Positions 1 through 64,000 of a DNA stretch of 64,000 bases are shown here, piece by piece. The DNA lies in assembly GCF_900169565.1 (NCBI RefSeq), contig NZ_LT828648.1, forward strand, positions 186,001 through 250,000, in the 5' to 3' direction. The notes below the pieces were generated by a model, which saw nothing but the letters and a program-made list of their open reading frames with translations, was not told the origin of the DNA and made no database searches. Origin of the DNA: Nitrospira japonica. Lineage in GTDB: Bacteria; Nitrospirota; Nitrospiria; Nitrospirales; Nitrospiraceae. The first letter of the stretch is position 1. Every line of letters begins with the position of its first letter. Made by a program: the position numbers and the translations under genes.

Positions 1-269
1 GCACGGCGCGGCTCCGATGGTTTCGGCTGGACGACGGGCTTTGAGGCTTCCACCTGCTGAACCGGAGCCGGCACGCTGACCAGCGACACTTCCATCGAGG
101 ACAACGGACGCTCCCCGTGTTGCGGAAGACGAAGCCCTGCCACGACGAGCAGGAGGACGACATGCAGGACGAACGAGGCCGCCAGCGCGCGCTTCAGCTT
201 CAAAAAAAGCTTGTCCTGCTCCTCGGCGTCAAACCATTGAACAGGATGGACGTGCGCTTGAGCCGACAT
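1..269 (-). CDS. TolA/TonB-like energy-transducing protein, N-terminal part
   Basis: The first 89 codons of a minus-strand gene that leaves the window at base 1. A short cytoplasmic N-terminus is followed by one hydrophobic segment (about residues 30-48, LAASFVLHVVLLLVVAGLRL) and then a Pro/Val/Lys-rich stretch. This is the layout of TonB and TolA, which carry the force of an inner-membrane motor across the periplasm. It starts 20 bases after the tolR stop, in the order tolQ-tolR-tolA. Whether it is TolA or TonB depends on the missing C-terminal domain; the tolQR neighbours favour TolA or a short TonB/TolA hybrid. Confidence 0.75.
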   Translation of the reverse strand, partial: MSAQAHVHPVQWFDAEEQDKLFLKLKRALAASFVLHVVLLLVVAGLRLPQHGERPLSSMEVSLVSVPAPVQQVEASKPVVQPKPSEPRR

Positions 270-289
270 ACGACCCGGTGAACTCCTGG

Positions 290-742
290 CTAATTCTTGC
301 GCGGTGGTTGTCCCGACGTGACGGTCTCCGTCACGCGCTCGGGACCCGTCGGATCCGTGACCATCCCGATCTTCTCGATACCCGCCTTCTTCACGCCATC
401 CATGACCTGAACGACCACTCCGTACGGCACGTCGCGGTCGGCCCGCAAATACAGCGATACGTCGGGATGATCCCGTTTCAACGCCTTCAGTTTTTGCTCC
501 AACTGCGCCACCCCGACCGCGTCCTTGTCGAGATAGAGCCGCTGGTCCTTTTCGATGGTCAGGACCTTCCGCATCTCAGGCTTGATGGTGTTCGTGGCGG
601 ACGTCGGCAACTTGATGTCCATGCCGCGATACAGCATCGGCGCCGTGACCATGAAGATCACGAGCAGGACCAAGACGACGTCGACCAGCGGGATCACGTT
701 GATCTCCGCCATGAAGCGCCGCTGCCGGGATTCGAACATCAC
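290..742 (-). CDS. tolR: TolR/ExbD family biopolymer transport protein
   Basis: A 150-residue protein with the ExbD/TolR layout: a short basic N-terminus, one membrane helix at about residues 14-36, and a periplasmic domain. The helix carries the conserved acidic residue D21 (NVIPLVDVVLVLLVIF), which takes part in proton-driven rotation with TolQ. The periplasmic part ends in the usual KAGIEKIGMVTDP stretch. The ATG overlaps the tolQ stop by four bases (ATGA), so the two are probably translationally coupled. It should form the ion-conducting inner-membrane motor with TolQ. Telling ExbD from TolR by sequence alone is uncertain, hence the family-level call. Confidence 0.92.
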   Translation of the reverse strand: MMFESRQRRFMAEINVIPLVDVVLVLLVIFMVTAPMLYRGMDIKLPTSATNTIKPEMRKVLTIEKDQRLYLDKDAVGVAQLEQKLKALKRDHPDVSLYLRADRDVPYGVVVQVMDGVKKAGIEKIGMVTDPTGPERVTETVTSGQPPRKN

Positions 743-1437
743 CGCTGGGCCCCCACGGGGACCGGTGCGGACTTCGGAGCGGGAGAAGGCACCGCACCCA
801 GCAGCTCGATCGCCACGGTGTCGAGGCGGAACGCCGTCCGCCTGATGCGTGTCAGAAAATAGTTGTAGGCGATGACTGCGGGAATCGCGGTGAATAAACC
901 GGCCGCGGTCGCGACGAGGGCCTCCGACACTCCCGGGGCCACTGCGGCGATGCTGGCGGTTCCTTGCGATCCGATTTCACGAAACGCGTCGATGATGCCC
1001 ATGACGGTTCCCAGCAATCCGACGAACGGAGTGATGTTGCCGGTCGTCGCCAGAAACGGCAGCGCCGATTCGAGCTTGGACAGCTGGCTTTGAGACAAAT
1101 GTGCGGCGCTGCGCTCGACCAGGTGCCGGTCGATGGGCGCGGACCCATCCTGGCCCTCTGCGCGCGCACCGGCCAAGCGATCCATCACCCCTTCGAAGAC
1201 GGCCGCCGACGGGCTGGCCGGCAAATGGCGAACCTGGCGGTACAGTTCGTTCAAGTCATGAGACTTGGCCAGAAGATTCATGAACTGCTTGTCTCCCCGA
1301 TCCGCAGAGCGAAAGGCCCGCCACTTCGCGAAGATGATGGCCCATGAGATCACGGAGAACACGAACAACAGCAACAGGACGACTTTGGAGACCGTCCCGA
1401 GCGTACCGACCGCCCCTGTCAATCCCGCTTGAAACAT
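739..1437 (-). CDS. tolQ: TolQ/ExbB/MotA family proton channel protein
   Basis: A 232-residue integral membrane protein with three predicted helices (about 15-37, 128-152, 167-190). The second and third helices hold the family signature, FLATTGNITPFVGLLGTVMG and the following EALVATAAGLFTAIPAV. The length matches TolQ (about 230). It would form the pentameric channel around TolR and power outer-membrane constriction at division or TonB-like transport. First gene of the tolQ-tolR-tolA-like operon. An AAAGG stretch about ten bases before the ATG can serve as ribosome binding site. Confidence 0.93.
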   Translation of the reverse strand: MFQAGLTGAVGTLGTVSKVVLLLLFVFSVISWAIIFAKWRAFRSADRGDKQFMNLLAKSHDLNELYRQVRHLPASPSAAVFEGVMDRLAGARAEGQDGSAPIDRHLVERSAAHLSQSQLSKLESALPFLATTGNITPFVGLLGTVMGIIDAFREIGSQGTASIAAVAPGVSEALVATAAGLFTAIPAVIAYNYFLTRIRRTAFRLDTVAIELLGAVPSPAPKSAPVPVGAQR

Positions 1438-1616
1438 GTGCCTATACCTTTCCCGGACCGCGGCCTGTTTGCCAACACACGTATGGATTGTAGTCGTTGC
1501 CGGGGATCACTCGGAGGCCGGAGACGTTCGACCGCGAGACATGCGCCGGACCGAACCCAACGGAATAGCCTGTCGCAGGCACGTCCTCCTCAACACACAC
1601 AGGCTGACTCGAAAAA

Positions 1617-1694
1617 TGGCGGGGCCGACGGGATTTGAACCCGCGACCTCCAGATTGACAATCTGGCGTCCTAACCAGGCTGAACGACGGCCCC
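1617..1694 (-). tRNA. tRNA-Asp (anticodon GTC)
   Basis: Reverse-complement cloverleaf with acceptor stem GGGGCCG/CGGCCCC, anticodon stem-loop CCAGA-TTGTCAA-TCTGG (anticodon GTC), T-loop GTTCAAATC, discriminator G and an encoded 3' CCA. It lies 120 bases downstream of tRNA-Val in the same direction, so the two may share a transcript. A weaker promoter-like pair (TTGTCG, 18-base spacer, CATAGT) lies between them. Confidence 0.97.
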
Positions 1695-1814
1695 ACGTGA
1701 CTCTACTGATGGCGGAAGATCTGGCTGACAAGACTATGTGTAGCGGCTGGTCCAATCGACAATTTTTATAACGCTGTCGTACGTGTCATGTCTCACCTGC
1801 AACCGCCCTATTGT

Positions 1815-1890
1815 TGGTAGGCGGAACAGGGATCGAACCTGTGACCTCTGCCTTGTAAGGGCAGCGCTCTCCCAACTGAGCTATCCGCCC
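1815..1890 (-). tRNA. tRNA-Val (anticodon TAC)
   Basis: Reverse-complement cloverleaf with acceptor GGGCGGA/TCCGCCT (G-U first pair), anticodon stem-loop CTGCC-CTTACAA-GGCAG (anticodon TAC), T-loop GTTCGATCC, discriminator A and an encoded CCA. A good sigma-70 promoter sits just upstream. Confidence 0.97.
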
Positions 1891-1913
1891 GATTTTTCTA
1901 AGTAAGCTGGCGG

Positions 1914-1942
1914 ATGCTACCAAGTCCGTCTACTCTTGTCAA
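1914..1942 (-). promoter_or_regulatory. Sigma-70 promoter of tRNA-Val
   Basis: On the minus strand, -35 TTGACA (1937-1942), a 17-base spacer and -10 TAGCAT (1914-1919), 23 bases before the tRNA-Val 5' end at 1890. The -35 is a perfect match and the -10 matches four of six positions. Confidence 0.7.
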
Positions 1943-2006
1943 CCATATCGCGCACTCTTCTTGCAGTCCTTTTTTTGAAGTACAGTCGAAAATTCCTGCA
2001 GCCGAA

Positions 2007-2906
2007 TCACCGCGCGCGTCGAGGGAAATATCGTGTATGGACGGCTTTCAGTCGTTCCCGTTCCACGTGCGTATAGATCTGCGTGGTGGCGATATTCGCG
2101 TGCCCCAGAAACGCTTGAACGGCCCGCAGGTCCGCGCCCCCTTCCAGCAAGTGCGTGGCGAAGGAGTGCCGGAGCACGTGAGGCGAGACGGCATGCTGAA
2201 TACCCGCCCGCCTCGCCCGGAGCTTCAGCATTTTCCAGAACCCCTGCCGGCTCATCGCTCCCCCGCGCCTCGACACGAACAGGTGCCGGGACCTGCGCGT
2301 CTTGAGCAATTGCGGGCGCACATCATCCACATATTGCTGCAGCAGCCGGCGCGCCGTCTCTCCCATCGGCACCAACCGTTGTTTCGATCCCTTGCCGGTG
2401 ACCCGCAGGCATCCGACCGCCAAGTCGACCTGCGCCGCTTCGACTTTCACCAATTCCGTCACGCGAAGTCCGGTGGCATACAGCACCTCGGTCATCGTTC
2501 GGTCGCGCGCATCTTCCAGACTGGGCTGCGGAGGCAGATCGAGCAGTGCCGTCACCTCGTCCCGCGAGAGCGTTCGCGGCAAGCGCAGCCCCGGACGGCC
2601 CACGGCGACCCCTGCGGCGGGATCGTGTTCGATCAACTGCTCCACCCGAAGAAACCGGAGCCAACCCCGTACCGCCGAGAGACAACGAGCCGACGAAGGA
2701 GAGGAGAGCTTGGCTGCCCGGAGTACCGCCAGGAATTTCCGCAGACTCGCGGACGTCACCCGTTCCAACGCCGGGACGCCCTCGCGCGCGAGGTACGATT
2801 GAAACTTCGCCAGATCGCGCCGGTAGGACTCGATGGTATTGCGCGCCAATCCACCCTCGATCCGAAGATGATTCAGATATCGTTCCACCAACGGATCGGT
2901 CGCCAT
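2007..2906 (-). CDS. xerD: Tyrosine recombinase XerD
   Basis: Site-specific recombinase that resolves chromosome dimers at dif together with XerC. From the chosen ATG it has 299 residues, the usual XerD length. The N-terminal SAM-like DNA-binding domain starts VERYLNHLRIEGGLARNT. The catalytic domain shows all active-site residues: R in YATGLRVTEL, K in VTGKGSKQRLVPM, H-x-x-R in HVLRHSFATHL, then H and the nucleophilic Y in LGHANIATTQIYTH. In-frame starts also exist at 2915 and 2933; 2906 aligns best with known XerD N-termini. A TATCAT box 7 bases before the 2915 ATG and the lack of a Shine-Dalgarno leave a leaderless start there possible. XerC cannot be fully excluded, but the C-terminus looks like XerD. 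Confidence 0.92.
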   Translation of the reverse strand: MATDPLVERYLNHLRIEGGLARNTIESYRRDLAKFQSYLAREGVPALERVTSASLRKFLAVLRAAKLSSPSSARCLSAVRGWLRFLRVEQLIEHDPAAGVAVGRPGLRLPRTLSRDEVTALLDLPPQPSLEDARDRTMTEVLYATGLRVTELVKVEAAQVDLAVGCLRVTGKGSKQRLVPMGETARRLLQQYVDDVRPQLLKTRRSRHLFVSRRGGAMSRQGFWKMLKLRARRAGIQHAVSPHVLRHSFATHLLEGGADLRAVQAFLGHANIATTQIYTHVERERLKAVHTRYFPRRAR

Positions 2907-3114
2907 GACGTTCATGACGTTGATGATAGCCAATGGTCGAAACTTTTGACAGGGGAGCCGACAGCGGACAACCTTGACACCCCTCAGGGTTTCCGATAGT
3001 ACTCAACTTTTACCGAAATCAGTTCCTTGTAGTCCGCGACCGACCGTGACTCTCCGACTTCTTCACACGTGGCTCCGCTCCCGCGTCGAAACGTTCGTCG
3101 CATCCGAGGACGGA

Positions 3115-5079
3115 GTGCGCCGGCTGTTCTGCTGCACCGCGGCACTGGCGAGCCTGCTGCTCGTGTCCACGTCGGCGCTTCCGGCGCCGGCCGGGAAAGC
3201 GCCTGCCGGGAAGACGGACGCGGCGAAGACCGAGGCCGGCAAGAACGCACCGGCCAATCATCCCACGCTGAACCAGGCCAAGCGACTGATCGATCAAGGA
3301 CAAGCCGAAGAAGCCGTCACGCTGCTCCGTCGATTCCTTGCCACCACGCCCAAGCCCGACCTTCTCGACGACACGTATCTCTTGCTTGCCGCCGCATTGT
3401 ACGGCTCACAGCAATACCCCGAGAGTCTCAGGTACCTGCAGCAATTGCAGACGGAATTTCCCAATTCCGAAGTGAGCGACCGGGGGAAGTTGCTGCTGGC
3501 CCGAACTCACGCGGCCATGGGAAATCCCGACCTGGCGTTTCCCATCCTGACGGGAGTCCGCACCCTCACGCAGGACGAAACCGCGAAACGCGAGGCGGTC
3601 CATATCAGCGGAGAGCTGTATCTCCAGAAGAAGGAGTATTCCCGCGCCATCCAGGCCTGGCTGGAGCAGATCGCGCTGAGCACGAACGACCAGGCGGACG
3701 AAATCCGCGGCCAGATCCGTACCGTGATCAACGAGTCGTTCGATAAGAAGGCGCTGGAACGAATCCGGGAGGCGTACCCCAGGAGTTTTCCTGGCGACCT
3801 GGCATCGATCCGGCTGATCGAATTGTATCTCAGCCGCGGGGAAGAGCATCAGGCCGCCAGGCAGATACAGCAGTTCCTCGCGAATTTTCCCGTCCATCCC
3901 TACGCGGCCAAGGCCACCGACCTGCTCGCGTCGCTGCAGACCAAACTGAAATCGAATCAGTTCTTGATCGCCACGGTGCTTCCGCTTTCCGGCAAACTGG
4001 CCCCGTTCTCGAACGACGTCCTGAGCGGGATCGAACTCGCGATGGCGTCGTACGGCGGGCACGCCGGGGGGCCGTCGGTGGGGTTGCTGGTCAAGGATCC
4101 CGAGGCGGAGCACGGCTCGTTCATCGACGACCTCGGCGCGATGCTGGCGAACGATCGGCCCATCGCGGTCATCGGTCCCCTCTTGTCGAAAAACCTTCCC
4201 GTCATGGCGGAATTGGCGGAACGCGCGCACATTCCGCTGCTGACTCCGACGGCCACGCTTCCGAACGTCCGTCGTCTCGGCGGCTATACCTTCAGCACGG
4301 CGCTGACCTATCAACTGCAGGCCAAGCGCATCGCGGCCTATGCGGTGGGCGAGCAGGGATTCCGCCGCTTCTGCATCCTGCATCCCGACACGGCCTACGG
4401 GCGTGAACTGGCCCGCTGGTTCGCCCAGGAGATTCACTCGCACGACGGCGAGATCATCGCCATCGAATCATACAAGGAAGGCGAGAGCGACCTCAGCCCT
4501 CAACTCAAACGGATGAAGGCCGAAGACCTCAAAAAATACGGCCTCTCGGTCCCCGTGGATCAGACAAAGCTCGGCGGGAAGTCCACGAAGATGGACAAGA
4601 AAGTCCTCTATACCCCGGGGTTCGACGCGATCTATATTCCAGGGCGGGCGGCGGACGTGGGCCTGATCGCCGCGCAATTGAATTTTCACGACATGAAGGT
4701 TCCGTTTCTCGGCAGCAACGGATGGAACGTGCCGGATTTCGCCCGGACCGCCGATCAATCGATCGACGGGTCCGTGTTCGTGGACGGCTTTTTCGTCGAC
4801 AGTCCCAATCCGAACGTTCAGGAGTTCGTCGAGCAATACAAGAAAAGGTTTCAAACCGTCCCCACCCTCTTCGCCATGCAGGGATACGACGCCGCTCGGT
4901 TCGTACTCGAAGCCGTCAGAAAGGGCGCCGCCTCCGGCGAGGCGGTGAAGGATTTCCTGGTGTCGCAGCCGGATCTCCCCGCACTGGGCGGACCGGCCGC
5001 CTTTTTGGCCGACGGTTCGCTCAATCGACCGCTCTTTCTCATTCAAGTCAAGCGCGGTCGTTTCGTCCAGGTAGATTAG
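3115..5079 (+). CDS. LpoA-like TPR plus periplasmic-binding (type 1) protein
   Basis: Exported two-module protein. An N-terminal signal sequence (RRLFCCTAALASLLLVSTSALPAPAG) is followed by helical TPR-like repeats (NQAKRLIDQGQAEEAVTLLRR and similar), then a periplasmic-binding-protein type 1 domain starting FLIATVLPLSGKLAPFSND. The arrangement is that of LpoA/YraM, which activates penicillin-binding protein 1A, and of branched-chain amino-acid receptors. There is no lipobox Cys, so unlike E. coli LpoA it is not an obvious lipoprotein. The frame is open from 2974. I chose the GTG at 3115 because it puts the signal peptide at the N-terminus behind a GAGGA; a GTG at 3046 is the main alternative. 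It is followed by the site-2 protease gene. Confidence 0.8.
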   Translation: MRRLFCCTAALASLLLVSTSALPAPAGKAPAGKTDAAKTEAGKNAPANHPTLNQAKRLIDQGQAEEAVTLLRRFLATTPKPDLLDDTYLLLAAALYGSQQYPESLRYLQQLQTEFPNSEVSDRGKLLLARTHAAMGNPDLAFPILTGVRTLTQDETAKREAVHISGELYLQKKEYSRAIQAWLEQIALSTNDQADEIRGQIRTVINESFDKKALERIREAYPRSFPGDLASIRLIELYLSRGEEHQAARQIQQFLANFPVHPYAAKATDLLASLQTKLKSNQFLIATVLPLSGKLAPFSNDVLSGIELAMASYGGHAGGPSVGLLVKDPEAEHGSFIDDLGAMLANDRPIAVIGPLLSKNLPVMAELAERAHIPLLTPTATLPNVRRLGGYTFSTALTYQLQAKRIAAYAVGEQGFRRFCILHPDTAYGRELARWFAQEIHSHDGEIIAIESYKEGESDLSPQLKRMKAEDLKKYGLSVPVDQTKLGGKSTKMDKKVLYTPGFDAIYIPGRAADVGLIAAQLNFHDMKVPFLGSNGWNVPDFARTADQSIDGSVFVDGFFVDSPNPNVQEFVEQYKKRFQTVPTLFAMQGYDAARFVLEAVRKGAASGEAVKDFLVSQPDLPALGGPAAFLADGSLNRPLFLIQVKRGRFVQVD

Positions 5080-5122
5080 ACGGACGGGCTGGTATAACGC
5101 ATACGGACGGCGACTGATCGAC

Positions 5123-5869
5123 ATGAACGGCATCGGCCACATTCTCTATCAGATTTCGTACATGGGACTTCCCTTGTTGTTTGCCATGGTCCTGCACGAG
5201 TACGCGCACGGATGGATGGCCGACAAGTGCGGAGATCCGACCGCCAAACTCCAGGGACGGCTCACCTTGAATCCGCTGGCGCACATCGATCCGTTTGGAA
5301 CGATCCTCATGCCGTTGCTCTGTCTGATGCTGCCCGGAGGCTTTCTGCTCGGATGGGCCAAGCCGGTACCGATCGATCCCAGAAACATGAGCCGCCCTCG
5401 TAGAGACATGGCCCTCGTGGCGGCGGCGGGGCCGGGAATGAACCTCGCACTGGCCGTCGTCAGCGCGCTGGCGCTTACCGCGATTTTGACCCTGGATCCC
5501 GGGCTTTCCATCCGCGGCGAATCCCGGGGCGCCGACGCTCCCGACGCGGGAGCCGGCTCGATGTTTCTCCTGCCCATCGCCGTCATGGCATTCTATTCGG
5601 TGCTCATCAACGTGTTTCTGGGCCTGTTCAATTTGATTCCGATCCCCCCGCTCGACGGGGGACGCATTCTCGTCAGCCTGCTTCCGCCCCAGCCCGCCAT
5701 GGCGCTGGCGCGCCTCGAGCCGTACGGCATGTTGATTCTGGTCGGCCTGCTGGTGTTCGATAAGGAGCTCCGCGTCATCCATACGATTTCGAGCGTCTTC
5801 GCCACGGGCCTTTCGGGAACGTTGCTCTCGACTGCTCTGGGCCTCAGCACAGGAGGATCCGCTCAATGA
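5123..5869 (+). CDS. Site-2 protease family zinc metalloprotease (M50)
   Basis: A 248-residue polytopic membrane protease of the short FtsH-independent S2P type (peptidase M50B, YwhC/Rv-like). The zinc motif HEYAH (HExxH) lies at about residues 24-28, followed by NPLAHIDPFGT, and the third ligand region NLIPIPPLDGGR near residue 175 gives the NxxPxxxLDGG signature. It would cut transmembrane substrates within the membrane. An extended -10-like TGGTATAAC lies in the 43-base gap upstream, so it may have its own promoter. Its stop overlaps the trpS start (ATGA), a synteny seen in many bacteria. Confidence 0.92.
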   Translation: MNGIGHILYQISYMGLPLLFAMVLHEYAHGWMADKCGDPTAKLQGRLTLNPLAHIDPFGTILMPLLCLMLPGGFLLGWAKPVPIDPRNMSRPRRDMALVAAAGPGMNLALAVVSALALTAILTLDPGLSIRGESRGADAPDAGAGSMFLLPIAVMAFYSVLINVFLGLFNLIPIPPLDGGRILVSLLPPQPAMALARLEPYGMLILVGLLVFDKELRVIHTISSVFATGLSGTLLSTALGLSTGGSAQ

Positions 5870-6852
5870 CCGGCAGGAAACGGGTGCTCAGCGGCATGCA
5901 GCCGAGCGGATTGTTGCACTTGGGGAATTACCTCGGCGCGCTGGAAAACTGGAAAGCGCTGCAAGATCAGCATGAGTGTTACTTCTTCGTCGCCGACTGG
6001 CACGCCCTCTCGTCCAACTATGCGGACACCAGCCGGATCCGGGAATTCGTGCGCGAACTATTGATCGATTGGCTGGCGGTCGGCATCGATCCGGTCCGCT
6101 CCACGGTCTTCGTCCAGTCCCGAATCCCCGAGCACGCCGTGCTGCATCTCCTCTTCTCGATGATCATTCCGGTGTCCTGGCTCGAACGAAATCCGACCTA
6201 CAAGGAGAAACAGGAAGAAATCAAAGAGAAGGATCTCAGCACCTACGGCTTTCTCGGCTACCCGGTCCTTCAGGCCGCCGACATCCTCCTGTACAAGCCG
6301 GACTTCGTGCCGGTCGGCAAGGACCAGCTCCCGCACCTGGAACTGACCCGGGAATTGGCCAGGCGATTCAATAGTCTCTACCGTCCCGTGTTCCCGGAAC
6401 CGATGGAACTCCTGACCAAGTTTCCCAAAGTCCTGGGCACCGACGGCAGAAAGATGAGCAAGAGCTACGGCAACACCATCAATCTCTCCGACACCGAACC
6501 GGTCGTGCGCCAGAAATTAAAGACGATGATGACCGATCCGGCCCGCGTCCGGCGCCATGATCCGGGCAATCCCGATGTGTGCCCGGTCTTTGACTTCCAC
6601 AAAATTTTCTCACCCCTTCCGGTCATCGAGCAGATCAACCGGGAGTGCCGCACGGCGGCGATCGGCTGCATCGATTGCAAGAAACTCGTCGCCGACCGGC
6701 TGGTCGAACGGATGACGCCGATCTGGGAGGCCCGTACCGCCCTCACAAAAGACCCATCCCGCCTCGAGGAGATCGTCGAAGAAGGGAGCCGCAAGGCCGG
6801 AGAGGTCGCCAAGGCCACCCTGCACGACGTCACCGAGGCCATGCGGATCTAG
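5866..6852 (+). CDS. trpS: Tryptophanyl-tRNA synthetase
   Basis: Class I aminoacyl-tRNA synthetase that charges tRNA-Trp. A 328-residue protein, typical for the compact bacterial form. The HIGH-type motif appears in SGLLHLGNYLGAL (about residues 14-26) and the KMSKS motif in GRKMSKSYGN (about residues 194-203). Its ATG overlaps the stop of the site-2 protease gene, so coupled translation is likely. Nothing unusual. Confidence 0.97.
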   Translation: MTGRKRVLSGMQPSGLLHLGNYLGALENWKALQDQHECYFFVADWHALSSNYADTSRIREFVRELLIDWLAVGIDPVRSTVFVQSRIPEHAVLHLLFSMIIPVSWLERNPTYKEKQEEIKEKDLSTYGFLGYPVLQAADILLYKPDFVPVGKDQLPHLELTRELARRFNSLYRPVFPEPMELLTKFPKVLGTDGRKMSKSYGNTINLSDTEPVVRQKLKTMMTDPARVRRHDPGNPDVCPVFDFHKIFSPLPVIEQINRECRTAAIGCIDCKKLVADRLVERMTPIWEARTALTKDPSRLEEIVEEGSRKAGEVAKATLHDVTEAMRI

Positions 6853-6858
6853 TCCGCC

Positions 6859-7221
6859 ATGCCTTCGCCCAGGCCGCCATTCCAGACACTCCATACTGTC
6901 GCGCGGTTTTCGTCGCGACGCCGGACCGTTCGAATCATCGCCCTGATTGGTCTGCTGAGCTGCGTCGCCCGCAGCGTCGAGGCGGCCGATCCACCGTGCG
7001 ATCGATATCCGCCGGCCAAGCAAGCCCGCTGCGCCGACATTTGGAAGGGACTGAATCGGGAGGACGGGCCGGCCATCGCGCAATTCGGCTTGGAACAGCA
7101 ACGGCGCCGGGAGGCGGGGCAGCTAACGGCGGAGCAACATCTCGCTCAAAACATGGAGTTTATCAAGCGCTCGACCGAGCGGCGGTTGGAACGGCTCAAG
7201 GAGCGGATGGCGAACGAGTAG
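6859..7221 (+). CDS. Small exported protein of unknown function
   Basis: A 120-residue protein starting six bases after trpS. A basic N-terminus and hydrophobic stretch (VRIIALIGLLSCVARSVEA) look like a long signal peptide cleaved near AAD. The mature part has two Cys (DPPCDRYPPAKQARC) that could form a disulfide, then a charged helical tail rich in Arg, Glu and Gln. I recognise no domain. A later start nearer the hydrophobic stretch is possible. Convergent with the DUF151 gene, only three bases apart. Confidence 0.6.
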   Translation: MPSPRPPFQTLHTVARFSSRRRTVRIIALIGLLSCVARSVEAADPPCDRYPPAKQARCADIWKGLNREDGPAIAQFGLEQQRRREAGQLTAEQHLAQNMEFIKRSTERRLERLKERMANE

Positions 7222-7224
7222 CCG

Positions 7225-7722
7225 TCACAAGTCTTCGCGCTTCGGGGCTTCCACCGTTCGACCGGCCGAATCGAGCAACTCCCGGCTGACGATGATCGGC
7301 GCGTTGAAGTGAATGGCGAGCGCGATCGAATCCGACGAGCGGCTGTCGAACACCTTCGTATCCCCTCTGACGGCCACCGTCAGCGCCCCGTAGTACGTGC
7401 CGTCCTTCAGGGTGATGATCGTCTGGGTGACCGTTCCACCGTAGGACTCGAGGATCGTATGCATCAGGTCATGCGTCAGGGGACGGGAAAGTTTTTCATG
7501 ATTAAGCGCGCCCTGAATCGACAAGGCTACGGTCAGATCGACGAAGATCGGAATCGCCTTTCCTTCCGCCTGCAACAGGACGACCGGTCCGTGATCGGAC
7601 AGGCGCACCTTCACGTCGGCAATCTTGACCGGCTCGGAGGATTTCGACGAGGCCTCTTCCGCAAGAGCGATAGACCAGCCGGCGCCTGCCAATAAGAGGG
7701 TGAACAGAATACTTCTGATCAT
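7225..7722 (-). CDS. DUF151 (bifunctional nuclease family) protein, exported
   Basis: A 165-residue protein with a signal peptide (MIRSILFTLLLAGAGWSIALAEE) and a DUF151/BFN domain. Family features include the conserved region PLTHDLMHTILESYGG, the strand GTYYGALTV and the helix SRSSDSIALAIHFNAPI. The start at 7722 follows a perfect GGAGGAGGTG Shine-Dalgarno seven bases away, so the upstream in-frame ATG at 7752 is unlikely. Some family members show nuclease activity in plants and mycobacteria; a periplasmic form has no established role. Confidence 0.88.
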   Translation of the reverse strand: MIRSILFTLLLAGAGWSIALAEEASSKSSEPVKIADVKVRLSDHGPVVLLQAEGKAIPIFVDLTVALSIQGALNHEKLSRPLTHDLMHTILESYGGTVTQTIITLKDGTYYGALTVAVRGDTKVFDSRSSDSIALAIHFNAPIIVSRELLDSAGRTVEAPKREDL

Positions 7723-7864
7723 TGGACACCTCCTCCAGTCGAACCTCCTCACTCGCCATCACATCCGTCGGCCCGAAATCTCTTGTGCTGCCCTCCCCAG
7801 GCGGATCACCAGCCATCCGAATGTGGCCCGCCCGGACCCGGCATTCGACCTCCCTGTCGCGTCG

Positions 7865-8503
7865 TCACTCGCGGATAAACTGGTTGGACTGTTTTTCCCA
7901 GCCGATTTCGGTTTCCGCTCCGTGTCCGGTCACCACGACCGTCCCGTCCTCCAGCGTGTACAGCCGCTCCCGAATCGACCGTTCGATGGTGTCGAAGTCC
8001 CCACCCCACAGATCCGTTCGCCCGATGCTGCCGCGGAACAATGTGTCGCCGGCCAGGACGAGTTTCTGACCCGGGAGATGAAAACTCATGGATCCCGGCG
8101 TATGACCGGGCGTATGGAGGGCCACTGCCGTCTCGGAACCGAATGCGATCTTCTCCTCGTCCTGCAGCCAATGGTCCGGCGGCGGAACGGGTACATAGGG
8201 AACGCCGAACATCCGGCATTGCACGTCGAGCATGGTCCATAACTCACGATCCGCCGGGTGCAGGCAGAGCGCGGCGCCTGTCGCCTTCTTGATCTCGCCG
8301 GAGGCGAGGAAATGATCGAAGTGCGCGTGCGTGTGGAGAACCACGGCGACCGACAGACCCAGCTGGCGGACCTCGCTCAGGATGCGTTCATGGGCGCCAC
8401 CCGGATCGACGACGATAGCCTGCCGTGAGACGGGATCTCCCAGGATCGAGCAATTGCATCCGAGAGGCGGCACGGAAAACGTTTTGCGGATGAAATCGGC
8501 CAT
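7865..8503 (-). CDS. Metallo-beta-lactamase-fold hydrolase, glyoxalase II-like
   Basis: A 212-residue MBL-fold protein from the ATG at 8503. The metal motif HTHAHFDH lies at residues 57-64 (H59, H61, D63, H64), followed by TPGHTPGSMSF, LAGDTLFRGSIGRTDL (metal-bridging Asp) and the last His in VTGHG. This pattern is that of GloB/YcbL-type thioesterases, which hydrolyse S-lactoylglutathione or related thioesters. The frame is open up to 8617, but the extra N-terminus is not conserved-looking and a GGAG lies before 8503. Divergent from the lipoprotein operon. Confidence 0.9.
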   Translation of the reverse strand: MADFIRKTFSVPPLGCNCSILGDPVSRQAIVVDPGGAHERILSEVRQLGLSVAVVLHTHAHFDHFLASGEIKKATGAALCLHPADRELWTMLDVQCRMFGVPYVPVPPPDHWLQDEEKIAFGSETAVALHTPGHTPGSMSFHLPGQKLVLAGDTLFRGSIGRTDLWGGDFDTIERSIRERLYTLEDGTVVVTGHGAETEIGWEKQSNQFIRE

Positions 8504-8595
8504 GGCGCGGTCTGCTCCAACTCTCTTCTTCCTCTCGGTTGAGGATAGCCTGCGCAATACCGGAGGGTCAAACGGCGACGATTCGAGAATCCTCA

Positions 8596-8624
8596 TGGAC
8601 AAGTGCCGATGAAGCATGGATAAT
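8596..8624 (+). promoter_or_regulatory. Sigma-70 promoter of the lipoprotein operon
   Basis: -35 TGGACA (8596-8601), a 17-base spacer and -10 GATAAT (8619-8624); each hexamer matches five of six consensus bases. The expected transcript has a leader of about 28 bases carrying GGAAGGAG before the ATG at 8659. Confidence 0.7.
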
Positions 8625-8658
8625 CGCCCCCAAGAAGCACGGGAAGGAGTACCGAGTG

Positions 8659-9390
8659 ATGCGCGACCGCCCTCTCGTTCGTCGGACGCTGATGATGCTC
8701 CTCACCGTCGGCCTCGTGACGCTGTCCGGCTGCAAGCCGGACGATTCGCCGCTTCGGGCGGACAACGATCAACTCAAGAAGCAACTGGCCAGGCAGGAAT
8801 CTCTCGTGTCGTCATTGCAGGACGGCAACAAGGTGATGCAGCAGCAGATCGATCTGCTCAATCAGGAGCTTCGTGACGCCAAGAAAGCCGCCGACAGTGC
8901 GAAATCCGAAGCCAGGGCGGCGGCCGACCAACTGGACACGCAATTGATCCAGGCCAGAAAACTGACGGCGGACATCAAACGGACGGCCGTCGAGCAGGCC
9001 GCGCAGAGCATCCATGTAGACACGAAGGGCTCGCAAATGGATGACACGCCGCATCCCTTGAGCACCGTCGCGAAAACCGTGGAGGACGCCTTGGGCCGAA
9101 ACGGCTATCAGGTCAAGGTCAGCGTCAGAACGGAACAGAAGGCCGTCTACGTGACGGAACGCAAAGTCTCCAATCCCGTGTCGCTGGAAGTGGCCGGCTT
9201 CCGCAACCAATACGTCGTATCGCTTCAGGCTCAGCCGACCAACCTGACCCGCCTGACCGTCAAGGCCGATTTCGAGAAACTGGCCCAAGGCGGGCGAATC
9301 CTGAGCGTCAGCGCCGACGAAACCGCCGAGATCGAACGGCGGCTCATCGGCGAGATCAGCAAGGCCCTGGCCGCGCCAAGCAAAACGTAA
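8659..9390 (+). CDS. Coiled-coil lipoprotein of unknown function
   Basis: A 243-residue protein with a lipoprotein signal (VGLVTLSGC, lipidated Cys at residue 25). A long helical, coiled-coil-like segment rich in Gln, Leu, Asp and Lys (about residues 33-110) follows. The C-terminal half is globular with alternating strands (YQVKVSVRTEQKAVYVTERK). No named domain is recognised. A GGAAGGAG lies nine bases before the ATG. First gene of a three-gene run: its stop overlaps the next start by one base (TAATG), so it probably works with the sulfatase-modifying-factor-like protein. Probably anchored in the outer membrane or inner-membrane outer leaflet. Confidence 0.7.
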   Translation: MRDRPLVRRTLMMLLTVGLVTLSGCKPDDSPLRADNDQLKKQLARQESLVSSLQDGNKVMQQQIDLLNQELRDAKKAADSAKSEARAAADQLDTQLIQARKLTADIKRTAVEQAAQSIHVDTKGSQMDDTPHPLSTVAKTVEDALGRNGYQVKVSVRTEQKAVYVTERKVSNPVSLEVAGFRNQYVVSLQAQPTNLTRLTVKADFEKLAQGGRILSVSADETAEIERRLIGEISKALAAPSKT

Positions 9391-10295
9391 TGCCTTCTTT
9401 CCGGCTCGTCTGCTTCACAGTCGCCCTGGCGCTGTGCACGCTTCCCGTCTCGGCCGCGAAACACGGCCCCTCTGCGGAACTCTCCCGGCATCTCGCCGCG
9501 ATTGCGGCGCTGGCCGTTCCGTCGCCGACGGTCGTGATTCCGGCAGGTCAGTTTCTGCTCGGCAGCAAGCGGATCGACGACGACCCCTACGGGCTCTGGA
9601 CTCAATTCGACGATACGGAGCTTCCCCAGCAGCGCGTATGGCTCGATGCCTACGCCATGGATCGGGACGAGGTGAGCCTGGGCGAATATCTCCTTTTTTT
9701 GCAGCATCGCAAACAAAGTCCCTCCGAAGAGTTGCAGAAATTGATCTGGCACGTCATCACCGTCCATTCCATTTCGGACCATACGTTGAGCCGCTGGCCT
9801 GCGCTCTACGTCACGTGGTACGAAGCCAGTGATTGGTGCGCCTCCAAGGGAAAGCGGCTGCCGACGGAAGCGGAATGGGAAAAAAGCGCGCGCGGCGAAG
9901 ACGGCAACCTGTTCCCCTGGGGATCACAGCCGCCCGACGGCCGGCTTGCGATGTTCGATCAGCATCACGTTCACGAGATTCCCATTCTCGCGCCGGTCGA
10001 TTCCCTGGACAGCGGTCGCAGCCCGTACGGCATTCACCATTCAGCCGGAAACGTCGCCGAATGGGTGCAGGATTGGTTCGGCTTCGATTACTACGCCTAC
10101 ATGCCGGAGCGCAATCCTCCCGGCCCCACGAGCGGGCGCTACAAGAGCGTCCGGGGCGGCTCATGGAAGAGCAGGGCGATCATGCTCCGTACCGCGACGC
10201 GAGGAGGAGCGCCGCCGGGCAATCGCTCACCCACCGTCGGATTTCGCTGCGCGGCCGCGGTTGAGCCACCCGGACACTCGCCCAACGAAAAGTAA
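9390..10295 (+). CDS. Exported FGE/SUMF1-fold protein, apparently non-catalytic
   Basis: A 301-residue protein with a signal peptide (FTVALALCTLPVSAA) and a complete formylglycine-generating-enzyme (FGE-sulfatase) fold. Signatures are VVIPAGQFLLGS near the start, PALYVTWYEASDWC, KRLPTEAEWEKSARG, FPWG, AGNVAEWVQDW, VRGGSW and VGFRCA at the end. True FGE carries two copper-binding Cys in the segment after RGGS; here that segment (WKSRAIMLRTATRGG) has none, so oxidase activity is not expected. Such proteins often act as periplasmic binding or structural modules, for example in gliding or nitrogen-oxide systems. Coupled to the upstream lipoprotein gene by a one-base overlap. Confidence 0.85.
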   Translation: MPSFRLVCFTVALALCTLPVSAAKHGPSAELSRHLAAIAALAVPSPTVVIPAGQFLLGSKRIDDDPYGLWTQFDDTELPQQRVWLDAYAMDRDEVSLGEYLLFLQHRKQSPSEELQKLIWHVITVHSISDHTLSRWPALYVTWYEASDWCASKGKRLPTEAEWEKSARGEDGNLFPWGSQPPDGRLAMFDQHHVHEIPILAPVDSLDSGRSPYGIHHSAGNVAEWVQDWFGFDYYAYMPERNPPGPTSGRYKSVRGGSWKSRAIMLRTATRGGAPPGNRSPTVGFRCAAAVEPPGHSPNEK

Positions 10296-10375
10296 CGCTC
10301 CGCTTGGCGATTCGCGGTCGCCGTGATAGCCTGACCTCCAAGTCGGCGCGGATCCGCCGCGTCGGCTCTCTCCCT

Positions 10376-11047
10376 ATGCGACGCAAAATCTTCATCGGCG
10401 GCTTCATCGTCGCCATTACGCTGGTCGGCTGCTCTTCCATGCAACGGGAGCGGGGCGGTCCCGCGCCCGCGACGACTCAAGATTGTTGCCGCTCGGCAGA
10501 CGTGGCCCCCAGCCGATCGGCCATCGTCCGGAGCGCCGCCAAGCTCGTCGGCGCGCGCACCGTCGAAGTGAACGGCCATCGAATCCATTATGACTGCGCC
10601 GGTGTCACGCGGGCCGTGTTTCTCGAGCACGGCATCGATCTCTACGAAAGCCGGACGACCGACCGGCACGCCAATGGAGTCCGCCTCATTTATAACCACA
10701 TCCGGGAGTACGGCAGACTGCACCAGGGACCGGCGGTCAGACCCGGGGACCTCGTCTTCTTCGACAATACCTGGGACTCCAACAGCGACGGGAAAATGAA
10801 CGATCCGCTCACGCACGTGGGCATCGTCGAGCGTCAGGACCGCGACGGCACCATCGTCTTCATCAGCCGGGTCGCGGGAGCCGTGGAGCGCTATCGCATG
10901 AACCTCGGCTTGCCGCACGTCCACCGCGCCGCGGACGGGAAAATTCTCAACGATCACCTGAGGCGAAAGGATACCGGGACCGCGGACCAGACCGGATATC
11001 TGACCGGCGAACTGTTCGCCGGATTCGGCACGAGAACCGGACTGTAG
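10376..11047 (+). CDS. NlpC/P60- or CHAP-like lipoprotein (putative peptidoglycan hydrolase)
   Basis: A 223-residue lipoprotein: the signal IFIGGFIVAITLVGC places the lipidated Cys at residue 19. A papain-like hydrolase core follows, with the probable catalytic Cys in HYDCAGVTRAVF and His in PLTHVGIVE. The PGDLVFFDNTWD stretch is typical of NlpC/P60 and CHAP enzymes that cut peptide or amide bonds in peptidoglycan. The start is the ATG beside the signal peptide, 80 bases after the preceding gene. It may belong to the same transcript as the coiled-coil lipoprotein and the FGE-like protein. Confidence 0.78.
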   Translation: MRRKIFIGGFIVAITLVGCSSMQRERGGPAPATTQDCCRSADVAPSRSAIVRSAAKLVGARTVEVNGHRIHYDCAGVTRAVFLEHGIDLYESRTTDRHANGVRLIYNHIREYGRLHQGPAVRPGDLVFFDNTWDSNSDGKMNDPLTHVGIVERQDRDGTIVFISRVAGAVERYRMNLGLPHVHRAADGKILNDHLRRKDTGTADQTGYLTGELFAGFGTRTGL

Positions 11048-11245
11048 CCCGTCGCGGGACCCGCGTTCGGCAGGCCCGAATCCGGTACACGGCCGTCCAC
11101 GCATCGCCCCTGTTCCCCACCCACGTGGGATCGTCCCCGGCGTCTTGCGGACTGTGCGCTATACTTAGGCCATGCGCGCGGCGCTCATTCGCGCCTGCGT
11201 AAGACACGGACACGGTGTTCCGGTAGCTCAACCGAAGGAGAGACC

Positions 11246-11410
11246 ATGGCCAAAACTGCGACCTATTGCAGCGACTGCTATAACAAGGTTGGACGGACGG
11301 AAGATGCGCAGATCCAGGCGGCCGAGAAATCGGGTCAGATTCCGATGACAGGCCAGGGGACCTGCTGCAAATGCAGCAAAGCCACCGTCGTTGTGTTCTA
11401 CGAAAACTAA
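11246..11410 (+). CDS. 54-residue Cys-rich putative zinc-ribbon protein
   Basis: A short gene with AAGGAG five bases before its ATG. The protein has five Cys in a CxxC (TYCSDCYNK) and a CCxC (GTCCKCSK) about 31 residues apart, ending in a strand (TVVVFYEN). Two Cys knuckles on a beta scaffold suggest a zinc ribbon or a small Fe-S or redox protein. The central part is hydrophilic with no signal peptide, so it is cytoplasmic. No family name is recognised. The ribosome binding site, the compact start and the patterned Cys make it a likely real gene. Confidence 0.68.
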   Translation: MAKTATYCSDCYNKVGRTEDAQIQAAEKSGQIPMTGQGTCCKCSKATVVVFYEN

Positions 11411-11471
11411 GGGAAGGCTGTCGAGTCTTTAGCGACGCGAGAACGCAGCCGGCAGCCTGTTTCACAGCCTG

Positions 11472-11801
11472 CTACGCGTGTCCGCTGCCTTCCGCTTCCT
11501 CAAAATCGCCGAGGAGTTCCTCCAACTCGTCGAGTTCCTTCTGATCGACGCGTTGAAATTCGACGCCAAACTGGTTCGGCTCGACCCATCGGACCAAGGC
11601 CTCCGGAATCGAGACCGGTTCTTCAACCCCGGGAATCATCAACCGGATCACGATCACCTTTCCCGGATAGACCTCCAAGCCGCTTTCAATCTTCGCCCCG
11701 CCGAGCGACAGATCGACGGTCGTGCCCTCGACCTCGTGTGAGTTGCCGCACAGCAACCCATTGATCTGAGCCGGGACCCGTCGATGCCTTCTGCGTTCCA
11801 T
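11472..11801 (-). CDS. PilZ domain protein
   Basis: A 109-residue single-domain PilZ protein, a family that binds cyclic di-GMP. The N-terminal RxxxR motif is in MERRRHRRVPAQI and the second motif is DLSLGGAKIES (D/NxSxxG), so both ligand-contacting motifs are intact. The start at 11801 follows GAGGAGG eight bases upstream; the open frame reaches 11897 but lacks such a site. The acidic C-terminus (ELDELEELLGDFEEAEG) is unusual and may be a protein contact. Convergent with the small Cys-rich gene. Confidence 0.87.
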   Translation of the reverse strand: MERRRHRRVPAQINGLLCGNSHEVEGTTVDLSLGGAKIESGLEVYPGKVIVIRLMIPGVEEPVSIPEALVRWVEPNQFGVEFQRVDQKELDELEELLGDFEEAEGSGHA

Positions 11802-11946
11802 GCGACCCGCCTCCTCGCTGCCGGACGGCGACATCGGAACCGCCCCCGCCGGAAAAGACAGCGGCAGCATACGCGCTTCCAGCCGGCAAATCATCAAGGC
11901 CGGGTCGGCACGCCACCGCCACCGGGCCTGCGGAATTTTCAGGGCC

Positions 11947-11955
11947 TGCTACACT
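11947..11955 (+). promoter_or_regulatory. Extended -10 promoter directly before the first paralogue
   Basis: TGC-TACACT (TGn plus -10) ends six bases before the ATG at 11962. Initiation about seven bases after the box would fall on the start codon, so the mRNA is predicted to be leaderless. No convincing -35 or Shine-Dalgarno is seen. Confidence 0.5.
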
Positions 11956-11961
11956 TGGAAC

Positions 11962-12393
11962 ATGGCTCTTTCATCCCAATCGACCGCCCTCGTTCCGGTC
12001 GATCCCCGCAGGCGCATGCTTCTAATGGTCCGCGAACAGCTGATGAGCCTTCACGGCGCGCTGATCGTTGCCGAACAATCCTCGTACGAAGGCGTCATCG
12101 GCCCCGTCGGGTCGGTCGAAACACTTCTGGACTTGCTGCAATGCAATCCCTGGTTCACCTGGCTGCATCCCTTTTCCGATCTGCTCGTGCGGCTCGACCA
12201 CCTGCTCGACGACGACACGTTTGAAATCAGCGAGGACAACCTGGCCCACCTGCTCGGCGAACTCGAAGGGCTGCTTCGGCCGTCGATCGCGGGGGACGGC
12301 TTCGCCCGGGCCTACTTCGAAGCGTTGCAGCGAAACTCCGACGTCGTCCTCGCCCATTTTCGCCTCAAGCGCCTGCTCCCGGACGCGGCGTAA
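11962..12393 (+). CDS. Unknown helical protein, tandem paralogue 1
   Basis: A 143-residue soluble protein. It is paralogous to the gene at 12523 along its whole length: both start MALSS, share LLxLHGALIVAEQ/LLGLHKALIIAEQ, the strongly conserved core NPWFTWLHPFSDL/DPWFTWLHPLSQL, RLDHLLDDD/RVDELLDAD, LLRPSIAGDGF/LIRPSEEGDGF, and FEALQR/YEALQR. Predicted to be nearly all alpha-helical. No signal peptide or cofactor motif. The open frame extends upstream to 11800, but similarity starts at this ATG and a -10 box lies six bases before it. Function unknown. Confidence 0.75.
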   Translation: MALSSQSTALVPVDPRRRMLLMVREQLMSLHGALIVAEQSSYEGVIGPVGSVETLLDLLQCNPWFTWLHPFSDLLVRLDHLLDDDTFEISEDNLAHLLGELEGLLRPSIAGDGFARAYFEALQRNSDVVLAHFRLKRLLPDAA

Positions 12394-12507
12394 TCCCCAC
12401 CGGAGCTTTGCCGACCGCACAAACCGCCGTCTCCCTTCCCTGCTCTTCGTCCGACCAGTCGAACCCGTCGCTTTTCTCCTCGAATGCCCAGCATTTTTTC
12501 TCTGACC

Positions 12508-12516
12508 TGTTAGAAT
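12508..12516 (+). promoter_or_regulatory. Extended -10 promoter directly before the second paralogue
   Basis: TGT-TAGAAT ends six bases before the ATG at 12523, the same spacing as in front of the first paralogue. This again predicts a leaderless transcript. Confidence 0.55.
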
Positions 12517-12522
12517 AGATCC

Positions 12523-12954
12523 ATGGCCCTGTCGTCGCATCACCGTACGCTGCCTCCGACGATAATCCATCGACAAGCCCTGCTCGACCTCCGACGCGGA
12601 TTATTGGGACTTCACAAGGCGCTGATCATCGCGGAGCAATTGACCTATGAGCGAATCAACGGCCGCGTCGCTTCGACCGGGCAACTGCTGCAGCTGGTCT
12701 TGAACGACCCCTGGTTTACCTGGTTGCATCCCCTCTCCCAGTTGGTCATCCGCGTGGACGAATTACTCGACGCCGACAGTGACTTGACGTCGGCCGAAGT
12801 GGACGAACTCGTTTTGGAAGTCCGCAGGTTGATCCGGCCGTCCGAAGAAGGCGACGGATTCGAACGAAGTTACTATGAAGCGCTTCAACGGGCTCCCGAC
12901 GTCATCTTCGCGCACGTCGAAGTGAAAAAGCTCCTCACCAAGGCCGCCGCCTAG
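12523..12954 (+). CDS. Unknown helical protein, tandem paralogue 2
   Basis: A 143-residue protein, the same length as its upstream paralogue and similar throughout. The best conserved block is PWFTWLHPLSQLVIRVDELLDAD, with the YEALQRAPDVIFAHVEVKKLL tail also shared. Helix-rich, no membrane segment or recognisable catalytic motif. The conserved Trp, His and Pro in the core (WFTWLHP) could form a binding pocket. Likely a local duplication in which both copies kept their own promoter. Function unknown. Confidence 0.78.
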   Translation: MALSSHHRTLPPTIIHRQALLDLRRGLLGLHKALIIAEQLTYERINGRVASTGQLLQLVLNDPWFTWLHPLSQLVIRVDELLDADSDLTSAEVDELVLEVRRLIRPSEEGDGFERSYYEALQRAPDVIFAHVEVKKLLTKAAA

Positions 12955-12961
12955 CGTCCAT

Positions 12962-12990
12962 GTGATTTCGTCCCGTCAGTTTTAAATCAC
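12962..12990. terminator. Inverted repeat between convergent genes, possible terminator
   Basis: Perfect 7-base arms GTGATTT (12962-12968) and AAATCAC (12984-12990) around a 15-base loop at the convergent end of paralogue 2 and the PG0541-like gene. The stem is AT-rich, so termination is only a possibility. Confidence 0.4.
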
Positions 12991-13287
12991 TTGCGTGCAG
13001 GGCCACGCGAAGACGCGAAGCGCCGGCTTCTTCCACCCCGGATGCTTCGCCGCCTCCTCACACCAAGCCAGGACCGAGTTCGTCACACGCGTCACGTGAT
13101 CGTCGTCGAGCGACACCAGAATGACGGTGTTCGTTCCCGGGAAGAACGACAGCCCATCGGCGGGACCGGTCTGACCGTAACCGATCGTCTGGTTGACTTC
13201 GGTGAAAGCCCGCACGTCGCACTTGTGAAGCAGCTCATGCACCCGTTCTTTGAGCGAGGAACGAAAGACCACCATCAGCATCTGCAT
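12982..13287 (-). CDS. PG0541-type PII-like protein
   Basis: A 101-residue protein resembling the PG0541 family of transporter-associated, PII-like ferredoxin-fold proteins: a start like MVVFRSSLKERVHELLHKC, then VRAFTEVNQTIGYGQTGP, FPGTNTVILVSLDDDHV and the terminal LRVFAWPCTQVI. Family members usually sit next to RND or other efflux genes and may sense a nucleotide or metal. No transporter adjoins this copy. GGAGG lies seven bases before the ATG. The family assignment is from pattern recall. Confidence 0.68.
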   Translation of the reverse strand: MQMLMVVFRSSLKERVHELLHKCDVRAFTEVNQTIGYGQTGPADGLSFFPGTNTVILVSLDDDHVTRVTNSVLAWCEEAAKHPGWKKPALRVFAWPCTQVI

Positions 13288-13356
13288 AGCACGTCCTCCG
13301 AATGGGCCGTCGATCCCGGCAGGTGAGTTCGAGAAACGCGAGGGATCATAATGGCT

Positions 13357-14511
13357 TCAAACCGGAGAATCAACGCGATGGAGGGCCGATATTGCCGACT
13401 CCGCCGACCCTGAATGCTGCGACCACCAGTGAATCACGACCAAACATTCCAATCCGAACGGCAGATATCCCGCATAGCCGAGCAGCGGCATCTCAAATAC
13501 TTGGAATCGGTGTACGAAGGGCACGGTATACTGCCACTTTGCCAAGCTGCCCCAATTCCATAGTTCCCACCATATCCCGCAGACCAACGCCGCGAGTCCG
13601 TAGAGCCACGGCAACCGCCAATCGCCCTGCATGATCGGCGAGAGAATCGTCGATTCGCCGTAGACCGCTTGCAGTGAAACAGCCAATAGTAAGGGCGCGA
13701 TCCAGACCAACGCGAATAGACTGTCCGGCCACAGCCCGATACACAGCAGACCAGCGCAGGACACTGCCAGTCCGGACCAGGCAAGAGCGCCTGTATGTCG
13801 GACCGGAATCGCCCAGAATCGATCCAGGCCGGCGGTTAGACATGGAAACGACGCCAGCAGCCCTGCCGTGCAGGCAACGGCCGGAAGCACGGTTGAGAAA
13901 GACACGGTGCCGCGCAGTACATAGCTGAGCGGCGACAGTTCATCAATCCCGACGTAATACCAGTTCTGGACGAATCGGTTGAGGTACTCGAAGAGCCACC
14001 AGAATCCGGCGCTGAGGGGAAACAACGCAAGAAGGAAGCGGGGACGGTTCAGGAGAAGACAGCGACCGGTTCTGAACACGGTCCATGCGTTGACCGTGAC
14101 GACATAACCGAGCCAGAGCGGGGTAAACGTGTGTTCTTGGATCGACGTCATCCACGCGAACCTCGTCCAGGCCAGCAGCCACCACGTGATGGTCCATGCG
14201 ATGCCTGCCCATCCCCACCAAGGAACATGGCGATGCTGAGTTCCGAGTGCTGAATCGTGAGTTGCGCGAGTCGCGTGCCGAAAACGGGAGTGTGACGTGA
14301 GGACTTGATACAGGATCGGGCCGACCGTCAGTCCGATTGACAGCCCCACGGCGAGAAACGCCATCCAGGAAAACGGCGCATGCACCGCGAGAATAGTGCG
14401 AGGAGGAAACTCAAGATACGGCCACAGCGGTTTGCCGGCAAGCCAGACCCCCAGCAACGGCAGACCGAGCAGCAACGCCATCACGACCGGGATCACGCCG
14501 GCTCTGCCCAT
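13357..14511 (-). CDS. Polytopic membrane protein of unknown function
   Basis: A 384-residue integral membrane protein with roughly ten hydrophobic helices, rich in Trp (for example PWWGWAGIAWTITWWLLAW and LVCGIWWELWNWGSLAKW). There is no transporter signature I recognise. A short polar loop at residues 84-93 (THDSALGTQH) is encoded by a degenerate heptanucleotide repeat. AAAGG precedes the ATG at 14511, and the gene starts 11 bases after the DUF5069 stop, so the two are probably co-transcribed. The WELWNW and RFQVFEMPLLGYAGYLPFG stretches look conserved and could be used for searches. Confidence 0.75.
   Translation of the reverse strand: MGRAGVIPVVMALLLGLPLLGVWLAGKPLWPYLEFPPRTILAVHAPFSWMAFLAVGLSIGLTVGPILYQVLTSHSRFRHATRATHDSALGTQHRHVPWWGWAGIAWTITWWLLAWTRFAWMTSIQEHTFTPLWLGYVVTVNAWTVFRTGRCLLLNRPRFLLALFPLSAGFWWLFEYLNRFVQNWYYVGIDELSPLSYVLRGTVSFSTVLPAVACTAGLLASFPCLTAGLDRFWAIPVRHTGALAWSGLAVSCAGLLCIGLWPDSLFALVWIAPLLLAVSLQAVYGESTILSPIMQGDWRLPWLYGLAALVCGIWWELWNWGSLAKWQYTVPFVHRFQVFEMPLLGYAGYLPFGLECLVVIHWWSQHSGSAESAISALHRVDSPV
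14235..14262 (+). repeat. Degenerate heptanucleotide repeat inside a coding region
   Basis: Four head-to-tail 7-base units (GCTGAGT, TCCGAGT, GCTGAAT, CGTGAGT). On the coding strand this reads as ACTCAGC-like units and adds THDSALGTQH to a loop of the membrane protein. Confidence 0.6.
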
Positions 14512-14522
14512 CCGGATCGCCT

Positions 14523-14963
14523 TTACATTCGTTCCTCATCGAGTTCGATGACATCCGCCCAGGTAGACACGGGCGGAAGCGCGCTGACCGCCACACCCCG
14601 CTTCGCGGCGACCTCCTTCAACCGGTTCTGAAACCGCTGGCGGGCTGGATCATCTTTGGGCGCTGAAGTCAGTAGTCCCCGACTCCACTGAACGACTTCG
14701 TCCTGCGTCAGATCTTTTTTCCCGTGCGCGGCAACCCAGGCCAGCAACTCATCGTCTGTCCCGCCTGCCAGTGTCCGCTGTTCGAACGCCTTGGCGTCGA
14801 TACCCAGAAAGTCGATCAGGTACTTATCGAACCCGACCGTGATGTAATTGTAGTCTTGAATGAGCCCGGCGTTGCGGAGACGGATCTTGTCGATAAACCG
14901 CCCGAGATGGGCGATGCCGCCGAGAAGAGACTTCGGACTGCGGGGATACCGGCCTTGCGTCAT
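14523..14963 (-). CDS. DUF5069 domain protein
   Basis: A 146-residue cytoplasmic protein with the DUF5069 pattern: YPRSPKSLLGGIAHLGRFIDKIRL at the start, GFDKYLIDFLGI in the middle and GGTDDELLAWVAAHG after it. The family has no established function. A GGAGG lies nine bases before the ATG. It precedes the polytopic membrane protein by 11 bases in the same direction. The C-terminal third, including PPVSTWADVIELDEERM, also fits the family. Confidence 0.82.
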   Translation of the reverse strand: MTQGRYPRSPKSLLGGIAHLGRFIDKIRLRNAGLIQDYNYITVGFDKYLIDFLGIDAKAFEQRTLAGGTDDELLAWVAAHGKKDLTQDEVVQWSRGLLTSAPKDDPARQRFQNRLKEVAAKRGVAVSALPPVSTWADVIELDEERM

Positions 14964-15528
14964 CGTGAAGTGCCTCCGTTGGTGAAACCAGCGGCACGAT
15001 ACAGAACGACGACGAGGCCTGTCGAGGGCCGAATGTACCTACTCAACTGGTACACTTCGACTGTGTCATGTCCAAGACTGTGCAACAGACAGGACGACTC
15101 GCCGGCCTGCTTCCTGGACTCCCTGACTCCCGGAAGGACCAGCACAAATAGGACATTTAAGCCTGAAACCAATGAAACGAACTTTTTTTGCGTAGCAGCG
15201 TAATTCGCGCCTTTGATTCTCTGGAATTGCAAGTTTTACTAATTTCGTTATGCTGCTCTTCAGCATGGGGTCACCCTGTTCTCTGTTGTACGGCTAACGC
15301 CAGCCCGCGCGTTCCTTGCGCGTCCGGATTCAGCACATGGTTAGCCGAGCCTACTTATCCGAGCCCGGAAGAGACTGGAGAGCACATCTGACCACTCAGG
15401 CTTGTTCAAGCCAAATTCGAGGAAGGCTTCCGGAATCGAAAACTATAGGACGAAATTCCGCTCGAACACACCCGGGTTCCGGGTACGTTTAGGATGTGAG
15501 CCCGCGAGAATGCAGTTGGAGGTCGTTT
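14964..15528. other. 565-base gene-poor stretch with inverted repeats
   Basis: No convincing gene in any frame. It contains a 10-base imperfect inverted repeat (15194-15203 with 15248-15257, AGCAGCGTAA against TTATGCTGCT) and a longer dyad at 15291-15347 listed separately. Base composition is more AT-rich around 15170-15260 than in flanking genes. It separates the DUF5069 gene from the gltBD end and may be a remnant of inserted DNA. Confidence 0.5.
15291..15347. repeat. 57-bp nested dyad with attC-like ends
   Basis: Outer arms CGGCTAAC (15291-15298) and GTTAGCCG (15340-15347) are perfect complements. An inner CGCGC/GCGCG hairpin (15306-15310 with 15318-15322) lies between them. The order inverse core, inner stem, core G-TTA resembles an integron attC site, but two positions break the usual RYYYAAC/GTTRRRY consensus and no integrase or cassette is nearby. 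Confidence 0.35.
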
Positions 15529-16961
15529 TCAGCGGCCAGTTTTTGCAGACTTTCCAGCCTGCAAAAACCTATCGATCCCCGCCGCCATCTTGCGGCCCTC
15601 GGCGATCGCCCACACGATGAGCGAGGCGCCGCGCTTGGTGTCGCCACCGGCAAAGACGCCGTCGAGGTTGGTCATGAAGTTGTCGTCCGTCGTTACCGCG
15701 CCGCGCTGGTCGTATGCCACACCGAGGCTGTCGAGCAGCCCGTTCTTGACCGGGCCGGTGAACCCCATGGCCAGCAGGACCAGATCCGCGTCCATCTCGA
15801 ACTCGGTGTTCGGCATGGGAACGAATTTCCCGCCTTCGAATTTCACACGATGGCCATGCAGTTTGGTGATGTGTCCGTTGTGCCCGGTGAATTTCGTGGT
15901 CGAGACGCTCCACTGCCGGTTGCAGCCCTCTTCGTGCGCATGCGACGTCCGCAGCTGCATCGGCCAGAGCGGCCAGGGCGTGGAACTCGCCCGCTGCGGC
16001 GGCGGCTCCGACAACAGTTCGAATTGATGCGCTTCAACGCAGCCCTGGCGATGCGCGGTGCCCAGGCAATCCGAACCCGTGTCGCCACCTCCGATGATGA
16101 CCACCCGCTTGCCCTTGGCCGTGATCGGCTCGTCGGAAACCGCGATGCCGGCCGTCCGCTTGTTCTGCTGCGTCAGATATTCCATAGCCAGGTGAACACC
16201 CTTGAGTTCGCGGCCGGGGATCGGCAACTCGCGCGCCTGCTCGGCTCCCATCGTGAGTCCCACCGCGTCGAACTGCTTGCGCAGTTGCTCGCCCGTGATG
16301 TCCTTGCCGACGGTGACGCCCGTCTTGAACTCCACTCCTTCGGCTTTCATCTGCTCCAGCCGGCGGTCGATGACCCACTTTTCCATCTTGAAATCCGGAA
16401 TGCCGTACCGGAGCAACCCGCCGATGCGGTCGGCCTTTTCGAACAAGGTCACGCTGTGGCCCGCGCGAGCCAGCTGCTGCGCCGCCGCGAGTCCTGCCGG
16501 GCCGGAGCCGACGATCGCCACGGTCTTGCCGGTTTTCACCACCGGGAGGATCGGAGCCACTAAACCTTCGTTGAAGCCGCGATCGATGATGTTCCACTCG
16601 ATGACGCGGATGGACACCGGATCTTCGTTGATGCCGAGCACGCAGGCTCCCTCGCAGGGAGCCGGACAGAGACGACCGGTGAATTCCGGGAAATTATTCG
16701 TGGTGTGCAGGGCCTTGAGCGCGTCCTTCCAACGGCCGCGGTACACCAAATCGTTCCATTCGGGAATGAGGTTCACGACGGGACAGCCGGTACCACCCTG
16801 GCAAAACGGCACGCCGCAATCCATGCAGCGCGCGCCCTGGATCTTGAGCTTGTCCTCGGGGATAGGCTCGTACATCTCCTTCCAATCGAGCACGCGCAGC
16901 TCGATCGGCTTCCGCTTCGGCCCCTCGCGGGCATATTTCATGAAACCCTTCGGGTCACCCA

Positions 16962-16962
<1 letters not shown>
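15529..16962 (-). CDS. gltD: Glutamate synthase (NADPH) small subunit
   Basis: The 477-residue beta subunit feeds electrons from NADPH through FAD to the large subunit for glutamate formation. The N-terminal Fe-S ligands are in CMDCGVPFCQGGTGCP and CPAPCEGAC. The FAD-binding Rossmann motif is VAIVGSGPAGLAAA, the NADPH-binding one VVIIGGGDTGSDC, and the final FAD contact VFAGGDTKRGASLIVWA. The ATG at 16962 overlaps the gltB stop (TGATG), giving coupled translation. The last codons contain a 10-base inverted repeat. Complete and ordinary in length. Confidence 0.96.
15539..15568. repeat. Perfect 10-base inverted repeat at the 3' end of gltD
   Basis: GTTTTTGCAG (15539-15548) and CTGCAAAAAC (15559-15568) with a 10-base loop, lying within the last dozen codons of gltD. 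It could stabilise the mRNA end or slow transcription; no U-tract follows on the gltD strand. Confidence 0.5.
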
Positions 16963-21482
<4,520 letters not shown>

Positions 21483-21587
21483 CCTATCTCGTGAGAAAGG
21501 CAGGTTTTTTCCTGCTGGACGGAGGCCATGCCGAGAGGAACCTGGGACGTGGGAATCCCGTTTGTCCTGAAGCGATGTCCGTTCTAA

Positions 21588-21602
21588 ATTGTGATTCACA
21601 AT
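21588..21602. promoter_or_regulatory. 15-bp palindrome over the gltB promoter -10
   Basis: ATTGTGATTCACAAT is a perfect dyad with 7-base arms around one central base. It overlaps most of the gltB -10 and the probable transcription start, an ideal repressor operator position. It is not a standard CRP site, whose half sites are six bases apart. Confidence 0.55.
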
Positions 21603-21627
21603 AATGGAAGGGTTATTCTTCTGTCAA
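21598..21627 (-). promoter_or_regulatory. Sigma-70 promoter of gltBD
   Basis: On the minus strand, -35 TTGACA (21622-21627, perfect), an 18-base spacer and -10 TATTGT (21598-21603). The predicted leader to the ATG at 21482 is about 110 bases and contains a GCAGG/CCTGC hairpin near 21500-21516. Confidence 0.65.
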
Positions 21628-21661
21628 GCCGACGAGAGGTGCGGTTTTGCGGGCGGTTCGC

Positions 21662-21691
21662 TTGACTTTGTTTCCTTCTCTGCCCTACCAT
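21662..21691 (+). promoter_or_regulatory. Promoter of the polyprenyl synthase gene, predicted leaderless
   Basis: -35 TTGACT (21662-21667), an 18-base spacer and -10 TACCAT (21686-21691). The ATG at 21699 is only seven bases further on, so transcription should start at or next to the start codon. Divergent from the gltB promoter. Confidence 0.6.
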
Positions 21692-21698
21692 CCGCCGC

Positions 21699-22703
21699 AT
21701 GCCACAGGGTCCCGTGATCTCATCCATTCAGACCATGGCGGATGTCTGGGACGCGTACCGTCGCGAGCTGGAGGGGGTCGAAGACCAGGTCCGCAAGAAC
21801 CTGGACTCCAGCGTCACCCTCGTCAATACGGTCGCCGCCCATATCCTGAACAGCGGGGGCAAGCGGATCAGGCCGCTCCTGTTGCTGCTCAGCGCGCAGC
21901 TCTGCGGTTATGCCGGCCGGGACCACCATCAGCTCGGCAGTCTTGTGGAATTCATTCATACGGCCACCTTGCTGCACGACGACGTCGTGGACGATGCGGA
22001 CCTCCGCAGGGGCCGGAGAACAGCCCGTAAAGTCTGGGGAAATCAGATCAGCATTCTGGTCGGAGACTATCTCTACTCCAAGGCTATGTGCCAGGTGGTC
22101 GAGTTCCGGAGTCAGGGCATCAACGAAGTGCTGGCGGAAGCTTGCAAGAAAATGGCGGAAGGTGAAGTCCTGCAGCTCTATTACAACGGGAACCCGGCCA
22201 TGCCGGAAGCGGACTATCTCAAAGTCGTGGAACACAAGACCGCCGGGTTGATCGCGGCAGCCTGCCGGATGGGCGCCATCCTGGCCGACGCATCGGAACC
22301 GCAACAGGACGCCCTGTTCCGCTTCGGGCAATACCTCGGCATCGCGTTTCAGGTGGCCGACGACACGCTGGATTACACCGCAAACGGCGACTCTCTGGGC
22401 AAGACGCTCGGCCAGGACCTTCGCCAAGGCAAAGCGACCCTCCCGCTGCTGCATCTGCTGCAACATTGCTCGGAAAGCGACCGGCAGATGATCAAGGACC
22501 GGATGGAAACCCGTACGCTGAACGACGACGACCTGACCCGCCTTCTCCATCTCATGGAGGACTACGGGTCCATCACGTATGCACTGGACCGGGCGCAGGA
22601 TTATATCGCCGCGGCCAAACGGGATCTCAGTTCGTTCGAAGACAGTCCAGCCAAACGAGCCCTTTCGGTGGCTGCTGACTACATGGTAACCCGCGACCGG
22701 TAA
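21699..22703 (+). CDS. Trans-polyprenyl diphosphate synthase (octaprenyl/heptaprenyl type)
   Basis: A 334-residue class I isoprenyl synthase that condenses IPP units into the side chain of quinones. The first Asp-rich motif is LLHDDVVDDADLRRGR and the second is FQVADDTLDYT. GGKRIRPLLLLL holds the conserved Lys/Arg for diphosphate binding. Length and motifs fit IspB/HepT-type long-chain enzymes; product length cannot be read from sequence here. No Shine-Dalgarno is present before this ATG, which instead lies seven bases after a -10 box. An internal ATG at 21735 would trim twelve non-conserved residues. Confidence 0.93.
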   Translation: MPQGPVISSIQTMADVWDAYRRELEGVEDQVRKNLDSSVTLVNTVAAHILNSGGKRIRPLLLLLSAQLCGYAGRDHHQLGSLVEFIHTATLLHDDVVDDADLRRGRRTARKVWGNQISILVGDYLYSKAMCQVVEFRSQGINEVLAEACKKMAEGEVLQLYYNGNPAMPEADYLKVVEHKTAGLIAAACRMGAILADASEPQQDALFRFGQYLGIAFQVADDTLDYTANGDSLGKTLGQDLRQGKATLPLLHLLQHCSESDRQMIKDRMETRTLNDDDLTRLLHLMEDYGSITYALDRAQDYIAAAKRDLSSFEDSPAKRALSVAADYMVTRDR

Positions 22704-22828
22704 CCGTTTTTCCGCACGTGTTCCATCGCCTGTACGGGTGGAACGGGCAACGTCGGACACACGGCCCAACCCCTCGAGTTTGCCCTGGCACCTCTACCAT
22801 TTGTCCACTTCGCAGAAAAGGATGACGC

Positions 22829-24154
22829 ATGGCACACATCATTCCCTTCCGAGGCACACTGTACGATCAGGCGACGGTCGGTTCCGTCCGTGAAGTGGTC
22901 GCACCCCCGTATGACATCATCGACGCGGCGGGACAGAAGGCGCTTCACGATCGGCATTCGCACAACATCATCAGACTGGAGCTCGGCACCGACAAACCTG
23001 GGGACAGCACCGGGGACAACCGCTATACGCGTGCCGCCGCCGCGCTGCGTGAATGGCTAAAGACCGGCGCGATGAAGCGGGACGCGCAGCCGGCCCTCTA
23101 CTACCACACGATCGAATACCGTCCTCCGGATTCCGCGGCCGATGCGCCGGTCAAGGTGCTGCGGGGATTCCTCGTCACCACGAAATTGGAACCGCTCGAT
23201 TCCGGGCACATTTATCCCCATGAGAACACCAGGGCCGCGGCCAAGACCGACCGCTTGAACCTATTGGAGGCCTGCCGCGCCAATCTCAGCCCCATCTGGC
23301 TGCTGTATTCCGATCCGCAAAACGCCGTGCTAGACCTGCTGGAAAATACCGTCAAAGGTGTGCCGGCCCGCATCGACTTTCGAGACGACGAAGGATGCCG
23401 CCAGCAGCTGTGGGCCGTGACGGACCCGGCGGTGCTGAAGCAGGTGGTCGACCTGATGGAGAGCAAACCGCTTTTTATCGCCGACGGACACCATCGATAC
23501 GAAACGGCACTCAATTACCAGCGTGCCCGGCGACAGCAAGCGAGCGGGACGTCCTCCGGTCTCCACCCTTATGACAGCGTGCTGATGCTGCTCGCGCCGT
23601 TGGAAGATCCCGGTTTGACGGTGCTGCCCACCCACCGTGTCACCACCACGCCGTTGCCTCCCTATGAACGTCTCAAGAGCCAGTTGAGCGAAAAGTTCGC
23701 GCTCAAGGAATTTCCCTTTACCCGGAACGACAAGTCGGCCGTCCGGGCGCAGTTCATCGAATCACTCCGCAATCTCGGCCGCACGGCTCCGACATTCGGG
23801 CTGTCCGTGCGCGGCCTGGCCTCATACGTGGTATTGACCCTGTTGCCGGCCCATCGACCCGACTCCGGTGCCTCGCCCAGAACCAAGCTCGACGTGTCGC
23901 TCCTGCAACAACTCGTGGTGCCGGTCCTCTGCCCCACGCAGCAGGAGCAGGAAGCCATCGTCTATACCAAGGACGACGCCGAAGCACTGGACTGGGCTCA
24001 GGATGGTCCCGGCACCGGAGCGCTGCTGCTGAACGCCACCAAGGTAAGCGAAGTTCAGGCGGTGGCGGTGGCCGGAGAACGAATGCCTCACAAATCGACC
24101 TACTTCTATCCCAAACCGCTCACGGGCCTGGTGATCAACGTCATGGAAGGATGA
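22829..24154 (+). CDS. DUF1015 family protein
   Basis: A 441-residue cytoplasmic protein matching DUF1015: start IIPFRGTLYDQATVGSVREVVAPPYDII, the segment YYHTIEYRP, HIYPHENTRAAAKTDRLNLLEAC, the invariant FIADGHHRYETALNY and the late VSEVQAVAVAGERMPHKSTYFYPK. The family is widespread and has no firmly assigned reaction, though the GHHRYE motif looks catalytic. AAAGGA precedes the ATG. A hairpin-forming GTTCCA/TGGAAC pair (22720-22725 with 22739-22744) lies in the gap after the polyprenyl synthase gene. Confidence 0.93.
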   Translation: MAHIIPFRGTLYDQATVGSVREVVAPPYDIIDAAGQKALHDRHSHNIIRLELGTDKPGDSTGDNRYTRAAAALREWLKTGAMKRDAQPALYYHTIEYRPPDSAADAPVKVLRGFLVTTKLEPLDSGHIYPHENTRAAAKTDRLNLLEACRANLSPIWLLYSDPQNAVLDLLENTVKGVPARIDFRDDEGCRQQLWAVTDPAVLKQVVDLMESKPLFIADGHHRYETALNYQRARRQQASGTSSGLHPYDSVLMLLAPLEDPGLTVLPTHRVTTTPLPPYERLKSQLSEKFALKEFPFTRNDKSAVRAQFIESLRNLGRTAPTFGLSVRGLASYVVLTLLPAHRPDSGASPRTKLDVSLLQQLVVPVLCPTQQEQEAIVYTKDDAEALDWAQDGPGTGALLLNATKVSEVQAVAVAGERMPHKSTYFYPKPLTGLVINVMEG

Positions 24155-24282
24155 GCGCACGACCATGAACCGACATCACTCTCCAACCGGTCCGGCACGC
24201 GGGAGCCCTCCCTAGGCGCAGGCGCAGTTCCTCGCACCTCACCACGCTGCCCGGCCGTCCAGAAGGAGGGGAAGACAAGTCT

Positions 24283-25650
24283 ATGAAAGCCAGGATCCTC
24301 ATCGTCGATGACGACCCCGACATTGCCACGATGCTGGAAGATCGTCTTCAGGCCAGCGACTATGGAACCCTCGTCGCGCAGGACGGCGTACAGGCGCTCG
24401 AATTGATCGAGCAGGAGGTGCCGAAGCTCATGCTGCTGGATCTGGACATGCCCCGCCTGACCGGCCTGGAGGTCCTGAAGCGGCTGCCTAAAATCCGCGC
24501 GGCGGAAGATCTCCCCGTCATCGTCATGACGGCGCACGGATCCATCGAGGCGGCCGTCGAGGCCATGAAGAGCGGCGCGTACGACTTCCTCACGAAACCA
24601 CTCGACAAAGACCACCTCCTGCTGGTCATCCAGAAAGCTCTGGAGCGCGACGCCCTGAAACGGCAGGTGGCCTGCCTGAAATCGGAAATCGACGGCCGCT
24701 ATACGTCGATCATCGGCACCAGCCCCAATATCCGTTCCGTCATGGAAGCGGCGCAGCGCGCGGCGAAATCCGATGCCGGCGTGCTCCTCCTGGGTGAGAG
24801 CGGCACCGGGAAAGAGCTGTTCGCGCGATCCATCCACCAATGGAGCCCGCGCCGCGTCAATCCGATGATTGTCATCAATTGCGTGGCTCTCACTGAAACG
24901 CTGCTCGAAAACGAGTTGTTCGGGCATGAGCGCGGAGCCTTTACCGGCGCCGACCGCCTTCAGAAGGGCAAGCTTGAAATGGCCGACGGAGGCACCGTCT
25001 TTCTGGACGAGATCGGCGACATGCCGATGGCGCTGCAGGCGAAACTGCTGCGGGTCCTTCAGGACCGGGAATTTCACCGCGTCGGAGGCACCCGCCTGGT
25101 TTCGGTCAACATTCGGATCATCGCCGCGACCAACAAGGATCTCAAACAGGCCGTCAAGAACGGGCACTTCCGGGAAGATCTCTACTTCCGTCTGAACGTG
25201 ATCACGCTGACCCTTCCCCCGCTGCGGGACCGTCCGGACGACCTGCCCTTGCTGGCCAAGTTCTTCCTGAACCGCCACGCGAAAGAGGCCAAGCGTTACG
25301 GCATGATGTTCCATCCGGAGGCGATGAACGTCATGATGCAATATACCTGGCCAGGAAACATCCGCGAACTCGACAACGTCATCGCCCGGGCGGTGATCTT
25401 GAGTCCCACGGAAATCATCGAGCCCGACCTGCTGGTGATGGACGCGGCGGCCCTCTCGCACCCCGAAGCCCTCACGTATGTCTCGCTTCCCTACCACCGA
25501 TCGATGGAAGAGCACAGCCGCCACATTATCGATCAAGCCTTGAAACAGGCGGAAGGCAATCAAACCAAAGCCGCCGAACGACTGCGCCTGCAGCGTACGT
25601 ATCTCGCCCGGCTGATCAAGCAGCAGAAGTTACGGCAGGAAGAAGTGTAA
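24283..25650 (+). CDS. Sigma-54-dependent response regulator (NtrC/AtoC type)
   Basis: A 455-residue regulator. The receiver domain spans residues 1-120, with phosphoacceptor D53 in LLDLDMPRL. A sigma-54 AAA+ domain follows: Walker A GESGTGKE, GAFTGA loop (RGAFTGAD), Walker B VFLDEIGD and R-finger region, to about residue 385. The C-terminal Fis-type helix-turn-helix is EGNQTKAAERLRLQRTYLARL. All parts needed to activate sigma-54 promoters are intact. GAAGGAGGGG lies upstream. No histidine kinase is adjacent, so the cognate partner and regulon cannot be named from context. Confidence 0.95.
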   Translation: MKARILIVDDDPDIATMLEDRLQASDYGTLVAQDGVQALELIEQEVPKLMLLDLDMPRLTGLEVLKRLPKIRAAEDLPVIVMTAHGSIEAAVEAMKSGAYDFLTKPLDKDHLLLVIQKALERDALKRQVACLKSEIDGRYTSIIGTSPNIRSVMEAAQRAAKSDAGVLLLGESGTGKELFARSIHQWSPRRVNPMIVINCVALTETLLENELFGHERGAFTGADRLQKGKLEMADGGTVFLDEIGDMPMALQAKLLRVLQDREFHRVGGTRLVSVNIRIIAATNKDLKQAVKNGHFREDLYFRLNVITLTLPPLRDRPDDLPLLAKFFLNRHAKEAKRYGMMFHPEAMNVMMQYTWPGNIRELDNVIARAVILSPTEIIEPDLLVMDAAALSHPEALTYVSLPYHRSMEEHSRHIIDQALKQAEGNQTKAAERLRLQRTYLARLIKQQKLRQEEV

Positions 25651-25665
25651 GGTCGGAGGAGCCGA

Positions 25666-26418
25666 TCAGCGGACCGGCTGGACCGTCGGCAAGCGGCTCG
25701 ACAGCTGAATCATGCCGGTGGTGGCGTCGTGCTCCGCCTGCGAGTACCGTTGCGGCGTGCCGACATCGGACCAATAGCCCTGATGTTCGAAACCCAACAC
25801 GGCATCCCCCCGCTGGATCGCCGCGAGGTACGCGTCGATGATGGACGAGGCCTGTCCCTTCGAGATGTCGCGCAGGAGCCGAGGATGCAGGAGGTGAACT
25901 CCGGCAAACATGCGAGGATGTGCGAGAATGGGTGACGGAAGCCCCTTCCCGGTAATCCGGACGATCCGCTGATCGTCGTCCATCTCCACCAACCCCCACG
26001 ATGCGGCGTCGGGGTCGGTCCGTACCACCAAGGTCGCCGCGGCGTGACGAGTCCGATGGAAGGCGATGACGGCTTCAAGGTCGATTTCCACGAGGGTGTC
26101 GCCGTTCAACACGAGGATCGGCTCGCCGTTGAAGCTGCCCTCGACCTGTTTGAGCGCCCCACCGGTGCCCAACAGCACCCGCTCGTGCGAGTAGGAGATG
26201 CGCATGCCGTATTTCGATCCATCGCCGAGCGCCTGTTGGATCATCGGGGCGAGATAGTGCAGGTTGATGACGACGTCGCGAATTCCGTGACGCCTCAAGA
26301 GCAGCAGATTCCAGACAATGAGCGGCGTGCCCCCCACGGGTAACAAAGGCTTCGGCATCGTGTTCGTCAACGGCCTCAGCCTCGTACCCAACCCTGCAGC
26401 CAAGATCATTGCCTTCAT
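25666..26418 (-). CDS. murU: Nucleotidyltransferase, MurNAc-1-phosphate uridylyltransferase-like
   Basis: A 250-residue sugar-1-phosphate nucleotidyltransferase. The signature LAAGLGTRLRPLTNTMPKPL is at the N-terminus. The metal Asp lies in LVLNGDTLVEID, and GYWSDVGTPQRY near the end is typical of MurU/HddC-like enzymes. Its pairing with the AmgK-like kinase upstream (91 bases apart, same strand) argues for the cell-wall recycling enzyme MurU, which makes UDP-MurNAc from MurNAc-1-phosphate. It could instead be a mannose-1-phosphate guanylyltransferase; the neighbour decides the call. The frame is open to a GTG at 26445, but MKAMILAAG at 26418 is the family start. Confidence 0.82.
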   Translation of the reverse strand: MKAMILAAGLGTRLRPLTNTMPKPLLPVGGTPLIVWNLLLLRRHGIRDVVINLHYLAPMIQQALGDGSKYGMRISYSHERVLLGTGGALKQVEGSFNGEPILVLNGDTLVEIDLEAVIAFHRTRHAAATLVVRTDPDAASWGLVEMDDDQRIVRITGKGLPSPILAHPRMFAGVHLLHPRLLRDISKGQASSIIDAYLAAIQRGDAVLGFEHQGYWSDVGTPQRYSQAEHDATTGMIQLSSRLPTVQPVR

Positions 26419-26509
26419 AAATGCATGTCGTCCGGTGAATTGCACGCGCTCGTGGACGGAAGCAGCCGATAGCCGGCCCCGGCGCCTGAGGGGATGACCG
26501 CGGCGCCGA

Positions 26510-27613
26510 TCATTGCAATTCCGTCACGTGCGCACTGAGCAGCCTGCGAAGCGCTTTCAACTCGGGGTACTTGTGCAGGTTGCGCTTCACGTAGCCGAGC
26601 GTCCTCGGAATGTCGGCCAGGAACTTGGGATTGCCCTTGACCTGATCGATGTAGACGAATCGGCCCGCCGCCTTCAGATTCCGTTGAATGCTTGTGAAAT
26701 CGAACAGACGCCGAAACGCATCGCGATCCGTCCGGAGGTGCCCCCGTTCCTCCAACCGGTCGAGAAAATGGCCGATCAGTCGATCGATGAGTGTTTCGTC
26801 GAGCGCGATGTACGCGTCCCGGAGCAGCGAAGCCAGGTCATACGTGGCCGGCCCCATCAGCGCATCTTGAAAATCGATCACGCCCAGACGGCGACCGTCG
26901 ACCATGAGGTTTCTGGAGTGATAGTCCCGATGGACGAACACCCGTGGCTGGCCCGCCAACTGCTCGGCAATCTTTCGAAATTCGTCACGAATCTCCGAAA
27001 ATTCACCGTCGGCCACCGGCCGGCCGCGGCGCGCCGCAATGCCGTACTCGAGAAAATGGTCGAACTCCCACATCAGCAACGGCACATCGAAGCCCCGGTG
27101 AACCGCCAGACAACGCGCATCAGCCAGTGAGGTCGCCTTGATCTGCATGTCGGCCAAGACATCGACCGCCTGCCGGTACAGCATCTCGACCCGGTGCGGC
27201 GGCGCGTCCCGGCAGGCTTCCGACAGCGTCAGGTCCCCGAAATCTTCCAAGTACAGCAGACCGGCCGTTTGATCATAATAATACAATCCCGGAACCGGCA
27301 CACCGGCGTTCGCCAGCTGCGTGCGGACATTGAGAAACGGAAGCTCGGTGATCTGGTGCGACGCGCCGCTGACGGCTTCTTCCGAATGCTTGAACGCCTC
27401 CGGCTCGGCCAACTGCATCAAAATCAGGGAGCCGGGCGCGGACTCGTTGAACTCGACCCGAAAATATCTCCGGTTGGAGGCATCGCCGGCCAGCGCGGTC
27501 AGGTTCTTGAACGTACGGGAGAACGGAAGCCGGGTTTCAACCGCCTCTACGATACGGGACTGATCCGGAGAGGCCAGCGGCTTCTGAGGAGACGCAGGGT
27601 CGGTTGTGCCCAT
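26510..27613 (-). CDS. amgK: AmgK-like anomeric sugar kinase (aminoglycoside phosphotransferase fold)
   Basis: A 367-residue kinase of the APH fold. The N-terminal signature AGDASNRRYFRVEF is characteristic of AmgK. The catalytic loop is HRDYHSRNLM and the metal-binding motif DFQDALMGP. AmgK phosphorylates MurNAc or GlcNAc at C1 so that MurU can load UDP, bypassing early peptidoglycan precursor steps. The gene lies just upstream of the MurU-like gene, as in Pseudomonas. The ATG at 27613 is preferred because a perfect TATAAT lies nine bases before it; a GTG at 27631 would put the box inside the coding sequence. Confidence 0.84.
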   Translation of the reverse strand: MGTTDPASPQKPLASPDQSRIVEAVETRLPFSRTFKNLTALAGDASNRRYFRVEFNESAPGSLILMQLAEPEAFKHSEEAVSGASHQITELPFLNVRTQLANAGVPVPGLYYYDQTAGLLYLEDFGDLTLSEACRDAPPHRVEMLYRQAVDVLADMQIKATSLADARCLAVHRGFDVPLLMWEFDHFLEYGIAARRGRPVADGEFSEIRDEFRKIAEQLAGQPRVFVHRDYHSRNLMVDGRRLGVIDFQDALMGPATYDLASLLRDAYIALDETLIDRLIGHFLDRLEERGHLRTDRDAFRRLFDFTSIQRNLKAAGRFVYIDQVKGNPKFLADIPRTLGYVKRNLHKYPELKALRRLLSAHVTELQ

Positions 27614-27622
27614 CAATGTCGC

Positions 27623-27628
27623 ATTATA
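27623..27628 (-). promoter_or_regulatory. TATAAT -10 box before amgK
   Basis: A perfect TATAAT on the minus strand, nine bases before the ATG at 27613. This predicts a leader of about two bases. The -35 is weak. Confidence 0.5.
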
Positions 27629-27747
27629 CACGAATGATTCGGGTTGACGAACATTTCATGTCTCTTCGACGGTCCACCGCCACCGGCGTTCGGAATGGTC
27701 TCATCGAGGCGAGGACGAGAAGAGCCGTGACGACCGTTTGAATCCCG

Positions 27748-28158
27748 TCAACGCTCAGAAAAATAGCTCCACGAAATGGATCCTATCGCCGCGCCAATCA
27801 CGTCGGCCACCCAATCCCACGAACTCGCTTCCCGGGAGGGAATAAAGAATTGGTGCACCTCATCCGTCACGGCGTATGCGGACGCAGCCGCGATCGAGAG
27901 CAGCACCGCTTGGCGCGCCGCCGCCGGTCCTGCCGCCCATCGGAAACCTCGATAGCAGAGGATCCCCAATACGGCATACTCCACCGCATGCAACAACTTG
28001 TCGCTGACCTCCCGCATGAGGAACTGCGGCAGTTGTTCTTCCGGATGTGATTGCGCGGAAAAGTAAAAGATCAGCGCGGCGTATCCGAACACCGGCGCCC
28101 AATACCACAGTTGGGACAGCCACGCGTCCTGTCTGAATGGTTCCGATGACGTCTCCAT
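27748..28158 (-). CDS. VanZ family membrane protein
   Basis: A 136-residue protein with about four hydrophobic helices. The VanZ-like core appears as SDKLLHAVEYAVLGILCYRGFRW and AVTDEVHQFFIPSREASSWDWVADVIGA. VanZ of enterococci gives low-level teicoplanin resistance; most bacterial homologues have no known role and probably act in the envelope. Divergent from the GH57 gene and downstream of none on its own strand. Complete. Confidence 0.9.
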   Translation of the reverse strand: METSSEPFRQDAWLSQLWYWAPVFGYAALIFYFSAQSHPEEQLPQFLMREVSDKLLHAVEYAVLGILCYRGFRWAAGPAAARQAVLLSIAAASAYAVTDEVHQFFIPSREASSWDWVADVIGAAIGSISWSYFSER

Positions 28159-28232
28159 TCGCCTCCGTTCATTGCAAGCCCTACCACCCTATGACATACT
28201 CTCAAAAACTTCGCAATTCTTCTCCGAGGCTT

Positions 28233-30434
28233 ATGAAGAAGGCGCGCGTCTGTTTCGTCTGGCACATGCATCAACCCTACTACACCGACCCGGTGTCGGC
28301 CTCGGCCAGCATGCCCTGGGTCCGCCTGCACGCCACCAAGGCCTATTTCGACATGGCCTTTCTGCTGGAGCGGTTCCCGGGCGTCAACGCGACCTTCAAC
28401 TTCACTCCCTCGCTGCTCCTGCAACTCCAGGAAATCGGAACGGGCAAGGTCCGCGATCTCTTCTTCGAGCATACCCAACGGCCGGCGGAGGAACTCCGGC
28501 CCGAAGAGAAAGCGTTTCTGATCCGCCACTTCTTCTCCGCCAACTGGGCCACCATGGTCCGTCCGCATCCCCGCTACCATGAATTACTGGTCAAACGAGG
28601 GCTGGAGACCGACGAGACCCACCTCGAGCGGATCGCGCGCCAATTCTCGACCCAGGAATTGCTGGATCTTCAAGTCTGGTTCAATCTCGCATGGTTCGGA
28701 TACGGATCCTTGCACCGCTTCCCGCGGCTGGCCGCCCTACGGGACAAGAATCGCGGATTCACCGAAGCGGACAAGCAAGAAGTGCTGGCCTTGCAGCTGG
28801 CGGCCGTTCAACAGATCATTCCGATGTATCGCGCCTTGGCCGAACGGGGCCAGGTCGAGCTGACGACGACGCCCTTTTATCATCCGATTCTCCCACTGGT
28901 CATCGATACGGACAGCACTCAGCGCGCCAGACCCGACTTGCCGCTTCCTGCGCGCTTTCGGGCTCCGGAAGACGCCGAAGCCCAACTGCGGCTGGCGGTG
29001 GAATTTCACACGGCGACGTTCGGTCGCCCTCCGGCCGGGCTTTGGCCATCGGAAGGCTCGGTCTGCCCGGAACTGATTCCACTGTTGCCGCGTGTGGGGC
29101 TTAAGTGGCTGGCGACCGACGAAGGCAATCTCGCCCGTTCGCTCCATGGCTCCGGGCAACACTGGCATCGGCCGGCCGATTTGTATCGCGCCTACCGGAC
29201 CGGCCCGCCGGACGGCGAGATGACCATCGTCTTTCGAGACCGGGATCTCTCGGACGCCTTCGGGTTCATCTATCACAAGACGACGCCGGACGTGGCGGCG
29301 GAGGACGTCCTCCGGCGGCTGCGTCAGGTCGTGCGCGACGTCCCCCACGAGAACGTCCTGATCCCGATCATCCTGGACGGAGAAAACCCGTGGGAGCATT
29401 ACCATGAAGGAGGCGAGCAGTTTCTGTCCGCGCTGTATACGGCGTTCGAACGACAGGGTCTGCATGAAGCGGGCGTGGAAACCGAAACGGCCACCGTCTC
29501 CGAGGCGCTGGCCTTGATGCCCCCGTCCACTCACTTGCCCTCGCTGCATTCGGGTTCGTGGATCAACCAGGATTTCAAGATCTGGATCGGGCATGAGGAG
29601 GACAACCGGGGCTGGAATCTCCTCAGTCACACCCGTTCCCACCTGATCGAGCGGACGCCTGCGCTTTCGTCCGAGCGCGCGACGGCCGCCTGGCATGAAC
29701 TCTATGCGGCGGAAGGCAGCGATTGGTTTTGGTGGTACGGTGATGATTTCGACACGGCCTATAAAGAAGAGTTCGACCGCCTGTTTCGCACGCACCTGAG
29801 AAACGTGTGGACCCTCGCGGGCACGACGCCCCCCGACATGCTGAATCAACCGGTGTGCGGTGTGCGGACCGACTCGGCGGCGGACCGCCTCACCTACCCC
29901 GTGTCATTCCTGCATCCGGTCCTCGACGGGCAAGTGACCGATTTCTTCGAATGGCGCGGAGCCGGGACGATCAATACGCGGCCGCCGCTCGGAGCCATGT
30001 GGAAAGCCGACGGGCTCCTGACCGAGATCTTTTTCGGATGGGATCTCGACCAGTTGTTCCTTCGTCTCGATTCCGAGGAAGCCGAGCGGGCGCGACGCGA
30101 GGGGCTCCAAGTCGAGGTACACTTGCAGAGCCAGGCGCACGCCTTCCGGCTGACATGGCCCATGAACGGAGCCGGAACGGAAGAATACCTCTTGGCCCGC
30201 CGCGCCCCGGAAGGCACCTGGCAGGAGATCGGGCCATCGCGCCTGTTTTGCCGCAAAACGATTACGGAGCTGGCGATCCCCTTCAAAGAGCTCGGAGTGG
30301 AAACGGGCCATGCATTGCGGATGAGCCTCGTCATCCTGGAACAGGGACTCGAGATCGCGCGGTATCCCCACCAGCACCCGGCCGAGGTGACGGTTCCAGG
30401 ACCGGATTTTGAATCCGCCTTGTGGCGGGTGTAA
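28233..30434 (+). CDS. Glycoside hydrolase family 57 protein (alpha-amylase/amylopullulanase-like)
   Basis: A 733-residue enzyme acting on alpha-glucans. GH57 region 1 is HMHQP (residues 11-15), a later region is GLWPSEGSV, the ATDEGN block corresponds to the region with the nucleophile, and LDGENPWEHY carries the probable acid/base Asp as in amylopullulanases. The C-terminal third (from about residue 550) is a beta-rich domain, often found in the same subfamily. No signal peptide, so it works in the cytoplasm, probably on glycogen. The frame is open from 28137, but HMHQP must lie near the start and GAGG precedes this ATG. galT follows 96 bases later. Confidence 0.9.
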   Translation: MKKARVCFVWHMHQPYYTDPVSASASMPWVRLHATKAYFDMAFLLERFPGVNATFNFTPSLLLQLQEIGTGKVRDLFFEHTQRPAEELRPEEKAFLIRHFFSANWATMVRPHPRYHELLVKRGLETDETHLERIARQFSTQELLDLQVWFNLAWFGYGSLHRFPRLAALRDKNRGFTEADKQEVLALQLAAVQQIIPMYRALAERGQVELTTTPFYHPILPLVIDTDSTQRARPDLPLPARFRAPEDAEAQLRLAVEFHTATFGRPPAGLWPSEGSVCPELIPLLPRVGLKWLATDEGNLARSLHGSGQHWHRPADLYRAYRTGPPDGEMTIVFRDRDLSDAFGFIYHKTTPDVAAEDVLRRLRQVVRDVPHENVLIPIILDGENPWEHYHEGGEQFLSALYTAFERQGLHEAGVETETATVSEALALMPPSTHLPSLHSGSWINQDFKIWIGHEEDNRGWNLLSHTRSHLIERTPALSSERATAAWHELYAAEGSDWFWWYGDDFDTAYKEEFDRLFRTHLRNVWTLAGTTPPDMLNQPVCGVRTDSAADRLTYPVSFLHPVLDGQVTDFFEWRGAGTINTRPPLGAMWKADGLLTEIFFGWDLDQLFLRLDSEEAERARREGLQVEVHLQSQAHAFRLTWPMNGAGTEEYLLARRAPEGTWQEIGPSRLFCRKTITELAIPFKELGVETGHALRMSLVILEQGLEIARYPHQHPAEVTVPGPDFESALWRV

Positions 30435-30530
30435 CCCTCGCGTCGCATGTTTGAAAGAAGAGTTTTCAATGCGCAATTGAACGGCGTACACTACACGTTC
30501 AACCTTGAGCATTGAATATTGGAGGGCGTG

Positions 30531-31535
30531 ATGCCGGATTTAAGACGCGATCCCGTTGTGGGGCGCTGGGTGATCATTTCCACGGACCGGAGCGGCCGCC
30601 CGCATGACTTCACACAACTGCTGCCGTCACGGCCGATCTCGACCGCCCTCTGTCCGTTTTGTCCCGGTCAGGAACGGCTGACGCCCAAGGAGATCATGGC
30701 GTACCGGCCTCAACCGTCCGAGGCCAACGCGCCGAATTGGAGTGTCCGGGTCGTTCCGAACAAGTTCCCGGCCCTGCAGGTGGAGGGTGAATTGGGCCGC
30801 GAAGGGCTGGGGCTCTATGACCGGATGAACGGCATTGGCGCCCACGAAGTCATCATCGAGACGCCCGGACACAAGGACGGCCTGGGAGACCTGCCCGCCC
30901 AGAAGATCGAAGACGTCCTATGGGCCTATCGTGACCGCATTCTCGATCTCAAGAAGGATCCCCGGTTCCGCTACATTCTGATTTTCAAGAACCATGGGGC
31001 TTCGGCCGGCGCGACCCTGGAGCACAGCCATTCGCAGCTGATCGCGTTGCCGATCATCCCCACCAGCGTCAGCGGAGAGATCGAAGGTTGCCGTGCGCAT
31101 TATCAGCAGAAAGAACGGTGCATCTACTGCGACATTATCCGTCAGGACCTCACCGACGGAGATCGCATCGTAGCCGAAAACCCGGAGTTCGTCTGCGTCA
31201 CTCCGTTCGCCCCCCGCTTTCCTTTTGAAATGTGGGTGCTGCCGAAGCAGCATGCCGGTTATTTCGAAGAAGGCCAGAAGGGGCAGTTCGAGTTCCTCGC
31301 ATCCATGCTTTCCGAAGTGTTGCGGCGGATGGACAAGGTATTGGCCAGACCGCCTTACAATTTCGTCCTCCATAGCTCTCCACCCCACGAGCACACCGGA
31401 GATTTCTACCACTGGCACCTGGAAATCATCCCCAAGCTCACGCAGGTGGCGGGATTCGAATGGGGCACGGGTTTCTACATCAACCCCGTATCGCCCGAGG
31501 AGTCGGCTAAATTTCTGCGGGACACGCGCCTCTGA
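30531..31535 (+). CDS. galT: Galactose-1-phosphate uridylyltransferase family protein
   Basis: A 334-residue HIT-superfamily enzyme. Zinc ligands appear in CPFC (C41, C44). The active-site triad is HSHSQ (H165, H167, Q169), where classical GalT has HPHGQ, and the late HWHLEIIPK segment carries the second metal site. It swaps UDP between glucose-1-phosphate and galactose-1-phosphate, or acts as an ADP-glucose/UDP phosphorylase-type relative. The link to GH57 suggests glycogen-derived sugar phosphates feed nucleotide-sugar pools. GGAGGG lies before the ATG. The variant HSHSQ is common in bacterial GalT-like proteins, so substrate is less certain. Confidence 0.88.
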   Translation: MPDLRRDPVVGRWVIISTDRSGRPHDFTQLLPSRPISTALCPFCPGQERLTPKEIMAYRPQPSEANAPNWSVRVVPNKFPALQVEGELGREGLGLYDRMNGIGAHEVIIETPGHKDGLGDLPAQKIEDVLWAYRDRILDLKKDPRFRYILIFKNHGASAGATLEHSHSQLIALPIIPTSVSGEIEGCRAHYQQKERCIYCDIIRQDLTDGDRIVAENPEFVCVTPFAPRFPFEMWVLPKQHAGYFEEGQKGQFEFLASMLSEVLRRMDKVLARPPYNFVLHSSPPHEHTGDFYHWHLEIIPKLTQVAGFEWGTGFYINPVSPEESAKFLRDTRL

Positions 31536-31581
31536 GCGGACGCTTGCTCCCCGCAATTGGCGGGCTTATCATCGTCTTCCC

Positions 31582-31776
31582 ATGCAAGTCCAACTCAGCC
31601 ATCCTTCCAGAACCGTCGACGTCAAAGGCCCGAAGAAGGTCAAGGACCTGCTGAAGGAATTGAATCTGGTCGTGGAAGCCCATTTGGTCATCCGGGGCGA
31701 CGAACTCGTCACTGAAGACGAGATGCTCTACGACAAGGATCATGTCGAAATCCGGCCTGTGATCTCAGGAGGGTGA
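31582..31776 (+). CDS. MoaD/ThiS-type sulfur carrier, candidate TtuB
   Basis: A 64-residue ubiquitin-fold protein ending in the diagnostic Gly-Gly (RPVISGG), which an E1-like enzyme would turn into a thiocarboxylate. The body (HPSRTVDVKGPKKVKDLL, LNLVVEAHLVIRGDELVTED) fits ThiS/MoaD. The ATG is the only start giving the compact fold; the frame upstream overlaps galT and is not coding. A TtuA-type tRNA thiolase lies 2.2 kb downstream on the same strand, so it is more likely its sulfur donor (TtuB) than ThiS or MoaD. No thiamine or molybdopterin genes are nearby. Confidence 0.85.
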   Translation: MQVQLSHPSRTVDVKGPKKVKDLLKELNLVVEAHLVIRGDELVTEDEMLYDKDHVEIRPVISGG

Positions 31777-31945
31777 ACGAGACCCTCCCGCTCGCTTATC
31801 CTCCCGCAGACGACGATGTGATGCATTTCGCTCGGCATCCGCACGTGAATTGACCAGACGATTATCCGACTCTCCCCGCCGGAAGAGGGGTTGTGCCCCA
31901 TCCTGCCGCCGTTCTACAAGCGTTAGAACTCGCGGGGATACGACT

Positions 31946-33064
31946 GTGCCACGAACACCCAGAACGGCGGCGGGCTTTAGGCTGGCGGCAATCCTGGCTG
32001 CCTTTCTTCTGCTGCACGGATGCAGCGGGGGTGGTTCGGAGGGAAGCACAGGGCATGCACATCCAACCGCGTCCTGCTCCGCCGCCGACCTTGAAGGCAC
32101 CATGGATTCGGTGCTGTCGGGAGTCGCTTCTCCGACGGACTTTTCCTTCTCGGTCAAACGGCCGGACGGCCGTCAGTACGTCTACAGCCGGGGAGCGTCG
32201 ACACTCCAGACGTCCTATTCATCCGCCTCGACATCCAAACTGGTTTCTGCGGTCATCATTATGAGGCTCGTCGAGCAGGGACGCTTGAGCCTCGCCAGCA
32301 AACCGCAAGATCTGATCGGCACGTGGCCGATCGGTGGCGGGGACCCGCTTTTGAATATGACCCTGGCCCAATTGCTGAGCTTCACTTCCGGTCTGACGAT
32401 CGAGCCAAGTTGTCTCGACGACGGGACATCCGAGTATGAAGCCTGCGTGACGACCATCGGAACGGCCAACGGTGGAACCGGCATCACACCCGGTCAACAA
32501 TTCTTTTACGCGAGCACCCATTTGCAGGTCGCGGGACTCATGGCGATCAAGGCCAGACCCGCCGCTACCTGGCAGGATGTGTTCTTGGAATTCAAACAGC
32601 AAACCAATCTGTTTCCCACAGCGTCTTACGACAGCCCCTCGCCGAATAATCCGGCCCTCGCCGGCGGCATGCATTGGACCGGAGAAGAATATCTGGCTTT
32701 TCTCGACGCGCTCAGGAAGGGTGAATTGTTGAATGCCGGCTCCATGGGCCAATTGCTGGCCGACCATACGGCTTCCGCGGCAATCGTCTCCTCGCCGATC
32801 GCCGTGGCACCGCCCGACGGACTGGGTGAAGACTGGCACTATGGGTTCGGTCTGTGGCACGAATGCCAAAGCGCGAACTTCAACTGCACTCCCGGCACCC
32901 GAGTGTCCAGCCCGGGCATCTACGGAGCCTATCCATTTTGGGATCGCAGCAAGGGATACGTGGGCATCGTCGCGATGCAAGGCCCGTCCAATTCGATTCC
33001 AATCGGCATTGGAATCGAACGATCCGTGCGCCCCACGGTCGAACAATGGGTGGCGTGTCAGTAA
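31946..33064 (+). CDS. Serine hydrolase lipoprotein (beta-lactamase/class C PBP family)
   Basis: A 372-residue lipoprotein of the serine beta-lactamase-related superfamily (Pfam Beta-lactamase). The lipobox is ILAAFLLLHGC. The nucleophile motif SxxK is in SASTSKLVSAV. The second motif is a Y-A-S (FFYASTHLQVAG) where YxN is usual, so Asn is replaced. The C-terminal part is Ser/Pro/Gly-rich with HWHYGFG-like elements (DWHYGFGLWHEC). It could cleave D-Ala amides or an ester; resistance is not implied. The frame opens from a TTG at 31850, but the GTG at 31946 follows GGGGA and leaves a normal signal peptide. Confidence 0.8.
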   Translation: MPRTPRTAAGFRLAAILAAFLLLHGCSGGGSEGSTGHAHPTASCSAADLEGTMDSVLSGVASPTDFSFSVKRPDGRQYVYSRGASTLQTSYSSASTSKLVSAVIIMRLVEQGRLSLASKPQDLIGTWPIGGGDPLLNMTLAQLLSFTSGLTIEPSCLDDGTSEYEACVTTIGTANGGTGITPGQQFFYASTHLQVAGLMAIKARPAATWQDVFLEFKQQTNLFPTASYDSPSPNNPALAGGMHWTGEEYLAFLDALRKGELLNAGSMGQLLADHTASAAIVSSPIAVAPPDGLGEDWHYGFGLWHECQSANFNCTPGTRVSSPGIYGAYPFWDRSKGYVGIVAMQGPSNSIPIGIGIERSVRPTVEQWVACQ

Positions 33065-33090
33065 ACGCGCGTTGGTGATTCCAGCAGAGT

Positions 33091-33115
33091 GAGAACGACA
33101 CGACTCGTCTTTCTC
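33091..33115. terminator. Hairpin at convergent gene ends, possible bidirectional terminator
   Basis: GAGAA (33091-33095) pairs with TTCTC (33111-33115) and GAC (33097-33099) with GTC (33107-33109), one mismatch apart, at the junction of the serine hydrolase and PagL-like genes. Confidence 0.35.
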
Positions 33116-33701
33116 ATCGGCCGGTGTCGAACCAATAGATGAGTTCCAGAAGATGCAAGTCCACACCGCGGCTGTCCGGCCCATACATGGTCGCATCCGA
33201 GTAATGCTGGAAATGGTACCCCACCCCCAGCGGTCCGAACAATCGACTGGTGGCCCCGAATGTCCAGACAAATTGGAACGGACCTCCGAAGTTCTGGTCG
33301 CCGAACTTCGAATCGGTGAGTAGCGCGCCGCCCACTCCCATATCGATGGAAATGAGGCCGTCACGCCGGCCGAACATCACATCGAACGGCACCAACGTGA
33401 AGACCGCGTGGGTCTCGCCCGAACCATGCAGTGCACCGGCTGAGGTCAAGGCTCGCGTCGCGAACAACCAATCGGACCCGACACTCCATTCCCAGGGAAG
33501 GCGCGCGGCAAGGGCAAGATCGACTTGGTTGAAATCCGTCTGCTGGTCCTTCCCGATCACCGAACTGCCGCTCAAGCCGGCCCTCACGTTCAAGGACTCG
33601 AGCCTGAATCCTTCGGCGATTGCGGACGTTGCGGCCATGAAGATCATCAGGCCGATGAGGGCACCAGGACATAATCGCGCACCGATCCGCACTCGCCCCA
33701 T
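33114..33701 (-). CDS. PagL-like acyloxyacyl hydrolase (lipid A deacylase), outer membrane
   Basis: A 195-residue protein with a signal peptide (GALIGLMIFMAATSAIAEGF) and an eight-strand barrel-like pattern. Near the C-terminus, YHFQHYSDATMYGPDSRGVDLHLLELIYWF resembles the PagL active-site region, with His and Ser two apart (H-Y-S) and a following acidic residue. PagL removes a 3-O-linked acyl chain from lipid A in the outer membrane. Classical PagL has HxSN; here the last position is Asp, so activity is not certain. The start at 33701 follows AAAGG; the frame extends to 33803 without a better site. Confidence 0.78.
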   Translation of the reverse strand: MGRVRIGARLCPGALIGLMIFMAATSAIAEGFRLESLNVRAGLSGSSVIGKDQQTDFNQVDLALAARLPWEWSVGSDWLFATRALTSAGALHGSGETHAVFTLVPFDVMFGRRDGLISIDMGVGGALLTDSKFGDQNFGGPFQFVWTFGATSRLFGPLGVGYHFQHYSDATMYGPDSRGVDLHLLELIYWFDTGR

Positions 33702-33981
33702 GGAATCGCCTTTCGTAAAGAAAATTAGACCGCGGAATGCCGTAATCAGGCCGGTGGAGAAGAGCCGGAGCATTGTTTTCATGAGGATTGGAAGGATCCC
33801 CATGATCTTGAATGTCGCGCCCTGTCGCCTCTGACGCAGTGCGGTTTGCTTCTTTATGACCTGTCATATCCTAAGACTCCCAGAAAGGCAATCAACTTCG
33901 CCAGGGCGTGCCAGGCGGCCGGGACGACGCCGTCCAAGGTCCCGATTGCAATCGACACGACGCCGACCGTAAGATCGCCCC

Positions 33982-34920
33982 ATGAACTGCACCAAATGCA
34001 AGACCAGAGCGGTGATCAAGCTGCCGCGGCATCACGCCGCGTTCTGCAAGGACTGTTTCAACGGTTTCGTCCACGATCAGGTCGCCAAGGCCGTCAAATC
34101 GCAGAAGATGTTCGGCAAGGAAGCCCGCATCTTGGTCGCGGTCTCGGGAGGCAAGGACAGCCTGGCCTTGTGGGACATTCTCTTGAAGCTGGGCTACAGA
34201 GCCGACGCGCTTTATGTGAATCTCGGTATCGGAAGCTATTCCGAGCGATCGCATGAGAAAGTCCGCCGTTTCGCCGAGGCCATCGCCGCCCCCCTCGGCG
34301 CGGCGCTCCATACCCATACAGTCGAGCAGGAAGAAGGGGCCGGGATCCGTGAGCTTGCCATGCTCGTGCACCGGCCGACCTGCAGTACCTGTGGAACCAT
34401 CAAACGCTATCAATTCAATCGCGCCGCGATCGAGCACGAATACGACGTCATGGCGACGGGTCACAATCTGGACGACGAGGCGGCGCGCCTGCTGGGCAAT
34501 GTGCTCCATTGGCAGGAAGACTATCTCGACAAGCAGAGCCCCAGTTTGCCGGCATCCGTCGAGGGATTCGCAAAGAAGGTCAAACCCCTCTATCGGTTGA
34601 CGGAGCGCGAACTGGCGGCCTATTGCGTGTTGAACAAGATCGATTACATCGTAGAGGAATGCCCGATGGCCCAGGGCGCCAAGACACTCCTCTATAAGGA
34701 GGTTCTGAACCGACTCGAAACGGAATCTCCCGGCACCAAACATACGTTCTATTGGGGTTTTCTCGACCGGTCACGCAAAGAAACCGGGAGTCAGGCCACG
34801 ATGGAGCAAAAGGACCGGACCGCGCTGCATCCGTGCCAGACGTGCGGTCAACCCACCACCGCGGAAATCTGCTCGTACTGCAAGTTGATGACGCGAGCGA
34901 AGACCCCCTCCGTTTCCTGA
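33982..34920 (+). CDS. TtuA-type tRNA 2-thiolation enzyme (TIGR00269/NcsA family)
   Basis: A 312-residue enzyme of the TtcA/CTU1 superfamily that thiolates tRNA uridine (s2U, position 54 in Thermus). The N-terminal zinc finger has C3, C6, C22 and C25. The PP-loop for ATP is VAVSGGKDSLALW. The catalytic/Fe-S Cys pair is in RPTCSTCGTIKR, with the third in EECPMAQGA. The C-terminal zinc finger is HPCQTCGQ with ICSYCKL. All Cys of the TtuA type are present. It needs a TtuB-like sulfur carrier, probably the gene at 31582. TAAGAT ends six bases before the ATG with no Shine-Dalgarno, so the message may be leaderless. Confidence 0.92.
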   Translation: MNCTKCKTRAVIKLPRHHAAFCKDCFNGFVHDQVAKAVKSQKMFGKEARILVAVSGGKDSLALWDILLKLGYRADALYVNLGIGSYSERSHEKVRRFAEAIAAPLGAALHTHTVEQEEGAGIRELAMLVHRPTCSTCGTIKRYQFNRAAIEHEYDVMATGHNLDDEAARLLGNVLHWQEDYLDKQSPSLPASVEGFAKKVKPLYRLTERELAAYCVLNKIDYIVEECPMAQGAKTLLYKEVLNRLETESPGTKHTFYWGFLDRSRKETGSQATMEQKDRTALHPCQTCGQPTTAEICSYCKLMTRAKTPSVS

Positions 34921-35004
34921 GCGTCGCCCTTGCCAAGCCCCCTGCCAACCCCGTAAGCTGACGTCCACGCAGCTAGCAGGCTTGTTACGGCGGAGTTCGG
35001 CAGC

Positions 35005-35025
35005 CCGGCGATGGGGGATCGCCGG
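35005..35025. repeat. 8-bp perfect hairpin between ttuA-like and dnaJ
   Basis: CCGGCGAT (35005-35012) and ATCGCCGG (35018-35025) with a GGGGG loop. Very stable, but not followed by a T-run, so it is a stem-loop of unknown role (attenuation, processing or a REP-like element). Confidence 0.55.
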
Positions 35026-35070
35026 AGGCGACCGTTGATCCTTCCATCTTTGGTGTTATTTCTGTAGACC

Positions 35071-36099
35071 ATGGCAACGACGGCACGCGACTACTATCAG
35101 ATTCTCGGCATCGCTCGTTCCGCCTCAGCCGACGACATCAAGAAAGCCTTCAGACGCCTTGCCCGCCAATATCACCCGGACCTCCATACCGGCGCCAAGA
35201 AAGCCGACATGGAGAAAAAGTTCAAGGAACTCAACGAAGCCCATGAGGTCCTCTCCGATCCGGACAAGCGGAAGAAGTACGACCAGTACGGCGCGCAATG
35301 GGAACAGGCGGAGGCCTTTGAAAAGGCCCGGCAGCAATCCGGTGCGCGCGGCTTCGGTGGTCAGGAATCGGGCGGCGGATTCTCAGGGGAGGGCTTCTCC
35401 GACATCTTCGAAAATATCTTCGGCGGACGTACTCGCGGTGGCGGAGGACGGGGCTTCGCCATGTCGGGAGAAGATCTGGAGACCGAGGTGGAGTTGACGT
35501 TGCGGGAGGTCCTCACCGGAGTGACCAAGCGGATCAGCCTGCGGGAGCCCTCCACCTGCCCGGTGTGCCAGGGAAGCGGCGAGTTCCGAGGCAGGACTTG
35601 TCCCACGTGCGAGGGAACCGGAGTAAAGACGGAATCCAAAACGATCGAGGTCAAGATTCCGGCCGGTGTGCAGGACGGTACGAGGGTCCGCGTGGCCGGC
35701 AAAGGACAGCCCGGCATGAACGGAGGAAAGCGGGGGGATTTGTATCTCCACGTCGTCATTCCTCCCGATCCGATTTTCCGCCGGCAAGGCAGCGACGTCC
35801 ACGTCGCGCTGCCGGTCTACGCCTGGGAAGCGGTCTTAGGAGCCGAGGTCATGGCGCCGACCCTCACGGAACCCGTGAAAGTGAAAGTCCCCCCCGGCAG
35901 CAGAGCAGAAGGCAAGCTGCGCTTGAAAGGCAAGGGGCTTCCATCGGCCGCCGGCGGCCATGGCGACCTCTTTCTCACCCTGCAGATCGTCATGCCGGCT
36001 TCGGTCACGGACGAAGAACAGTCCCTCTACGAACGGCTGGCCAAGATGCGGCATCCCGATCCCCGCGCCGAGCTTCTGACTCAAGCGCGAATGCGGTAG
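35071..36099 (+). CDS. DnaJ-type co-chaperone with a shortened zinc domain
   Basis: A 342-residue Hsp40. The J domain (residues 1-70) has the HPD in RQYHPDLH, needed to stimulate DnaK. A Gly/Phe-rich linker ([15 protein letters not shown]) follows. The client-binding domains come next, with only two CxxCxGxG repeats (CPVCQGSG and CPTCEGTG) where canonical DnaJ has four, and a normal C-terminal beta domain. This is between DnaJ and CbpA in layout. The ATG has no clear ribosome binding site; a strong hairpin stands about 45 bases upstream. marC starts five bases after its stop. Confidence 0.93.
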
Positions 36100-36103
36100 C
36101 GGG

Positions 36104-36739
36104 ATGACGCTGACCGAATACGGTGTCCTGGCCTTCAGCTCCCTCTTCGTGATCGTCGATCCCATCGCAACGGTTCCGGCCTTCCTGGCGATGACCGCCC
36201 GCGACACGATCCCTCAGCGGCTGCGGATGGCCCGCGTAGCCTGTCTGGTCGCGGTTGGAATTCTTGCCGCATTCGGATTGATCGGCCAATGGCTTTTCGC
36301 GCTTCTCGGCATTACGCTGCCGGCTCTGCAGATCGCCGGCGCGTTGGTCTTGTTGCTGGTGGCGCTCGACATGTTGAGAGCGCAGCGCTCGCCGGTGCAA
36401 GGCACCGAGGCGGAGACCGCCGAAGGCGCCACGAAAGACGATATCGCCGTCACGCCCCTCGCCGTCCCGATGTTGGCGGGACCGGCCGCGATCTCGACGG
36501 TCATTCTGCTGGACGCGCAGGCCGTGGATTGGACGTATCGAGCGTTGCTGCTCACTTGCGTTGCGCTGGTGGGTCTGGCAAGCTACCTCATCCTGGCGAT
36601 CAGCGCGTCGGGGGCCCGGTGGATCAGCCCCTTGGCGGAAAAGATCATCACGCGCCTGATGGGCTTGCTTCTCGCCGCCTTGGCCGTTCAGTTCCTCTTT
36701 AACGGACTGAAGGGCGAAGGCGGTTTGTTTGTGCGATAA
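36104..36739 (+). CDS. MarC family (UPF0056) membrane protein
   Basis: A 211-residue inner-membrane protein with six predicted helices and the MarC signature: FSSLFVIVDPIATVPAFLAMT near the N-terminus (D19-P20) and TPLAVPMLAGPAAIS in the middle. The family was once linked to multidrug resistance, a role later withdrawn, and its substrate is unknown. Starts five bases after dnaJ, so probably co-transcribed. Nothing is missing compared with family length (about 200-220). Confidence 0.92.
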   Translation: MTLTEYGVLAFSSLFVIVDPIATVPAFLAMTARDTIPQRLRMARVACLVAVGILAAFGLIGQWLFALLGITLPALQIAGALVLLLVALDMLRAQRSPVQGTEAETAEGATKDDIAVTPLAVPMLAGPAAISTVILLDAQAVDWTYRALLLTCVALVGLASYLILAISASGARWISPLAEKIITRLMGLLLAALAVQFLFNGLKGEGGLFVR

Positions 36740-36792
36740 TGACGCGATCGTATGGTCTTATTCGATTTCTTTAACCGAAGAAGGAGGACGGC

Positions 36793-37413
36793 ATGAAGAA
36801 GGGAATCAGGAACGTCATGACGCTCGGAGCGGCATCGGCATTCACGCTGGCGCTCGCGACCTCTGGAGTCTGGGCCAATGAACCGGGTTACGGCAAGGAC
36901 GGTCACGGTGGAGGCGAACACGGCGGGATGCGCGGCCACGGCATGGGCATGATGCACAGCAGCGCCGGCCATTTGATCCGCCACCTGCTCAAGCACGAAA
37001 AGGAAATCGGCTTGACGCCCGATCAGGTGACCAAGCTGAAGGAGATTCAACTCAATCTCGACAAGACGCGCATCAAGAGCGAAGCCGATATCCAGGTCGC
37101 CGAACGCGAGATCAAGGCGCTGACCGACAATGAAAAGTCCGACCTCGGCGCCATCGAGGCCAAGTTGAAACAGAGCGAAGACCTTCAGGTCGCACTCCGC
37201 ATGACCTCCATCAAAACACGCCGCGAAGTCCTGGCCCTGCTCACGCCGGAACAGCGCCAGAAGGAACAGGCCGAGCACGAGAAGATGATGCAGCAGCATA
37301 AAGAAGGCGGCAAAGACGGCAAGAATCCGCACGGGGGCGGCATGGGCAACCCGCACGGTGGAATGACGCCGGGGCATCCGCCGAAAGCCGCGGACGCGCC
37401 GCCGGCCAACTGA
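36793..37413 (+). CDS. Periplasmic Spy/CpxP-like His-rich protein
   Basis: A 206-residue exported protein. The signal peptide ends near GVWANEPG. The mature N-terminus is rich in His, Gly and Met (DGHGGGEHGGMRGHGMGMMH), suited to binding copper, nickel or similar metals. A helical middle with LTxxQ motifs (LTPDQVTKLKEIQLNL, LTPEQRQKEQ) follows, as in Spy, CpxP and CnrX-like proteins. The C-terminus is again Gly/His/Pro-rich. It probably acts as a metal-sensing or periplasmic chaperone protein. A strong GAAGGAGGA precedes the ATG; the PepSY gene follows 29 bases later, so they may respond to the same stress. Confidence 0.85.
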   Translation: MKKGIRNVMTLGAASAFTLALATSGVWANEPGYGKDGHGGGEHGGMRGHGMGMMHSSAGHLIRHLLKHEKEIGLTPDQVTKLKEIQLNLDKTRIKSEADIQVAEREIKALTDNEKSDLGAIEAKLKQSEDLQVALRMTSIKTRREVLALLTPEQRQKEQAEHEKMMQQHKEGGKDGKNPHGGGMGNPHGGMTPGHPPKAADAPPAN

Positions 37414-37442
37414 GTCCATTCGGCCTTGGAAGGAGACACGCC

Positions 37443-37754
37443 ATGAGACATCACCTGCTTACTGCGATATTCGTCATCGGCATGATTGTCGGACTTGGCA
37501 CTCCGGCCTGGAGCGGCAAGCACGCTGACCTGCTTAAAGACGCGAAGGTGACGATCGACCAGGCGATCAAGACCGCCCTCGAAAAAGTTCCCGGTACGGC
37601 CGTCGAGGCCGAGCTCGAAAAGAAGCACGGCAAGGCCGTGTGGGAAGTCGAGATCGTCGGCGCAGACGGCAAGGTCTCCGAGGTACACATCGACGCAGCC
37701 ACCGGCGAAGTGATCGACGTGGAAACCAAGAAGGGCGGGAAAAAGGGGAAATAG
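37443..37754 (+). CDS. Small exported PepSY domain protein
   Basis: A 103-residue protein with signal peptide (LLTAIFVIGMIVGLGTPAWSG) and one PepSY domain: KVTIDQAIKTALEKVPGTAVEAELEK, then WEVEIVGADGKVSEVHIDAATGEVIDVE. PepSY modules inhibit proteases or bind periplasmic partners. GGAAGGAG lies eight bases before the ATG. Follows the Spy-like gene in the same direction, and ilvD starts six bases after its stop, so an operon from 36793 to 39422 is possible though functionally mixed. Confidence 0.9.
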   Translation: MRHHLLTAIFVIGMIVGLGTPAWSGKHADLLKDAKVTIDQAIKTALEKVPGTAVEAELEKKHGKAVWEVEIVGADGKVSEVHIDAATGEVIDVETKKGGKKGK

Positions 37755-37760
37755 TCCGTC

Positions 37761-39422
37761 ATGAAATTGAAGAGCCATGAGTTGCTGGTCGGCCCTGGGC
37801 GGGCTCCCGCCCGCGCCATGTTGAAAGCGGTCGGATTCACCGACGAGGACCTATCCCGTCCGATCATCGGGGTCGCCAATACCTGGATCGAAGTGATGCC
37901 CTGCAATTTCCACCTGCGCCGGCTGTCGGAGCGGGTGAAGGCGGGCATCCGGGCCGCAGGCGGCACTCCGATCGAGTACAACACCATCGCGGTATCCGAC
38001 GGGATCTCGATGGGCACCGAAGGGATGAAGGCCTCCCTGATCAGCCGCGAGGTCATCGCCGATTCGATCGAGCTCGTCGCGCGCGGACATCTCTTCGACG
38101 GCGTCGTGGCACTGTCCGGTTGCGACAAGACGATTCCCGGAACGGTGATGGCACTGGCGAGGCTCAATGTTCCCTCGCTGATGCTGTACGGCGGCTCCAT
38201 CATGCCGGGACAGTTTCAAGGGCATGACGTCACGATTCAGGACGTCTTCGAAGCCGTCGGCAAACACGCCTCCGGTCGGATGACCAACGAAGAGTTGAAG
38301 GACTTGGAGGATCACGCCTGCCCCGGTCCCGGCGCCTGCGGCGGCCAATTTACCGCCAACACGATGGCCATCGCCTTCGAATTCCTGGGGATCTCACCGA
38401 TGGGCCGCAACGGCGTCCCCGCCATGGACAATCGGAAGGACGACGTCGCCTTCGACTGCGGCAAGCTGGTGATGGATTTGTTGAAGCAGGATCTCCGCCC
38501 TCGTCGGATCATCACCCGCAAGTCCCTGGAGAATGCGATCGCCGCCGTCGCCACCACCGGAGGATCGACCAACGCCGTGTTGCATCTCCTTGCGATCGCG
38601 CGGGAAGCGGGCCTCAAGCTCACGATCGACGATTTCGACAAGATCAACCGCAAGGTGCCGCTGCTTGCCGACTTGAAGCCGGGCGGCCGTTTTGCCGCCG
38701 CCGACCTGTATGCGGCGGGAGGGACGACGTTGGTGGCCAAGCGGCTGCTCGACGCCGGTCTGCTCCACGGAGACCAACCGACGGTCACGGGCCGCACGAT
38801 CGAGGAAGAAGCCAAGGGCGCCAAGGAAACGCCGGGCCAGCAGGTACTGCGTCCCCTTTCGAATCCCATCAAGCCGACTGGCGGATTGGTGGTCTTGAAG
38901 GGTAATCTTGCGCCTGAAGGCTGCGTGGTGAAAGTGGCAGGCCACTCGATGACGCATTTCCGGGGACCGGCCAAGGTCTTCGACCGGGAAGAAGACGCCT
39001 TCGTGGCGGTGAAAGCGGGGCAGATCAAGGCAGGCGACGTGGTCGTCATTCGCTATGAAGGACCGTCGGGAGGTCCCGGCATGCGCGAGATGCTCGGCGT
39101 GACGGCGGCGATTGTCGGCGCCGGCCTCGGCGACAGCGTCGCCCTCCTCACGGACGGCCGGTTCTCCGGCGCGACGCATGGGCTCATGGCCGGGCACGTC
39201 GCTCCCGAAGCCGTCAGAGGCGGACCGATTGCCGCAGTGAAGAACGGCGACATCGTTGTATTCGACATCCCCAAGCGCCGCCTGGATCTGGAATTGAGTC
39301 AGAAAGACATCAAGGCAAGGATGAAAAAGGTCAAGATGCCGGTTCCGCGCTATAGTTCCGGCGTGATGGGCAAGTATGCCCGGCACGTGTCTTCGGCCTC
39401 CGAAGGAGCCGTGACGAGCTAG
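37761..39422 (+). CDS. ilvD: Dihydroxy-acid dehydratase
   Basis: A 553-residue enzyme of branched-chain amino-acid synthesis that dehydrates 2,3-dihydroxy acids to 2-oxo acids. The Fe-S cluster ligands lie in [14 protein letters not shown] and [19 protein letters not shown]. The C-terminal region includes [12 protein letters not shown] and [13 protein letters not shown], both IlvD signatures. Complete and of normal length. A rho-independent-type terminator follows its stop. Confidence 0.97.
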
Positions 39423-39428
39423 GACACA

Positions 39429-39452
39429 CCTGGGTTTACTTGCCGGGTTTTT
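39429..39452 (+). terminator. Intrinsic terminator after ilvD
   Basis: CCTGG (39429-39433) pairs with CCGGG (39443-39447, one G-U pair) around a 9-base loop, followed by five Ts (39448-39452). It lies seven bases after the ilvD stop and overlaps the 3' end of the convergent methyltransferase gene. Confidence 0.55.
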
Positions 39453-40194
39453 CCAGGCAGACGGTCAGGACGGCGGTGACCGCATCATCATGACTGTACT
39501 TGTGGAGATAGGATAGGGCCGGCAAGGCCCGTCCGATCTCCTCGTTCACCTGCGATTCTTCGTTCCGCAACAGGAACCTCACTTCATTGAACAACGTCAG
39601 CCATTCCGATTTCCTCAATCGGTTCACGTAGGAACTCCGGTTCCACCGCATCAGGTTCCAGAGCCGCTCCGAATAGCGAAGGCAGTCGAAAACCCTGAGC
39701 GGGTCCGGCTCGGCCCTTCCATAGTGCGAGTGATCGCAGAGGTCGATGAGGGCCACTAGCCGGCCGCCCGGGCGCAGGATCCGAAAGCATTCGCGTAGGG
39801 TCACGGCCGGATATCGCAAATGCTCGAAGGCCGTATAGGAACAGACGACGTCGAAGCACCCGGCTTCGAACGGTAAAATCATTCCATCGTAGATCCGATA
39901 GGCAATCTGCTTGCGTTTGGCTTGATCCGGTGAGACATAGGCTTCGATGTCCACGGCGCTGCAGCTTTTCGCTCCGGCGGCCATGGCATGTTCCAAAACT
40001 TCGAGAGTCTGGCCTGGACCAATCTCAAGAATATCCTGTCCCTCGATCGGCACAAACCGGGAATAGAACCGCAACACCTGACGCGCCAACCCGGCATCGC
40101 CGCTGAGCCCGGTCGAGTGAAGTCCTCTGGCAAGCCGGGCGACCGGCTTGATTCCCATCAAGGTATTCTGAAGGACGGCTAAGGGCCAAGACAT
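39436..40194 (-). CDS. Class I SAM-dependent methyltransferase
   Basis: A 252-residue methyltransferase at the left end of the glycan array. The SAM-binding motif I is ILEIGPGQTLEVLEHA, motif II region contains SAVDIEAYV, and post-motif CFDVVCSYTAFEHLRYPAVTLRECFRILRPGGRLVALID is typical of Methyltransf_11 proteins. The first 50 residues are less conserved. The frame is open to 40287, but similarity begins near MSWPLAVLQ at 40194. The DegP-like gene separates it from the first glycosyltransferase. Target unknown; a sugar hydroxyl is likely from the neighbours. Confidence 0.85.
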   Translation of the reverse strand: MSWPLAVLQNTLMGIKPVARLARGLHSTGLSGDAGLARQVLRFYSRFVPIEGQDILEIGPGQTLEVLEHAMAAGAKSCSAVDIEAYVSPDQAKRKQIAYRIYDGMILPFEAGCFDVVCSYTAFEHLRYPAVTLRECFRILRPGGRLVALIDLCDHSHYGRAEPDPLRVFDCLRYSERLWNLMRWNRSSYVNRLRKSEWLTLFNEVRFLLRNEESQVNEEIGRALPALSYLHKYSHDDAVTAVLTVCLEKPGK

Positions 40195-40283
40195 ATGTGC
40201 GATAGGCGGCCTGTGCACCCCACGCAATGCTGACGCATGGGCTCCTGGCCGCGAAACAGGCGACGACGATGGGGCGCGGCCTC

Positions 40284-41393
40284 TCACCGGCCTTTCATCC
40301 GACCGCGCATCTCGTTGATCATGTCGGTGAGCTCCGCTTCGGCTCTGGCTCGTTCACTGACCAGTTTATCGAGATTGTACGGGCGCGCTGGCTCCGGGCC
40401 TGTCTGATTGGGACTGGTTTGTTTGGGATTTGCTTGCTTGGAATTTTCCTGGTTGGGATTTGTCAGACTTGGATTTCTCTGATTGAGATCCGGCTTTTCC
40501 GGTTTGACCGGAGTTTCCACGGGAGAAGGTTGAACAGGCTTGGCAGGAGGCGACGGCACTTCCGAAGCGGCCTGCGTCTGCGGCGGCGTCACGACGCCTG
40601 CTTCCGAACGGCCGCCGATTCCCTGCTCACGGAGCCATTGCGCCGCAACGTTGGATTTGAGCGAGAAACTGATGCTCGTGATCGGGAGGCCGTCGGACGC
40701 CACGCGGGCGATGGCGGTATTCACGCCGATCATGCGCCCGCCGGTGTCCAGGAGCGGACCGCCGCTGTTGCCACGATTCAATCCCGTTTCCGTCTGAAAG
40801 ACATTCTTGCCCCGCACACCGTTGAAGTTGTCCACCTCCGCGCTGATGACGCCGGTGGTCAAGGTCCATAACCCGCCCTGCTCGGGATGTCCGATAGCCA
40901 CGACCCGGTCACCGATTCTCGTCGCGGTGGAATCGTCCAGCCCCACGGTCGGAAGCGGGTCGCTCGCGGACTCAAGTTTCAACAGCGCCAGGTCCAACGG
41001 CTGGGAATAGGCCACCATCTTTGCCCGAACCATGCGCGAAAGATCCGATTGCGAGTTGCCGGTCACACGAGAGGGCTTCAGGAATACCGACAGACGGGGG
41101 AAAGGCCGTCCTGTCCGTTCGTCGACGACGACATGTGCGTTGGTGAGTACATACCCGTCCGGCCGAATGATCGAACCGGTTCCCCCGCTCCCCTTCCCTC
41201 CGTTGCCGTCCTGATGCCCCATGACCATCACGACGGCCGGCGACGCCTGTTCATAGATTTCCCGCGGAGAGAGATCTTGCGCGGAGGCCCAGCCCAGCCA
41301 CAGGAGCGGGAAGACGAGGACGAGTTCAAGGATGAGAATGTTCATACGACCGACCAACCGATGGGCCAGTGTGGTCCTGAACGCCTTCCGCAT
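40284..41393 (-). CDS. S1C (DegP/HtrA-like) trypsin-type serine protease without PDZ
   Basis: A protease of about 369 residues with a signal sequence or anchor (ILELVLVFPLLWLGWASAQ). The catalytic triad is clear: His in LTNAHVVVD, Asp in QPLDLALLKL and Ser in GNSGGPLLDTGG. No PDZ domain follows. Instead there is a Pro/Gln/Asn-rich linker with six five-residue repeats (NPxQx) and a charged helical end (VSERARAEAELTDMINEMRG). It would act in the periplasm on misfolded or specific proteins. The start is either ATG 41393, in a TATAATG context, or ATG 41345, which gives a plain signal peptide. It sits inside the glycan array with no obvious role in it. Confidence 0.85.
   Translation of the reverse strand: MRKAFRTTLAHRLVGRMNILILELVLVFPLLWLGWASAQDLSPREIYEQASPAVVMVMGHQDGNGGKGSGGTGSIIRPDGYVLTNAHVVVDERTGRPFPRLSVFLKPSRVTGNSQSDLSRMVRAKMVAYSQPLDLALLKLESASDPLPTVGLDDSTATRIGDRVVAIGHPEQGGLWTLTTGVISAEVDNFNGVRGKNVFQTETGLNRGNSGGPLLDTGGRMIGVNTAIARVASDGLPITSISFSLKSNVAAQWLREQGIGGRSEAGVVTPPQTQAASEVPSPPAKPVQPSPVETPVKPEKPDLNQRNPSLTNPNQENSKQANPKQTSPNQTGPEPARPYNLDKLVSERARAEAELTDMINEMRGRMKGR
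40401..40490 (-). repeat. Six tandem 15-bp units coding a pentapeptide repeat
   Basis: Six 15-base units run head to tail and code on the minus strand for DLNQR, NPSLT, NPNQE, NSKQA, NPKQT, SPNQT. They form the flexible linker of the serine protease; the unit count may vary by slippage. Confidence 0.85.
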
Positions 41394-41436
41394 TATACCG
41401 GAATCGCCCGTGCGCAACAGGCACGAGAACGACCGG

Positions 41437-42624
41437 TCATCTCGAAAGTCCCAGGGCTTGAGACTGCATGTCGTCGCGGCGCGCTTCCAACAATTCTGCA
41501 TAGAGCGTTTGATATTGATACACCATATGGTCGATATGAAACTCGAGCGGGAGTGAGCCGGCCCGCTTCAGCGCATGCCCGCGCGACTCGCGGCCCTCGC
41601 GATACAGCTGCACGAGAAAGGCGGACAGAGCCGCCACATCTCCGTCATCGACCACTATTCCTGACCGATGAGTCTCCATGGCTTCTCTCACTCCCCCTAC
41701 ATTGGTCGCCGCGATCGGAAGGCCGGTCGCTCTGGCTTCAAGAATGACACGGGGCAGCCCTTCCCAACGGGAGGTCAGCACGAAGGCGTCCATCGCCTTC
41801 ATGGACGCGGGGATATCCCGTCTCCACCCGGCCAAACGGACGCGGTCCTCGAGCCTGTACCGGACGATCAGCGACTCCACCGATTGGCGTAGTTCTCCGT
41901 CTCCGATGAGCACGAATCTGGCCTGGGGAAGACGGTCGCACACGTTTTTGGCCACGGCCATGAAGTGTTCAGGGGCTTTTTGCGGCTTGAGGCAGGCCAC
42001 CGTCCCGATCAGCCAATGATCGGAGCCGGCCCCGAACTCGCAACGCATGGCCGCACGATCCCGCTCATCGAACGGCAGCTCGAACGGCCCGGGATCAATT
42101 CCCGGCCTGATGAGCGACACGTTCTTTTCAAACAGTCCCCAGCGCCTGCCTCTGTCGATGTCGGCTTGCGCCACGGCAATCCAATAGGTGGTAATCCATC
42201 CGGTGATCCGTTCAAGCCGGGTGAACAACCATCGAACCGCCGGTGACTGCCCCGGAGTAATGCCGAAGCCATGGATGGTATGCAGGATGATCGGTACCCC
42301 GGCGAACCAGGCGGCCCATCGGCCTAAAATGCCTGCTTTGGAACTATGCGTGTGGACGATCGTGGGACGGAGACGGCGAAACAGGAAGATCAACTCGACG
42401 AGTGCTGCGACGTCTCCGAAAAGATGCACGGGACGGCCGAGCCAGGACAACAGGATAACGTCAAGTCCCCTGATCGCCTTTGCATCCTCATCGAGCAGGC
42501 CGCCCGGACCGGTGGCGAGTACGAGGCGATACTTGGCGGGGTCGAGATGGGAGACGAGATGCAGGGCGATTTCCTGCGCGCCGCCGAGTTCGAGTTTCGT
42601 GATGACGTGGCAAACCGTTTCCAT
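41437..42624 (-). CDS. Glycosyltransferase family 4
   Basis: A 395-residue GT-B enzyme. The N-terminal acceptor domain starts CHVITKLELGGAQEIALHL, and the donor site shows SRWEGLPRVILEARATGLPIAATNVGG, the EX7E motif of GT4. Retaining transfer from a nucleotide sugar in the cytoplasm is expected. No membrane helix. It starts nine bases after the stop... of no other gene: the flavoprotein gene upstream ends at 42634, so the two are almost contiguous. Acceptor and sugar cannot be told. Confidence 0.9.
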   Translation of the reverse strand: METVCHVITKLELGGAQEIALHLVSHLDPAKYRLVLATGPGGLLDEDAKAIRGLDVILLSWLGRPVHLFGDVAALVELIFLFRRLRPTIVHTHSSKAGILGRWAAWFAGVPIILHTIHGFGITPGQSPAVRWLFTRLERITGWITTYWIAVAQADIDRGRRWGLFEKNVSLIRPGIDPGPFELPFDERDRAAMRCEFGAGSDHWLIGTVACLKPQKAPEHFMAVAKNVCDRLPQARFVLIGDGELRQSVESLIVRYRLEDRVRLAGWRRDIPASMKAMDAFVLTSRWEGLPRVILEARATGLPIAATNVGGVREAMETHRSGIVVDDGDVAALSAFLVQLYREGRESRGHALKRAGSLPLEFHIDHMVYQYQTLYAELLEARRDDMQSQALGLSR

Positions 42625-42633
42625 GCAAGAGGC

Positions 42634-43962
42634 TCACGCGGTCACTGGCTGCGCCTGTTGTCCTCTCAGCTGTTCGGCCAATCGCTTGCCTTGTCCGATC
42701 GCATCTTCCATGGACGTGTGCTCCCAACGGCCATACCGGCCGATCGAATGAATTCCACGGCGCTCAAGTTCGGCAAGAATGGCGGGTATCGCCTTGGCAC
42801 GGTGGCGATCGAAGTACACGTACGCGTACCGCAAGTCTTTGACGTCGGCCACGACAAGGTCGTCGTCGGGACGCAGGATCCCGGCTTGTTCCAAGCCGGA
42901 ACGCGCCTGTTCGATCAGTTGTTCCGGCGCTCGCTGCTCCGCCGGCCGATGTGAAATTTCCACATACATGGAACTGCAGCCGGACCGGCCGAGCGACGGA
43001 GAAAAACTCATGGGAAATCCGACGCGATAGAATGGGTACCCGGACTCCGGGAAATAGATCCAGTGCTTGTCCGAAACCTGTTCCCGCGACACCCCGAGAT
43101 TGACGTTATAAACGGACACCCAGCGAAGTCCCGCCGCGGCTTCCTTCAAGCGTTGGGGAAAGTCCGGACAACGACGGACCAGTTCGGGCACGGGGATGGT
43201 CGAAACGAGGGATTCATAGTGCTCGGTCCTGCTTTCCCCTCGCCGCCGATCATGGAACAGCGCCCGACGGCGCTTCGTATCCACCTCGATCAACTCACAG
43301 TCACGTTCCACCTGATCGATGCCGGACAGGAACGACTCAGGCAGGACGCGGATTCCGTCGTTCGCCGGATAGAGGAACGAAGGGTTGTAGCCGAAAGCTT
43401 TGTCCTTGATGCCCAATGCCCCATTGATGACGTCTTTGAGTTCCGGTTTCGGCACGAGCCATGACACCCAATCGGACGTCAATTCGTCGAGGGACACCTG
43501 CCAGAGCTTTTCGTTGAACGGCACCATGAAATGCTTGGCCATGCCGTCCCCGAGATTGTCCAGAATCCACTGTTTGAACGACCGGTCTTTGGGCGCGATC
43601 GACGCGACCGGCTGCGTGAGCGTCGCGATGAATCCCATCAGGCACTCCCGTATCACTTCGGGAGGCAAACCGAACGTGTTCACCTGAAACGGATACTCCG
43701 TGTACGTCTGATGCGAATAGATGAACGACTTTCTCCCGTGCTGCTGCAGTCTGCCTGCGAGCAGCCGTTCGACCAGCGCTTTGATTTCCGCCTGCCGGAA
43801 ATGCAGCAGATGTCCCGTATAGTCGAACGTGAACCCATCCTTCCGATAGGACCGGCACAGCCCGCCCACGTCCTGCTCCCGTTCATAGATGCGATAAGGA
43901 AGACCGGACAGGTGATAGGCGGTGCTGAGACCGGCCAACCCGGCTCCGACGATGACGATCAT
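42634..43962 (-). CDS. FAD-dependent oxidoreductase, UGM/protoporphyrinogen-oxidase-like
   Basis: A 442-residue flavoprotein. The N-terminal FAD-binding motif is IVIVGAGLAGLSTAYHLSG, then EREQDVGGLCRSYRKDGFTFDYTGHLLHF. Middle segments FMVPFNEKLWQVSLDELTSDW resemble UDP-galactopyranose mutase and related amine-oxidase-like proteins of polysaccharide loci. It may interconvert a sugar ring form or oxidise a lipid-linked intermediate. The ATG at 43962 overlaps the stop of the phosphoglycosyltransferase gene (ATGA); the frame upstream of it is not protein-like. A GGAAAGGA lies upstream. Confidence 0.82.
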   Translation of the reverse strand: MIVIVGAGLAGLSTAYHLSGLPYRIYEREQDVGGLCRSYRKDGFTFDYTGHLLHFRQAEIKALVERLLAGRLQQHGRKSFIYSHQTYTEYPFQVNTFGLPPEVIRECLMGFIATLTQPVASIAPKDRSFKQWILDNLGDGMAKHFMVPFNEKLWQVSLDELTSDWVSWLVPKPELKDVINGALGIKDKAFGYNPSFLYPANDGIRVLPESFLSGIDQVERDCELIEVDTKRRRALFHDRRRGESRTEHYESLVSTIPVPELVRRCPDFPQRLKEAAAGLRWVSVYNVNLGVSREQVSDKHWIYFPESGYPFYRVGFPMSFSPSLGRSGCSSMYVEISHRPAEQRAPEQLIEQARSGLEQAGILRPDDDLVVADVKDLRYAYVYFDRHRAKAIPAILAELERRGIHSIGRYGRWEHTSMEDAIGQGKRLAEQLRGQQAQPVTA

Positions 43963-45002
43963 GCAGCAGTCCTTTCCTCTTCCGGTTTGCCCGGGGCGTG
44001 ATCCGGCCTCCGCACATCGAGCCGCTTCAAGACCGCCGTGGCGGCGAGCAGCACTGCAGCGGTCCCGAGGCACAGTCCCATCGCAACCTGTTCATTGGCG
44101 CTCATGACGAGCAGTCCGATTCCCGCGACGCAGGCCGTCGCCGCGTAGCTGGCGATGACCACTTGGGGTACCGACATCCCCCAATGGCGCAACCGAATCG
44201 CAATATGGTCCGGACTGCCCCAGAAGATCGGCAGGCCACGTTGATACCGGACGTACATGACGAACAGTGTGTCGAAGATCGGAATGCCGAGAATGAACAC
44301 GGGGGTGAGCAGCGAGAAAGGGTGGGCGCTCGGATACTTTTCAATCATCGTCATGGCGCCGAGGAGCAGCCCGATGAACATGGCTCCGGTATCGCCCATG
44401 TAGATCCGCGCGGGTTGCCAGTTGTACCGAAGAAAGCCGACCAGGCTGCCGATCAACGCCGCCAGCATGAAGACCATCGTCTGATCGTTCTGCAAGACCG
44501 CCACAATGAGAAGAAACATGGCGCTCACGGCGCCCACACCGGCCGACAGCCCATCCATGATGTCCAGCAGATTGAACGCATTGATGAGTCCGACCATCCA
44601 GAACACGGTCAGGATCAGATCGAGCCATTCGGGGAACGCAGCGATTTCGATTCGGATTCCGCTCTTGATCAGGACAAACACGGCGAGCAGCTGTCCGGCG
44701 AGTTTTGTCCAGGGGGTGAGCACGCCGAAATCGTCGATGAGCCCGAGCATCACGACGATGGTTCCACCGAGGATGATCCCCAATACGTCATGCCGAAACT
44801 CGAAGGTGAATGCCAGGCTCATCAGAAACGCCAGGTAGATGGCAAGCCCGCCGAAATAGGGCACCGGCTCCCGCTGGTGTTTCAGACGGCCGTCCGGCGC
44901 GTCGACGATCCCGTATTTCAGCGCCGCAGTCCTCGCGATCGGCACGCCATAGGACGCGAGCAGAAATCCGAGGATCAATGTCAGGATGGACAAGTACGTC
45001 AC
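43959..45002 (-). CDS. WecA/MraY-type undecaprenyl-phosphate sugar-1-phosphate transferase
   Basis: A 347-residue polytopic enzyme with about ten membrane helices. Signatures are VVMLGLIDDFGVLTP (Mg-binding Asp pair), NAFNLLDIMDGLSAG, and YMGDTGAMFIGLLLG. It moves a HexNAc-1-phosphate from UDP to undecaprenyl phosphate, starting glycan assembly on the membrane. This is the only initiating enzyme seen in the array, so the product is likely a lipid-linked surface polysaccharide. MraY itself is unlikely because no mur/fts cluster is near. It overlaps the flavoprotein gene at its 3' end. Confidence 0.92.
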   Translation of the reverse strand: MTYLSILTLILGFLLASYGVPIARTAALKYGIVDAPDGRLKHQREPVPYFGGLAIYLAFLMSLAFTFEFRHDVLGIILGGTIVVMLGLIDDFGVLTPWTKLAGQLLAVFVLIKSGIRIEIAAFPEWLDLILTVFWMVGLINAFNLLDIMDGLSAGVGAVSAMFLLIVAVLQNDQTMVFMLAALIGSLVGFLRYNWQPARIYMGDTGAMFIGLLLGAMTMIEKYPSAHPFSLLTPVFILGIPIFDTLFVMYVRYQRGLPIFWGSPDHIAIRLRHWGMSVPQVVIASYAATACVAGIGLLVMSANEQVAMGLCLGTAAVLLAATAVLKRLDVRRPDHAPGKPEEERTAA

Positions 45003-45038
45003 GGCACTCTCATCAATCAGCGGTCGTGTATTTTCAGA

Positions 45039-46154
45039 TCACGCATGGGCCAGGCACGCGTCATACACTTGTTCATGCCGGCGAACGACGGTCGCAATGC
45101 CAAAATTGTCCCTGACAAAATCGCGCCCCCGGCTGCCCATGCGACGGGCCGATTCCTGATCCCGCAGCAACGTCGTCATGGCCTCGGCCAATGCGAGGGG
45201 AGATCCCGGTTCGACGAGCAATCCTGTCTCGCCCTGCTTCACGAACTCGGGAATGCCGCCGACGGCGGTGGCGATGACCGCCTTTCCTGAAGCCATGGCT
45301 TCGAGAATCGCGATGCCGAACCCCTCATAGAGGGACGGCATGACGAAACCATGCAGGAGCGGTAACACTCTGGGAATGTCCCTCCGGCAGCCGGCAAAAA
45401 CGACCCTCGAAGCGATCCCCAAATGCTCGCTCATGGTTTGCAGCATGTCCCGGGCGGGGCCGTCTCCGACGATCAGGATCTGGCAGAGCGGAGAACCTTC
45501 GCGGCGACGCATCTCGGCCAGGGCTTGCAGCAGGATGGACAACCCCTTTTTCGGTTCGACGAGCCGGCAGACGGTTCCCAGAACGGGCAAGTCCTGGCTG
45601 AGTCCCAGTTCTTGCCTCGTGGCGGCGTCGCTCGGATTGAACTGCTGGGGATCGAGCCCGAACGGAATGATCGTATAGCGGGCGGGCCTCGCACAGACCT
45701 GTGACGATACGGAGCGTCGAACCGCTTCGCTGCAACAGACAATGGTATGGGACCACCCGAATGTGAGGCGATCCAACGCCCGGATCAACCATCCCTCGCT
45801 CACCACTTCATCGTGATAGGACGAGATGACGGGAACCGCCTTCATGGCACGGCCGAGCAGCCTCGCCGCCATATTTGCCCAAAAAAGAAAGGCCTGAATC
45901 ACGTCGGGCCGTTCCCTCCTGACAAGTTTCCAGAGTCGAAACAAAACCAGCGCGTCGAGTTTTCCCGTTCCATTGAGCGACACCACCCGCACTCCCCTGG
46001 CGCGCAATTCGTCCGCCAGGCATCCGGCGGTCTTGAGGCAACAGACCGTCACGTCGTAGCGAGACCGATCGATCCTCGACGCCAATTCCAGAATATGGGT
46101 TTCCGTGCCTCCGACTCCCAGGCCGATCGCCAGAAGCATCAACCTAGCAGGCAT
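45039..46154 (-). CDS. Glycosyltransferase family 4
   Basis: A 371-residue GT-B enzyme. Its N-terminus LLAIGLGVGGTETHILELASRI is the usual GT4 acceptor-side glycine-rich loop. The donor motif is MPSLYEGFGIAILEAMASGKAVIATAVGG with both catalytic-site Glu residues. It overlaps the next upstream gene (46144) by 11 bases and precedes the phosphoglycosyltransferase gene by 36 bases. Soluble or peripheral. Sugar specificity unknown. Confidence 0.9.
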   Translation of the reverse strand: MPARLMLLAIGLGVGGTETHILELASRIDRSRYDVTVCCLKTAGCLADELRARGVRVVSLNGTGKLDALVLFRLWKLVRRERPDVIQAFLFWANMAARLLGRAMKAVPVISSYHDEVVSEGWLIRALDRLTFGWSHTIVCCSEAVRRSVSSQVCARPARYTIIPFGLDPQQFNPSDAATRQELGLSQDLPVLGTVCRLVEPKKGLSILLQALAEMRRREGSPLCQILIVGDGPARDMLQTMSEHLGIASRVVFAGCRRDIPRVLPLLHGFVMPSLYEGFGIAILEAMASGKAVIATAVGGIPEFVKQGETGLLVEPGSPLALAEAMTTLLRDQESARRMGSRGRDFVRDNFGIATVVRRHEQVYDACLAHA

Positions 46155-47511
46155 GGGCCAATTCCTTCTTTGTCTGATTGCGGGCCGCCATCTCCCCGTA
46201 CCACCCGAGATATGCGTCGACCTGCCTGTCCAATCCGAAGAGGCGCGAGGCCCGTTCCGCGGCTGCTCTCCCGATGGCCGCGCGCAGCGACTCCGTCGAG
46301 AGCAGGCGGTACACGTGCGCCGCCATCGAGTCGGCGTCGCCTGCGGGCACGAGAAAGCCGGAACGTCCTTCCTCGACCTGTTCAGGAATGCCGTCGACCG
46401 CCGTGGCCACGACCGGAATCCCGCAACTCAAGGCTTCCAGGATCGTATTGGGGAAGGTGTCCGACTTTGCCGCGTGCACATAGACATCCGCAGCTTGATA
46501 GAAACGGGCGGTGACGGCTCGCTGGGTCTGAAACGGCACACACCGGATTTCTCCGTTGTCGAAGACGTGCGTCTCATCCGCTTCTCCCAATACCAGCAGC
46601 AAGACCTTCCGGGTCCGGAATCGGGCAGCGACCCGGATCGCACAGGCCTCCACCGTCTTGTAATCCTTGAAGATGTTCTGCTTGGCGGCATTGGCGACGA
46701 ACAACAGAATGGCCGCATCTTGAGGCAATCCCAGCGACGCTCTCGCCTCGTCCTTCCGGCCGGGACAAAACACGGCGGAATCGACCCCGTTCGGAATGAC
46801 CCGGCCCTCGATGACGGCCGGAGCCAGCATGGACTGTTCCACCTGACGCATCAGCCACCGGGACGGCGTCGCGATGTAAAGACGGGAGTCGTCGTAAATG
46901 GACTGCTTCATCCGCCAGTTGTGCGCCGTCCCGTCTCGGGCCAGCGCGGGATAAATGGAAAGATCCGGACATCGCCCACATCCCGTTTTCCAACGGTCAC
47001 AGCCCAGCGTATAGGCGCAATGGCCGCTGAGCAGCCACGTGTCGTGCAACGTCAACATCGTCGGCACCCGACGGCTCAGCCATGGAAGCATCCGCAAATC
47101 GAAATATCCTCCCCGTGTCAGCCATCCCCCGTGAAGATTGTGACAGTGGACGACGTCAGGTTGGTTCTCCATCTGTTGAAAGAGCCGCCAGGTTTCGGGA
47201 AAATTGAAGTTCTCTCTCCCCAATCGTGACTGAACCCAGGCGGGAGGATAGGCTGCGTACAATTCCAACCATCGACGCAGCCGCCAGGCACCACGGATCC
47301 GTCCCTCGTACGGGGCCAATCGTCGGCTCAAGCGCACCGGCCACCGCCGTTCATCCAGGGGGAACGTCGTGACATCGGAATCACCAGTCCGTTTGTCTCC
47401 GACCGCCATCCGGGAGAGATGGCCGCGGCGCCGATACGCCGAAAACAGCTCCCAGGCGACGGCTTCGGCTCCGCCCCCCTTGTCATACGTACTTATCTGG
47501 AGAATTTTCAT
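46144..47511 (-). CDS. Glycosyltransferase family 4 with Cys-rich insert
   Basis: A 455-residue GT-B enzyme, larger than its neighbours. The N-terminus ILQISTYDKGGGAEAVAWEL is typical. An insert with HDTWLLSGHCAYTLGCDRW and GCGRCPDL places four Cys and a His close together, possibly a zinc site; it recurs in one subgroup of GT4 proteins. The donor motif is SDTFPNTILEALSCGIPVVATAVDG. The C-terminus runs 11 bases into the following gene. Confidence 0.88.
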   Translation of the reverse strand: MKILQISTYDKGGGAEAVAWELFSAYRRRGHLSRMAVGDKRTGDSDVTTFPLDERRWPVRLSRRLAPYEGRIRGAWRLRRWLELYAAYPPAWVQSRLGRENFNFPETWRLFQQMENQPDVVHCHNLHGGWLTRGGYFDLRMLPWLSRRVPTMLTLHDTWLLSGHCAYTLGCDRWKTGCGRCPDLSIYPALARDGTAHNWRMKQSIYDDSRLYIATPSRWLMRQVEQSMLAPAVIEGRVIPNGVDSAVFCPGRKDEARASLGLPQDAAILLFVANAAKQNIFKDYKTVEACAIRVAARFRTRKVLLLVLGEADETHVFDNGEIRCVPFQTQRAVTARFYQAADVYVHAAKSDTFPNTILEALSCGIPVVATAVDGIPEQVEEGRSGFLVPAGDADSMAAHVYRLLSTESLRAAIGRAAAERASRLFGLDRQVDAYLGWYGEMAARNQTKKELAHAC

Positions 47512-47529
47512 CGAGTCAGAATAGCATGC

Positions 47530-48441
47530 TCATATGACAAAGCCCGAGATGATTCGCCATTCTGAAACGCCGTCCCATGTGATGACGTTGGTGGGAAATG
47601 TAAGCTTTACGCGATGCGACGCCGCCAGCATCATGTCCGGAATCGGCAGGAGCGCGCCATGACGCGCGACTTTCCAGAGCATGCCGCGCACAAGCGCTTC
47701 GATTCCCCCGCAAGGCTTCCCTCCGTACTGGCGAAGGACCTGTTCGGCTTCCGCCAGATACTGCTCGGCCTGGAGGACGGACTTCTGATTACCATGGGCA
47801 CGAAATCCTCCCAGCGGCGCCAGCACACCGTACAGGTCGGCATGCGTATAGAACCTTGCCCAGAGTTCGAAGTCGGACGCCAAGCCCAGCGAGGTTTCGA
47901 TCCGCCCTCCTGCCCGCTCCCAGAGCGATCTCCTCCAGAACGTCGATTCTTGCTGAATCCATCGCCGCCCATAGGACCCCTTGCTGGGGCAATTACCGCC
48001 TCTGAGGAACGACCCGCGATTGAATCCTCCGGTGAAACTCACGGCTACGGCCTGCCCTCGGTCGTTCCAACTCAAGGGCTGCAGGGTGCTGATCCATTCC
48101 ACTTCCGGGTAGCGCAGAAAAATGTCCCTCACAATGGAGAAAGACCAGGGAGTGAACTTGTCGTCGCTGTTGAGCCACGCCATGATCTCGCCTGTGGTTC
48201 TGGCGAATCCTTTATTGATGGCGTCATATTGCCCCTTGTCGGGCTCGCTCACCCAATACGCCAGGCGGTCCTGATACCGGCGGATGATGTCTGGGCTGCC
48301 GTCCGATGATCCGCCGTCGATGATGACGTATTCGAGGTTGCCGTCATCCTGAGTCAGGACGGACCGGACCGCGTCTTCCAGAAACGGCGCCTGATTGTAG
48401 GACGGCGTGACGATGGAGATGGTCAACGGACAAGGATTCAC
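47530..48441 (-). CDS. Glycosyltransferase family 2
   Basis: A 303-residue GT-A enzyme. ISIVTPSYNQAPFLEDAVRS and the DGGSSDGSPDIIRRY block are the GT2 nucleotide-binding signatures; WLNSDDKFTP is the DXD-type metal site. The GTG at 48441 lies four bases after the FkbM gene stop; the longer frame to 48522 would overlap that gene by 77 bases and has no family similarity. Inverting transfer is expected. Sugar unknown. Confidence 0.88.
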   Translation of the reverse strand: MNPCPLTISIVTPSYNQAPFLEDAVRSVLTQDDGNLEYVIIDGGSSDGSPDIIRRYQDRLAYWVSEPDKGQYDAINKGFARTTGEIMAWLNSDDKFTPWSFSIVRDIFLRYPEVEWISTLQPLSWNDRGQAVAVSFTGGFNRGSFLRGGNCPSKGSYGRRWIQQESTFWRRSLWERAGGRIETSLGLASDFELWARFYTHADLYGVLAPLGGFRAHGNQKSVLQAEQYLAEAEQVLRQYGGKPCGGIEALVRGMLWKVARHGALLPIPDMMLAASHRVKLTFPTNVITWDGVSEWRIISGFVI

Positions 48442-48445
48442 GGCA

Positions 48446-49285
48446 TCACTCGACCGACAAGAGCCGTATGAGGTGCGATCGGAATCGAACGTTCTGGTCG
48501 TGCCGTTGGTCCGGCGTCGCATAATAGTGATGCCGCCGAAACGCTCCGTTCTCCTTCACGAACGAGATATCGACCTGGGAGAGGGCGTGGTCCAGTGGTC
48601 GATACTGGAGGTTGAGAATGTCGTATGGGACAAATCCCCTGGTCTTCATGAATTCGACGATGTCGCAGAACACCGGTCCCCGCTCAAAAAACTGAAAGAG
48701 CGAAACCTCCAGCAGCACCAGATCGGTTCTCTGAAGAACGCGCTCGGCTCCCGCCAACACATCGAGTTCCGCTCCCTGGACGTCGATCTTGAGCACGTAC
48801 GGGGGTTCGGCGTGGCGTTCCCGGACCAATGCATCGACGGTCACCGAGGGAACCTTACGAGGGATACCGTTGACTTCACTGCCTTCTTCTGTTTCCCGAT
48901 AGAGGGAGGAACCCACGAGATCGGGATGGATGTTGACCATTACCCCGTCCCGATGATCGGTCGCGGCCGCAAGCTCATAGGTCGCCCCGGGGATGTCTTT
49001 GACCACCTTGTCCAGGGATGGGAGATACTCTTCGAGCGGCTCGACCAGCAGGTATCGGGCATCGGGAAATACGCCCCGGCAAGTCCGTGTAAATGATCCG
49101 ACCGCTGCCCCGACGTCGATCACGGTCTTCGGATCCAGGCCGGCTTCTCGGGCCTGTGTCAGACTTCCTTCGAGGGAAGGACGTTCGCTGCCGGGTTCAC
49201 CCGCCGCAACCGGTTGGATCCGGCGGATCTCAATTCCAAATGCTCTAGCGGTACGTTGAATGAGTTTCTTCACACCCGCTCTCAT
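48446..49285 (-). CDS. FkbM family methyltransferase
   Basis: A 279-residue O-methyltransferase. The SAM motif DVGAAVGSFTRTCRGVFPDARYLLVEP, then YVLKIDVQGAELDVLAGAERVL and LLEVSLFQFFERGP, are diagnostic of Methyltransf_21 (FkbM). Members methylate hydroxyls of sugars or polyketides. Its ATG overlaps the TAA of the upstream methyltransferase gene by one base. It lies directly before the GT2 gene at 47530, so it may modify the residue that enzyme adds. Confidence 0.92.
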   Translation of the reverse strand: MRAGVKKLIQRTARAFGIEIRRIQPVAAGEPGSERPSLEGSLTQAREAGLDPKTVIDVGAAVGSFTRTCRGVFPDARYLLVEPLEEYLPSLDKVVKDIPGATYELAAATDHRDGVMVNIHPDLVGSSLYRETEEGSEVNGIPRKVPSVTVDALVRERHAEPPYVLKIDVQGAELDVLAGAERVLQRTDLVLLEVSLFQFFERGPVFCDIVEFMKTRGFVPYDILNLQYRPLDHALSQVDISFVKENGAFRRHHYYATPDQRHDQNVRFRSHLIRLLSVE

Positions 49286-50172
49286 TAGGATCTCACCGCT
49301 TCCATGAATAGTGAATCCGGCTTTCGAACGCGCCCGTCCAGCACGTCAAGACCAAAGGTTGCGAAGGCCGGAATACGGCTTTCGAAAGCGGTGCGCGTAT
49401 GAATCTGTTGAAACCCGGCCTGTTCGAGCAACCGCCGAAGCGAAAATCGGTCGTACATCCACCGATGAATTTCTCCGGACTGACGGAAAAGACCTTCCTG
49501 CATCGCTTGCCTTCCCCGCGCGCCGGCCAAGGCTCCGCACCACTGGGCAGCCACATCCTGGAAGCTGTGCCCTGTACGCTGGAAGATTCGCTTCAGCGGG
49601 GCGACCGCCGCGCACAATGCACGCTGCAATCCGGCATGAGGGGGACCGGCTACATTCCGATCGTCCGATGGACGAGGATTATCCACGGTCTTGGACTGGC
49701 ACAGGTATTCTTTCGCTCCGGGACCGATTCTGGACAACACATAGTCCGCATTGCCTCCCGCTTGTGATCTCAGGTATCGTTCCATTTCACCGCCCGATTC
49801 CGTGCGAACCAGTTGATCCAGCATCTCCAACGTGATCCATTCATAGCGCCGGGCCGCTGTTTCATCTCCGCTCGCCGCCTGGGTCAACAGGCTGAGATAT
49901 TCCTTGGTCATGGCTTCGAGATCGGGAACCGCCAGTCGGATGATTCCACCGGGCTTGAGCACCCGTCCGGCTTCTACCATAAGGGCGCGAGCCTGCGTCC
50001 GTGACAGGTGTTCCAGAAAATGGGACGAGTAACAGGCGTCCACTTCGGCGTCGGCGAATGGGAGGCCGAGTAACGCGTCCCATCGCTTGACCTGTCCATG
50101 CGACGGACGGACGTCCAGATTGATCCAGGCCGGGTGCCAGGTTGAACCGCAGCCGATGTTGACCAGCACCAT
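49285..50172 (-). CDS. Class I SAM-dependent methyltransferase
   Basis: A 295-residue protein with a degenerate SAM motif, LVNIGCGSTWHPAWINLDV, and the post-motif YSSHFLEHLSRTQARALMVEAGRVLKPGGIIRLAVPDLEA. This is the subtype found often in polysaccharide loci. The C-terminal extension (about residues 150-250) is basic and of unknown structure. One-base TAATG overlap with the FkbM gene downstream. Confidence 0.85.
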   Translation of the reverse strand: MVLVNIGCGSTWHPAWINLDVRPSHGQVKRWDALLGLPFADAEVDACYSSHFLEHLSRTQARALMVEAGRVLKPGGIIRLAVPDLEAMTKEYLSLLTQAASGDETAARRYEWITLEMLDQLVRTESGGEMERYLRSQAGGNADYVLSRIGPGAKEYLCQSKTVDNPRPSDDRNVAGPPHAGLQRALCAAVAPLKRIFQRTGHSFQDVAAQWCGALAGARGRQAMQEGLFRQSGEIHRWMYDRFSLRRLLEQAGFQQIHTRTAFESRIPAFATFGLDVLDGRVRKPDSLFMEAVRS

Positions 50173-50190
50173 GACGCGCGTTCGCTTGAA

Positions 50191-50871
50191 TTAGGGATTT
50201 CGCAGTACGATTATCGGGTCGCGGCCGAGAAGTCCCACGTCGCCCTGAAGCACTTCCCACCCCGCTTCCCCGGCTATGCGGCACATGGTCGCCTGATCAT
50301 TCCTCGGCCACCAGATTTCCCGATCGGGTTTGTTTCGAAACTCAGTCGGCACTCCGCCCCTCTCCCACCCGAAGTGGTCGAGTTTGGACCAATCCCCATA
50401 TTGATGCGCCGCGATGCCTCCGGTTTTCATCTTTGCTCGGGCGGATCGCAGGATGTCACCGATGGATTCGATTTCATTATGGCAGAGCACGCCAAAGGAC
50501 CAAAAAAAATCGAAATATCGGTCAGGAAGGCCGGCAAACGTATTGTCCTGTACGCGATGGCACACCAGGCGGCCAGCCGATAGATCGGGATGCAGCCATG
50601 GGCTGACGTCCTGGAAATCAACGGTATGGAGCTCGCCGTTTGGAATGTGTCGTAAGATTGCCCTGGACCATGATCCCCGGCCCGGCCCCAATTCGAGCAC
50701 TTTGGAGTCGGCAAACAGGCGCGGCCGCACCACCCGGGTGAACACCCTGCGATAGGACCCTCCGCACTTCCGCTCCTCGCCCCACCGACGGCGTCCGGGA
50801 ATCCAGGATAAAACGTCTCCGCTGTCGTACCCGTAATGAAACTCTGCTCTGAGCCAATCAAGGGTGGGCAT
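50191..50871 (-). CDS. Class I SAM-dependent methyltransferase
   Basis: A 226-residue methyltransferase. The SAM motif is VLELGPGRGSWSRAILRH, then FDFFWSFGVLCHNEIESIGDIL. The ATG at 50871 follows GGGAGG nine bases upstream and directly follows the stop of the preceding gene (TAGC-ATG); the frame upstream of it overlaps that gene. Target unknown. Confidence 0.85.
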   Translation of the reverse strand: MPTLDWLRAEFHYGYDSGDVLSWIPGRRRWGEERKCGGSYRRVFTRVVRPRLFADSKVLELGPGRGSWSRAILRHIPNGELHTVDFQDVSPWLHPDLSAGRLVCHRVQDNTFAGLPDRYFDFFWSFGVLCHNEIESIGDILRSARAKMKTGGIAAHQYGDWSKLDHFGWERGGVPTEFRNKPDREIWWPRNDQATMCRIAGEAGWEVLQGDVGLLGRDPIIVLRNP

Positions 50872-50872
50872 G

Positions 50873-51841
50873 CTACACAACCTCCCGCCGGCCAATGGAC
50901 CGGGAAACCCGTTCGGCCAACGAACGACAAGTATGGACCATGCGCCTCATCCATGGAGTCGCCCGTTGTGCAGCGGCGGCGTTTCCGTTTCTCATCGTCC
51001 GAAAGAACTTCGATATCATCTCGATCGCTTCACCGGACTCGCCGACCGGCTCGCGAAAAGCCCAGCGATCCTTGTCGCTCAGGCGCACGTCAAATGTCGT
51101 CGAGGGATGACAGTGCATGCCGCTACCGTCCATCCCGATGTTCTGCACCAGCGACTCGGTCGGATACAGGCAGAGCCCTCCCTGGAGAAACATACTGGCG
51201 TACCAACGTACCCCCCACACGTCGAGTTTGCCTGCCGCATGCTGCTGCAACATTGCATAGTAGGGATAGCTGTCCTCCACATCGAACTGCCGGCGTCGCT
51301 CGCTGGAGGCGAGCCGTTCCAACAGCGCAGCCGGATCCGAGCAGAAGCAGTTCCACGCCCGCTCCCAGGTCGCCCAGCCCCAGCTGCTGGCGACTCGGCA
51401 GAAAAACGTCTCGCCCAGGCACGAAACGTTCGGCATCGGCAGCACGTATCCCGAAACCTGCATGACGGTGCGGTCATTTTCATACCGTTCCAGCGCCTGA
51501 TTCATGTAACTGATAAATCCACGGGCCACGACGAGATCGTCCTCCAGAATGATCACTCGACCGTGGGCACGGCATAGCTCGGTGACACCGGTGATGATCG
51601 AGCGCGCCAAACCAAAATTCTGCGTCCGGTTCACGATCCTGACGTCGGCAAAACCGACGGCGGCTTGCACGATCTCTCGAACCCGTCTCACCGCGCCTGC
51701 GTCGCCGGCCGTTTTGGGACCATCGCTGTAGACAATCAGAGTGCTCCGATCGGCCCAGTCGCAGCGAGACAGGGCTGCCAGCGTGCGCTGAAGATGCTCG
51801 GACCGGTTGTAGGCGAATACTGCAATGGGAGCGAGTTGCAT
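50873..51841 (-). CDS. GNT-I-like glycosyltransferase (GT2/GT13 fold)
   Basis: A 322-residue GT-A enzyme. APIAVFAYNRSEHLQRTL at the start, the metal site VIILEDDLVVARGF (EDD), and SSWGWATWERAW are features of GT13/GNT-I-like bacterial proteins that add GlcNAc or similar sugars. The C-terminal RKV-rich tail (MRRMVHTCRSLAERVSRS) is basic and may touch the membrane. The following methyltransferase gene starts one base after its stop. Confidence 0.82.
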   Translation of the reverse strand: MQLAPIAVFAYNRSEHLQRTLAALSRCDWADRSTLIVYSDGPKTAGDAGAVRRVREIVQAAVGFADVRIVNRTQNFGLARSIITGVTELCRAHGRVIILEDDLVVARGFISYMNQALERYENDRTVMQVSGYVLPMPNVSCLGETFFCRVASSWGWATWERAWNCFCSDPAALLERLASSERRRQFDVEDSYPYYAMLQQHAAGKLDVWGVRWYASMFLQGGLCLYPTESLVQNIGMDGSGMHCHPSTTFDVRLSDKDRWAFREPVGESGEAIEMISKFFRTMRNGNAAAAQRATPWMRRMVHTCRSLAERVSRSIGRREVV

Positions 51842-51898
51842 CCCCCCTCCGCGGCGCCGCGAACTCGCGGCCTATGAATCGCTGAGCCGGTTCTGTCG

Positions 51899-52597
51899 CT
51901 ATTTCGGATGCCGTGCGGAAAAGTACGCGGTGCGGCGCACGCCCGCCTTCAATTCGGGATACACGGTCACTTCCACATGAACATCGAAAAAGTATCGTCC
52001 GATTAGAGATTTCACTTCATCCGCCGTCTCAAACTCGTGCTGATGCTCCCAATTGTTCTTTCCCGCTTGATCCTTGGCGACCAGCGGCGTGGAGCCCACG
52101 AGCGTTCCCTGCTCCCCGACGGCGGCCTTCAGTCGATTCAGCAACAGAGTGCATTCCTCTTCGCTGAGATGCTCGATTCCCTCGAACCAAGCGACCACAT
52201 CATAGGACGCTCCCGGCAGCCCGTCCTTGACGGCATCCTTTTGCCAATAGGTGATCTTGGGGTGCGCATGAATCGCGCGCGCATGGGCAATGGCTCGAGA
52301 TTCCTTGTCGACGGCGTCGATTCGTCCGGCGATCGTGGCATAGAGATTCCGCGCATAGAATCCATCCCCGCAAAAGAGGTCGAGCACCGTACAGCCTTCG
52401 AACATATACCGACGAGCGAAGAAGCCCCGCTCGAGCCAAAACAAATTGTTCGGCCACTGATAGTACAAATCGATTCGATGATCGAACCAGGATGGGATGG
52501 AAGTACCCCGCAAGTAGGAAGACTCGAGCCGCTGCTTGTAATGCCATCGGTTGAGCGATAGCCCGAAGTCGGCAAGCCATGAGGGAATCGTGATCAT
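51899..52597 (-). CDS. Class I SAM-dependent methyltransferase
   Basis: A 232-residue methyltransferase with motif I VLDLFCGDGFYARNLYAT, acidic loop end IDAVDKES and YDVVAWFEGIEHLSEEE before motif IV. The late KAGVRRTAYFSARHPK end is compact. Gaps of about 56 bases on both sides are slightly larger than elsewhere in the array. Target unknown. Confidence 0.85.
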   Translation of the reverse strand: MITIPSWLADFGLSLNRWHYKQRLESSYLRGTSIPSWFDHRIDLYYQWPNNLFWLERGFFARRYMFEGCTVLDLFCGDGFYARNLYATIAGRIDAVDKESRAIAHARAIHAHPKITYWQKDAVKDGLPGASYDVVAWFEGIEHLSEEECTLLLNRLKAAVGEQGTLVGSTPLVAKDQAGKNNWEHQHEFETADEVKSLIGRYFFDVHVEVTVYPELKAGVRRTAYFSARHPK

Positions 52598-52653
52598 GTT
52601 CGACCATCCATTTCGCGCTTACATTCTTGGTATGAGCCGGCCGTCGAAGACAT

Positions 52654-54630
52654 TCAGGTTGTCGCGGAGGCGAATCTCTCGTAGGAAACCGCCCGGCCCG
52701 TATCGGCAAGGCACGACATCTGTCTGCACCAGGTTTCGAGTACCAGGGCTTTGAACGACAAGGGAGTTCCGGCTTCGGCCGGAAACGGACCCAGGGCCAG
52801 CGACTTGGCCGCTGGAGGAGTCAGAATACCTTCCTTGACGAGGTATCCATCGTTCAGCCAGTCGCCATAGACGGCAAAAATGGCCTGATGCCACTGCCGC
52901 CTGGGAGGCTCGAATCCCCGCTTCGGCCTATCGAGCACCCACGGGGGTATGAATCCCTTCACGGCCTCTCTGAGCCATGCTTTGGGTGCTAACGCTGAAT
53001 CGGGACAGTTCTTTCGCAAACCGATGACGGTTTCCACCAGCTGATGATCCATCAAGGGCAATCGGAGTTCGACTGAGGAGGCCATACTCAATCGATCACC
53101 CTGAGTGATGCCGTTTCCCAAGAGATATGTTTCGCAGGCGAGACGAGTCATGAGAACGTCCAACTGCGGCCAGGGCTGCGAACACGTAAACGGAGAATAG
53201 GGAGAGGAAGGTTCCAGCCGGTCCATAAAGTCCTGCCCGTAGACGTGCGGAAGGTCCGTCCGTGCCGACTGAAAATCAGGCGTCAGATCGTAAAACACGA
53301 GATGCTCGGCCGGACTCATCCGATCGCGCTTGTAGTTTTTCCATCCCCTGCCGCAGCGATTCGCGAGAGTTCGGAGCCACCAGGCAACGGCGCGAGGCGT
53401 CAGTCTCGGCCATTCGAACGTGTCATCCCAATAGTGAAGCACCCCGACCGAGCCATCCAGCCGCAACGCGGCCTTACGCTGCGAATGCTTCACGGCGTTG
53501 CGAAGCCATGGGTAGCCCCAAAACAGTTCATCTCCGCCCTGCCCTTGCAACATTACTTTGATTCCGTGGTCGGCCGCACATCGCATGACCGCGTAATACC
53601 CATAGCCGGAGATGTCGGCGATCGGTTCGTCGCGCCAATAGTTCAGTTTGTCGAACGACTCCACCATGGCATCCTGATGAATCTCGATATCGTAGAACGG
53701 AATACCCAGATGGTCCGCAAAGGCCTTCGCATCGGTCCGTTCGTCGTGGGGCGGACGGCCCGGATATCCCACGCTGAAGGCGTGCACTACACCGGAATAG
53801 TATTTGGCCGCCAACGACGCCACGAGACTTGAATCCAGACCACCGCTCAACGCGATGCCGACCGGCACATCGGAGCGCGTCATCACCCCGCCGAGGTCTT
53901 CCAATGCGTTCCGGATGACGTCCGGAGGATTTCCAGCCAGCGCGGGCGCCTCTTCCATTCTCCAGTACCCGGTTTCCTCCACCCTCCAGGGATGATGCGA
54001 GACTTCAAGCGTATGCCCCGCAGGCAGCCGGCGAACGCCACGGACCACAGTCAAGGGATCAGGCACGTATTGATAATGAAAAAACAGGTCGACCGATCCA
54101 GGGTCCAGCTCGAACGGAACCATGCCAGAACGAAGGAGCGCTTTCAGCTCCGACGCGAAGACCAATCCTTCCGGGGCTTCGAACAGGTATAGCGGCTTTT
54201 CTCCCATACGGTCCCGGCCGAGCAGGAGACGGCCCGTTTTTCTGTCCCACAAGGCAAATGCGAACATTCCTCGAAGATAATCCACGCAGCGTCGCCCATG
54301 TTCCTCATACAAATGGAGGATCGTTTCGCAGTCGCTTCCCGAACGGAACCGATGGCCACGCCTCTCGAGAGACGACCGCAATTCGATGAAATTGTAGATC
54401 TCGCCGTTTGCGACCAGAACCAAGGACCGGTCTTCGTTGTACAGAGGCTGCCAGCCGCCCCCGACATCGATCACGCTCAACCGCCGCATGGCTAGTGCCG
54501 TAGAGCCGTCGTGAAACAGGCCTTCCCCGTCCGGTCCCCGGTGCGTGAGTTCCTCGTTCATCCGCTTCACACAGGATACGGTTTCGGGCGTGAGCGGTTC
54601 TCTTCCGATGATTCCGGCAATCCCGCACAT
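52654..54630 (-). CDS. asnB: Asparagine synthetase-type amidotransferase (glutamine-hydrolysing)
   Basis: A 658-residue two-domain protein. The N-terminal glutaminase begins MCGIAGIIG, with Cys2 as nucleophile, then HRGPDGEG and GEIYNF. The synthetase domain has the ATP pyrophosphatase loop ALSGGLDSSLVASLAA. In sugar loci such proteins amidate uronic acids or other sugar carboxyls rather than supplying asparagine; the location inside the array supports that reading. The frame is open to 54732, but the Cys must be at position 2, so 54630 is the start; GAGG lies five bases upstream. Confidence 0.92.
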   Translation of the reverse strand: MCGIAGIIGREPLTPETVSCVKRMNEELTHRGPDGEGLFHDGSTALAMRRLSVIDVGGGWQPLYNEDRSLVLVANGEIYNFIELRSSLERRGHRFRSGSDCETILHLYEEHGRRCVDYLRGMFAFALWDRKTGRLLLGRDRMGEKPLYLFEAPEGLVFASELKALLRSGMVPFELDPGSVDLFFHYQYVPDPLTVVRGVRRLPAGHTLEVSHHPWRVEETGYWRMEEAPALAGNPPDVIRNALEDLGGVMTRSDVPVGIALSGGLDSSLVASLAAKYYSGVVHAFSVGYPGRPPHDERTDAKAFADHLGIPFYDIEIHQDAMVESFDKLNYWRDEPIADISGYGYYAVMRCAADHGIKVMLQGQGGDELFWGYPWLRNAVKHSQRKAALRLDGSVGVLHYWDDTFEWPRLTPRAVAWWLRTLANRCGRGWKNYKRDRMSPAEHLVFYDLTPDFQSARTDLPHVYGQDFMDRLEPSSPYSPFTCSQPWPQLDVLMTRLACETYLLGNGITQGDRLSMASSVELRLPLMDHQLVETVIGLRKNCPDSALAPKAWLREAVKGFIPPWVLDRPKRGFEPPRRQWHQAIFAVYGDWLNDGYLVKEGILTPPAAKSLALGPFPAEAGTPLSFKALVLETWCRQMSCLADTGRAVSYERFASATT

Positions 54631-54652
54631 GGAAGCCTCGTTTAGACTCCGT

Positions 54653-55597
54653 TCAACTGCTTCTTCGTCGCAAACCCTGGGCACACCATAAGAACGGAAA
54701 CGCCACCCATTCCATCCACGTCTTAAGGACAATCATGCGCAGTTGCCGCAGGACCAGCAGCCTCTTAGCACGCGACCGCCATTGGACCGGAGCGCAGTGA
54801 TGGATAAATCTCCAATGGTTCCTGATGTTTTCGGCTGATCGTTCAGAGAACAGCAACTCCCAGGCCTCTCGGACCTTCAAGCGAGACGACTTCAGAACAA
54901 TCCCGGTTTCGGCGACCTTGGCCAAGACCACCGCCTCGTAACTGACCCCAAGGCGGAATCCGTGCCGCCGAAGTCGGCAGAAAAATTCGCAGTCGGCGAT
55001 ATAGTGGGGAAATACTTCTGCATTAACGTTCCCCGCTTGGAGAATCATCGTCATCGGCACCAGGGTACCACGGCCCGATAGAAGGTCAATTTGATCGTAG
55101 AAAACCTCCCCGGCGCCTACCGTCGTTTTAACAGGAAACGTATAGCTCTCCCAATCAATTGATTCGCCGGCGTCGACGATCCGTGATGGTTCCTCACTGT
55201 CGACGATAAGTCCTCCGACTGCCGCCTTGTGCTCCCGTGACACTCTGACCAGCGTTTCCACATAATACGAATCGATCAGCGTATCGTTGTTCATCATGAG
55301 CACTACGTCTTCATCCGACGTTCGGTGTTCCAACGCATACTCGATCCCGACGCGCATCGCCCCCGTCCACCACAGCTCCCTGTCTCCTCGTATCAGGACA
55401 ACGGAGGGATATTCCCGCTTGATGGCGTCCTCTGTTCCATCGCTTGAGCCTCCGTCCGCGACGATGATGACCAGCCTGGAGTAGGATTGTGCCTGCAAGC
55501 ACCGCAGGCAGTCTCGGGTCAGCGCCAGGCGATTGAATACGGGAATGACCGCGAACACGGTGGGGCGGCTTGATTTCTTCGTAGCAGTCTCGCTCAT
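54653..55597 (-). CDS. Glycosyltransferase family 2 (rhamnosyltransferase-like)
   Basis: A 314-residue GT-A enzyme. VFAVIPVFNRLALTRDCLRC, ADGGSSDGTEDAIK, then ELWWTGAMRVGIEYAL and VLMMNNDTLID (DXD-like NND) mark the rhamnosyltransferase-like GT2 subgroup. A hydrophobic C-terminus (MEWVAFPFLWCAQGL) may hold it to the membrane. It ends 22 bases before asnB. Confidence 0.88.
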   Translation of the reverse strand: MSETATKKSSRPTVFAVIPVFNRLALTRDCLRCLQAQSYSRLVIIVADGGSSDGTEDAIKREYPSVVLIRGDRELWWTGAMRVGIEYALEHRTSDEDVVLMMNNDTLIDSYYVETLVRVSREHKAAVGGLIVDSEEPSRIVDAGESIDWESYTFPVKTTVGAGEVFYDQIDLLSGRGTLVPMTMILQAGNVNAEVFPHYIADCEFFCRLRRHGFRLGVSYEAVVLAKVAETGIVLKSSRLKVREAWELLFSERSAENIRNHWRFIHHCAPVQWRSRAKRLLVLRQLRMIVLKTWMEWVAFPFLWCAQGLRRRSS

Positions 55598-55790
55598 ATC
55601 AGGCCAGACGGAAGTTCCCGGCGTTCATGATCGGAGCCGAATTGCATGGTCGACGCTCGGAGACATCGCCTCAGCGGGTTCACGCAGCTGATTCACACAG
55701 CTGAGCACATGATGCGTCGCCATGGACTCACCGGGTATCGAGACAGCACTCGTCCACACATGAATGGCATTCGTCCGACAGCCTGTCGCA

Positions 55791-56750
55791 TCACGCTCGA
55801 CCGCGTCGTGCGGCCATCAGCCCGATGAACTGCTCATGCAGTTGGCCCAATCGATGCACACTGACGAAGCTATGTTCGTAAAGATAATTCTGCAGGAAGC
55901 GATATCGACTGCGGTCCCGTCTCAGGACACCACGAACCACGTCGAGACAGAGGGCTCTGATCGTCCGAACGGCTTCCTTGAGCACGTCCGTCACAGTCGC
56001 AAGGTCACGCACCCCTTCGTGGATGAGCCGATGCCAAGCGTGCCCCATGACGAACATCTGATGCAGCTTCCACCGAAGCGTCATCTTTTTCCTTGATACG
56101 AGGTGGTGCACATACAACTCAGGCTCATAGCGAATGGCCAGCCCCGCACGATGTTCACGGGCATGTCGCTGAAATCGCACTTCCTCGCCGTAGCCCAAAT
56201 CATTCCCCGCCATGCCGAAGCGAGGGTTGAAACCGCCAAGTCCCTGAAGCAACCGGCGGTTGATGAACATATTGGCCCCGTCCAAATACTCTTGATCCGT
56301 AAGTGCACGGCTGACATCGCCTTGGACATGACTTCCATACTCGTCTCGAAACCACTTCGGCTTTTCCGTGTCATAAAAGGCGAAGTACGGCCCGCCGAAG
56401 ATGAGAGCCTTTTCCTTTTCAATCACTCGGACGGCCGTTGCAAGCCAGCCAGCCGTGACTTTGCAGTCGTCGTCCAGATAGGCGACGTACTCGCCGCGAG
56501 CCTCCTCATATCCGCGATTTCTCGCGAACGAAAGTCCTTGCTTCGACTCGAACACATAGCGCACCGTCGCCGGCCCATGCTGCCACTGCCCCACCACCTG
56601 TGCAGTGTCATCGGTCGAATTATTGTCGACGACCAGGATCTCATAGCGACTGCCTTCAAGCGTTTGGGCGCAGACCGTTTGCAACGCGCCGGCCAATAAT
56701 CCCGCTCGGTTGTATGTGCAAATGACGACGGTAATGAGAGGATCGGTCAT
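55791..56750 (-). CDS. Glycosyltransferase family 2
   Basis: A 319-residue GT-A enzyme: TVVICTYNRAGLLAGALQTV, VVDNNSTDDTAQVV and the DXD-containing VAYLDDDCKVTAGWL. The ED-type base is probably in GYGEEVRFQRHARE. It overlaps the GT2 gene upstream by four bases (ATGA) and is followed by a 193-base gap in which I see no gene. Confidence 0.9.
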   Translation of the reverse strand: MTDPLITVVICTYNRAGLLAGALQTVCAQTLEGSRYEILVVDNNSTDDTAQVVGQWQHGPATVRYVFESKQGLSFARNRGYEEARGEYVAYLDDDCKVTAGWLATAVRVIEKEKALIFGGPYFAFYDTEKPKWFRDEYGSHVQGDVSRALTDQEYLDGANMFINRRLLQGLGGFNPRFGMAGNDLGYGEEVRFQRHAREHRAGLAIRYEPELYVHHLVSRKKMTLRWKLHQMFVMGHAWHRLIHEGVRDLATVTDVLKEAVRTIRALCLDVVRGVLRRDRSRYRFLQNYLYEHSFVSVHRLGQLHEQFIGLMAARRGRA

Positions 56751-57832
56751 AGGCGGCGCCTGGTGTCGCGCTCATTTATCGCGGGTCTGACCACGGGCCG
56801 GAGTAGGCTCTTCATACGCTTCCAATATCCCCTCCCCATGAACTTCATCACGAACGGCCCATCCAGCTGCAGGAGCGTGCCGGCTAGTCCGGCTCGCCAG
56901 AGTTCGATCGGAGAAGAACCGGTTAGCGAAGACAACACTCGCTCCACCACGCTGCGGCATATCTCTGCCATGTCGCCGGACCGGGAGGAATGTACACGAA
57001 CAAAAGCGGATAATATCCGTAGATACAGCGCGCACACATGACGATCAGACGCAACGAGACGATCAGGCCACCGGTTGTACCACTGGCGCAGTGTCCGGAG
57101 GTTTTCGCGGTTGATCAATTCGTCACCAAGCAACTCATCAATCGCTTGTGCGGCAATGTTGTCGGCACTGTCTTGTTGAGCCGCCCGTGAAGTGGCTTCG
57201 ATGTTCCTGTCATGAGATCGATAGGCGACCAGGGGAACCTCGAGATTTTCCGCCTTCGCGGATCTGAGCAGTACGGTCCACAACGCATAGTCCTGGCTGT
57301 ACCGATACCCTTCGTCATACCGGGGCTCGTGTTCACCGAAGGCCGATCGCCGCCACATAACCGAACTGTGGCAGAAGGCGTTGTGGAACAACATGTGCCA
57401 TCGAATCGCCGTATCGCTCGTGGGCCACACGTAATCGCCGAGAGCACGCCCTTCTGCATCAATCACCCGGCAAGCGGTCCCGACCAGTCCGACCTGTGGG
57501 CGGCTCTCCATAAGTTTCACTTGGGATTCCAGCCGACGGCGCATCGACACATCGTCGGCATCCTGTCTGGCGACATACTCTCCTTGAACGATGGATAGGG
57601 CTCGATTCAGCGATTTGGTCAAGCCGAGATTGTGCTCGTTCTTCAACAGCTTAATCCTTCGGTCGCGCTCCGCGTGATTGTTCAGGATCAAAGCAGTGTC
57701 GTCGGTGGATCCATCGTCCACGATAATAAATTCATAATCACGCCATGTCTGATTGAGCACTCCTCTCAGCGCCTCTTCGAGGTACTGCTCCCCTTGGTAG
57801 ACCGACATGACAACGCTGACCTTAGGCGGCAT
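56747..57832 (-). CDS. Glycosyltransferase family 2
   Basis: A 361-residue GT-A enzyme. VSVVMSVYQGEQYLEEALRG, VDDGSTDDTALIL and ARQDADDVSMRRRLE (DADD metal site) are all clear. Followed by a helical C-terminus of about 100 residues. Overlaps the upstream methyltransferase gene by 11 bases and the downstream GT2 by four, so tightly coupled. Confidence 0.9.
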   Translation of the reverse strand: MPPKVSVVMSVYQGEQYLEEALRGVLNQTWRDYEFIIVDDGSTDDTALILNNHAERDRRIKLLKNEHNLGLTKSLNRALSIVQGEYVARQDADDVSMRRRLESQVKLMESRPQVGLVGTACRVIDAEGRALGDYVWPTSDTAIRWHMLFHNAFCHSSVMWRRSAFGEHEPRYDEGYRYSQDYALWTVLLRSAKAENLEVPLVAYRSHDRNIEATSRAAQQDSADNIAAQAIDELLGDELINRENLRTLRQWYNRWPDRLVASDRHVCALYLRILSAFVRVHSSRSGDMAEICRSVVERVLSSLTGSSPIELWRAGLAGTLLQLDGPFVMKFMGRGYWKRMKSLLRPVVRPAINERDTRRRL

Positions 57833-58580
57833 CGGGTGTTACCTCAGCCCAAATCTCCCCCCATCGGACTTCCTGATGCGTAATCCGGCAACCGGCCTGC
57901 CGCATCTCTTCATCAAATGACTCGAGGGTATATTCCGTTTCATGCGTATCATCCAGCCTCCACTCGACCCCCAATTCTCGTTTGAGCGGGACCTGCCAAT
58001 CGCGCTCGAACAACGGAATGCGGATCAGGAACCTCGAAGGACGCACGCGGGCCGAGACACCGCGAAGGAACTCCGGACGGGATGACAGATGCTCGAGAAT
58101 ATTAGACAGCACCACCACGTCGAAGGACTGCTCGCCGAACGATGCCAGACCGTCCTGCACTCGATACTCGACTCTTGGATGTGAATGCTGCCGCCTCGCG
58201 GCGTCGATATTTCCCGAGACCAGATCGATGCCGAGAACCCTCGCTCCAGCCCGTTCCGCGATGTCGAACGCGACGGCTCCGATTCCACAGCCGATGTCCA
58301 GCACCCGCTCGTGGGCCCGAATTCTCCTGACAAAGAAATCGTGATACTTCGTGTGGCGATGCTTGGTATGAACGCCTCCTCCATACCTGACGGCCGTCTT
58401 CCCGAGAATGGGATACAGCGCGGCTTGCATCCGAAATAGAAACCGCAGGGATTCATCGGCCGGCAAAGTCGCCGCCCGTTCGATTGCGAGCCCTGTGATC
58501 AGCCGCTCGAGGGCCGGAGTATCGAGACGTTTCAGGAGAGCAGCCGCCACTCTGGTCAGACCGTGTATTTGCGGTATCAT
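57822..58580 (-). CDS. Class I SAM-dependent methyltransferase
   Basis: A 252-residue methyltransferase. Motif I is VLDIGCGIGAVAFDIAER, motif II VLGIDLVSGNID, then FDVVVLSNILEHLSSR. The N-terminal 80 residues (helical) are a lid-like extension. Overlaps the following GT2 gene by 11 bases. Target probably a sugar or glycolipid. Confidence 0.88.
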   Translation of the reverse strand: MIPQIHGLTRVAAALLKRLDTPALERLITGLAIERAATLPADESLRFLFRMQAALYPILGKTAVRYGGGVHTKHRHTKYHDFFVRRIRAHERVLDIGCGIGAVAFDIAERAGARVLGIDLVSGNIDAARRQHSHPRVEYRVQDGLASFGEQSFDVVVLSNILEHLSSRPEFLRGVSARVRPSRFLIRIPLFERDWQVPLKRELGVEWRLDDTHETEYTLESFDEEMRQAGCRITHQEVRWGEIWAEVTPDAA

Positions 58581-58605
58581 TGGAATGTATCTTCCCGATC
58601 CAGAC

Positions 58606-59739
58606 TCAAGCCGCGGCGGACAGCTCCCCGAGCAACTCCAACTCCATCTCGACGATCCTGTCCAACGAGCAGGAGTGGACGACGTACTCCCGTGCGCTGT
58701 TGCCCATTCTGCATTGCAGAGAACGATCGCCGAGCACCGACTCGATCGCCGATCGTATTTCCACGGGAGATGTGCCGCAGAGAAATCCGTTGGACCGGTG
58801 TTGGATTACTTCACGAATTCCGGGGACGTCGGTTCCAATGACAGGACTTCCGCATGCCATAGCCTCCAGCAGGGCTTTGGGATGTCCTTCGATAAGCGAG
58901 GGCATGATGAACGCCGCCGCGGTGGTCAGGAGCGCCGGCAGGCGGTGGTTAGGTATGTTGCCCAACAATCGGACCGGAAGATTCTCCCGTTCGATCTCCC
59001 GACGCAACCGCTCGCCCAATGAACCGTTCCCGATAATTAGCAGTTCCACAGACAATCCCCGGACGGCTTCAATCAGCGCCAGCGGATTCTTTTCTTCGTC
59101 AAGCCGCCCGACATACATCAAGCGATTCGCCACCCGCCCACCGTTTGCCTCGGGGATAAAGATCGTCGTGTCCACGTAGTTGGGAATCACGCGAACCAGG
59201 TCAGGACTGATCTGGTACCGTTTGAGAATCGTTTCTCGAATGGCAGGGGTGGTCACGACCACACGGTCCGCGCCAGCAAAGATCGTCCGTTCGAGATCCC
59301 GAGCCCGGCGAGCTTGGGATGAATGATCCCCGTATATGCGCGCGGCATTGTTCGATGGCAGATAGCCGCAGCGGGCTATGAACGGCTTCCCATACCGCCG
59401 TGCGGCAAGTTGAGCGACATCGGCTCCCTGAATCTGGTTACTCTTGACGATGACGTTCCGCTTCTTACGCCAGGGCGGCACCCACGACATCAACCTGCCG
59501 TACCACCGCTTCGGCACGGCCCATTTGTTGTACACGATGCGAATGCCCTGGACAGAGGCGCCCAGACTGTTTTCCGATTCCCCACCGTAGGTGACAAAGG
59601 CCACTCCTTGGAGATGCGGTCGCATCGACTGATAGAGCGAGACTTCCCGTTCAAGCAGACCCGCATCCTTCCAAGCCTGAAGGGAGACTCCGCGCGTAAA
59701 GTACAGGACGAGGTTTGCGTCGATGTGAGCCTGTGGCAT
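58606..59739 (-). CDS. Glycosyltransferase family 4
   Basis: A 377-residue GT-B enzyme. The donor motif is MPSLIEGHPKALLEAMACGSPVIGTDVPG, and LMYVGRLDEEKNPLALIEAV is the GT4 nucleotide-binding signature. The ATG at 59739 stands one base after the stop of the upstream methyltransferase gene; the longer frame to 59796 overlaps that gene and is not needed. Sugar unknown. Confidence 0.9.
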   Translation of the reverse strand: MPQAHIDANLVLYFTRGVSLQAWKDAGLLEREVSLYQSMRPHLQGVAFVTYGGESENSLGASVQGIRIVYNKWAVPKRWYGRLMSWVPPWRKKRNVIVKSNQIQGADVAQLAARRYGKPFIARCGYLPSNNAARIYGDHSSQARRARDLERTIFAGADRVVVTTPAIRETILKRYQISPDLVRVIPNYVDTTIFIPEANGGRVANRLMYVGRLDEEKNPLALIEAVRGLSVELLIIGNGSLGERLRREIERENLPVRLLGNIPNHRLPALLTTAAAFIMPSLIEGHPKALLEAMACGSPVIGTDVPGIREVIQHRSNGFLCGTSPVEIRSAIESVLGDRSLQCRMGNSAREYVVHSCSLDRIVEMELELLGELSAAA

Positions 59740-59740
59740 G

Positions 59741-60427
59741 CTATTTTCTTTCGAGAACGACCCAGAGCGTGCCGGCATAGAGGTTCTTGACCGCAAGGTC
59801 GGGCCTCATGAGGATCCTTCGCGCCCATGTCTTGACCATACCCCTCCAGCCGCTCCCCTCGTTCGCCGTGCCTTCATAGTCCTCTTGCACAATACGCATG
59901 CCGTTCTTCTCCGCCCGATATCGAACGAACCGCTCCGCCTCCTCGGGACAAAAAAACCACTTATGACGGTCCGGCGGAGGCTCAACGGGCAACCCATAAA
60001 ACTTCATCGGTTGGTCTGGTCGATAGTCACCCCGTCGCAGCATGTTGTAGAAATCCACCCACGCGTTGGGGAGGGACACGATGACGTATTTCTGACTGAC
60101 ACGGCATACCTCGTCGAAGACGGCATGGATGTTATCGACATGCTCCAGCACATCCAGGCAGAGCACGGATGTAAACGACCGGTCGGGAAAGGGCAGCGGC
60201 GATCTTTCGAGATCAACGACGCGGTCTACTCGTCCCCCGAGGCCAATGCCGCAATAGTGAGTTTCTGATGGCAGATGCTCCCGGAGATGACAGGCATCGG
60301 CGCCCACATCAAGGATGCGTCCTGCGAGAATGTCCCGGTACTTGAGCCATACATACTTGGCCTTCGTCTGACGATCCGTATAGACGTATCCCGTGTCGAA
60401 CTTTCTGTCGATCGACGAAGTCATCAT
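59741..60427 (-). CDS. Class I SAM-dependent methyltransferase
   Basis: A 228-residue methyltransferase with an atypical motif I, ILDVGADACHLREHLPSE, and a good post-motif TSVLCLDVLEHVDNIHAVFDEVCRVSQKYVIVSLPN. A basic C-terminus (WARRILMRPDLAVKN) follows. It overlaps the upstream methyltransferase gene by four bases. Two methyltransferases in a row suggest two different hydroxyls are modified. Confidence 0.84.
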   Translation of the reverse strand: MMTSSIDRKFDTGYVYTDRQTKAKYVWLKYRDILAGRILDVGADACHLREHLPSETHYCGIGLGGRVDRVVDLERSPLPFPDRSFTSVLCLDVLEHVDNIHAVFDEVCRVSQKYVIVSLPNAWVDFYNMLRRGDYRPDQPMKFYGLPVEPPPDRHKWFFCPEEAERFVRYRAEKNGMRIVQEDYEGTANEGSGWRGMVKTWARRILMRPDLAVKNLYAGTLWVVLERK

Positions 60428-61242
60428 GCCTTTATCCGACGATCAGACGAAGCGCCTGGCTTCCTGAGCACCATGCCGTTCTGTCCGCCGTAGCGTGCTA
60501 TTCCGTCAGGTACCCTCCGGCGGGACACCAAGGTATGGAGCACGGAAAAGCCCATCGCGATGGCAAGGTCACTTGCGTGCGACAGGGACACCTTCAAGTT
60601 TGTGCCGTTCACTCTGGCTGGCAGCTCCTCAAACCCTCGTCCCAATCGAAAGCGTTCGGTGAACCGATCAGCCAGGTAGAGCCATCTGGATGACCGGTTG
60701 AAGGACCATCCGTATTTTCGTCCGAAGTAGAGCACTGCAACCCCTTCCGGCCTGAGAACCCGGTACGTCTCCTCGAGGTAACGTTTAAAAACACTGAACT
60801 TCTCAACGTGCTGCAACACGATGAAGGAATACACACAATCGATTGCATTCGATGGTACCGGCAATGTGGTTCCATCCGTTTTGAATAACAGACTGTTGCA
60901 CACCCCTCGCTCTCTCAGCGCCTCAACGACCTGAGCATTGTGATTGTGGATGTCGGTTCCGATGACTTGTCGAAAAGAGCGGCTCGCGGCGGCCAAGAGC
61001 CTCCCTCCACCGTGTCCTATCTCCAATGCGACTTTGTCCTCTGGATTCGCCATATACGGAGCCATGGGCAATGCGATATGGAACATGAAATCCCAATGTC
61101 CCCTGATAAAAGACGATTCCTTATCTTTTCCATTGTCGAACCATCCGAAGAAATAGTCGTCGCCTTGTCCGGCTGCGTTCGCAATCTCTTCCCGAAACCC
61201 TACGACATGCCCACGCCGCTCGATGTCTTTTCCAATTCCCAT
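60424..61242 (-). CDS. Class I SAM-dependent methyltransferase
   Basis: A 272-residue methyltransferase. Motif I ALEIGHGGGRLLAAASRSF, motif II GTDIHNHNAQVVEALRERG, then IDCVYSFIVLQHVEKF. The N-terminus has a helical extension (about 75 residues, DNGKDKESSFIRGHWDFMF) seen in sugar-modifying relatives. It starts 48 bases after the two-module glycosyltransferase gene. Start position is weakly supported since no clear ribosome binding site is seen. Confidence 0.82.
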   Translation of the reverse strand: MGIGKDIERRGHVVGFREEIANAAGQGDDYFFGWFDNGKDKESSFIRGHWDFMFHIALPMAPYMANPEDKVALEIGHGGGRLLAAASRSFRQVIGTDIHNHNAQVVEALRERGVCNSLLFKTDGTTLPVPSNAIDCVYSFIVLQHVEKFSVFKRYLEETYRVLRPEGVAVLYFGRKYGWSFNRSSRWLYLADRFTERFRLGRGFEELPARVNGTNLKVSLSHASDLAIAMGFSVLHTLVSRRRVPDGIARYGGQNGMVLRKPGASSDRRIKA

Positions 61243-61290
61243 GTCTGCCAGTTCGGGTATGCCGGAGTGAAAGGTTTCGTTTCGCTGACG

Positions 61291-63312
61291 CTAACCCGCG
61301 GCTTCCTTCAGAAGCGTGAGATACTTGTCCGCCACCTCGTCCATGGTCGGCACCACGATGAGTCGCTGAAACACTTCGTAATTGGATGCCATCACATCCA
61401 ATTGCGAAATAATCTCCTCAGGTTCGCTGAACGGCAATCCGCCGGATCCCACCAGCTCGGGATGCCCGCCGTCATTCCGGTACAGGACCGGCAGGCCACA
61501 GGCGAGGGCCTCGATCACGGCGTTCGAACAGGGGTCGTTCTGGCTGGCGGTCAGATAGACGTCATGCTGCCGAAGCAGGGCCCCGAGCTGTTCGGAAGGA
61601 ACCGCGGGCAGGCTCCGAATCCGTTCAAACGGCTCCGACGCATTACCCACGAACGTGAAGTCGAACCGGTCCCAATCCAGGTGACGTTCGAGCCATTTAT
61701 AGACCGGCCCACCCTTGCGGGCATTGTTCGACCAGCTGGTGGCGATCAGACGGATCTTCCGCGAACCGTCGAACGGCACGCGGCCACGCCGGTGAAAGAT
61801 GTCCGGATCGACCGTATTTTGGATGATCACGGGTTTGACGGGTTTGTAGCTCATCTCGGCGATGCGCTGATACGTCCATGTGGACTGCAGCACCGTCGAA
61901 GAGGCAAACCGGGCATTTAGGTCGAAACAGAGTTCGTCCTTCTCACGGTCGAATCCTCTGATTAAATGAATGGGGCCGTCGATCCGATGCACCGCTCGAA
62001 GCGGTCGCCGCCGGCTGAACTCCAGGAATTGTTCCACATCGAAATGGACGGAGTTCAGCAAATAGACATCGATGTCGTCTCGAAGCTGATTCTCCACCAC
62101 GCAGACGCCGCGTCGACGCAGCGCCTTGCGTAGGGCCAACATGAATTGATTGCCTCCTCCGTACGGCGGTGCAAAGAACCGATGCCAGAGACAGACCTTC
62201 AATGTATGTCCCCTCCAGGCTTTCAAGACGCGCCGAATGACCCCTGCCGGTGGCCGTGGCGGCGGCGCGGCATCTCCGCTCGTCCATTTCGGCTTCCGGG
62301 CCATGGCGCCCTTCCCAATTCTGTCGTAAATGTCGCGAAACAGCGCGGCTACCGCTTCGGGTCGGTGGCGCGTCAGCACGTTGCGGTAATGTGTATCGAC
62401 CGTACCGGATAGATAATTGGTCTGAATGTCTCGCCGAATCATTCCGACCGCCTCAACGGGAGTCCGGTACAGGCATGACGGATCGAGCAGATCGGGAGCC
62501 AAACCGACAGGAGTGCTGATCACCTTTCGACGCGCCGCGGCTGCCTCCATCAATGTTCGCGGCCCTCCTTCTGATCGGCTCGACACAACGCAGAGATCCA
62601 ACAGGTTGTACAACTGATTCAAGACCTGCTGCGGAAGCATATTGGTCTGATAGTCGTCCTCCTCCATCAGCTGGCCGACGAAGGTGTAGGGCACGCCCCA
62701 CTCGGCAAATCGTTTTCTCACCCAATGACGTCGCGGTCCCGCAAGCACTGCGTGCACGGCGTGTCCTTCGCGATGGAGTCCCCTGACGATCTCGCAGAAG
62801 ATGTCCGGGCCTTTCGTTCTTTTGGGAATACTGAGGTCGAATCCGGCCGAATCGCGATGGAAATTTCCGAGGAGATAACGGTCGGTCGGCAGACGCCATG
62901 TCCGTCCCAATTCACCGAGCACCGTGTCTCCGGCGGAGATCGGATGAAACTTCGCAACGTCCGTGGTATAGGGGACGACGATATGGGGGAGCCCCACTGC
63001 TCGGCACTGGCGCGCCGCCTCGGCCGTCTGCGCGATCCAACAATCGACCAGGCCGACGACATGTCTGTGCTGAGGCAGGGTGAGGTATCGAAACGGCTCG
63101 CCTGACATATGGCAGACGACGAAAGCCCGAACTGCGATAGCTTCGGGAACCCGAAGCAACGATTCCCACCAGACCGAATGGATCACCTCACAATGATCCA
63201 GGTCGCTGAATTCGACGATATCGGACAGGGCTTGCCGAGTGAGCCTGAGATCCTCATCGAGCGCCCAACCGGTCCCGTCCCCGCCGGTCATGTGAACTTT
63301 TGGCCTGTTCAT
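61291..63312 (-). CDS. Two-module GT4 glycosyltransferase fusion
   Basis: A 673-residue protein containing two GT-B halves. Module 1 (about 1-345) ends with LCVVSSRSEGGPRTLMEAAAARRKVISTPVG. A Pro-rich linker (TSGDAAPPPRPPAG) follows. Module 2 (about 370-673) starts KVCLWHRFFAPPYGGGNQFML and has YLTASQNDPCSNAVIEALACGLPVLY. Both contain an EX7E-like donor site, so it may add two sugars in succession. The start is the ATG at 63312, overlapping the stop of the methyltransferase gene; the longer frame to 63585 lies inside that gene and lacks similarity. Confidence 0.86.
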   Translation of the reverse strand: MNRPKVHMTGGDGTGWALDEDLRLTRQALSDIVEFSDLDHCEVIHSVWWESLLRVPEAIAVRAFVVCHMSGEPFRYLTLPQHRHVVGLVDCWIAQTAEAARQCRAVGLPHIVVPYTTDVAKFHPISAGDTVLGELGRTWRLPTDRYLLGNFHRDSAGFDLSIPKRTKGPDIFCEIVRGLHREGHAVHAVLAGPRRHWVRKRFAEWGVPYTFVGQLMEEDDYQTNMLPQQVLNQLYNLLDLCVVSSRSEGGPRTLMEAAAARRKVISTPVGLAPDLLDPSCLYRTPVEAVGMIRRDIQTNYLSGTVDTHYRNVLTRHRPEAVAALFRDIYDRIGKGAMARKPKWTSGDAAPPPRPPAGVIRRVLKAWRGHTLKVCLWHRFFAPPYGGGNQFMLALRKALRRRGVCVVENQLRDDIDVYLLNSVHFDVEQFLEFSRRRPLRAVHRIDGPIHLIRGFDREKDELCFDLNARFASSTVLQSTWTYQRIAEMSYKPVKPVIIQNTVDPDIFHRRGRVPFDGSRKIRLIATSWSNNARKGGPVYKWLERHLDWDRFDFTFVGNASEPFERIRSLPAVPSEQLGALLRQHDVYLTASQNDPCSNAVIEALACGLPVLYRNDGGHPELVGSGGLPFSEPEEIISQLDVMASNYEVFQRLIVVPTMDEVADKYLTLLKEAAG

Positions 63313-63983
63313 GGCTTTACCGCTCGAATGCCGAATCCCGTCGTATAACGGCTGACATATTGTTCGCTGGCCACAGGGATCAGCTGTTCCCGCTCCAGAG
63401 CCCATTTCTTCGCCCGGCGAATGACCATCGTCGCAACCCTGTCGGACAAGGCCGAATGCAGACGTCCTGTTCTCCTGCATTCGCAGAGCCATCCACGCAT
63501 CATGTCGACGATCACGCTCCAGAAGAGCCCCTGCTTCTCGATCACGACATCTCGAAACCCGATGCGATCCAGATTCTCTTTCCAATATTGGTCCGTATAC
63601 CGGCCGTAATCATGTGGGTCTGCATGGATGTGGAACAGAAACGGGACGGACATCAGCAGCACACCATGCGGGCGCAACGTCCTATGTACTTCTCTCAGGA
63701 CCGGCAAGGGCTCCGGAACATGCTCAAGCAACTCCGAGCAAATAATGGCATCGAAACTCTCAGTCAAGAAGGGGAGACGCGACGCATCGGTCTGCACGTC
63801 GGGACGTCGTGACACCGATATGTTCGCAGAGCGCACGGAGAGGCCGTAGCGATCGATGTCGAACCGGCCACGCCTCGGAGGTCGGTGCCCGCCCAAATCC
63901 AAGACTGTGCTCCCTTTCGATATCACCGCGACATGACGGGAGAAAAATTCATCGACAAATTCTCGGCGAAGGGATCGGTTCAT
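63309..63983 (-). CDS. Class I SAM-dependent methyltransferase
   Basis: A 224-residue methyltransferase. Motif I is TVLDLGGHRPPRRGRFDIDRYG, with a changed glycine pattern, and post-motif FDAIICSELLEHVPEPLPVLREVHRTLRPHGVLLMSVPFLFHIH. HADPHDYGRYT is the extra conserved patch of Methyltransf_11 proteins from polysaccharide loci. Its ATG appears to overlap the stop of a further gene beyond the window, and its stop overlaps the start of the two-module glycosyltransferase. Confidence 0.86.
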   Translation of the reverse strand: MNRSLRREFVDEFFSRHVAVISKGSTVLDLGGHRPPRRGRFDIDRYGLSVRSANISVSRRPDVQTDASRLPFLTESFDAIICSELLEHVPEPLPVLREVHRTLRPHGVLLMSVPFLFHIHADPHDYGRYTDQYWKENLDRIGFRDVVIEKQGLFWSVIVDMMRGWLCECRRTGRLHSALSDRVATMVIRRAKKWALEREQLIPVASEQYVSRYTTGFGIRAVKP

Positions 63984-64000
63984 TGACCCATCAGACTGGA
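63980..64000 (-). CDS. Last codons of a further array gene
   Basis: The frame ending SSLMGQ-stop overlaps the methyltransferase ATG at 63983 in the ATGA pattern seen repeatedly in this array. Only six codons plus the stop are in the window, so this is inferred from the overlap pattern. Confidence 0.3.
   Translation of the reverse strand, partial: SSLMGQ

Follow-up and report, generated by a model that had tools for sequence, protein, structure and literature searches.

The window analyzed here is a 64,000-nucleotide stretch of the 4.08-Mb genome of Nitrospira japonica, and it carries two tandem genes, on the same strand, for small proteins of one family. Gene A (11962-12393, +) encodes a 143-aa, all-helical protein that we assign to the PWFTWL family, and its start codon, read from the translation, is shared by its orthologues. 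An alternative start at 11800, which would give a 197-aa ORF overlapping a PilZ gene on the opposite strand, was dismissed for lack of conservation among those orthologues. Gene B (12523-12954, +) encodes a paralogue of the same length. The initial annotation was right about the 143 residues of each protein, but it described the resemblance through three named motifs; because A and B are 49% identical over their full length (E 2e-41), they have far more than these in common. The sequence ALQR, which had been described as a shared tail, is indeed present in both proteins, but at residues 120-123, about 20 residues short of the C-terminal end. The neighbors of the pair are PilZ, NlpC, and P-II-like genes. 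The last of these adjoins gene B (12982-13287, -) and encodes a small protein whose match to the Pfam P-II model (E 9e-5) falls just under the curated cut-off.

Each gene is preceded by an extended -10 box that lies exactly six bases ahead of its ATG, as had been noted earlier and as can be read directly from the window. The box of gene A, TGC-TACACT (11947-11955, +), is made up of TG at 11947-11948 and TACACT at 11950-11955, and the spacer TGGAAC separates it from the ATG at 11962. The box of gene B, TGT-TAGAAT (12508-12516, +), has TG at 12508-12509, TAGAAT at 12511-12516, and the spacer AGATCC before the ATG at 12523. Thus, in both cases TGn directly precedes the -10 hexamer and the first T of TANNNT falls at -12, a position that orthologues keep. 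The GCCTGCTACACTT box of gene A is retained in A orthologues from several genera, and a ACCTGCTAAAAT-type box is retained across B orthologues. A T-rich tract, CATTTTTT (12492-12499, +), occupies -31 to -24, 12-19 bp upstream of the B hexamer, and is partly conserved at the same position in B orthologues. The reported lack of a Shine-Dalgarno sequence is borne out by predicted anti-SD duplex energies of -2.6 kcal/mol for A and +0.2 kcal/mol for B, compared to -8.0 kcal/mol for a third copy, paralogue C.

Orthologues were collected in a single scan of a species-level genome collection plus 198 genomes of the phylum, and their upstream regions were anchored at the start codon. The profile built from 48 non-redundant regions (80% cut-off) has the consensus CCTGnTAnAnT, with T in 73% of rows at -15, G in 73% at -14, T in 69% at -12, A in 90% at -11, and T in 77% at -7. 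Information reaches 0.6-1.5 bits at most positions from -17 to -7, compared to about 0.1 in the region from -60 to -32, and is partly raised over the T-tract; no TTGACA-like consensus is seen at -35 to -30 in these 48 rows. If the A of the ATG is taken as +1, the conserved block, with TG at -15/-14, TA at -12/-11, and T at -7, lines up position for position with a sigma-70 extended -10 element. Comparison therefore strongly supports the earlier suggestion that both mRNAs are leaderless. The block could also be imagined as an operator or some other DNA or RNA regulatory site, with the mRNA starting further upstream and carrying a leader that does not depend on a Shine-Dalgarno sequence. Conservation of the CC before the TG and of the T-tract does extend beyond a minimal -10 consensus, but the fit to the sigma-70 register, the lack of any palindrome by eye, and the absence of the block from members that bear a Shine-Dalgarno sequence or are embedded in operons make such a site very unlikely.

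In the model that we favor, A and B are transcribed separately as monocistronic genes, and each has its own sigma-70 extended -10 promoter (TGn-TANNNT) with no recognizable -35 element. Given the 6-bp discriminator, transcription would begin at the A of the ATG; the resulting mRNAs would be leaderless, and their 5'-terminal AUG would be translated without a Shine-Dalgarno sequence. A TANNNT motif about 12 bp upstream is an established mark of leaderless genes (PMC3160421), and in mycobacteria a 5' ATG or GTG suffices for leaderless translation (PMC4633059). Our literature search found no map of transcription start sites for Nitrospira, and the RNA 5' ends and the mode of translation are deduced here from sequence comparison, which makes leaderless A and B mRNAs highly probable. 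It is rather unlikely that the promoter is real but the start is shifted by a few bases, leaving leaders of 1-4 nt or a clipped AUG and making leaderlessness only approximate. The spacing between box and start codon does vary from 5 to 7, and is 9 in the N. defluvii clade, as a shifted start might have it. However, a spacing of 6 is the most frequent and places +1 on the A of the ATG, a preferred purine start, and the block holds its register while the discriminator and flanking DNA drift.

The arrangement stands out from the surrounding genes. A TANNNT motif lies 5-7 nt before the start in 25 of 31 non-redundant Nitrospiraceae A/B genes, whereas only 48 of 758 neighboring non-family ORFs have one (6.3%, vs 4.2% at a control distance), a difference with a Fisher value of 1e-22 when kinship is ignored and related sequences are included in the counts. 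When the first three candidate starts of each ORF are considered, the extended form TGNTANNNT lies 5-7 nt before a start in 6 of the 758 neighboring ORFs, and three of these are family members that had passed the filter, which leaves 3 of 755 elsewhere. The background from the organism's own genome covers 464 kb of its 4.08 Mb. Because TANNNT is near its control level and TGNTANNNT is nearly absent among these other ORFs, leaderless-looking starts are judged to be rare in these Nitrospiraceae genomes, and the PWFTWL family is an exception.

Acidobacterial members of the family, which are about 40-48% identical or lower, carry TANNNT at a distance of 6 or 7 in 12 of 18 loci. One acidobacterial clade has the box in all eight of its rows in the tree, and all acidobacterial cases come down to about three clades. 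In the same acidobacterial regions, 22 of 297 genes, family members included, have TANNNT at a distance of 6. This milder general excess agrees with the leaderless genes reported for Acidobacteria, which average about 13% (PMC3160421). These two observations would suit the view that leaderlessness in the family is a background habit of the genomes concerned and has no special meaning. We consider this unlikely, since in Nitrospiraceae TANNNT at 5-7 nt is near control and hardly any gene outside this family has the extended box. One acidobacterial contig (L155, 6748-7831) also carries a gene that starts with MLVLGIETSCDETAA and looks TsaD-like by eye; TTAGAAT lies six bases before its ATG, and judging from this box the gene is probably leaderless as well.

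Paralogue C, which resides elsewhere in the same genome (L002, L180), offers an internal contrast. All 17 non-redundant C genes have a Shine-Dalgarno sequence (about -5 to -12.5 kcal/mol) and none has the box, so that by the TANNNT rule 25 of 31 A/B rows are leaderless compared to 0 of 17 C rows (Fisher 2e-8). C is part of an operon that also contains pirin, DsbA-like, glyoxalase/VOC, and Rieske-FMN genes. Across 24 C loci, the partners are VOC/glyoxalase (22), a DsbA-like oxidoreductase (18), a second VOC (18), pirin (15), NmrA-like (14), Rieske-FMN reductase (13), and DUF5069 (11).

Where A or B has lost the box, a Shine-Dalgarno sequence or coupling to the upstream gene is usually found instead. 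In an A subclade of four loci (L007, L014, L019, and L057), the box is missing, the gene overlaps the upstream NlpC gene through TAATG, and Shine-Dalgarno energies range from -4.7 to -7.6. Another locus (L081) has a displaced TGGTACAAC with a GGAGG between it and the ATG, and a Shine-Dalgarno energy of -9.3. In the N. defluvii clade, the box lying 9 nt from the ATG is often or partly decayed, and only a weak GGTGAT-like sequence is present. Two B genes (L024 and L065) have neither the box nor, by the cut-off used, a clear Shine-Dalgarno sequence.

The history of the box can be followed on a tree of 71 non-redundant members, although this tree is weak at its deep forks. On it, the leaderless label switches 6-7 times, compared to a mean of 24 when labels are shuffled. 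The box is already present in Nitrospiraceae lineages that diverged ahead of the A/B split, so it appears to have been copied when the gene was duplicated and to have been retained since. The initial annotation had proposed that the promoters were either duplicated with the genes or kept by selection, and both seem to apply: the box predates the split and was retained while its flanks drifted. The arrangement would then be older than the A/B duplication, copied with the gene, and held by purifying selection. On the evidence of these alignments, this promoter architecture and history are likely to be as proposed, and the model as a whole, joining promoters, leaderless translation, and history, is likewise the probable best explanation. 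The presence of the box in both Nitrospirota and Acidobacteriota means that it is either ancestral to both or was gained several times. Members on contigs labeled Phycisphaeraceae (L038), Nitrosospira (L040), and Verrucomicrobiales (L056) group with or beside those of Nitrospira, and these labels probably reflect binning contamination.

The proteins themselves belong, as first thought, to a family without known identity, with no match above cut-off in Pfam, NCBIfam, PHROG, or PADLOC. A PDB sequence search gave no significant homologue (best E 0.095), and the weak matches to mS40, STING, and cullin, all above E 0.09, were treated as chance. Structure prediction, which had been recommended at the outset, gave an AlphaFold2 model of the gene B product from 41 sequences, with six helices, a mean pLDDT of 91.7, and a pTM of 0.84. 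A Foldseek search with this fold returned nothing significant (best E 0.22, no convincing TM-score), and low-ranking matches to YtfE and YicC, above E 0.09 and with poor TM-scores, were likewise set aside as chance. The searches found no phage or viral homologues, and an origin as a phage gene was therefore excluded. The product is probably a small cytosolic helical-bundle protein. In the 41-sequence alignment, R17, L34, E38, E43, L58, P63, W64, F65, W67, L68, G110, G112, Y117, R123, V127, and H131 are invariant, and metal binding by the conserved H31, E38, and H131 was considered as a candidate property. Cyanobacterial plasmids also carry homologues; there the family gene overlaps one for pirin (directly so on three plasmids) and has a cupin gene after it. 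Further homologues occur in Cupriavidus. No known role is attached to the family, and those members that do have normal leaders, namely paralogue C and the homologues from cyanobacteria and Cupriavidus, fall on separate branches and are used here as contrast.

Gene neighbors hint at function. C and the cyanobacterial homologues are linked to pirin, cupin, glyoxalase/VOC, DsbA-like, SnoaL-like, and Rieske-FMN reductase genes, and from this we tentatively suggest a possible role in redox or electrophile detoxification, in which the protein would act as an accessory or bind small molecules; the A/B neighborhood provides no part of this link. A literature search for work tying together pirin, glyoxalase, DsbA, hypochlorite, and SnoaL yielded nothing useful. 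The proteins might instead be stress factors associated with the ribosome or translation, a role that would suit leaderless mRNAs, which 70S ribosomes can initiate according to a review (PMC9031893), and that no fold or family match contradicts. However, no ribosomal or translation gene was recognized beside the members examined, and C and the cyanobacterial homologues sit among redox enzymes, so this idea is improbable. A DUF5069 gene also lies near the A/B pair (14523-14963, -) and near paralogue C (L180, 1748-2209). Such genes turn up near 13 of 22 A/B loci and near 11 of 24 C loci, a pattern that hints that DUF5069 and the PWFTWL family are functionally connected.

Leaderless genes led by TA have been described in Actinobacteria, Deinococcus-Thermus, and Acidobacteria in a 2011 survey from which Nitrospira was absent (PMC3160421). 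A and B resemble these in having a -10 box right before the start, a predicted +1 on the start codon, and no Shine-Dalgarno sequence, but in Nitrospira genomes there is little sign of leaderless genes beyond this family, and the A/B box is of the extended TGn type and has been followed across paralogues and genera. Similarly, A and B share with extended -10 sigma-70 promoters the TG one base before the hexamer and the lack of a good -35 element, whereas their box sits 6 bp before the ATG and not ahead of a 5' leader. Operons with pirin, cupin, glyoxalase (VOC), and DsbA-like genes house paralogue C and the cyanobacterial homologues, but A and B stand alone with promoters of their own.

Leaderless genes are already known; what is new is the conservation of the arrangement across a family, with natural switches. 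Such genes are usually tallied per genome, whereas here a natural experiment exists within single genomes, where two gene copies for the same protein are predicted to be leaderless and one has a Shine-Dalgarno sequence. Relatives add natural conversions, including TAATG coupling and a shifted box with GGAGG between it and the start. This within-genome contrast and these conversions make selection for leaderless translation testable. The pair also draws attention to an unnamed and widespread protein family tied to pirin/glyoxalase operons. It is a speculative possibility that leaderless initiation itself has been selected, with the 5'-terminal start kept or regained in Nitrospirota and Acidobacteriota. 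If this is true, a redox-stress protein would still be made when ordinary 30S/Shine-Dalgarno initiation is impaired, and the copies that moved into operons would have switched to Shine-Dalgarno translation.
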